A stretch of DNA of 38,446 nt from Anaerolinea sp. Lineage in GTDB: Bacteria > Chloroflexota > Anaerolineae > UBA4142. Of this stretch, positions 1 through 38,446 are shown piece after piece; the first letter of the stretch is position 1, and each line of letters begins with the position of its first letter. A program made the position numbers and the translations under genes. The notes beneath the pieces were generated by a model, which saw only the letters and a program-made list of their open reading frames with translations, did not search any database and had not been told where the DNA came from. The stretch spans positions 1 to 38,446 of the forward strand of contig DYLA01000006.1 of NCBI GenBank assembly GCA_020722265.1. Direction: 5' to 3'.

Positions 1-39
1 CTATATACCCAAGCGCTCATCCTCCGGCTGGCTATCGGC

Positions 40-663
40 TCACGCATGGATGGCGATTTGGTAACGGCACACCGCGTCTCCCTTGGCGCGACACAAGACC
101 TCCTGAACCTTGAAATCCTCATCGTCCGCCCCCCACGCCAGCACGCCGAAGATGAAACCGGCGGTCGTGTGACACACCGCCGTCTCACTGCTCCAACCGA
201 TGCACCCCGGGCAGTGCGCGTCCTCCCAAAAGAAAAATTCCCCTTCCTCGAACACGCGCACATCCGTCCCCATCTGTTGGCTATACTCTCTGGAAATCCG
301 CTCCAGCGCAAGTTTCACCTTCATCCGCCGAGGCAGCAAACTCACCGCCATCTTGACCGCGTTCGCGAACGTGGCGTTCTCCTCGATCGCCTTCTTGGCG
401 CGCCCGCGTCCGACGCGGTACAAAATCGCCCGTGCCCCGCGCATACCGTAAATCTCGTAGAGTGCGCGATTGATATCGCTCATATAGTGCAACGGATGCC
501 CGCCGCGTTCGGTGTTGCTCGGAGGATAGTTGTCAATGTACTGTGCCAGATTCGCCGTCCGCAGCACCGCGCTCATCCCATTCTTCCCGACGACCTCTTC
601 GATGCCGAGCAGAATCACGCGGAACGCCCGATTTACCAACTCTCTTTCTTCGACCACGCTCAA
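40..663 (-). CDS. V4R (4-vinyl reductase-like) domain protein
   Basis: 207-aa ORF; C-terminal Cys-rich 'HCPGCIGW...[16 protein letters not shown]...[18 protein letters not shown]' typical of V4R small-molecule-binding domains. Start is TTG in the ORF track, overlapping the nuoK stop; an internal GTG start is possible. Confidence 0.7.
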
Positions 664-962
664 CCTTTCAAGATACTCGCTTCGTCCACATCTATGGTCT
701 CGCGCTGGCGGAAGAGGGCGACGATGATCGCCAGTCCGACCGCCACCTCAGCCGCGGCGACTGTGAGAATCAAAAAGACAAAGACCTGTCCGTCGAGATT
801 TTGCAAATAGCGCGCGAACGCAACGAACGCTAGATTCACCGCGTTCAACATCAGTTCGATGCTCATGAACATGATGAGCGGATTGCGCCGCACCAGCACG
901 CCCACCGCGCCGATGCTGAAAAGTATCGCGCTGAGGAAGATCAAGTGGTTGACTGTCAACAT
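660..962 (-). CDS. nuoK: NADH-quinone oxidoreductase subunit K
   Basis: 100 aa, '[35 protein letters not shown]' is the NuoK signature with conserved Glu. Confidence 0.95.
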
Positions 963-1046
963 CTTGTGGTTTCATAGTTGAATAGTTACATAGTTGACTA
1001 GTCCGGCAATTCTCATAACCATCCAACTATGCAACTATCCAGCTGA

Positions 1047-1550
1047 CTAACGCTTTTTTGCGAGCACTATCACACCCACCATCGCCACCAGCAACAACAG
1101 CGACGTGATTTCGAACGGCAGCAAAAAGTCGGTGAACAACAGTGCGCCGACTGCCTGCACATCGCCGATCTCGGCGAGACGTTCCGGCGTAAACGGACCC
1201 CGCTCCGTCGGCAGGAGCGCGCTCGCCGCGACGATTGCCAACTCGACCGCGAACACGAGACCGCAGAGCGCGGCGAGCGGACGCTGCCACTTGAGCGCGC
1301 CCGCGCCCTGGTCCACCCTCGGACTGAGGAGCATGATGACAAAGACGAACAGAATCAGAATCGCCCCGGCGTAAATCATCACCTGCGCGGCGGCGATGAA
1401 CGGCGCGTTCAGCAAGACGTACAACGCGGCGAGCGCGACGAACACCACGGCGAGACTGAGCGCGCTGTGCACGGCGTTTCGCAGCACCACCATGCCCAGC
1501 GCGGCGACGATTGCAATCGAAGCGAAGAGGTAAAAGATGGCGAGTTCCAT
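1047..1550 (-). CDS. nuoJ: NADH-quinone oxidoreductase subunit J
   Basis: 167 aa, 'VVLRNAVHSALSLAVVFVALAALYVLLNAPFIAAAQVMIYAGAILILFVFVIML' NuoJ signature. Confidence 0.95.
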   Translation of the reverse strand: MELAIFYLFASIAIVAALGMVVLRNAVHSALSLAVVFVALAALYVLLNAPFIAAAQVMIYAGAILILFVFVIMLLSPRVDQGAGALKWQRPLAALCGLVFAVELAIVAASALLPTERGPFTPERLAEIGDVQAVGALLFTDFLLPFEITSLLLLVAMVGVIVLAKKR

Positions 1551-2567
1551 TTATCTACCCAAAAGCACCATCACGACGGCGGTCGCGAAAACATTCGCGA
1601 GCCCGAGTGGCAGCAACACCTTCCATCCAAAGCGCATCAATTGATCGTAACGGAAACGCGGCAGCGTGGCGCGCATCCACATAAAGATAAAAATGAACAC
1701 CGCGATCTTGAGCAAAAGCCAATGTGCGCCGGGCAAGAGTCCGAAAGGTCCCTGATAGCCACCCAGAAACATCGTCGCCGCAATCGCGCTGACCGTGACG
1801 ATGTTGATGTACTCCGCCATATAGAAGAGCGCGAACTTGAGCGAGCCATACTCGGTGCTGTACCCAGCGACGAGTTCCGTCTCCGCCTCCGGCAAGTCAA
1901 AGGGCACACGATTCGTCTCTGCGACCGCGCAGATGCAGTACAGCACAAACCCCACCGGCTGCCACACGACGTTCCAAATCGGTGACTGCTTTTCGACAAT
2001 GTCCACGAGGCTAAGCGAGCCGCTGATCATCAACACGCCAACGAGCGCAAGCCCCAGCGAGACTTCGTAACTGATCATCTGCGCGGCGGAACGCAAGCCA
2101 CCGAGCAGCGAATACTTGTTGTTCGAACTCCAACCCCCTAGCACGATGGCGTACACTCCCAGCGAGCCGACTGCCAACAGATACAGCGCGGCGATACCCA
2201 CATCGGCGATGTAAAAATGGATCGTGTAGCCGGCAATCGTGAGGGGAGGACTGAGTGGAATCACCGCCCACGCGAGGAGCGCGATAGCCACCGCCAACCC
2301 CGGTGCGAGGGTGTACACGATCTTGTCCGCGTTTGCCGGACAAAAGTCCTCTTTGAAAATCGTCTTGACCGCGTCGGCGACCGGCTGAAGCACCGCGATC
2401 GGTCCAACCCGCCCCACGCGATTGGGTCCGATGCGCACCTGGACGCGCGCCATCACGTAGCGTTCCGCCAGCGTCATATACGCGTACGCGCCGAGCAGCG
2501 CAACGACGATGACGATGGCTTTGACCAGCACATCGAGTAGCATCACCATGAAAGGATCGAGAGTCAC
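1551..2567 (-). CDS. nuoH: NADH-quinone oxidoreductase subunit H
   Basis: 338 aa, 'RVQVRIGPNRVGRVGPIAVLQPVADAVKTIFKED' and 'ETNRVPFDLPEAETELVAGYSTEYGSLKFALFYMAEY' are NuoH signatures. Confidence 0.97.
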   Translation of the reverse strand: MTLDPFMVMLLDVLVKAIVIVVALLGAYAYMTLAERYVMARVQVRIGPNRVGRVGPIAVLQPVADAVKTIFKEDFCPANADKIVYTLAPGLAVAIALLAWAVIPLSPPLTIAGYTIHFYIADVGIAALYLLAVGSLGVYAIVLGGWSSNNKYSLLGGLRSAAQMISYEVSLGLALVGVLMISGSLSLVDIVEKQSPIWNVVWQPVGFVLYCICAVAETNRVPFDLPEAETELVAGYSTEYGSLKFALFYMAEYINIVTVSAIAATMFLGGYQGPFGLLPGAHWLLLKIAVFIFIFMWMRATLPRFRYDQLMRFGWKVLLPLGLANVFATAVVMVLLGR

Positions 2568-2603
2568 GCCAACCTCAAAAGTTTCAGGTTAAGGGTTCAC
2601 ATT

Positions 2604-3077
2604 TTACGACTCGCGCAGTCGTTTCACGATCTCGTCGAGTTTCTCGTCGGTTAAATCCTGCACATGCTCTACGCCGTCAATCAGCATGACCGGCGCGTGG
2701 TTGCAGCCGCCCAGACATTCGGCTTTGTGCAGCGTAATCTTGCCGTCGGCCGTCGTCTCGCCGGCTCGGCAGCCCAGTTTGCGTTCCAGCCGCGCCAGCA
2801 AATCCTCCGCGCCGCGTAGCGCGCAGGGCAAATCGGCGCAAAACAAGAGCGTGTGCGCGCCCGGGCGTGCGCGCGCGTACATCGTATAGAACGTCGCGAC
2901 CGAATTCACTTCAGTTTTCGACATCCCCACTAGGTCGGCAATCTCCTGAATCACCTCGTCCGGCAACCATCCCACTTCACGTTGCGCCAGGTGAAGCGCG
3001 GGCATCACCGCTGAACGCGGATTGGGATATTTCGTCAGCAGTTTTTGGATTTCAGATTTCGCGTTATCAGACAGCAT
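2604..3077 (-). CDS. nuoE: NuoE-like 24 kDa thioredoxin-fold [2Fe-2S] subunit
   Basis: 'LTKYPNPRSAVMPALHLAQREVGWLPDEVIQEIADLVGMSKTEVNSVATFYTMY', then CADLPC (Cx4C) and CLGGC (Cx3C), the four [2Fe-2S] cysteines. Start taken at MLSDNAK (ATG at 3075-3077) rather than the longer ORF start at 3140. Confidence 0.9.
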   Translation of the reverse strand: MLSDNAKSEIQKLLTKYPNPRSAVMPALHLAQREVGWLPDEVIQEIADLVGMSKTEVNSVATFYTMYARARPGAHTLLFCADLPCALRGAEDLLARLERKLGCRAGETTADGKITLHKAECLGGCNHAPVMLIDGVEHVQDLTDEKLDEIVKRLRES

Positions 3078-3099
3078 CGCGTCTCCACAATGACTTGAA

Positions 3100-3456
3100 T
3101 CAATCCCAGTCGAACCCGCCCTTGCGCCAGACGTAGACATAGCCGACTAACAGCACGAGCACAAAGAGCGCCATTTCGATCAGCCCGAACCATCCCAACT
3201 GGCGAAACAGCACTGCCCAGGGATAGAAAAAGATGATTTCGATGTCGAACAGGATGAACAGAACCGCCGTGAGGTAGTACTTGACGGGGACTCGACGGCG
3301 CGCCGAACCGAAAGGTGGCATACCGGATTCGTAGGGAGATAACTTGGCGGGAGTGGGGCGTCGTGGACCGACTAGTGCGGAGATGGTCAGCGCGATCGCG
3401 GCGAACGCGCTCACGACGATGAGCATAACCAGAATGGGCAAATAGTCTACCGGCAT
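3100..3456 (-). CDS. nuoA: NADH-quinone oxidoreductase subunit A
   Basis: 118 aa, 'PYESGMPPFGSARRRVPVKYYLTAVLFILFDIEIIFFYPWAV' NuoA signature. Confidence 0.96.
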   Translation of the reverse strand: MPVDYLPILVMLIVVSAFAAIALTISALVGPRRPTPAKLSPYESGMPPFGSARRRVPVKYYLTAVLFILFDIEIIFFYPWAVLFRQLGWFGLIEMALFVLVLLVGYVYVWRKGGFDWD

Positions 3457-3546
3457 TGGTATCCTAATGGAAGGAAGTGAAGGACAAATAAATCATATCA
3501 CAAATCGAAAAGTTAGTCAAAAAGTAGAGCGAAAGAAAAAGCAAGC

Positions 3547-3664
3547 GCCCCCGAATTTATTCGGGGGCTAACGCACGCGGAAACTGGCTCGAGTCGGTTA
3601 CGGCACCATCGGCTTGAGCCGATGCGGGGGCATCTAGGCGGTGGTGCCCCCAAGGGGTGCTCAC

Positions 3665-3665
<1 letters not shown>
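3547..3665. repeat. Block of three consecutive inverted repeats between tpl and nuoA; the promoter-distal one is a plausible tpl terminator
   Basis: GCCCCCGAA-TTTA-TTCGGGGGC (3547-3568); CATCGGCT-TG-AGCCGATG (3607-3624); imperfect GGTGGTGCCCC-CAA-GGGGTGCTCACC (3640-3665). On the minus strand the first is followed by GCTTGCTTTTTCTTT. Confidence 0.7.
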
Positions 3666-5071
<1,406 letters not shown>

Positions 5072-5138
5072 TCATTCTACCGCGATTTGCGAAAAAAGAC
5101 CAAAGATGGAAGGCGCGGGACGACGCCTCCATTGTTTC

Positions 5139-7697
5139 TCACAGCACACTCACCGGATCCACATCCACGCGCCAACCGAGCGGCAACGCGAGATCGGCGA
5201 TGAGGACGTGCGGCGCGAGCCCGCGCACAATGATTTGATAGCGATACTCGCCGCGTACGCGCCGAAAGAACGCGGGCACGGGTCCGATCAAATCGAGCGC
5301 GGGCAAGCCGCGCTGCGCAAGGCGCGTTTGCAACACCCCACGCACGCGCGCCGATTCTTGTTGGGCGCGCGTTTCGTTCGTGTGATGATAGATTAGCCGA
5401 ATCAGCCGATTGAACGGCGGATAGCCCTGCTCGCGGCGAAACGCGATCTCCCGGGCGTAGAACGCGCCGTAATCGTGTACGGACGCGGCGACGATCGCGT
5501 AATGCTCGGGGTTGTACGTTTGCACGATCACTTTGCCGCCCAGTGGACTACGCCCGGCGCGACCCGCGACTTGAGTGAGCAGTTGGAACGTTCGCTCGCC
5601 CGCGCGAAAATCGGGCAAGTTGAGCGCGGTGTCCGCGCTGACGACACCAACGAGCGTGACGAATGGCAAATCGAGTCCCTTGGCGATCATCTGCGTCCCA
5701 ATCAAAATGTCGGCTTGGCGCGCGATGAATTTTTCCAGAATCGCCTCGTGCGCGTCCTTGCCGCGCGTCACATCCCAATCCCAGCGCAGCGTGCGTGCGG
5801 TCGGAAAGCGCGCGCGAATTTCTGCCTCCACTTTTTCCGTGCCAATCCCAAAGTAGCGGATGCGCGCGCTGCCGCACAGCGGGCATTTCGTCGGCACGCG
5901 GTCGCGACGATTGCAGTGATGACACACCAGTTGCTCACCGCTGCCGTGATACGTCATTGGGTTCTCGCAGCGGCGACACTTGAAGACATAGCCGCAATCG
6001 CGACACAAAATAAACGTCGCCGTGCCGCGCCGATTCAAGAACAAAATCACTTGCTCGCGCGCCGCCAACACGCGCGCCATCTCGCGCTGGAGCGCGCGCG
6101 AAAACATCGAACGATTCCCCGCTTTCAGTTCAGCGCGCATGTCAACGATTTCGACGGGTGGCAGTTCGAGGTAGGGCGCATCCGCACCCACGGGGGCTGA
6201 CTCCTGACCGCTGACCGCTGGCTGCTGACCTCTGTGCTCTGACCTCTGTTCTCTGACCTCTGCCCGATGTCCCATCACTCGCTTGGGCAATTCCAACAAC
6301 ACCAACTCGCCGCGCGTCGCGCGATAGTACGTCTCCACATCGGGCGTCGCGTCTCCCAGGATCACGACGGCGCCCGCGCGTCGCGCCAGTTCCAACGCGA
6401 CCTCGCGCGCGTGATAGCGCGGCGATTCGGCTTGCTTGTACGACGGATCGTGTTCCTCGTCCAGCGCGATCAAGCCCAGTTGTGGGAGCGGTGCGAAGAG
6501 CGCGGAGCGCGCGCCGATCACCACATCCACCAACCCATCGCGGCAGCGCCGCCACGTATCGTACCGTTCGCCGATGCTCAAGCGTGAGTGAATGACGGCG
6601 ATGCGTTCAAAGCGCGCGCCAAAGCGGCGAATCGTTTGCGGCGTGAGCGAAATTTCGGGGACGAGGACGATGCCTTGTTTGCCTTGCGCGATGATTTCCG
6701 CGAGCGCGCGCATGTAGATTTCCGTTTTGCCGCTTCCCGTGACGCCGTGGAGTAAGAAGGCGGCGGGTTTCACCGTTTCGGGCTGCTGGTTGGGCGGGCT
6801 TGGAACCTGAAGACTGGAAAGTATCTCATTCCACGCGCGCGCTTGTCCCTCCGTCAACTGGGGCGGTGCGGCGGTCTCGAACGCGCGTCCTGCCAGCGAA
6901 TCGCGCCACGTCTCGTGCGCTTCCAGCGCGACGACACCCGCCGCCTCCAATTTTTGCAAATCGGCGCGCGTGCCGCCCGTTTCCGCGTACACCGCGCTGA
7001 CCCAGACCGCGTTCGCTTCGCGGCGCAGAAATTCGACGATGGCGGTGTAGCGCGGCGCGGCGCGCGATTGCGCGAGGGCGTCGGTAAGTTGCGCGCGGAG
7101 GAGACGAACTGTTTGGATGCGCTTGGGCTTGGCTTGCGCGGGCGTGATAACGGCGCGTTTGACGATGATGCCGCGCCGCGCCAGCGGTTCGATGGCGGCG
7201 TGAAGTTCGCGCGGGAGGGCGCGCACTTTGGTTTCGCCCGCACGCGCGAGGAATTCGACGAGCGCGGTTTGTTTTTCGGTGAGATTGTCGCGTGGCGCGT
7301 TCGGCGCGAGTGCGAGCAGGATTTCGGTTTGCTGTTCGACGCCAGGGGGTAGCATCAAGGCGAGTGCGTCGTGGAGTGGGCAGAGGTACGTGCGCGCGAT
7401 CCAGCGCGCCAGATCGAGGTGCAGCGGGGAGAGAAACGGGCGCACCTCCACGATCGCTTCGATGTCCTTGGTCTGTTCGACGGGTGACGTATCGCTGAAC
7501 GCGATGACGATGCCCTGCAATCGCCGCGCGCCGAACGGCACCCATACCAGTTGTCCCAGCGCGATGGAATCGGCGAGGGGCGCGGGAATTGCGTAGGTGA
7601 ACGCGCGTTCGCGCAGCGATTCCGCCGCGGCGCGCTCTGCCTCGCTGGGTTTGCCGATCGTCAACGGCGTGTTGACGACGATTTGTGCGTATTTCAT
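5139..7697 (-). CDS. priA: Primosomal protein N' (replication restart helicase PriA)
   Basis: Walker A 'GVTGSGKTEIY', 'DEEHDPSYKQAESPRYHAREVA', Zn-binding 'CRDCGYVFKCRRCENPMTYH...LVCHHCNRRDRVPTKCPLCGS', 'GTEKVEAEI', 'VAGRAGRS'. Start MKYAQIV (7695-7697) preferred to the ORF start at 7709. Confidence 0.96.
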   Translation of the reverse strand: MKYAQIVVNTPLTIGKPSEAERAAAESLRERAFTYAIPAPLADSIALGQLVWVPFGARRLQGIVIAFSDTSPVEQTKDIEAIVEVRPFLSPLHLDLARWIARTYLCPLHDALALMLPPGVEQQTEILLALAPNAPRDNLTEKQTALVEFLARAGETKVRALPRELHAAIEPLARRGIIVKRAVITPAQAKPKRIQTVRLLRAQLTDALAQSRAAPRYTAIVEFLRREANAVWVSAVYAETGGTRADLQKLEAAGVVALEAHETWRDSLAGRAFETAAPPQLTEGQARAWNEILSSLQVPSPPNQQPETVKPAAFLLHGVTGSGKTEIYMRALAEIIAQGKQGIVLVPEISLTPQTIRRFGARFERIAVIHSRLSIGERYDTWRRCRDGLVDVVIGARSALFAPLPQLGLIALDEEHDPSYKQAESPRYHAREVALELARRAGAVVILGDATPDVETYYRATRGELVLLELPKRVMGHRAEVREQRSEHRGQQPAVSGQESAPVGADAPYLELPPVEIVDMRAELKAGNRSMFSRALQREMARVLAAREQVILFLNRRGTATFILCRDCGYVFKCRRCENPMTYHGSGEQLVCHHCNRRDRVPTKCPLCGSARIRYFGIGTEKVEAEIRARFPTARTLRWDWDVTRGKDAHEAILEKFIARQADILIGTQMIAKGLDLPFVTLVGVVSADTALNLPDFRAGERTFQLLTQVAGRAGRSPLGGKVIVQTYNPEHYAIVAASVHDYGAFYAREIAFRREQGYPPFNRLIRLIYHHTNETRAQQESARVRGVLQTRLAQRGLPALDLIGPVPAFFRRVRGEYRYQIIVRGLAPHVLIADLALPLGWRVDVDPVSVL
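6197..6266. repeat. Ten degenerate heptamers (CTGACCT-type) in frame inside priA
   Basis: CTGACTC CTGACCG CTGACCG CTGGCTG CTGACCT CTGTGCT CTGACCT CTGTTCT CTGACCT CTGCCCG, contiguous. Confidence 0.95.
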
Positions 7698-7710
7698 CAG
7701 TGAGACCAAA

Positions 7711-7745
7711 GACGAAGGACGAACGCGGGTCGTTCGTCCTTCGTC
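7711..7745. repeat. Perfect 15-bp inverted repeat made of heptamer-like units, priA/memo gap
   Basis: GACGAAGGACGAACG-CGGGT-CGTTCGTCCTTCGTC. Confidence 0.95.
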
Positions 7746-7758
7746 GTCGTTTGCTTTT

Positions 7759-8628
7759 TCACTGTTTACTTTTGTACACGCCCACCGCCATATACCCCAC
7801 CACGTAGTTGGCGTGCGCGCCTTCCCCCGTCACGTCGCCTGAATTCGTGCGGTGCAGAACGCGCACGCGATCCGCGCCCAGCGCGCGCGCGGCGAGCAGC
7901 GCGGTGAGGATCGGCGCGTCGCCGCAGGCGCGACATTCGCCGTCTTGCCAGAAATAACGCGCCAACCCCTCCACATCGAACGCGGCGATCAGTTCTTCTG
8001 TGCGCGCGTCGAATTTTTTGACGGCGGCGTAATCGTCCAGATGCGACAAATCGGAGGAGGCGACGAAGAGGACGCGCCGGGTGCGCGCGAGTTCCGCGAG
8101 CGCGGCGGCAAGTTGTTCGCACACGGGACGCGCCGACTCGCCGACGATGTAGAACGGCAAGCCGAGCATCAGCGGCACCAGTTTGAACGCGCCGAGCGTG
8201 CGCTGGAGGAAGGGCAATTGAATTTCGAGCGAGTGTTCGTGGTCTTGCGTCACGCGCCGCGCGGCGACGCGCCCGGTGAGCGCGTCGATGAATTCTGTGT
8301 CTAGTTCCACTTGACCGAGCGGCGTCCAGTAATATTTTTGGGTGCTGATGGCGAGCGCGCCAAAATCGTCGCGATGGGTGGGGCCCAGCAAAACAACCGT
8401 GTCGTACGTGCGACCTTGGAGTTGACGATACGCGTACGCGGCGGTTGATCCCGAATAAGGATAACCCGCGTGTGGAGAAATCAAAGCGATGAGTTCATCG
8501 TTCGTCGGAAAGAATTCCGCGCGCGCAAGATAATCGTCAACGGTGCGGCGCAACGCTTCGGGCGAACCGGGATACCACGAACCCGCGATGAGCGAGGGGC
8601 GCACATCGTCACGCCAGCGAGTCGGCAT
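7759..8628 (-). CDS. MEMO1-family protein (AmmeMemoRadiSam system protein B)
   Basis: 289 aa: 'RPSLIAGSWYPGSPEALRRTVDDYL...LISPHAGYPYSGSTAAYAYRQL...VVLLGPTHR...DHEHSLEIQLPFLQ...VASSDLSHL'. Confidence 0.92.
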   Translation of the reverse strand: MPTRWRDDVRPSLIAGSWYPGSPEALRRTVDDYLARAEFFPTNDELIALISPHAGYPYSGSTAAYAYRQLQGRTYDTVVLLGPTHRDDFGALAISTQKYYWTPLGQVELDTEFIDALTGRVAARRVTQDHEHSLEIQLPFLQRTLGAFKLVPLMLGLPFYIVGESARPVCEQLAAALAELARTRRVLFVASSDLSHLDDYAAVKKFDARTEELIAAFDVEGLARYFWQDGECRACGDAPILTALLAARALGADRVRVLHRTNSGDVTGEGAHANYVVGYMAVGVYKSKQ

Positions 8629-8675
8629 CGCAACACCTCCATCGCGCCTAGTAGGGACGAATCGCTGGACCGTCT

Positions 8676-8924
8676 CTACTTTTTGAACCGATACGTGATG
8701 CGTCCGCGCGTCAAATCGTACGGCGAAAGTTCCACCGTCACGCGGTCGCCCAACAGGATGCGGATATAGTACATTCGCATCTTGCCCGAAATGTGCGCGA
8801 GGACGCTGTGGCCGCTATCGAGTTGGACGCGGAACATGGCGTTGGGCAACGCTTCGGTGACGACGCCTTCGGCTTCGATCACGTCTTTTTTCTTTTTGTC
8901 TTCACGTTCTGCCGTTTTAGGCAT
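8676..8924 (-). CDS. infA: Translation initiation factor IF-1
   Basis: 82 aa: '[70 protein letters not shown]'; AGGAG RBS upstream. Confidence 0.97.
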
Positions 8925-8946
8925 ACCTACTCCTGAAAGGTGACTT

Positions 8947-8963
8947 ACGGACGAGCCGTCCGT
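8947..8963. repeat. Small hairpin upstream of infA
   Basis: ACGGAC-GAGCC-GTCCGT. Confidence 0.6.
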
Positions 8964-9055
8964 TTACCACGGTATTGGCAATTTCTCGATCCACCGCGCG
9001 AGGGGATGGGTTCGCCGCGCGCGCCGCGGCGGGAGCGGCGCGGCGGCGTCCAGAT

Positions 9056-9084
9056 GTTGAGACGCCCCGCCGGGGCGTCTCAAC
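9056..9084. repeat. Perfect 13-bp inverted repeat overlapping the ftsK stop codon
   Basis: GTTGAGACGCCCC-GCC-GGGGCGTCTCAAC; the ftsK stop (tca on plus) is at 9080-9082. Confidence 0.9.
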
Positions 9085-11290
9085 TCGACGCGGGCAACAC
9101 GACGCGCGATTTGCCGCCCCCTTCGTCGGGTCCGACGATGCCGCGCTCTTCCAACTGATCCATCAGGCGTGCCGCGCGCGGATAGCCAATGCCGAGTTTG
9201 CGCTGCAGAAATGAAATCGAAGTGCGGTCCGATTGGCGCACGATGGCGATGGCTTGTTCGATCAGGTCCTCGTCGCTCCCCTCTTTGGTGCTGTCAAGGT
9301 CTTTCCACGGTGCTTGGCGCGCGATGTCGCGCAAATCGGTGATGGCTTTGTCGCGCCAAAAGTGAACGAGCCGCGCGAGTTCGTCATCGGACACAAAGCA
9401 GCCCTGCAAGCGCATCAACTTGGACGAATCGCTTGCCATATACAGCATATCGCCGCGGCCCAGCAATTTTTCCGCGCCCAGTGTGTCCAGCACGACGCGC
9501 GAGTCTACGCTGCTCGTCACCGCGAACGAAATGCGCGAGGGGAAATTCGCCTTGATCAGCCCCGTGACCACATCCACCGAAGGACGCTGCGTGGCGATGA
9601 CCAGATGAATTCCCGTGGCGCGCGCCATCTGCGCGAGGCGCGTCAACAATTTTTCCGTCTCCTCGGGCGCGACGAGCATCAGGTCGGCGAGTTCGTCAAT
9701 GAGCGCGACGATGAACGGCATCGTGTCGCCGTGCGCCTTGTTCATCTTTTCGTTGAAGGCGTCAATGTTGCGCACTTTTTCTTTGGCAAACAAGGTAAAG
9801 CGATTGTCCATCTCGCGCGTCAGCCAGCGCAGGCACGGCACCACCTCGTTCACGTTGACGATGACGGGGCCCAAGAGATGCGGGATGTCGTTGAAATTTA
9901 CCAGTTCGACGCGCTTGGGATCAATCATAATCAAGCGCAGATCGTCGGGTGAGTTGTTGAAGAGCAAGCACGCGGTAATCGCGTTGATGCACACGGATTT
10001 GCCCGACCCTGTGGCGCCCGCGATCAAGAGGTGCGGCATCGCGCCCAGATCGGCGACGTTCACCGCGCCAGACACATCGCGCCCCAGTGCGATGGTGAGC
10101 GGGTATTTTTTCTTTTTCGATTTGAAGGTGTCGTCTTCCATCACGCCGCGCAGCGAGACGACCGAGACGGATTGATTGGGCACCTCGATTCCGACGACGG
10201 GTTTGCCCGGCACTGGCGTTTCGATGCGAATCGGCGCGACGGCGAGCGCGAGTTCCAAATCGTGTTGCAGGGCGGCGATGCGATTGACCGAGACTTTGCG
10301 TGGGCGGATTCGTCCATCGCTGCTGCGCCGTTCGATGAAGCCGGGTTCCAAGCCGAATTGCGTGACGGTGGGTCCCGCGTGAATTTCGACGACTTTGGCG
10401 GGAATGCCAAAGTTGGCGAGTGTTTCTTCGATGAGGCGCGCTTTGCGATTCGCGTCGGTTTCGCCGTACTTGGCTTCGCTCGCCAAATCGAGCAAGTCGA
10501 GTGGCGGGAGCGCGGGGGCGCGCCGGCGCGGGAGCCCGCGTGGAGTCAAAACGGCAGGTGGCGTCGCGGGAGTTTTGGGCGCGGGTTTGATGCCAAAGAC
10601 CGGGCGCGCGGCTGACGCAGGCATCGGCGGTGCGGAAGGTTGCGCAGGGGGCGTGGGAGGGGGAGTCGCAAGCGTCGGCGCGGGTTTTCGCTCCATCGGT
10701 TTTGCCATCGGCGCGGTGGGACCTGTCTGTCCGGCGCGCGCGGCGAGTGCGTCGCTCCACGCGCGCAGACGCGCCGCGCTCATTCCCAGAATCGCCGGCA
10801 GCGTGGCGAGTCCCACCGCGCCCAATGCGATTTGCGCCCCGCTCACGCCGACGAGGGATGCCAAGCCGTACCCAATCGCCCAGCCGATAAAGCCGCCCCC
10901 TGCGCCGGTGTACGCCAGCAGAGCCGGGTCGTTGGTAGGGGTGAAGAGATGAATCAACGCGAGGAGAATGGCGAAGAGAATTTCACCGGCAAAAACCCTG
11001 CCCCATTCCAATGCCGCCACCTCTTCGCCGCGACGCAGCAAGAACGCGCCTGCTCCAAAGACGAAGAACGGAAGCGCAAACGCTCCCCAGCCAACGAGCC
11101 GCAGCCAAAGGAATGACCACGCCTCGCTGACGAAACCGGAGGTGACGCGTAGCAGCGTCAGCAGCGTCAGCCCGCCAAGCAAGAACAGAGCCATAGCGAT
11201 CATCGCGCGCTGGCGCGTCGCGTCGATCTTCAGCCCCACGCGAGAGAAAATATCTTCCGGTTGCTCTCTGGCTCGCCGATGAGTCATCAC
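9080..11290 (-). CDS. ftsK: DNA translocase FtsK/SpoIIIE
   Basis: 736 aa; N-terminal TM helices, Pro-rich linker, 'LLIAGATGSGKSVCINAITACLLFNNSPDDLRLIMIDPKRVEL', 'ATQRPSVDVVTGLIKANFPSRISFAVTSSVDSR', C-terminal gamma/winged helix 'SISFLQRKLGIGYPRAARLMDQLEERGIVGP'. Confidence 0.97.
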   Translation of the reverse strand: MMTHRRAREQPEDIFSRVGLKIDATRQRAMIAMALFLLGGLTLLTLLRVTSGFVSEAWSFLWLRLVGWGAFALPFFVFGAGAFLLRRGEEVAALEWGRVFAGEILFAILLALIHLFTPTNDPALLAYTGAGGGFIGWAIGYGLASLVGVSGAQIALGAVGLATLPAILGMSAARLRAWSDALAARAGQTGPTAPMAKPMERKPAPTLATPPPTPPAQPSAPPMPASAARPVFGIKPAPKTPATPPAVLTPRGLPRRRAPALPPLDLLDLASEAKYGETDANRKARLIEETLANFGIPAKVVEIHAGPTVTQFGLEPGFIERRSSDGRIRPRKVSVNRIAALQHDLELALAVAPIRIETPVPGKPVVGIEVPNQSVSVVSLRGVMEDDTFKSKKKKYPLTIALGRDVSGAVNVADLGAMPHLLIAGATGSGKSVCINAITACLLFNNSPDDLRLIMIDPKRVELVNFNDIPHLLGPVIVNVNEVVPCLRWLTREMDNRFTLFAKEKVRNIDAFNEKMNKAHGDTMPFIVALIDELADLMLVAPEETEKLLTRLAQMARATGIHLVIATQRPSVDVVTGLIKANFPSRISFAVTSSVDSRVVLDTLGAEKLLGRGDMLYMASDSSKLMRLQGCFVSDDELARLVHFWRDKAITDLRDIARQAPWKDLDSTKEGSDEDLIEQAIAIVRQSDRTSISFLQRKLGIGYPRAARLMDQLEERGIVGPDEGGGKSRVVLPASS

Positions 11291-11294
11291 CTAC

Positions 11295-12299
11295 TCATTC
11301 CGAGAGAATCAAACTCTCCCAATAACCGGGGTCGAGCGGCGGGGGTGGTGGAACTCGATGCCGATTCGTTTGCCGCGTCCCTGCGTGTTCTGTTTTCGAT
11401 TCATTACGGCGCAGGCTCAACCGGGCGCGTTGCTGCGCGGCGTCAATTTCTACCACACGCACACGCACCGTTTGCCCTTCTTGGACGACCTCGCTGGGGT
11501 GCGTGAACTCGCCTTCGATCTCCGAAATATGCACCAGGCCTTCGACACCTTCGGCAAGGCGAACGAACGCCCCAAAGGGCACGAGCGTCGTGATGGTGCC
11601 TTCCACCCAGTCACCGGGACGCGTCTTGTCCGCGATCTCTTGCCACGGATTCGGCTGGAGTCTTTTGAGACTGCACGCGATCCGTTTCTGCTCGCGGTCC
11701 ACCTCGATGATGTACACCTCCACTTCTTGCCCGGGCGATAGGATGTCGCGCGGGTGGGCGACGTACTGCCACGACAGTTCGGAGACGTGGATCAATCCTT
11801 CGACGCCGCCGAGATCAACGAACGCGCCAAAATCGGTCACGTTGCGGACGATGCCGTGTCGCGTCTGGTTCGGTTCGATGGTCGCCAACAACTGCTCGGC
11901 GCGCGAGGGGGGCGGGTTGACGACACGTTCGGAGAGAATCAGCCGATTGCGCGCGCGGTCGAATTCGATGACCTTGACGCGTACGTTCGAGCCGACATAA
12001 CGCGCTAATTCTTGCCGGCGCGCGTCCTCCGTCACTTGGCGCGACAACCCAGTCAACTGCGATGCCGGGACAAAGCCGCGCACATCGCCCAAATCCACAA
12101 GCAAGCCTCCACGATTGTATCCCACGACGCGCAGTTCGAGTATCGTGCCTTGCGCGTAACTAGTCTCGGCAATCGTCCAGCCGCTGGGGGCTGGTGGTTC
12201 TGGCGGCGCGGCGTTCGAAGCGAGTGGCGTGCGCGCCCCTAACAAGATGTGCCAATACTCTTCGTCCGGTGCTTCTTCCCATGGCTTGACCTCAGACAT
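11295..12299 (-). CDS. S1 RNA-binding domain protein (ribosomal protein S1-like, three S1 domains)
   Basis: Three S1 repeats: 'GTILELRVVGYNRGGLLVDLGDVRGFVPASQL', 'GIVRNVTDFGAFVDLGGVEGLIHVSELSW', 'GTITTLVPFGAFVRLAEGVEGLVHISEI'. Start MSEVKPWEE (ATG at 12297-12299) with SD GGGAGG (12310-12315); the longer ORF to 12566 runs through the promoter. Confidence 0.9.
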   Translation of the reverse strand: MSEVKPWEEAPDEEYWHILLGARTPLASNAAPPEPPAPSGWTIAETSYAQGTILELRVVGYNRGGLLVDLGDVRGFVPASQLTGLSRQVTEDARRQELARYVGSNVRVKVIEFDRARNRLILSERVVNPPPSRAEQLLATIEPNQTRHGIVRNVTDFGAFVDLGGVEGLIHVSELSWQYVAHPRDILSPGQEVEVYIIEVDREQKRIACSLKRLQPNPWQEIADKTRPGDWVEGTITTLVPFGAFVRLAEGVEGLVHISEIEGEFTHPSEVVQEGQTVRVRVVEIDAAQQRARLSLRRNESKTEHAGTRQTNRHRVPPPPPLDPGYWESLILSE

Positions 12300-12509
12300 T
12301 TGCGCTGAACCTCCCAACCTATCCGCAAACAAAAAATCGGTTATCCTGCCCTCGCTGGGGTCTGCGACCCGCGCGTGTCCGCGAAGGGTGACGCGCCTCG
12401 ACTTTGCACGAGGATGCGTCGGTGGAGTAACCGAATTACAATCTGCTAACCAACTCTTCGCCCAAATCGAAAAGCAACCTATCCGCGCGACTCTTCCCCA
12501 ACCGATTGT

Positions 12510-12539
12510 ATTATAAGCGGAATGGCGCGAATTTGTCAA
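12510..12539 (-). promoter_or_regulatory. Sigma70-type promoter of the S1-like gene
   Basis: Minus strand TTGACA (12534-12539) - 18 bp - TATAAT (12510-12515). Confidence 0.75.
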
Positions 12540-12716
12540 GGCAACGCGAAGATTGATTCCAGACAATTTAGATGAGAACTACAGCGATTTCTGGCGATTT
12601 GGGCGTTGGTTACCTTCCCGACCACCCCGACGCGCTATCAGGCCAAGGGGTGTAATGGGGGCATCGGACAGGCCAGAGTCGAGTCAGTGGCTTTTTGGCG
12701 AACGCGGGGATGCCGA

Positions 12717-13313
12717 TCACAGGTGTTCGAGCCGTGCCACGTCCAGCACAAAAATCGTCGCCATGGACTGATTCGTTTCGCAATTGCGACGTACTTGCTC
12801 CACAATCGCATCCACGCGCTCGGCGCGGATGGCGATGAGCAAGGTCGTATTGGCGCGCTGCGAATACCCTCCCGTCGTTCCAAGTATCGTCACGTGATAA
12901 CTCCAATCGGTCAGCATCTCGACGAGTTGGTTCGATGGCTCGCGCGCAACGATGGCGAGGAGCATTTGCAACTTGCCTGGTTCACTCGGCGCGCGCACAT
13001 AATCCACTACGGAGCGTGCCGCACCGAGGTGAACATAGCGCGCTACTGGACAGACGAACAACGTCGCGCCACTGATCCTCGTCTCGATCGGCGCGTGGAT
13101 CGCGCGGCGATGGCATGTGTCCAGCAGCACTGTGCGCGCGCGTTCGAGTTCGCGCGCGTTCAAGCCGATGAGCAATGTGACGTTGTGCGCGCCCAAGAAT
13201 CCGCCCACGCTCGCCAGCACGGTCACCGCAAAGCCCGCGCGCGTGAGCGCGTGGATCGTCGTGTCCGCATCGTCGCGCTGAACGATTGCCAGTACGAGTG
13301 TATCAATCTCCAT
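12717..13313 (-). CDS. Tandem-duplicated PstA/DarA-type PII-like (cyclic-di-AMP receptor family) protein
   Basis: Two homologous halves: 'TLVLAIVQRDDADTTIHALTRAGFAVTVLASVGGFLGAHNVTLLIGL...GATLFVCPVARYVHL' and 'QMLLAIVAREPSNQLVEMLTDWSYHVTILGTTGGYSQRANTTLLIAI...MATIFVLDVARLEHL'. Start MEIDTLV at 13313. Confidence 0.8.
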   Translation of the reverse strand: MEIDTLVLAIVQRDDADTTIHALTRAGFAVTVLASVGGFLGAHNVTLLIGLNARELERARTVLLDTCHRRAIHAPIETRISGATLFVCPVARYVHLGAARSVVDYVRAPSEPGKLQMLLAIVAREPSNQLVEMLTDWSYHVTILGTTGGYSQRANTTLLIAIRAERVDAIVEQVRRNCETNQSMATIFVLDVARLEHL

Positions 13314-13371
13314 TTCCAGCTTTCTACGCCATGCGCCCGTCGTCGCTCTTGCGTCTCTGCGTCCTTTGTCT

Positions 13372-14430
13372 TTACAACCTGTACGTCTCGTAGCTCCCCT
13401 GACAGGGCCAGCCATTGCAGAACAACAAACGTCGTTGCGCGGGCAAGTAAATTGCCGCCGAGATCGTGTCCGAATCGTTCAGCGGACGATGACGACAGAG
13501 CGCGGTTCCGTCGTGATGTGCGGCGATGCGTTTGGCGTACGTCACATCAATCGTACCGTACGCTTGATCCAGCAGTGCACGCGCGGTTGTGTAACGCGCG
13601 CGCGTTTCGTCGTACGTCGTGCTGTTCCGAAAAACGTTCGCGGCGATCAACTCCGCGCTGACAAAATGATTCGTCGCCACGACCATATCCTCTCGCGGCG
13701 CGAGGAAACCACACGCGCGAAATCCGTTTTCGACGATCGCACACTCACCGTCAGCATCTATCAGAGTCAGATTGCCCGCGCCCATACAGCGTACGCTTTT
13801 CAAGTACGCCAGCGCGTCGGCGGTACTTGCGTAACGTTCCAAGATATTCATCATCAGCGCCAAGCGCGCCAAGCCAGGTCCAATGTCGCGCGACGAGACG
13901 TGTGTATCGGCAATCGCCAGCCCGCGCTCGTTCATCCCCGAACTGAAAACGCCCGGGCTGCCCGCGCTCGTCGCGTAGATATAGCGATACCCTTCGAGCG
14001 GCGCGGCGTACGCGATGACGCGCATCGGAATATGCGCTTCGTAATAATCGCGATTCTTGGCGAGCAGTGGCATGCCGTCGCGCGTGGCGGAACGCGACGC
14101 CGCCCAAACGGTGCAACCTTCGGGCTGGGTCTTGGCGAGCAACAAATCTTCCAGATACGACGCGGCGACGTACTGCAACAAGCGCGCCCGTGGAATTTGC
14201 AACGCGTCCGCGATGCCTTCCATCATCAGCATCGTCGGACGTGCGTCTGGCTCACTCTCCCACGCGCGTTGCAGTTCGTCCAAGATCGCTGGGCTCAAGC
14301 CACCGGTGCGCGTCAAGCCCTCCAAGCGCGCGCCCATCGTCGCCAAAATCAAAGGACGCAGGTCAGAGACCTGCCTCCCGTGCTGCAAACCCATTTGATA
14401 ATGATCGCCGTGCAGTGATAATACTTTCAT
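13372..14430 (-). CDS. C45-family autoproteolytic acyltransferase/hydrolase
   Basis: 352 aa; 'LHGDHYQMGLQHGRQV', candidate nucleophile Cys at 'PEGCTVWAASRSATRDGMPLLAKNRDYY', 'GVFSSGMNERGLAIADTHVSS'. Confidence 0.8.
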   Translation of the reverse strand: MKVLSLHGDHYQMGLQHGRQVSDLRPLILATMGARLEGLTRTGGLSPAILDELQRAWESEPDARPTMLMMEGIADALQIPRARLLQYVAASYLEDLLLAKTQPEGCTVWAASRSATRDGMPLLAKNRDYYEAHIPMRVIAYAAPLEGYRYIYATSAGSPGVFSSGMNERGLAIADTHVSSRDIGPGLARLALMMNILERYASTADALAYLKSVRCMGAGNLTLIDADGECAIVENGFRACGFLAPREDMVVATNHFVSAELIAANVFRNSTTYDETRARYTTARALLDQAYGTIDVTYAKRIAAHHDGTALCRHRPLNDSDTISAAIYLPAQRRLLFCNGWPCQGSYETYRL

Positions 14431-14477
14431 ACTGCTCTACCGTCCCACCATCCTACTGTCCCACCGTCTCACTGATA
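14430..14477. repeat. Degenerate octamer tandem repeat in the oppF/C45 gap
   Basis: TACTGCTC TACCGTCC CACCATCC TACTGTCC CACCGTCT CACTGATA. Confidence 0.8.
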
Positions 14478-15488
14478 CTTCCAACACGCAACGCGCTGTT
14501 TGCCGATTTCGAAGAACGGCGGCGTCTCCTGCTCGCAGATCGAACCGACGCGCGCGAAACAACGTGGGTGAAAGCGACAACCCCGCGGCGGATTGATTGG
14601 ACTAGGTACCGTTCCTTGCAGAATGATGCGCTGTCGTCGCCGCGTTTTGTCGAGCGAGGGAATCGCGGCGAGCAGCGCTTGCGTGTACGGATGCAACGGC
14701 TGCGCGTACAACTCATCGGTCGCACCTTCTTCCACGAGGCGTCCCAGGTACATCACCGCGACGCGATCGCTGATGTGGTAGATCAAACTCAAATCGTGCG
14801 CGATGAACAAGTAGGTCAGGTGAAATTCCTCTTGTAACTCTTGCATCAAGTTGATGACCTGTGCTTGAATCGAAACATCAAGCGAGGAGACGGGTTCGTC
14901 CGCGACGATGAATTGGGGCTGCATCGCGAGCGCGCGCGCGATGCCAATGCGTTGGCGTTGTCCACCCGAAAATTGATGCGGATATTGATCGAGATTGCGC
15001 GCGTGCAGTCCGACGCGATGCAACAACTGACCGACGATTTCTTCGCGCGCACTCACGTCCTTCAAGCCGCGATTGATCAGCGGCGTCGAAACGATTTCGC
15101 GAATCGTCTTGCGCGGGTTGAGCGAGGAGTACGGATTTTGGAAAATCACTTGCGCTACCCGATAGAATCCCAAGCGTTCGACGGGCGTAGATTTTTCTTT
15201 GCCTGGCTCGAGCCCCCCTTCGCGAAGAGGGCGGCCCTTGAAAAAGATCTCACCCGCCGTAGGGGTATCGAGCCGACTGATCAAACGTCCCAGCGTCGTC
15301 TTGCCGCAACCACTCTCGCCGACCAAGCCCACCGTTTCGCCTTGTTCGATTTTGAGACTCACGCCGTCAACCGCGTGCACAACGAGGTCTTGGGCGCGCG
15401 CCAGCGTACGCGCCAAGAGGCTGGGGCGAATCGTGAAGTAACGCTTGAGCGCGCGCGTCTCGATGAGAGGAGCGTTGTTGGGATTCAC
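14469..15488 (-). CDS. Oligo/dipeptide ABC transporter ATP-binding protein (OppF/DppF-like)
   Basis: Walker A '[16 protein letters not shown]', signature '[15 protein letters not shown]', C-terminal oligopeptide ABC domain '[26 protein letters not shown]'. GTG start (15486-15488) overlaps the oppD TGA (GTGTGA). Confidence 0.93.
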
Positions 15489-16477
15489 ACGGCACCTCCC
15501 GCTGCGTTGACGCGCACACAGCGGACGTGGTGTCCAGGCGCGACCTCGAAGAAGGGCACGAGTTCGTTTTGACAAATCGGTTGCGCGAAACTGCAGCGCT
15601 CTGCGAACGCGCACCCAGGCGGCACGGCGGCCAGATCGGGCACGTTGCCGGGAATCGGCTCGATGCGCGTGCGCGGCGCGACGATGCGCGGGATGCACGT
15701 CAACAATCCGCGCGTATACGGATGTTGCGGCGACTCGATCACCTGATCGGTCGCGCCGATTTCGACGAGGCGTCCTGCGTACATCACCGCGATGCGCTGG
15801 CAAAATTCGGCAGCGAGATCGAGGTTGTGCGTGACGAGAATGATTGCGGTGCCGCGCACGTCGTTGATGCGGCGCATCAAATCCATAATTTGCGCTTGGA
15901 TCGTCACGTCGAGCGAAGTGGTCGGTTCGTCGGCGAGCAAGAGCTTCGGTTCGCACGCCAGCGCGATGGCGATCAGCGCGCGCTGTTGCATCCCCCCGCT
16001 GAATTGATGCGGATAATCGTGATAACGATCCATCGGCGACGAGATGCCGACTTCGGTCATTAGTTGCAACACCCGCTCTTTTTCGCGCGCGAAGTGATTG
16101 TGCGCGATGTGATGAATCCGCAGCGATTCGCGAATCTGCTCGCCCACCGGGAACGCGGGATTGAGCGACGTGAGCGGGTCTTGAAACACCATCGCAATGT
16201 CCCTGCCGCGAATATCACGCATCTCACGATTCGAAAGTTGGAGCAAGTCGCGACCCTGAAACAAGATCTGGCCTGACGCGATGCGTCCTGGCGCGGAAAT
16301 CAAGCGCAGAATCGAAAGCATCGTCACGCTCTTGCCGCAGCCCGATTCGCCGACGATGCCGAGACGTTCGCTGTGCGCCAAACTCAAACTCACGTCGGCG
16401 ACCGCGTACACCAAACCGCGCCGTGTCGGAAACACCGTCGTTAGATTTTTTAGTTCAAGGAGAGGTGTATTTTCCAT
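15485..16477 (-). CDS. Oligo/dipeptide ABC transporter ATP-binding protein (OppD/DppD-like)
   Basis: 330 aa; '[20 protein letters not shown]', '[43 protein letters not shown]', C-terminal '[25 protein letters not shown]'. Confidence 0.95.
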
Positions 16478-16478
16478 A

Positions 16479-16528
16479 GGGGTCAGGGGTCAGGGGTCAG
16501 GGATCGGTAAACTGGCCGCTGACCCCTG
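16479..16528. repeat. Inverted pair of heptamer tandem repeats in the oppC/oppD gap
   Basis: GGGGTCA x3 + GGGATCG (16479-16506), then CCGCTGACCCCTGAATCC (16516-16533 region) as the reverse-complement arm. Confidence 0.9.
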
Positions 16529-16532
16529 AATC

Positions 16533-17465
16533 CTATTCGATTTTCAACCGCGGATCCAAAATATCGCGTAGCCCTTCGCCAAAGACGTTGATCGCGACGA
16601 CGAGGAGCAGGAGCGCAAGCCCTGGAAACGTAGAGACCCACCACGCGGTCAGCAAGTAATCGCGTCCGCTGGAGACCATCGAACCCCACGCCGGCGTGGG
16701 TGGTTGAATCCCCAGACCCAGAAAACTGAGCGACGCTTCCATAATGATCATATAGCCCAACCGCAGCGTGCCAAGCACAAAGACCGATTGAATCACGTTC
16801 GGCAGGATTTCTGACGCGATGATTGCCGCATCGCTTTGTCCCGCGACGCGCGCGCCATCCACGTATTCTTTCGTGCGCTCTGCCAGCACTTCGCCGCGCA
16901 CCAAGCGATAGAATTCCACCCAGCCCTTGAAGGCGAGCGCCATAATGAGATTGACGAACCCAGGTCCCAAGAACGCCATCACGCCAATCGCAAAGATGAG
17001 GAACGGAAACGCGAGCAAGAGATCGGCAAAGCGCGAGAGAATTTCGTCGAGCCAGCCGCGATAATAGCCCGCCAGCGCGCCGAGCGCGGTGCCAACGAAC
17101 ACGGAAATCGCGACGCTCAGCAAACCGACCGCGAGCGAGACGCGCGTGCCAAAAATGATGCGCGTGAGCAGATCGCGCCCCTGATCATCCGTGCCGAGCA
17201 GATATTTCCAGTTGCCTTCGGCTTCCCACGCGGGCGGCTCAAAGCGCAAGAGTAGCGTACCGCGCGTCGGATCGTGAATCGTGATCTGATCCGCGAAAAT
17301 CGCGGCGAGGATGAAGAGCGCGACGATGACGCCACCCATCAAGACGAACGGGCGTTGCCACAGTTCGTATCCCAACTCGGCAAGGGCACGCCACCACAGC
17401 CGCAAGCGAATGCGGAGCGTGTAATCCCAGCCGCGCGCGACGCGCGTTGGTGCGTGTGCCGTCAT
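16533..17465 (-). CDS. Dipeptide/oligopeptide ABC transporter permease (DppC-like)
   Basis: 'HLLGTDDQGRDLLTRI'-type motif 'YLLGTDDQGRDLLTRIIFGTRVSLAVGL', 'EASLSFLGLGIQPPTPAWGSMVSSGRDYL'. Start MTAHAPT at 17465 preferred because the upstream in-frame extension is repeat-derived. Confidence 0.93.
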   Translation of the reverse strand: MTAHAPTRVARGWDYTLRIRLRLWWRALAELGYELWQRPFVLMGGVIVALFILAAIFADQITIHDPTRGTLLLRFEPPAWEAEGNWKYLLGTDDQGRDLLTRIIFGTRVSLAVGLLSVAISVFVGTALGALAGYYRGWLDEILSRFADLLLAFPFLIFAIGVMAFLGPGFVNLIMALAFKGWVEFYRLVRGEVLAERTKEYVDGARVAGQSDAAIIASEILPNVIQSVFVLGTLRLGYMIIMEASLSFLGLGIQPPTPAWGSMVSSGRDYLLTAWWVSTFPGLALLLLVVAINVFGEGLRDILDPRLKIE

Positions 17466-17480
17466 TGATACCCCATCGAT

Positions 17481-17567
17481 GAGCCAATTAACCAATGAGC
17501 CAAACTCTTTGCAAGAGTACGCCTAGCGCACTGAATTTGGTTCATTGGCTCATTGGTACATTGGTTC
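17481..17567. repeat. Inverted pair of octamer tandem repeats in the oppB/oppC gap
   Basis: Left GAGCCAAT TAACCAAT GAGCCAAA (17481-17504); right TTTGGTTC ATTGGCTC ATTGGTAC ATTGGTTC (17536-17567). Confidence 0.92.
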
Positions 17568-17574
17568 ATCTGTT

Positions 17575-18585
17575 TTACAACGTGATTTTCGGATTCAAAT
17601 ACGTGTACAAAATATCCACGACCAGATTCGTCAAGACGAAGGTGATGGCGTAAATCATCACCGCGCCTTGAATCAGCGGAAAGTCGCGATTGAAGATTGC
17701 GTCCACCACCAAACGCCCCAAGCCAGGCCAACTGAAGACTGTCTCGACGATCATATTGCCGCCGAGCAAGACGCCCACTTGCAAACCGACGACGGTGATG
17801 GTGGGGATGAGCGCATTGCGCAAGGCGTGCTTCATCACCACGCCCCACTCGCTCGCGCCTTTCGCGCGCGCCAGTTTGATGTAATCGCTCCGCAACACTT
17901 CGAGCATACTCGACCGCAAGACGCGCGCGATGATCGCGGCGACTCCCGCGCCGAGGGTGAGGGAAGGCAAGAACAAGTGCTTCAAACTATCTTCGAGGGC
18001 GCGCCCATTTCCCGTGAGCAAACTATCCAGCACGTACAACCCGGTAACCTCTTGGAGTGGCACATCGTAACTCAGGCGACCTTGCGCGGGCAAGACTTGC
18101 AGGCGCACCGCAAAAAAGAGAATCAGGATAATGCCGAGCCAAAAGCCAGGCATCGAAATTCCCAAAAACGCGCCCGCCATACTCATGCGGTCGAGCAGCG
18201 AATTTTGTCGCACCGCCGAAAGGATACCGATCGGCAGCGCGATGATCAGACTGATGAAGAGCGCGCCCAGCGTCATTTCGATTGTCGCGGGCAGGCGTTC
18301 GGTCAGCAGGTCAATCACGGGCTTGTTGCGGATGTACGAGTAGCCCAAGTTGCCGCGCAGTGCATCGCCCAAAAAGTACCCCAGTTGGACGTGCAAGGGT
18401 TCGTCGAGATGAAATTGCTGGCGCAGTTGTTCGATCTCGCGTTGCGTCGCGGCGGCAGAGCGACCTAGCATAATGTCAACCGGATCGCCTGGGGTGAGGC
18501 GGATGAAAAAGAACACGATGATCGCGACGCCGAACATAATCGGAATCGTCGTCAGCACGCGCTCGAGAATCTTTACGGCTTTCAT
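17575..18585 (-). CDS. Dipeptide/oligopeptide ABC transporter permease (DppB-like)
   Basis: 'VFFFIRLTPGDPVDIMLG', 'LPATIEMTLGALFISLIIALPIGILSAVRQNSLLDR', 'DYIKLARAKGASEWGVVMKHALRNALIPTITVVGLQVGVLLGGNMIVETVFSWPGLGRLVVDAI'. Start MKAVKILE at 18585; the preceding 19 residues come from repeat DNA. Confidence 0.93.
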   Translation of the reverse strand: MKAVKILERVLTTIPIMFGVAIIVFFFIRLTPGDPVDIMLGRSAAATQREIEQLRQQFHLDEPLHVQLGYFLGDALRGNLGYSYIRNKPVIDLLTERLPATIEMTLGALFISLIIALPIGILSAVRQNSLLDRMSMAGAFLGISMPGFWLGIILILFFAVRLQVLPAQGRLSYDVPLQEVTGLYVLDSLLTGNGRALEDSLKHLFLPSLTLGAGVAAIIARVLRSSMLEVLRSDYIKLARAKGASEWGVVMKHALRNALIPTITVVGLQVGVLLGGNMIVETVFSWPGLGRLVVDAIFNRDFPLIQGAVMIYAITFVLTNLVVDILYTYLNPKITL

Positions 18586-18592
18586 AATTATA

Positions 18593-18818
18593 CCCAATGA
18601 GCCAAACGCTGTGCTCAATGAGCCCATTTGCCAATGTGCCAATGAGCCAAATCATTTTGTCACACCGCTTTCCCGCCAGCGCTTGAAGTGAGCGTAAAGC
18701 CAGCGGACGTGCCTTCCGCATACTTGACAGTTTGACCGCCTCACAAAGGCTTCTAGGGGAATCAGTATGTCATTTGGCTCATTGGCGAATTGGTTTATCG
18801 GTTCATTGGCTCATTGTC
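18593..18818. repeat. Octamer repeats as two inverted arms around a roughly 115-bp core, SBP/oppB gap
   Basis: Left CCAATGAGCCAAAC...CCAATGTGCCAATGAGCCAAAT (18593-18653); right ATTTGGCTCATTGGCGAATTGGTTTATCGGTTCATTGGCTCATTG (about 18772-18816). Confidence 0.85.
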
Positions 18819-18820
18819 TT

Positions 18821-20524
18821 TTACTTCAAGCACACATCGTGCAAATTCTCGCGGCTATCGGACGCGGGTTGCCAGTTCTGCACGCGCGCGGACGCTGCCT
18901 CGATCGCCTCGGGTAGGACGAGGAAGACCGCGGGGGCTTCGTCGTAGATCAGTTTTTGTGCTTCGTAGTAGATGGTCTTGCGTTTGGCAGGATCGTTTTC
19001 CGTTTCGCCTGCTTTGATCAACTCATCTACGCGCTTGTTCGAGTATCCCGAAAAGTTGCCGCGCCCGTACGTCGAACCGGTGACGAGCGAGTGCCACTTG
19101 GCTTCCATGTGACCGACGGGATCGAACGCGGAATCGCCCCAGTCACCGATGTAGGCTTGACGTTCGCGCGCAAGCAGTTTCGGGCGCACGACATTGTACT
19201 CCCACACGCGTACGCTTGCATCAATGCCCACATCGCGCAACATTGTCGCCACCGCTTCAGCGATTGGACGCATCGAACCAATCGTGTCAATCACGAACGC
19301 GAATGGCTTGCCTTCTTTCATCAACATTCCACTGGCGTCGGGCGTCCAGCCCGCTTCCTTCAACAGCGCGAGCGCTTTGGCTTTGTCGTACGCGTACGGC
19401 TTCAGGCTGGGATCCGCCATATTGTTCGTTGGCATCAACGGACCCGCGAGGGGTTTCGCCAAGCCGTTGTACACTTTTTTGATGATGAGGTCTTTGTCTA
19501 CGGCATAGTTCAGTGCTTGGCGTACTTTGGGGTTGTCGAACGGGGCTTGGGTGACGTTGAACTCCAGCCAAATCGGGCGGGTGCCTGGAACGGTCTTGAC
19601 TTGAACGCCAGGAACTTTTTGCAGCGTGCCGACCAACTCGGCGGGAACTTCGGTGATGATGTCCACTTCGCCTGCGAGGAGCGCGGCGACGCGCGTCGAG
19701 TTTTCGGGGATGACGCGGAACACGGCTTTGGCGACGCATGCTTTACCAACAGGTGCGAGTGTTGGCGCGCCGCCATAGTAATCCGCAAAGCGTTCCAGCG
19801 CGACTTCTTCCAAGCCCGTCTTGGCAGAGACGAACTTGAACGGACCCGTACCCATCGGTTTTTCGATCAAGCCCTTGGTGCCGACTTTGGTGACGTAGGC
19901 CTTGGAGACGATTTGCGTGTGGACGAGCATCTGCATCCCCGCCGGCCACGGCGCCGTGAAATTCACGATGACGGTGTAATCGTCTTTCTTGGCCGCGCTG
20001 CTAAAGGGACCGAGGAACCCTTTACGCAAAGCCGTGTGTGGTTTCGGAAACTCGATCGCGTTCGTTTTGAAAACGCGCTCGAAGGTGTAGATGACATCGT
20101 CCGCTTTCAATTCACTGCCGTCGTGGAACTTGACGCCCTTGCGCAGCTTGATCTCCAGCGTTTTGGTGTCCAGCCACTTGACGGATTCGGCGAGTTCCAT
20201 ATGCACGCCGCTGGTATAGTCGCGTGTGACCAAACCATCGTAGATGTTGCGGATGACGGTTTCCGCTTCGCGACTGCTGTGATCGGCGGGATCAATGCCC
20301 GAGGGCGCGCGCGCGAGCGCGACGACGAGCGTATCGCGCCCAGGGACCGCTGTCGGCTGAACGACGACGGTGCGTTCGGCGACGACGGTTTTCTCGACGA
20401 CTTTTTCGACGGGCTTTTCGACGACGACCGTCTTTTCGACCACTTGGGGAGTGGGTGTGGCGCACGCGGCGAGCAACACTAGCACTGCCAACGCGCCCAA
20501 CTGAATCATTCGAACTCGGTTCAT
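18821..20524 (-). CDS. Extracellular solute-binding lipoprotein, family 5 (peptide/opine ABC transporter)
   Basis: 567 aa; lipobox 'LVLLAAC', VEK-rich linker, 'LRKGVKFHDGSELKADDVIYTFERVF', 'NYAVDKDLIIKKVYNGLAKPLAGPL'. Confidence 0.93.
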   Translation of the reverse strand: MNRVRMIQLGALAVLVLLAACATPTPQVVEKTVVVEKPVEKVVEKTVVAERTVVVQPTAVPGRDTLVVALARAPSGIDPADHSSREAETVIRNIYDGLVTRDYTSGVHMELAESVKWLDTKTLEIKLRKGVKFHDGSELKADDVIYTFERVFKTNAIEFPKPHTALRKGFLGPFSSAAKKDDYTVIVNFTAPWPAGMQMLVHTQIVSKAYVTKVGTKGLIEKPMGTGPFKFVSAKTGLEEVALERFADYYGGAPTLAPVGKACVAKAVFRVIPENSTRVAALLAGEVDIITEVPAELVGTLQKVPGVQVKTVPGTRPIWLEFNVTQAPFDNPKVRQALNYAVDKDLIIKKVYNGLAKPLAGPLMPTNNMADPSLKPYAYDKAKALALLKEAGWTPDASGMLMKEGKPFAFVIDTIGSMRPIAEAVATMLRDVGIDASVRVWEYNVVRPKLLARERQAYIGDWGDSAFDPVGHMEAKWHSLVTGSTYGRGNFSGYSNKRVDELIKAGETENDPAKRKTIYYEAQKLIYDEAPAVFLVLPEAIEAASARVQNWQPASDSRENLHDVCLK

Positions 20525-20575
20525 GCTTTTCCTCCTTCGCTAATGAACAACAATCAATCGGTCGAATCAGTACGA

Positions 20576-21724
20576 CTACCGCATCGCATCCCCCCTTTCG
20601 ACGTTAGGTGATGGGGTGACTAGATTGGGAATAGACTCAATCACCTCATCTCCCATCACCAATCTTTTCACTTCTGCGATCTTCATACCTTCGATGCCCA
20701 ACTGCCGCGCGTTTCTACCCTCGCGCCAGAAATCGCGCCCCAGCAGCGCGCACGCGACATTCGCCAGCCCCTCGCACGTGGGCATCGGCACGTTGGCGAT
20801 GCGTCCCAGCGCAACCATCGGCACGAGACCCGTCGGCACGTCTTCCCAAAGGTAGCGCACATCAATCGCGCGCGGTGCGGCGATGCCGCGATACGCCGCG
20901 TTGCTCTGGATGCGCTCGTACAGCGTGTCGCCTGTGATACCGTCGTAACTGCGCGCCAGCCACTCGCACGCGGATTGCGCCTGCACGCCGAGCGCGCGCG
21001 CGAGCGCGAGGCGTTCCGCATCCATCACTTCGATCAAGCGCGCGATGCTCGGCGTCAGATCGCGATAAAATTCGAACGGCCTCCCCGACTCGATGCGCCC
21101 GACGCTGAGAATCGTCGTCGTCGGATGAAACATCGCACCGATGTTGTCCAACCCAGTTTCCAAAACGTCCGCCGCCGCGACGAATTGCGGGAACAGCGGA
21201 TTGACGCGCGCCAATACGTGTGCGGTATCGCGCGCGGGGAGCGCGGCGAGCGTCACCTCGCGCTTGACCATCGAAATTCGCACGCGCGCAGGCGCGGCGA
21301 TGCGGCAGGTGTAGAGCAATGTTTGCGCTTCGGCGACGAGCACGCGCGCTGTGGTGCCGTGCTCGCGCAGCACATTGCGAAATTCGAGCGCGCCGCCTGT
21401 GCGACCTGGATTCAGGATGATCACTTGGTCATCCCGCAAATATGGCGCGCACGCCTGCGCCATAAACGCGTGCGCGTTTGCGGGGACGACGACGAAGATA
21501 ATATCGGCGTTCGCGATCACCGGCGCGATGTCAGTCGTGACAAGTTCCAGCGCACCGAATCCCTCGACGACGCCTTCGCAGGTGACGCCGCGCGCGTTTT
21601 GCAAATCGGCAATTTCGTGCGCGAATTTGTTGTAGAGGCGGACGGGATAGCCGCGCAACGCGAGATCGCCCGCGAACGCGTGCGCGCCATTTCCCGCGCC
21701 GAGAATGGCGATGGGTGGTCTCAT
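20576..21724 (-). CDS. NAD/NADP octopine/nopaline (opine) dehydrogenase family protein
   Basis: 382 aa; N-terminal Rossmann 'IAILGAGNGAHAFAGDLALRGYPVRLYN', 'LNPGRTGGALEF', 'NIGAMFHPTTTILSVGRIES...FEFYRDLTPSIARLIEVMDAERLALARALGV'. Confidence 0.8.
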   Translation of the reverse strand: MRPPIAILGAGNGAHAFAGDLALRGYPVRLYNKFAHEIADLQNARGVTCEGVVEGFGALELVTTDIAPVIANADIIFVVVPANAHAFMAQACAPYLRDDQVIILNPGRTGGALEFRNVLREHGTTARVLVAEAQTLLYTCRIAAPARVRISMVKREVTLAALPARDTAHVLARVNPLFPQFVAAADVLETGLDNIGAMFHPTTTILSVGRIESGRPFEFYRDLTPSIARLIEVMDAERLALARALGVQAQSACEWLARSYDGITGDTLYERIQSNAAYRGIAAPRAIDVRYLWEDVPTGLVPMVALGRIANVPMPTCEGLANVACALLGRDFWREGRNARQLGIEGMKIAEVKRLVMGDEVIESIPNLVTPSPNVERGDAMR

Positions 21725-21737
21725 CTTTCTTTTGGGC

Positions 21738-24700
21738 TCATTGGCGCATAGGCACAGCGAGTTGTACCAACTCGCGCTTCATCACGCGCAACGCTTGCTC
21801 GGGATTCACGTGGCCGTACAATCCTCCCAGAATGCTCACCAAGTACTGCGCGTCGAGTAACACTGTGCCATTGGGGCGCAAGACATTCGGCTCATCCGGA
21901 TTGTAGATCACGCCTTGCGCGATCAGCGCCAGATCGTCCAGATAGCCGGGGGCGCGTGTTTGGCACTTGTGATACACCGTCCCGCCGATGACCAACACGG
22001 TGACGGGCTGGTTCAAAAAGTTGACGCCGTACTGCAAAAAGTACGTCTCGGTCTCGTCCACGTAGCCGACGTGCTTGCGCGTCGCGGTCGCCAGAATCTC
22101 GCGCGCCAACCATGCGCGCGCAGTGTTTTCCACTGCCGTCGTTGGCTGGAGGTGTGGATGCGCAGTGATCCACGACAAGTAGCGATCCAAGTCAACTTCG
22201 GTGTGACCGTCGCGGTTGAATAGAAATTCCCCGAACTGATCGGCGAGCGGCGTGAACGCATCGGGGAAGCGGCGCGCCAGAAACGTGCTCAATTCCCGTT
22301 GCATCGCGCCATTCTGAAAACGCTCCAGCTCCTTGAGATTCTCGGCGTTGTATGCCAGCCCGTATTTGCCCTCCACGCGGCGATACGCGAGGGGCGTGTT
22401 CGGCGTTTTCAAGATCGTGCGCTTGACGCGCTTGGTGCTATCGGGTCCGGCGTAGACGAACAGTGGATTGTCTTGGACGTTGGAGAAAAAGTCGGTCGTC
22501 GCGCCGCCGATGTCGAGGGCGAGAATGTTGCCGATGCCCTCTTCGTCGCCATGTCCGCGCGCGAGCAGATTGATGCCGCGAAACGCCGCGCGCGGCGTTG
22601 GAATGAACGGCGCGTCCATGTATTCTTCGACGACGTCGAACCCCTTGCCACGAATGATGACCGTCTGGAACAATTCGCGAATCGTTTCATTGACTACTTC
22701 GATTTGAAAGCGATTCACTTCGGGCATCACGTTCGCGGTGACGCGAATGTCCACGTGATTCGCGCGAAAGATATTTTCGATTTGCTCGCGCGCGTCTTGA
22801 TTGCCCGCGTAGATGACCGGCACGCCGTACTGCGCGTAACTCGCATAGCGCGCGTTCTCGGCGAGCAGGCGCGCGTTGTGCAATTGCGTCTCCGTGTCGC
22901 CGCCGTCATCCGTGCCGCCTGCCATCAAAATGATTTCGGGTTGGTCGTCGGTGTAGATCGCGCGCGCTTGTTCGGGCGTGAGTTTGCCCGCGTAACTGGC
23001 GAGCAGTTTCGCGCCCGCCGTGAGCGCGGCGAGATCGGCGGCAAAGCCCGATTCGGCTTCGGTCAGCGAGACGGTGACCATCTTCAAGCCACCTTTCGCG
23101 CTGGAGCAAGGGAGACGCACGTCGAATTGACTCATCGCCGCGTCGAGTGGTTTCCAATCGCCGCGTGCTTTGCACGCATCGAGAACACCCAAGCCATTCG
23201 CCAAGCCGATGCGAATATCCTCGATAGTCGTGGGGACGTACCGCAGAGAGAATTCTTCGCTCTTGGCGTCGAACAAGCCGACTTTGGAATACGTCGAACC
23301 GAAATCCACGACGAGCGCGCGCTGGGTTTGCAAGCGCAGTTGCGCGATGCTCTTGCCACGAATTGTGACTTCTTGATCCTCTTCTTCCTCCGCCTCTGCC
23401 GTTTCGGTGATGAACGATTCATCGGCGGCGACGGAAATCGTCTTGTCGAAATACCAAGGAAACCGTTGACGGACCAAATCGACGCGTTGGATTTCGTCTT
23501 TAACAGGAATGCCATCCCATGAGGCGATGCGGCACGTGCCATCCACCACTTTGGTTTTGCACTTGCCGACCATCTCGTACTTTTTATCGGCGACGGTCAA
23601 GTGTGGCGCTTGATACAACCCGATTTGCAAACCAAGTTCGAGGGCGTCGGGGCTGATGAGTCCACATGTTTGGGTCGAGTAGTGCGCTGCGTTCGCGAAC
23701 GACAGGAGCATCGTTTCATAGTTGCGTTCCTTGTCTTCGTTTGGCTCCTTCGCCCATTCGAAAAAGTTGGCGACGGTCACGGGACCTTCGTAGCCACCGA
23801 GTAGCGCGCCGTGCAGGATGTTGTACATCGCGTTGCGTTTCAGTTCCGCGATGCGATTCCGCACCCAGGGATCCGCCCAAATATCAGGCACGTGACCTTT
23901 CGCAAAATCCCAACATACTTGCTTGGTGATCTGACACGACTCGATAATGTCTTCGGCTTTGGCTTCGTGATGCGCTTCCGAGTGCGTGACCACATGCAGG
24001 ATGTCCGGTTCGAGGTAGAGTTGCGTGTAGATGCCGAACGCCAGATGTCCCTTGGCTTGGTACAAGTCGGGCGGGAAACTGGGGAGACCTGAACGCGTTT
24101 GCTTGATGATGTGAAAATCGTAATGGCGCGTCAAGGGTTCGATGAGTTCGAATGCGGCTTTCATCTTGGCGAGATCGTCGAGGGCAGAAATTTCGGGCGG
24201 CAATTCGAACATCATTTGCATCACGTAATGCTTGACGCCGAGTTTGAGTGCCATCAAGCCAACGAGGACATGATCGGTCACTTGCATATCGTCGCTGGCA
24301 TACCGCAAGCCCCATTGGTGTGGATCGTTGATCTCGCACGGCTTGCCCACGCTCGCCCAGTAACGAATCACGTCGTAATGTTCGCGGAACGAATCGTGGA
24401 TCGAAATTGGTCCGCGCCCATCCATGCGATTGTAAAAGAAGATCGGCACGGCCGGGAAGCATGAGTTGAGATGCTCCTGCCACAATTTCGCGAGTTCGAG
24501 CAATTCGTCGGTGCCGCTGTAGATGCGCGCCATGGGATAATTGCCGCGCCGCGTCGCGGCTTTGAGGCGCTTGAGGTCTTCGATGGTGCGAATCGGCGCG
24601 CCGCCTTGCCCCGCGAGATATTTGCCTGGGTCTTCTTCGCCGCGAATGAATTTGGCGAGAAGTTCTTGCGACGTTTGATCGGGCGCGAGCGAAACGATTT

Positions 24701-25436
24701 CGAGCGCGCCCGCGTCCGCGAGTTTTTCGACGCCCTCGATCGTCGGCTCGATCGTTTCTGCGGCGATGCCGATGTGCGCGCGAATGATCGGACGATTCTC
24801 ACGCTCGCGCACTTGTTGGATGCGTTCGACCAGATAATCAGACCAGCGCACGAGTGTTTCTTCGCGCTGGACTGGCTCGCGGCGCGCGAACCGCTCCAAT
24901 TCTTCCATTGTGATGTAATCGTCCGCGATCACCTCGAAGAAATGATGGAACTCGGGTTTGTTGCTGTACTCTTGGTTGATTTGTTCGAGGTCGTAGTGGC
25001 GTTCTTCAGGCGGTGTGAACGGGTCGGGTTCGACGGGGACACCTGTCATCGAGCGGACGAGATTCGCCGCGGGGCGCAAGCCGCCAAAGCAGAATCGAAT
25101 CCCCGAATCTTTGGGATGTAAACCGTACTGCGTGGCGGTGGTGACGAATTCGCTAATGAGTTTGTCCACGTGCAAGTCGCCAAGGCGCATCGAAACGCCG
25201 ACGACTTCGGGCCGCGCTTCGCGAATTTTGTTGATCACTTCGGAAATGGGTACGGCTGGACCGAGTTTGACCGAGACGTAGCCGAGTCCTAGGTCTTGCA
25301 TCCAATCGGCGAAATTCTCGACGCCGAGATTGTGGACGCACTTGCCGATCGCGCCGACCATCACACGGCGTTTTTTGCGAGTATCTGATGTATCCATATC
25401 CATCCTTCGGGCTGGTTGTGTACCCACGAATTTCAT
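21738..25436 (-). CDS. Fusion protein: B12-binding-like domain + glutamate-mutase-like catalytic barrel + MutL/GlmL-type ASKHA reactivase
   Basis: 1232 aa. N-term 'VMVGAIGKCVHNLGVENFADWMQDLGLGYVSVKLGPAVPISEVINKIREARPEVVGVSMRL...IRFCFGGL' (B12-fold-like). Middle 'ARIYSGTDELLELAKLWQEHL...YWASVGKPCEINDPHQWGLRYASDDMQVTDHVLVGLMALKLGVKHYVMQMMF'. C-term from about residue 703, 'RALVVDFGSTYSKVGLFD...CSSAKGGLKMVTVSL...PEIILMAGGTDDGGDTETQLHNARLLAE...ILALDIGGATTDFFS' (MutL/GlmL). Actual start may be MDMDTSD, a few codons downstream. Confidence 0.82.
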   Translation of the reverse strand: MKFVGTQPARRMDMDTSDTRKKRRVMVGAIGKCVHNLGVENFADWMQDLGLGYVSVKLGPAVPISEVINKIREARPEVVGVSMRLGDLHVDKLISEFVTTATQYGLHPKDSGIRFCFGGLRPAANLVRSMTGVPVEPDPFTPPEERHYDLEQINQEYSNKPEFHHFFEVIADDYITMEELERFARREPVQREETLVRWSDYLVERIQQVRERENRPIIRAHIGIAAETIEPTIEGVEKLADAGALEIVSLAPDQTSQELLAKFIRGEEDPGKYLAGQGGAPIRTIEDLKRLKAATRRGNYPMARIYSGTDELLELAKLWQEHLNSCFPAVPIFFYNRMDGRGPISIHDSFREHYDVIRYWASVGKPCEINDPHQWGLRYASDDMQVTDHVLVGLMALKLGVKHYVMQMMFELPPEISALDDLAKMKAAFELIEPLTRHYDFHIIKQTRSGLPSFPPDLYQAKGHLAFGIYTQLYLEPDILHVVTHSEAHHEAKAEDIIESCQITKQVCWDFAKGHVPDIWADPWVRNRIAELKRNAMYNILHGALLGGYEGPVTVANFFEWAKEPNEDKERNYETMLLSFANAAHYSTQTCGLISPDALELGLQIGLYQAPHLTVADKKYEMVGKCKTKVVDGTCRIASWDGIPVKDEIQRVDLVRQRFPWYFDKTISVAADESFITETAEAEEEEDQEVTIRGKSIAQLRLQTQRALVVDFGSTYSKVGLFDAKSEEFSLRYVPTTIEDIRIGLANGLGVLDACKARGDWKPLDAAMSQFDVRLPCSSAKGGLKMVTVSLTEAESGFAADLAALTAGAKLLASYAGKLTPEQARAIYTDDQPEIILMAGGTDDGGDTETQLHNARLLAENARYASYAQYGVPVIYAGNQDAREQIENIFRANHVDIRVTANVMPEVNRFQIEVVNETIRELFQTVIIRGKGFDVVEEYMDAPFIPTPRAAFRGINLLARGHGDEEGIGNILALDIGGATTDFFSNVQDNPLFVYAGPDSTKRVKRTILKTPNTPLAYRRVEGKYGLAYNAENLKELERFQNGAMQRELSTFLARRFPDAFTPLADQFGEFLFNRDGHTEVDLDRYLSWITAHPHLQPTTAVENTARAWLAREILATATRKHVGYVDETETYFLQYGVNFLNQPVTVLVIGGTVYHKCQTRAPGYLDDLALIAQGVIYNPDEPNVLRPNGTVLLDAQYLVSILGGLYGHVNPEQALRVMKRELVQLAVPMRQ

Positions 25437-25495
25437 AGGGGCATAGAGGAAAATCTGTTTTCTTCGCTGTGCTCTCTGCGTCCTCTGGCTATTTC

Positions 25496-26392
25496 CTACT
25501 CCAGCACCAACTTGCCGCGCCGATACGCGGCATCAATCTGGCGGAGTGCGCGTGCGGTTTGCTTGGGGCGCGTGTAGGAGAGCGCGGCGATGAAGGTGTT
25601 CATCAACGCGAGCATCCCTGTCAGCGAGAGCGAGTGCGCCGCGCCGGCTGTGGCGACTTGAAACGCAAAATGGGCACGCTGTGCAATCGGTGCGACAGGG
25701 CTATCGGTGATGGCGATGCGGGTGGCGCCGATGCGCTGCGCGTGTTCCATCGCCGCGACCGTGTCGGCGACGTAACGCCAAACACTGATGCCGATCAACA
25801 CGCTCGCGGGTTCCAAGCGCGCAAGTTCGAGGGTCAGCGGGATGCCGCCGTTGAGCGCGGGGCGCGCATCGAATCCCATCACATTCAGCGAATGTGCCAG
25901 ATACAGCGCGGGTCCCGCCGAAAGTCCGCCGGCGACGACGAGGATGTGGCTAGCACGCGCGAGCGCACGTGTCGCTGCCCAAAACTGTTGCTGATCGAGT
26001 GAATTGAGCGTGCTGCTCAGATTTTGTGCGTCGAGTTCAAAGACGCGTTGGATGACATTTTCGACGCGAACACTCGTGCGTTTGCGTTCGATCTGCTGAA
26101 CTTTGTGGACGTAGGTGGGTAAATTGGCGCGCACGGCGGCTTGGAGTTCGGGATAGCCGTCGTAGCCGAGGGCTTGGCAGAAACGCACGACGGTCGCGTT
26201 GCTCACGCCGACCTGCCGACCAAGTTCAGCGGCGGAAGCGAACGCGACGAAGAGACCGTTATCGAGGATAAGGCGCGCCAACTTTTGGTGCGCGCGGCTG
26301 AGTGTGGGGAAAACCGTCGTGATTCGATTTTCGAGCGGTACGGCATTGCCCATCGGCGGCGCAATCCTGGGGCGATGAGGACGCATCTCCAT
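25496..26392 (-). CDS. RpiR/MurR-family transcriptional regulator (HTH + SIS)
   Basis: 'RITTVFPTLSRAHQKLARLILDNGLFVAFASAAELGRQVGVSNATVVRFCQALGYDGYPELQAAVRANL' HTH_6, then SIS domain 'LARASHILVVAGGLSAGPALYLAHSLNVMGFDAR'. Start MEMRPHRP (ATG at 26390-26392) chosen; uncertain. Confidence 0.88.
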   Translation of the reverse strand: MEMRPHRPRIAPPMGNAVPLENRITTVFPTLSRAHQKLARLILDNGLFVAFASAAELGRQVGVSNATVVRFCQALGYDGYPELQAAVRANLPTYVHKVQQIERKRTSVRVENVIQRVFELDAQNLSSTLNSLDQQQFWAATRALARASHILVVAGGLSAGPALYLAHSLNVMGFDARPALNGGIPLTLELARLEPASVLIGISVWRYVADTVAAMEHAQRIGATRIAITDSPVAPIAQRAHFAFQVATAGAAHSLSLTGMLALMNTFIAALSYTRPKQTARALRQIDAAYRRGKLVLE

Positions 26393-26411
26393 CGCCCATT
26401 CGACTGCGCGC

Positions 26412-26440
26412 ATTATAACACAGGTTGCGAGAAAATGCAA
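26412..26440 (-). promoter_or_regulatory. Sigma70-type promoter for the RpiR/mutase operon
   Basis: Minus strand TTGCAT (26435-26440) - 17 bp - TATAAT (26412-26417). Confidence 0.7.
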
Positions 26441-26479
26441 TAGATGTTACAAAACTGACCTGGATGCAATGACCGTTAC
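26435..26479. promoter_or_regulatory. Candidate operator: direct repeat ATGCAAT-N4-GTTAC, 29-bp period
   Basis: ATGCAATAGATGTTAC (26435-26450) and ATGCAATGACCGTTAC (26464-26479); the first overlaps the -35 of the regulator promoter. Confidence 0.55.
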
Positions 26480-26568
26480 AGCGCTCCACCCTCCCTTCGG
26501 CTTGCCTTGCTCGCGTCTCTCGCTTTGGCGCGCGCGAGCCAGCGCGCTTCGGGCCGCTGGAGAACAAC

Positions 26569-26597
26569 TTGACGACGAACAATTGTTCTGTTATAAT
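26569..26597 (+). promoter_or_regulatory. recA promoter P1
   Basis: TTGACG (26569-26574) - 17 bp - TATAAT (26592-26597). Confidence 0.85.
26577..26588. promoter_or_regulatory. LexA (SOS) box, Gram-positive type
   Basis: GAACAATTGTTC: perfect GAAC-N4-GTTC palindrome inside the recA P1 spacer. Confidence 0.85.
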
Positions 26598-26688
26598 AGC
26601 CTTGTGTCAACGCTCAAGAGTTGACCCTTTCTAGATGACTGGCCACTCTTCCAGCCGATCTGTGTCGGCGTGCGGCACGTGTTTGTGC

Positions 26689-26717
26689 TTGCGTTTTGCG
26701 CCCACTTGTTGTAAACT
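26689..26717 (+). promoter_or_regulatory. Possible second recA promoter P2 without LexA box
   Basis: TTGCGT (26689-26694) - 17 bp - TAAACT (26712-26717). Confidence 0.4.
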
Positions 26718-26760
26718 ATAGGTGCATGTTTTTCAGAGGGGTGGCACAAAGGAGCAAATC

Positions 26761-27816
26761 ATGGCCGAGTCTGGCAAAACCAAGTCGCTTGAAACCACTC
26801 TGGCGACCCTCAAGAAACGGTTCGGAGAAGGGGCGATTATGAAATTGGGTGAGGGAGCCAATATGAAAGTGGATGCCATCCCCACCGGTTCGGTCTCGCT
26901 CGATCTCGCGCTGGGCATCGGTGGGATTCCGCGCGGACGCGTCACCGAAATCTACGGTCCCGAAGCCTCAGGCAAGACAACGATCTGCCAGCACATCATC
27001 GCGGAAGCGCAAAAGATGGGGGGCGTTGCCGCCTTTATTGATGTGGAACACGCGCTCGACCCCAGCTATGCTGCCAAGTGCGGGGTCAACGTGAGCGAAC
27101 TGCTCGTCTCGCAGCCCGATACCGGCGAGCAAGCGCTCGAAATCGCCGAGGCGCTGGTGCGCTCCGGCGCGGTGGACGTCGTCGTCATAGACTCGGTCGC
27201 CGCGTTGGTGCCGCGCGCGGAAATCGAAGGGGAGATGGGCGATTCGCACGTCGGCTTGCAGGCGCGTTTGATGAGCCAGGCGCTCCGCAAACTCTCCGGC
27301 GCGATCAAGAAATCCAACACGGCAGTCATTTTCACGAACCAGTTGCGCCAGAAAATCGGTGTGATGTTCGGCAACCCGGAGACGACGACGGGGGGGATGG
27401 CGCTCAAGTTCTACTCGTCGGTTCGGCTGGACGTGCGTCCCGTCGAAGCGATCAAAGTCGGCGACGAGGTCATCGGCAATCGAACGCGCGTGCGCGTCAA
27501 GAAGAACAAAGTCGCGCCGCCGTTCCGCAAAGCCGAGTTCGACATCTTGCACAATCAAGGCATTTCGCGCGAAGGGGACCTTCTGGATTTGGGCGTCGAC
27601 TTGGGATTAATCGAAAAGAAAGGCGCGTTCTACTCGGTCGAAGGGACGCGGCTGGGGCAGGGACGCGAGAACGCGCGCGAATTCTTGAAACAGAATCCAG
27701 AGATGATGGCGCATCTGGATCAGAAGATTCGAGAGAAAGCCGGTCTTGCCGGCGGGTTGCCACTGAGTCTCGAAGACCGAGACGAGGGGGCTGAAGAAGA
27801 CGAGGACGAGGAATAG
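26761..27816 (+). CDS. recA: Recombinase RecA
   Basis: '[42 protein letters not shown]', '[35 protein letters not shown]'. Start ATG 26761 with AAAGGAG RBS. Confidence 0.99.
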
Positions 27817-28360
27817 AACGAGTTCTGGATGCGCTCGCCGCTGGCGGGCGCATCGTTGCAAAGGCTCCTCTCGCACGGATGTTCTTTGCCGAAAGGACGC
27901 GCCCGCGCGCGGACGACTCGCGGCGCGTTGGGATTGGCGCAGCGCTCCAAACGCGCGAGAGTAGGGCACACTCACAGCAATTCGAATCTAGGTGACGGCT
28001 GTTCGCGCCGAATGCCGCGTAGGGGCATCGGCGGTTGACGTTCTCCCGCACACGCGGGCGATTTTCTGATTCCGAACACGATGTGGATGGATGGGATGAC
28101 GAGTACGGCAAGTCATAACAACAGGTTGACGCGAACCGGTTGCCCAAGCGTTTTTTCGATTGGTCGCGGCGATACGTTGTCACCGCCACCCCACTCGCCT
28201 ATTGCGGCGAGGGGGTAGCGGAGCGACGCCGCCTCGCCATAATTCCTTCCCCCCATAGTTCGGATCATCACATCGTCACATAAGCCGTGCGCGCGCTAGG
28301 CGCGACTATCGGCGCGCGCGTTCGAATCGCTGTGGGTGATTACCCCGGCGATTTGTTTTT

Positions 28361-28993
28361 ATGGGACGCATTACTGCACTCGAACCGCAAGCCAAGCACG
28401 CGCGCCGCTTCAATCTCTACGTGGACAACCGCTTCGTTCTGGGATTGTCCGAAATCGTCGCCGCGCGATTGCGCGTGGGCCAAGAGGTGAGCGACGCGGA
28501 TCTGGCTGCGCTCGAACAAGAAGACGCGTTCGAAGCCGCGCGCGAAAAAGCGTTGCGTTTTCTGGAACCGCGCCCGCGTAGCACGATAGAAGTGAAGCAG
28601 CATCTGCTCAAAAAGAAAATCGCGGCGGACGTGGCAGAGCGCGTGGTCGCCCGGTTGACCGAAGCCGGACTATTGGACGATGCCGCGTTCGCCAGATACT
28701 GGGTCGAAAATCGCGAGGAGTTCAAGCCGCGCGCCGCGCGCGCGCTCCGCTTTGAGTTGAAGCGCAAGGGGCTCTCGAACGCCGAGATCGCCGAAGCGGT
28801 GGGCGATCTGGACGAGAGCGAGAGCGCGTATCGCGCCGCGCGCGCGCGCGCCGACCGCTGGCGCGCGCTCGAACGCCGCGCGTTTATGGATAAACTCGGC
28901 GCGTTTCTCATCCGACGCGGCTTTGCGTACGAGGTCGCCAAGGCGACTGCACAGCGATTGTGGGAAGAGACGCGCGCGAGCGAAACGGAATAG
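28361..28993 (+). CDS. recX: Regulatory protein RecX
   Basis: '[29 protein letters not shown]', '[24 protein letters not shown]', '[16 protein letters not shown]', '[11 protein letters not shown]', '[12 protein letters not shown]'. Confidence 0.93.
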
Positions 28994-29010
28994 AGTCTTG
29001 GAGGATCGAA

Positions 29011-30549
29011 ATGGATTGGGGAATTTTGTTGTTTATGCTCTTGGACACGTTCGTGGTGGGTGTGATCGCCTTTGCGGCAGGATATTTTCTTCAAAGGAGT
29101 TTGACCAGTGCGCGCATCCAAGCCCAAGCCGCCGAGGCGGAAAAGACACTAGCAGAAGCCCAGGCGCGGGCGAAAGATGTCATTCTCAAGGCAAAGGACG
29201 AAGCCATCAAGTTCCGTGACGAGGTCGAAGCGGAACTGAAGAAAAAGCGTCAGGACTTGCAGCGCGAGGACGAACGCTTGCGCCATCGCCGCGAGAGTAT
29301 AGACCGCCGACACGAGATGTTGGAGGCGCGTGACAAGAGACTGGAGCGAAAGGAAAAGGACCTCGACCGCGTCCGCGAAGCGCTGGAGGCAACCCAAGCC
29401 AAACAATTGCAAGAGTTGCAGCGCCTCTCCGGCCTGACCGCCGAGGAAGCCAAGGCGCTGTTGCTGCAGCAAATCGAAAAAGAGACGCGGCAGGATGCGG
29501 CGCGCTTGATTCGCGAAATCGAGCAGGAGGCGCGCGAGGAAGGCGAAAGCCGCGCCCGCGAAATCATTGCCACTGCCATCGAGCGCGTCGCCTCCGATCA
29601 GGTCGCCGAAACGACCGTGTCGCTCGTTCCGCTGCCGAACGACGAGATGAAGGGGCGCATCATCGGACGGCAGGGACGGAACATCCGTGCGATCGAAGTC
29701 GCCACGGGAGTTGATCTGGTAGTTGACGACACACCCGAAGCCGTGATACTATCTAGCCACAATCCGGTGCGCCGTGAGGTGGCGCGCCTCGCTCTGAACC
29801 GTCTGATCAACGATGGGCGCATCCACCCGGGACGTATCGAAAAGATCGTCGAGAAGGCGGAAGAAGAAGTCAACGCGCAAATCCTCCAAGCCGCCGAGCA
29901 AGCCATGCTCGAACTGGGCATCACCGGGTTGCATCCGGAACTGGTGAAACTGCTGGGGCAATTGAAATTCCGCACGTCGTACGGGCAGAACGTTCTTGCC
30001 CATTCGGTCGAGACGGCGCACCTTGCCGGGATGATGGCGGCGGAACTGAAAGCGGATGTGGCGGTCGCCAAGTTAGGCGCGCTCTTGCACGACATCGGCA
30101 AGGCGGTCTCGCACGAGGTTGGGGGGGCGCACGCGCTTACCGGCGCGGAGATCGCGCGCAAGTACGGCGTGCCGGATACGGTATGCGACATCATCGCCGC
30201 GCATCACGGCGAAGCGGAAGCGCTGTCGCTGGAGAGCGCGCTCGTCGTCGCCGCCGACGCGATCAGCGGGGCGCGCCCGGGCGCGCGGCGCGAGTCGCTG
30301 GAGCAGTACTTGAAACGCGTCGAGTCGCTCGAACAGATGGCGAACGCGTTCCCCGGCGTACAACAGTCGTACGCCATTCAGGCGGGGCGCGAGATTCGCA
30401 TCATCGTCAAGCCGGAAGATATTGACGACCTGGGCGCGATCAATCTGTGCAAGCAGATCGTTCGCAAGGTCGAGGATAATCTAGAATATCCGGGGCAGAT
30501 CAAAGTGACCGTGATTCGCGAGACGCGCGCGGTCGAATACGCCAAGTAA
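29011..30549 (+). CDS. rny: Ribonuclease Y
   Basis: N-terminal TM, coiled coil, KH '[55 protein letters not shown]', HD '[11 protein letters not shown]'. Start MDWGILLF at 29011. Confidence 0.97.
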
Positions 30550-30737
30550 ATTTGCCATATCGATCCCTGTCACACGTGATCTTATCCGATTCGGTTGGAC
30601 GCATCGTAACAGAAATCAACATGATTGCGCGCTCGCGCGGCACGTTCGTTCGGTGTGGGCGCGCCACGACGCATCTTCACGCGAGAATTTGAATCGGAAA
30701 CCAACATTCTCGGCGTTGTGCGTCAAAGGAGGGATCC

Positions 30738-31052
30738 ATGGTAGACACCATCAAAGTCTCTGCCAAGTCGCGGTCAACCGCCGTTGCGGGCGCGATCGCC
30801 GGTGTCATCCGCGAGCACAAACACGCGGAGGTGCAAGCCATCGGCGCAGGGGCGGTGAACCAAGCGGTCAAAGCCATCGCTATCGCGCGCGGTTATCTGG
30901 AGCGGGATGGCTTGGACATCGCTTGCGTCCCTGTCTTCGTCGAGGTGGATGTGAGCGGTGAGGAACGGACAGCCGTCAAATTCCTCGTCGAAGTCAGTCG
31001 AACCTTCACGCCGATTCCGGCCGCCGCGCCGCCTCCGCCCGCGCAGGGCTAA
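30738..31052 (+). CDS. spoVS: Stage V sporulation protein S family
   Basis: 'IKVSAKSRSTAVAGAIAGVIREHKHAEVQAIGAGAVNQAVKAIAIARGYL' SpoVS signature; AAAGGAGG RBS. Confidence 0.95.
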   Translation: MVDTIKVSAKSRSTAVAGAIAGVIREHKHAEVQAIGAGAVNQAVKAIAIARGYLERDGLDIACVPVFVEVDVSGEERTAVKFLVEVSRTFTPIPAAAPPPPAQG

Positions 31053-31103
31053 ACTCGAAAGGAGCGCATCTTCGAAACTCGATGGACGGGTTCGAACCGC
31101 CGC

Positions 31104-31916
31104 GTGGATTTGCATACGCACTCCACCGCGTCGGATGGCGAGTTGTCGCCAGCGGAGTTGGTACGCTTCGCCCTCGCGCGCGGCTTGGCGGCGATCGCGC
31201 TGACCGATCACGACACGGTTGCCGGCTTGGACGACGCCATCGCCGCCGCGCGCGGCACCGCGCTCTACGTCGTCCCCGGGGTCGAACTCTCTTGCGACGT
31301 GTACAAGAACGAAGTCCACATTCTCGGTTACTTTATCAATTGGCGCGATGCGGCGTTCCTTGCGATGCTGGACAAGTTTCGCGATGGACGCTATGGGCGC
31401 GCCGAGAAGATGGTGCGGAAACTCGCCGCGCTCGGCGCGCCCATCTCGTTCGAACGCGTCAAGCAAATCGCCGGGGACGCCTCCATCGGACGACCGCACG
31501 TGGCGCAAGCGCTGGTGGAAGCCGGGCATGTGGTGTCCGTGGTCGAGGCGTTCGACAAGTACATCGGACGGAATGCTCCCGCGTACGTGGAGCGATTCAG
31601 GTTGATGCCAGCGGACGCGGTGACGTTGATTCTACGAGCCGGGGGTGTGCCTGTTCTGGCGCATCCGCGCGAGGTGACCGATTATATCTATCCGCTCGTG
31701 AAGGCGGGGCTGGTGGGGCTGGAGGTGAATTACGGTCTGTACGATGACGCGACCCGTGCCGATCTGGCACGGTGGGCGCGGCAGTACGGGCTGATTCAGA
31801 CCGGCGGCACCGATTTTCATGGTCCCAACCAAGCCGTTCACAGTGCGATGCTCGGCGAGGTGGATGTGTCGTTCGATGTGGTGGAACAATTGCGGGAGAA
31901 AGCCGCTGCGACCTAA
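31104..31916 (+). CDS. PHP-domain phosphoesterase (nucleoside 3',5'-bisphosphate phosphatase/RNase AM-like)
   Basis: 'VDLHTHSTASDGELSPAELVRFALARGLAAIALTDHDTVAGLDDA', 'PGVELSCDVYKNEVHILGYFI', 'LAHPREV', 'GGTDFHGPN'. GTG start; no well-placed RBS. Confidence 0.92.
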   Translation: MDLHTHSTASDGELSPAELVRFALARGLAAIALTDHDTVAGLDDAIAAARGTALYVVPGVELSCDVYKNEVHILGYFINWRDAAFLAMLDKFRDGRYGRAEKMVRKLAALGAPISFERVKQIAGDASIGRPHVAQALVEAGHVVSVVEAFDKYIGRNAPAYVERFRLMPADAVTLILRAGGVPVLAHPREVTDYIYPLVKAGLVGLEVNYGLYDDATRADLARWARQYGLIQTGGTDFHGPNQAVHSAMLGEVDVSFDVVEQLREKAAAT

Positions 31917-31956
31917 AAACCTGCCGGGGTTTTCCGAACCCCGGCAGGTTTTCTTT
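31916..31956. terminator. Bidirectional intrinsic terminator between convergent PHP gene and ricT
   Basis: AAAACCTGCCGGGGTT-TTCCG-AACCCCGGCAGGTTTT (16-bp stem, 31916-31952) followed by CTTTT. Confidence 0.9.
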
Positions 31957-32028
31957 TGCGGCATATTCTTGCCGATCCTTCCGCAGGCTATTGCGACAAT
32001 GCGCTTGAATCGAGAGGCGTAATTCTCG

Positions 32029-32892
32029 TCAGGTTGCGTTCGAACTTGGGTAGTCCGCTTCGTCGTTGTCGCTCTCGGGAGCGGGGGGCTTGACGCGTTT
32101 GACTTGCGCCGCGAGCACCGTCATATTCGTACCGTCCTCGAACTGTACGACGAGGTTCTCTTTCAGCACATTGCGCGCGATGATGCGCCCTTCTCCGTGT
32201 TCGGTTAGCACCGTTTCGCCGACGCGTGGGATGCGCCCGCGCGCTTGCTGATACAGCGGCTGTTCGAAGGCGAGACAACAGAGAGGGCGCCCGCAGATGC
32301 CGGTGGCAGCGTTCGGACCGAGGGGCATATCTTGGTCTTTTGCCATTTTGATCGTGGCTTTGGGAAAATCGGCGAGGAATTTGCCGCAGCAGAGTTCTCC
32401 GCCGCACGGCGAGAGCCCGCCGATGAGGCGCGCGCGGTCGCGCGGACCGATTTGCCACAACTCGACGCGCGCGGGGAAGAGCACGGCGAGGTCTTTGACC
32501 AGCGCGCGAAAATCCACCCGCCCTTCGGCGACAAAGTAGAACGTCAGGTGACTGCCATCGAAGTTGTACTCGGCCGTCAGGAGACGCATCGGCAGCCCGT
32601 GCTTTTCGACTTGGGCGCGGCACAGCGCCAGGGCGTCCGCTTCCTGCAAGCGCAATTGCTGCCACTGCGATAGGTCGAACGGCGTGGCGCGGCGCAGAAT
32701 CGGACACAGTGCATCAGTGGGCGGATTCGCCATCGGTTCTGGCGCGAGGATGACGCGCGCGGCTTGATGACATTTTTCGGTATCTACGATGACGTATTCG
32801 TTGACGCGTAGGTTTTCGTAACCGGTCGCATCGCCGTAAATCGTTTGCGGCAACCGCCGGATTCGCAGTCCAACTACCCAACGGGCAGTCAT
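32029..32892 (-). CDS. ricT: PSP1-domain protein, RicT/YaaT family
   Basis: 'LPQTIYGDATGYENLRVNEYVIVDTEKC', 'DRARLIGGLSPCGGELCCGKFLADFPKATIKMAKDQDMPLGPNAATGICGRPLCCLAFE'. Confidence 0.93.
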   Translation of the reverse strand: MTARWVVGLRIRRLPQTIYGDATGYENLRVNEYVIVDTEKCHQAARVILAPEPMANPPTDALCPILRRATPFDLSQWQQLRLQEADALALCRAQVEKHGLPMRLLTAEYNFDGSHLTFYFVAEGRVDFRALVKDLAVLFPARVELWQIGPRDRARLIGGLSPCGGELCCGKFLADFPKATIKMAKDQDMPLGPNAATGICGRPLCCLAFEQPLYQQARGRIPRVGETVLTEHGEGRIIARNVLKENLVVQFEDGTNMTVLAAQVKRVKPPAPESDNDEADYPSSNAT

Positions 32893-33013
32893 AGTCCACT
32901 CCGCCTATACGACTGCCGGCAACAGACTGCCAGCCATCGCTAGGGAAATCTAACATAGTCGAGGCTAGGATGTTCAACGCCTGCCCTGGAGGGCGGCGCG
33001 AGGGGCAACGTCC

Positions 33014-34081
33014 CTACGAACCAAGCCCCGGCAGATTGAGCAGCAACACCTGGAGCGCGAGGCGCGCGTTGATGTTCTGGGTGAGATAACGCGAGGTCTC
33101 GCGAATCGCTTTCAGCGCGCGATGCACCTGCGCGACGCTGAACTGCGCGGCATGCGCGCGCAGCGCGTCTGTGTGATCCACATTCGTGACGCGTGCCCCA
33201 TCGCCGGTCGGCGTTTGGATGAGCAGCACGTCGCGCCACCAGCCCAGCCACAGGTCGAGCATCTCCAGCAACTCGTCCGGCGTCTTGGCGAGTTCGACGG
33301 CGCGGGACAAGCGCTCGGCGCGCCCCTCGTTTAGTGCGTCGTTCAGCGTGGCGAGGTGGCGGCGGCGCGACTCCATCAGGGCGGGGTTCGCGTGCGCCCG
33401 GACCGCCCAGCCGAGACGTCCACCGGAGACGTGCGCGAGCAGACGTGCCTGCGCCGGCTCCACGCCCCATCGCTCGATCAACGCGGTTTCCACCTGTGCG
33501 GGCGTCAGCGGGCGGAGCGCGAAAATTTGGCAGCGTGACGAAATCGTCGGCAGCAACAGGCTAGCATCGCGCGCGGTGAGAATTAGGCGCGTGTGGCGCG
33601 GCGGCTCTTCGAGTGTCTTGAGGAAGGCGTTGGCGGCTTCCTCGTTTGCCTCCTCGAAGCGCCGCAGGATGATCACTTGCCAGCGTCCCTCGAAAGGCGC
33701 GAGCGAAACGTTGTGCTGGATCGCGCGAATTTGGTCTATCTTTAGGATGCGGCGTTCCCAATCGTTCGCGCGCGGTGGAGGGAGCGAATTCTCGTCAGGC
33801 TTGAAACCGATGGGTACGCCTTCGATGACCTGAACGTCGGGATGGCGGTCGCGCGCGATTTTTCGACACGCCTGACATTCACCGCAGGGACGATTTTCGG
33901 CGAGGCACAGCAACGCCTGCGCGAGCGCGCGCGCCAGTGTCGTCTTGCCGATGGCGTGCGGACCGGTAAAGAGGTACGCGTGCGCGACGCGATCGGCGAC
34001 GAGGCTGCGCGCGAGCGCGTCCACGACCCACGCGTGCCCGACCAAGCCCCAGTTTGCCCGAATCTCCTCTTGCGCCGCCAT
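33014..34081 (-). CDS. holB: DNA polymerase III subunit delta'
   Basis: 'HAYLFTGPHAIGKTTLARALAQALLC...CGECQACRKIARDRHPDVQVIEG', 'EEANEEAANAFLKTLEEPPRHTRLILTA'. Start MAAQEEIR at 34081. Confidence 0.93.
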   Translation of the reverse strand: MAAQEEIRANWGLVGHAWVVDALARSLVADRVAHAYLFTGPHAIGKTTLARALAQALLCLAENRPCGECQACRKIARDRHPDVQVIEGVPIGFKPDENSLPPPRANDWERRILKIDQIRAIQHNVSLAPFEGRWQVIILRRFEEANEEAANAFLKTLEEPPRHTRLILTARDASLLLPTISSRCQIFALRPLTPAQVETALIERWGVEPAQARLLAHVSGGRLGWAVRAHANPALMESRRRHLATLNDALNEGRAERLSRAVELAKTPDELLEMLDLWLGWWRDVLLIQTPTGDGARVTNVDHTDALRAHAAQFSVAQVHRALKAIRETSRYLTQNINARLALQVLLLNLPGLGS

Positions 34082-34088
34082 CGAGTCT

Positions 34089-34117
34089 ATTGTATCACGA
34101 TTGCACGGGCAAACCAA
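34089..34117 (-). promoter_or_regulatory. holB promoter, predicted leaderless
   Basis: Minus strand TTGGTT (34112-34117) - 17 bp - TACAAT (34089-34094), 7 nt before the holB ATG. Confidence 0.6.
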
Positions 34118-34119
34118 AT

Positions 34120-34148
34120 TTGGCGCGGGGTGGGAACGCGGGTAAAAT
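34120..34148 (+). promoter_or_regulatory. Divergent promoter for the radical SAM gene
   Basis: TTGGCG (34120-34125) - 17 bp - TAAAAT (34143-34148). Confidence 0.6.
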
Positions 34149-34180
34149 CGGTAGGTGGCGGACGGAGAAAAGGGAGGCGC

Positions 34181-35116
34181 GTGTTCGAACCCGCTTATTT
34201 GAAATGGCTGCGCGCGGGAGAATTTGCGGAACGCGTGCGCGCGGCGTACCAACATCTGGAACGGTGCGATTTGTGCGCGCATCACTGCGGCGTCAATCGC
34301 CGCGAGACGACGAAAGGAAGTGTGTGCCGTACCGGCGAACGCGCGCGCGTTGCGAGTTTCAGTCCGCATTTCGGCGAAGAGGCGCCGCTCGTCGGAAGCG
34401 GCGGCTCGGGCACGATTTTCTTTGCGTGGTGCAACCTGCGCTGCGTGTACTGCCAGAACTATGAAATCAGTCAACTCGGCGAGGGGAGCGAAGTCGAGCC
34501 GGAAGAACTCGCTGCGATGATGTTGCGTTTACAAGCGTACGGCTGTCACAACATCAATTTCGTCAGTCCGAGTCACGTCGTCGCTCCGCTTCTCGCGGCG
34601 ACGTTCATCGCGGCGCAAGCCGGTCTGCGCATCCCCATCGTGTACAACACCGGCGGCTACGATTCGCCGGAGGCGCTGGCGCTGCTCGACGGGGTGGTGG
34701 ATATCTATATGCCGGATGTCAAGTACGCCGATGCGGGGCTGGCGCGCCAGTACTCGAAAATCCGCGACTATCCGGCGGTCAATCGCGCGGCGGTGAAAGA
34801 AATGCATCGTCAGGTAGGCGATCTGGTGATGGACGCGCGCGGGATAGCGCAGCGGGGTCTGCTCGTGCGGCATCTCGTTTTGCCCAACGATCTCGCCGGG
34901 ACGCGCGAGACGCTCCAGTGGCTCGCGCGCGAGATTTCACCGAATACGTATCTCAATCTGATGGATCAGTATCGCCCGTGCTACAAGGCGCGGGAGTATC
35001 CCGAACTCGATCGGCGGATCACGCGCGAGGAATATGCGCGCGCGGTGCACTGGGCGGAGGAGGTCGGCTTGACGCGGCTGGACGCGCGCGCGCCCTTGCG
35101 GGCATTGCGGTTATGA
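34181..35116 (+). CDS. Radical SAM protein, PflX-like (COG1313-type PFL-activase homolog)
   Basis: 'CDLCAHHCGVNRRETTKGSVC', radical SAM 'CNLRCVYCQNYEISQ', 'GCHNINFVSPSHV', 'VYNTGGYDSPEALALLDGVVDIYMPDVKYAD', 'MDQYRPCYKA'. GTG start at 34181 with GGGAGG RBS. Confidence 0.88.
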   Translation: MFEPAYLKWLRAGEFAERVRAAYQHLERCDLCAHHCGVNRRETTKGSVCRTGERARVASFSPHFGEEAPLVGSGGSGTIFFAWCNLRCVYCQNYEISQLGEGSEVEPEELAAMMLRLQAYGCHNINFVSPSHVVAPLLAATFIAAQAGLRIPIVYNTGGYDSPEALALLDGVVDIYMPDVKYADAGLARQYSKIRDYPAVNRAAVKEMHRQVGDLVMDARGIAQRGLLVRHLVLPNDLAGTRETLQWLAREISPNTYLNLMDQYRPCYKAREYPELDRRITREEYARAVHWAEEVGLTRLDARAPLRALRL

Positions 35117-35131
35117 TTTGCGATTTCGTGT

Positions 35132-35160
35132 TTGACGCGCGCCCCGTTGCGTTGTAGAAT
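35132..35160 (+). promoter_or_regulatory. radA promoter
   Basis: TTGACG (35132-35137) - 17 bp - TAGAAT (35155-35160). Confidence 0.65.
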
Positions 35161-35207
35161 GTAAGGGTAGAACAAGTGTTTGTCGGCGAGATACGCGCGA
35201 GGTTGCT

Positions 35208-36587
35208 ATGCCCCCCAAATCCAAGACTCACAGCCAATGGACGTGCCAGCAATGCGGTTTCATCTCGACCAAAGCGTACGGCCGATGCCCGGAGTGCGGC
35301 GAATGGGACTCGATGGTCGAGACGGTGGTGACGCGCGCGGACGAAAAGAAATCCGCGCTCGCCGCGCTCGCGCCGCGCAGTGTGCCGCAGAAAATTTCCG
35401 ACGTCGTCACCGAAGGGTTCACGCGCATCGCCGTACCGATGCCGGAACTCGCGCGCGTCCTCGGCGGCGGCATCGTGCCGGGTTCGCTCGTCCTCATCGG
35501 CGGCGAGCCGGGCATCGGCAAAAGTACGCTGCTCCTGCAAATGGCGGCGCTGCTCGCACAGTCGGAGGGCACGGTGCTGTACGTCTCCGGCGAAGAGTCG
35601 GTGCAGCAAACCAAGATGCGCGCGGAACGCCTCGGCTTGAAACCGGACGCGCTCTACCTCCTCACCGAGACGAACCTCGACGAGATCGTCGCGCACGTCG
35701 AACGGCTCACGCCGCGCCTCGTCGTGATTGATTCGATTCAGACGGTTTATCTCGAAGAACTGACGAGCGCGGCGGGAAGCATCTCGCAGGTGCGCGAGTC
35801 GGCGGCGCGGTTGATGCACATCGCCAAGGCGACGAACGTCGCGATCTTTCTCGTCGGACACGTCACCAAAGCCGGCGCGATTGCGGGTCCGCGCGTGCTG
35901 GAGCATATCGTTGACACGGTGCTGTATCTCGAAGGCGAACGCTTTCACGCGTACCGCTTGCTGCGGTCGGTGAAGAATCGCTTTGGCGCGACGAGCGAGG
36001 TCGGCGTGTTCGAGATGACGCAGGAGGGGATGGTCGAGATTGACAATCCCTCGCGCGCGTTTCTCGCCGAGCGCGCGCCGGACAGTGCGGGGAACGCGAT
36101 CGCGGTGACGATGGAAGGGACGCGCCCACTCCTCGTCGAGATTCAGGCGTTGACGAGCGCGAGCGCGTTCGCGCTGCCGCGCCGCACGGCGAACGGGTTC
36201 GATATGGGGCGCTTGCTGCTGCTGACAGCGGTGCTGACGCAGCGCGTTGGGCTCAAGTTGTCGGCGCAGGATGTGTTCGTCAATGTCGTCGGTGGTTTGA
36301 AGATTACCGAGCCCGCCGCCGATTTGACGGTCGCGCTCGCGATCGCGTCGTCGTTTCGCAACCAGCCGGTCGCGTCCGATCTCGTGGTGGTCGGTGAAGT
36401 CGGCTTGAGCGGCGAATTGCGGACGGTGAGTCAGGCGCAGCGTCGTCTGACCGAAGCCGCGCGGCTGGGGTTCACGCGCGCGCTCGTGCCGCAATCGCTG
36501 GTGCGGATGAAGGACAAGCCGGCGGGAATCGAGTTGGTCGGCGCGCGGACGCTGGCGCAAGCGATGGATGCCGCGCTGGTGCGGTGA
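35208..36587 (+). CDS. radA: DNA repair protein RadA
   Basis: Zn finger 'WTCQQCGFISTKAYGRCPECGEWDSM', Walker A 'GGEPGIGKSTLLLQ', Lon-like 'VNVVGGLKITEPAADLTVALAIASSF'. Confidence 0.98.
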   Translation: MPPKSKTHSQWTCQQCGFISTKAYGRCPECGEWDSMVETVVTRADEKKSALAALAPRSVPQKISDVVTEGFTRIAVPMPELARVLGGGIVPGSLVLIGGEPGIGKSTLLLQMAALLAQSEGTVLYVSGEESVQQTKMRAERLGLKPDALYLLTETNLDEIVAHVERLTPRLVVIDSIQTVYLEELTSAAGSISQVRESAARLMHIAKATNVAIFLVGHVTKAGAIAGPRVLEHIVDTVLYLEGERFHAYRLLRSVKNRFGATSEVGVFEMTQEGMVEIDNPSRAFLAERAPDSAGNAIAVTMEGTRPLLVEIQALTSASAFALPRRTANGFDMGRLLLLTAVLTQRVGLKLSAQDVFVNVVGGLKITEPAADLTVALAIASSFRNQPVASDLVVVGEVGLSGELRTVSQAQRRLTEAARLGFTRALVPQSLVRMKDKPAGIELVGARTLAQAMDAALVR

Positions 36588-36603
36588 GGGGCGAAGGTTG
36601 CGT

Positions 36604-36632
36604 TTGACCAAATCGCCAATCTCGACTAAAAT
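36604..36632 (+). promoter_or_regulatory. ffh promoter, predicted leaderless
   Basis: TTGACC (36604-36609) - 17 bp - TAAAAT (36627-36632), 8 nt before the ffh GTG. Confidence 0.65.
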
Positions 36633-36640
36633 AGCGCACT

Positions 36641-37969
36641 GTGTTCGATAGTCTAAGCGAGAAACTGGGCGCGGTCTTCAAGAAACTCTCCGGCAAGGGC
36701 AAACTGTCCGAAGCCGATGTGGACGCCGCGCTGCGTGAGGTCCGCCTTGCGTTACTCGAGGCGGATGTTAATTTCAAAGTTGTCAGAGAGTTCCTCGCCC
36801 GCGTGCGCGAACGCGCCATCGGCGAAGAAGTGATGCGCTCGCTCTCGCCGGCGCAAATGGTCGTCAAGATCGTCAACGAAGAACTCATCAAGACGCTGGG
36901 CGAGCCGGCAAAAATTGACTTGTCGGGCGAGCCGCCGCACGTGGTGATGCTCGTTGGTCTGCAAGGGTGCGGCAAGACGACGACGGCGGCGAAACTCGCG
37001 CTGCAACTGCGCAAGCATCAGCAAAAGCCGTTGCTGGTCGCGGCAGACACGCGCCGCCCAGCGGCGATTCAGCAAATTCAAACACTCGGCAAGCAACTCG
37101 ATATTCCGGTACATTCAGAACCGATTTCTGTTCCACCGCCAACCATCTGCGCGAACGCGGTCGAGCGCGCCCGCGACGGCGCGTACAGCGTCGTCCTGCT
37201 CGATACGGCGGGACGTTTGCACATTGACGATGAGTTGATGCGCGAACTGGAAGAGGTCAAGCAGAAAGCCAAGCCGCAAGAAGTCCTCCTGGTAGTGGAT
37301 GCGATGACCGGGCAGGAAGCGGTGCGCGTCGCTGATGAATTCAACAAGCGGGTCGGCTTGACCGGGCTGATTCTCACCAAAGTGGATGGCGATGCGCGCG
37401 GCGGTGCGGCGCTTTCGGTGCGCTCGGTGACCGGCGTGCCGATCAAGTACCTTGGCGTCGGCGAAAAGCCCGACGCGCTCGAAGCGTTCTTCCCGGACCG
37501 CCTCGCTTCACGCATCCTAGGGATGGGCGATGTCCTCACGCTCATCGAAAAAGCCCAGGAGACCCTCGACCAAGAAAAGGCGCAACAGGCGGCGGAGAAA
37601 CTGCTCAGGGCGCAGTTCACCTTCGAGGACTTTCTCGAACAATTGCAGCAGATCAAGAAGATGGGACCGGTCTCGCAGTTGCTGGGAATGGTGCCGGGGT
37701 TTAGCCAGATCGCGAAAGAACTCCCTGCCGATGTGACCGACCAGCAGATGAAGCGCGTCGAGGCGATTATCAATTCGATGACGCGCGAAGAGCGTCAGCA
37801 TCCGGAAATACTGAACGGTTCGCGGCGCAGGCGCATCGCGCTGGGGAGTGGAACGTCGGTGCAAGAAGTCAATCAATTGGTGAGTCAATTCAAACAGATG
37901 CAGCGCATGATGCAGCAATTGAAAAGTGGCAGGGGACGCGGTTTGTTCCCAGTAATTCCCGGGTTCTGA
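36641..37969 (+). CDS. ffh: Signal recognition particle protein Ffh
   Basis: '[50 protein letters not shown]', '[15 protein letters not shown]', '[13 protein letters not shown]', M-domain Met-rich C-terminus '[15 protein letters not shown]'. Confidence 0.98.
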
Positions 37970-37980
37970 TAGTGAGCGGT

Positions 37981-38043
37981 AGTCAGTAATCAGTAGTCAG
38001 TAATCAGTAGTCAGTAATCAGTAGTCAGTAATCAGTAATCAGT
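37981..38043. repeat. Heptamer-pair tandem repeat in the ffh/rpsP gap
   Basis: (AGTCAGTAATCAGT) x4 (37981-38036) + AATCAGT, with flanking degenerate copies to about 38058. Confidence 0.95.
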
Positions 38044-38089
38044 ATGCGGTAATCAGTGGGCAGATGGCTCACTACGGAAAAGGAGTATA

Positions 38090-38395
38090 ATGGCAGTCAA
38101 AATTCGTCTTACTCGCGTGGGCGCGAAAAAACAACCAGCCTACCGCGTCGTTGTGATGGAGGAGCATAGCAAGCGGGATGGCAAGTCGGTCGAACGGCTT
38201 GGTTACTACGACCCGCGCGCGGAACCGCCGACCGTCGTGTTGAACGAAGAGCGCACCAAGTACTGGCTCGGTGTTGGCGCGCAGCCGACGAGCGCGGTCG
38301 GTGTGTTGCTCCGTAAAGCCGGCATCAGCGACAAGTACGTCAAGATGCGCGCCGCGCGCAAGTCCAAATCAGAAAAAGCAGCCGAAGAAGCCTAA
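38090..38395 (+). CDS. rpsP: 30S ribosomal protein S16
   Basis: 'MAVKIRLTRVGAKKQPAYRVVVMEEHSKRDGKSVERLGYYDPRAEPPTVVLNEERTKYWLGVGAQPTSAVGVLLRKAG'; AAAGGAG RBS. Confidence 0.98.
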   Translation: MAVKIRLTRVGAKKQPAYRVVVMEEHSKRDGKSVERLGYYDPRAEPPTVVLNEERTKYWLGVGAQPTSAVGVLLRKAGISDKYVKMRAARKSKSEKAAEEA

Positions 38396-38425
38396 CGAAC
38401 TATCGCACTCTCACCGGAGAAGATT

Positions 38426-38446
38426 GTGGACCTCCAAGGTCTCGTG
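38426..38446 (+). CDS. Start of the next ORF, possibly KhpA KH-domain protein (truncated by window edge)
   Basis: GTG GAC CTC CAA GGT CTC GTG (VDLQGLV) after GGAG; position after rpsP fits the common rpsP-khpA order. Only 7 codons visible. Confidence 0.35.

Follow-up and report, generated by a model that had tools for sequence, protein, structure and literature searches.

How does a repeat of seven nucleotides, a unit that is not a multiple of three, come to lie in frame inside the gene for a replication restart helicase? The window (the whole stretch of Anaerolinea sp. DNA that was analysed, 38,446 nt) encodes PriA on the minus strand at 5139..7709, with 856 aa if read from the TTG at 7709. 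The assignment comes from the NCBIfam PriA equivalog (838.5 bits, cut-off 813) and from a protein structure match. The AlphaFold2 model (mean pLDDT 86.8, pTM 0.86, from a 23-sequence alignment) matches the solved PriA structures 4nl4, 6dgd and 8fak. The ATG at 7697 (MKYAQIVV) is a likelier start than the TTG. Just upstream of the priA start, at 7707..7749 on the minus strand, GGACGAA heptamers and their inverted copies form a near-perfect hairpin (folding z -3.23) that ends about 10 nt before the likely ATG. A similar hairpin precedes priA in the relative G013.

The heptamer array in priA

The array lies at 6197..6266. Read on the plus strand, it is made of ten CTG-initial heptamers placed back to back (in order CTGACTC, CTGACCG, CTGACCG, CTGGCTG, CTGACCT, CTGTGCT, CTGACCT, CTGTTCT, CTGACCT and CTGCCCG), and TRF reports a period of 7 with 10.1 copies at 6196-6266. 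The minus strand of the array (GGTCAGN/CTGACCN) encodes AEVREQRSEHRGQQPAVSGQES within an uninterrupted PriA. These units correspond to residues 482-505 in the linker between helicase lobes 1 and 2, after the GDATP segment of lobe 1 and before the LPPVEIVDMR strand, which runs on into lobe 2. The PriA equivalog domains and fold are intact around the array, as judged from the profile match and the model. The pLDDT reaches its minimum in the linker, with about 63 for residues 481-490, 46 for 491-500 and 45 for 501-510; few residues outside the N-terminus score lower. The original prediction of ten contiguous, translated CTGNNNN heptamers is therefore borne out by TRF, the intact 856-aa PriA and the shuffles described below. 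Its suggestion that the repeat is tolerated in a loop also holds, in the form of a predicted disordered loop (pLDDT about 45 at 491-510, against the mean of 86.8).

Within priA the lag-7 score reaches 41/56. The maximum did not exceed 31 in 500 synonymous-codon shuffles, which keep the protein, and the same ceiling applied to 500 codon-order shuffles. Because synonymous shuffles stay far below the real score, the priA repeat is a feature of the DNA, and neither chance nor a by-product of the peptide. The coding strand is the stop-free strand: TGA occurs in the CTGACCT strand, whereas all frames of the GGTCAGA strand are open. The imperfect units on the minus strand are AGAACAG, AGCACAG and CAGCCAG. 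The window linker aligns gap-free to the pattern of the wider class (HRRRIEEQR..YR vs HRAEVREQRSEHR), and two imperfect units coincide with the kept E and H of that pattern; AGAACAG and AGCACAG restore the E and H/Y of the class-wide EEQR..[YH]R. This is suggestive only, and reads as if a few linker residues had been kept by selection while the remainder was heptamerised.

Linker length and heptamer turnover at the PriA loops

The original prediction set this linker against the much shorter connection of E. coli PriA. The alignments agree, in that both E. coli and Klebsiella PriA have far fewer residues between the two aligned blocks that flank the linker (phmmer). We searched 60 relatives with the window PriA protein. 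The span from GDATP to VDMR is 74 aa in the window, G006, G009, G010, G011 and G012, and also in three members of other families (G041, G047 and G048). Between the conserved KR and the ELPP strand, the linker measures 38 aa in the window and in G010, G011, G012, G041 and G048. There is no array in the linkers of G010, G041 and G048. The linker of G006, likewise put at 38 aa, holds two copies, and those of G009, G011 and G012 carry other heptamers. As the linker is equally long with or without an array, the array of the window did not lengthen it. The prediction that a repeat was inserted or expanded there, lengthening a short connection, is thus not supported by the 38-aa linkers of the three array-free relatives, and the unchanged length is contrary to what simple slippage expansion predicts. 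To judge from these alignments, the comparison with E. coli is misleading, because an equally long linker exists in many relatives of the same class. The original prediction had named as its own counter-case that all relatives would share a conserved sequence of equal length and without repeats at this place. The length was indeed found in several of them, but the conserved sequence was not.

Period-7 PriA linkers (p<=0.005) were found in 9/12 members of the window's family (f1) vs 1/17 members elsewhere, with about seven unrelated heptamer types within the family. The units are GGTCAGA in the window, GGTCAGC in G005 and G013, GCAATTG in G012, ATTACCA in G011, AAATTCA with inverted copies in G007, CCGAAAT in G008, ACAAATG in G009 and an ATCAGAA-like unit in G002. 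A single event, as originally proposed, does not account for so many different heptamers. In the PriA tree, the window and G013 are sisters (100/100) and group with G005 and G012. The presence of GGTCAG in the window, G013 and G005 but GCAATTG in G012, a member of the same clade, indicates turnover of the heptamer. The GGTCAG arrays may descend from one array in this clade that was replaced in G012, and the remaining linker heptamers look separate in origin.

A second PriA loop, which precedes Walker A (site 1; 6765..6812 on the minus strand), is not clearly periodic in the window. In most members of the family, however, heptamer arrays or hairpins occupy it, and there it is lengthened to 19-49 aa vs mostly 18-22 aa elsewhere (one member of another family has 35 aa). 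The heptamer arms at site 1 often pair in RNA folding, and several members have hairpins like those in Mfd.

Arrays in Mfd, other genes and intergenic DNA

The Mfd loop between EG[FW] and LLTDAE is period-7 in 9/10 tested members of family f1 and in 4/5 members of a sister family (f2). It forms a hairpin in 7/10 members of f1 (z -3.5 to -6.6) and 4/5 members of f2 (z -4.4 to -6.3), each with its own heptamer. The hairpin is absent from the Mfd loop of seven more distant members of the class, none of which reach z -2.3, and from that of the window's own genome (z +0.8). The Mfd reading frame of G004 (C57:496-2436) contains one in-frame TAA. Unrelated heptamers recur at two PriA loops and one Mfd loop, and these loops appear to be recurrent landing sites at which the heptamer sequence turns over between species.

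The search for similar arrays in other coding sequences, which the original prediction recommended, thus found them in the second PriA loop and in Mfd, and it extended to dozens of other genes (an in-frame array in 43/1395 called genes). These include DnaE, leucyl-tRNA synthetase, an argininosuccinate-lyase-type enzyme, a diaminopimelate/ornithine-type decarboxylase, an ABC exporter fusion, GH31 and GH38 enzymes, and GAF-domain and mannosyltransferase-like membrane proteins. One gene for a PMT_2 mannosyltransferase-like membrane protein (G012, L173:3833-5890) carries four separate in-frame arrays with differing sequences.

Our census covered sampled stretches, 1.56 Mb from 11 draft genomes of the family, with genes called by a home-made caller and hairpins judged structurally by RNA folding alone. 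There are 130 arrays per Mb at lag 7 and 32 per Mb at lag 8, so octamers are a minor second class and the second commonest period in the family. In counts, lag 7 gave 202 arrays, lags 5 and 13 gave none, and lags 10-11 gave at most 7 (<=4 per Mb). Other named Chloroflexota loci have 17 lag-7 arrays per Mb, and no arrays were found in 821 kb of Firmicutes-dominated control loci. The best named Chloroflexota matches to the family have about 45-57% identity. Between genes, lag-7 arrays of the family reach 513 per Mb. Arrays of this kind were also set at about 458 per Mb between genes vs 44 per Mb inside genes, which supports the claim that this kind of repeat is normally intergenic. Nearly all heptamer classes differ, as none occurs more than 3 times among 96 arrays. 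Inverted copies lie beside 20/96 arrays vs 11/384 controls (p=2e-8), and stops are absent from the sense strand of 51/60 coding arrays vs 107/176 intergenic strands (p=4e-4). Taken together, these results point to a process of fixed step with little sequence preference, filtered inside genes by reading frame, stops and the tolerance of loops. Hairpin formation as a general property of the arrays was rejected, since random segments fold better, on average, than arrays together with their flanks.

Intergenic arrays are also present in the window (TRF). An AGGGGTC heptamer array is followed by its inverted copy (CTGACCCCTGA) at 16478..16529 on the plus strand, and 11 units of GTAATCA/GTAGTCA lie at 37979..38057, also on the plus strand. 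The latter array is directly upstream of the ribosome-binding site of rpsP, a gene named from its N-terminal sequence. Octamer arrays at 17479-17569 (ATGAGCCA/TTGGTTCA) and 18610-18816 (TGTGCCAA/TTGGCTCA) form inverted pairs between ABC-transporter genes.

Origin of the arrays

We consider it probable that the priA repeat is a translated heptanucleotide array in a disordered linker that already existed, and that it was produced by a period-locked, nearly sequence-agnostic process of the family and passed by a filter that acts on genes. The process would form tandem arrays strongly locked to a period of 7 nt, and secondarily 8 nt, often with inverted copies alongside. Arrays would accumulate between genes, and those in genes would persist only if the frame is kept, the sense strand is free of stops and the peptide lies in a loop. 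As originally predicted, gain or loss of a single unit would shift the frame of priA. Seven not being a multiple of three, we infer that the array could not have been built one unit at a time with priA working at each step, so that the events must alter the length in steps of 21 nt or replace sequence with no change of length. Multi-unit slippage during replication or template switching, probably seeded by local codons, would fit best; template switching would also yield the inverted copies. The constant length at the linker (PriA site 2) would favour overwriting. The peptide that the array encodes is probably near-neutral. A stronger version, which we regard as doubtful, holds that the process writes arbitrary repeats of 7 (and 8) nt with their inverted partners and overwrites existing sequence length-neutrally, and that the PriA and Mfd loops keep an inverted-heptamer architecture while the sequence is replaced wholesale between species.

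The alternatives make different demands on this evidence. If the arms of the heptamers pair in mRNA or DNA and the structure is kept by selection despite changes of sequence, e.g., as a pause in translation or transcription between domains, then folding of the Mfd loop in 7/10 members of the family and 4/5 of the sister family, with a different heptamer each time, is what one would look for, and several members are similar at PriA site 1. However, the array of the window folds worse than its shuffles (z +2.66), as arrays do on average, the Mfd loop of the same genome lacks a hairpin, and template switching gives the same inverted arms with no need of selection. We think a selected hairpin unlikely as the explanation. 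One historical insertion of a mobile repeat into priA of the window's lineage, tolerated as an extra loop, would agree with the GGTCAG heptamers common to the window, its sister G013 and G005, for which descent from one array is plausible. It is nevertheless a quite unlikely reading: the window's genome has few further copies of the exact heptamer, and the equal length of array-free linkers together with the unrelated heptamers at the same site in other genera largely refute it.

A phase-variation switch, with priA turned on or off as 7-nt units slip, draws on the fact that any change by a single unit frameshifts the gene. The units are degenerate (41/56 lag-7 identity), which lowers slippage, none of the PriA reading frames matched in relatives contains a stop, and the linker is stable at 38 aa in several lineages; a switch of this kind is very improbable. 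The genome is a draft of 209 contigs, which leaves room for an assembly artefact. This possibility is hardly credible, as are chance and repetition at the protein level, because the synonymous shuffles never come close to the real score and independent assemblies carry arrays at the same site. We regard all three as already refuted. The translated array from a period-locked process thus remains our preferred reading.

Comparison with known repeats and significance

Degenerate heptamers are familiar from the cyanobacterial STRR sequences, which often occur as paired stem arms and extend the stems of rnpB and of the trnL intron. Those arrays lie in non-coding RNAs, whereas the family arrays considered here are translated; both are degenerate heptamers that often form stem arms. 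The array in the window is also a heptanucleotide long simple sequence repeat, with 7-nt tandem units beyond chance length. In many prokaryotes no class of long simple repeat is commoner than the heptanucleotides, which have been proposed to arise by slippage of a polymerase whose contact length is 7 nt; in coding sequence, the units of such repeats are mostly divisible by 3 (Mrazek et al., 2007, through the summary in PMC4679880). Tandem 7-nt units are the common ground, but the arrays seen here have a non-triplet unit and turn up in frame, time and again, in particular loops of essential enzymes. The TAACTGA repeats of Beggiatoaceae and cyanobacteria are mostly intergenic, with some in ORFs, mainly at protein peripheries (PMC4679880). 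They resemble the present arrays in being mostly intergenic heptamer arrays with some in ORFs. They consist of one conserved heptamer found mainly upstream of start codons, whereas here the heptamer sequence is free and the loops are internal; the TAACTGA unit is absent from the priA array, whose units are CTGACCN-like.

Rickettsia palindromic elements, as outlined in PMC2229807, are families of related sequence of 105-146 bp in protein-coding genes and intergenic DNA. On that outline they are alike in being palindromic, in-frame repeat DNA tolerated in conserved enzymes and also found between genes. They share sequence, however, whereas here only the 7-nt period is common, sometimes with inverted arms. 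A palindromic stem-loop was found in the Mfd and PriA site 1 arrays of relatives; the priA array of the window does not fold into one by the z value given above. Nor does it belong to a dispersed sequence family: the heptamer has a single weak second match in the window's genome, and a pattern search there returned only the array itself. In the papers that we searched, no description combined a period that is not a multiple of three with free choice of sequence, set positions in loops of essential enzymes and turnover between sister species. Heptanucleotide repeats are already known; their recurrence at fixed essential-enzyme loops with turnover of sequence appears to be new.

One would expect genes to be purged of non-triplet repeats, yet enzymes of replication, repair and translation repeatedly carry them here in the same loops, with sequences that differ between sister species. 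It is difficult to see how an important gene could gain such an array one slipped unit at a time and stay viable at every step, and the family offers a natural series for how 7-nt arrays arise without loss of frame and why 7 nt is special. It also raises the question of what share of the disordered loops of a proteome stems from a mutational process rather than from selection. In lineages of this kind, neither the sequence nor the length of a linker is a good guide to function, and both should be read with caution. The best explanation of what we see in these sequences would be that, in this lineage, tolerant loops of proteins are rewritten time and again with seven-base repeats.
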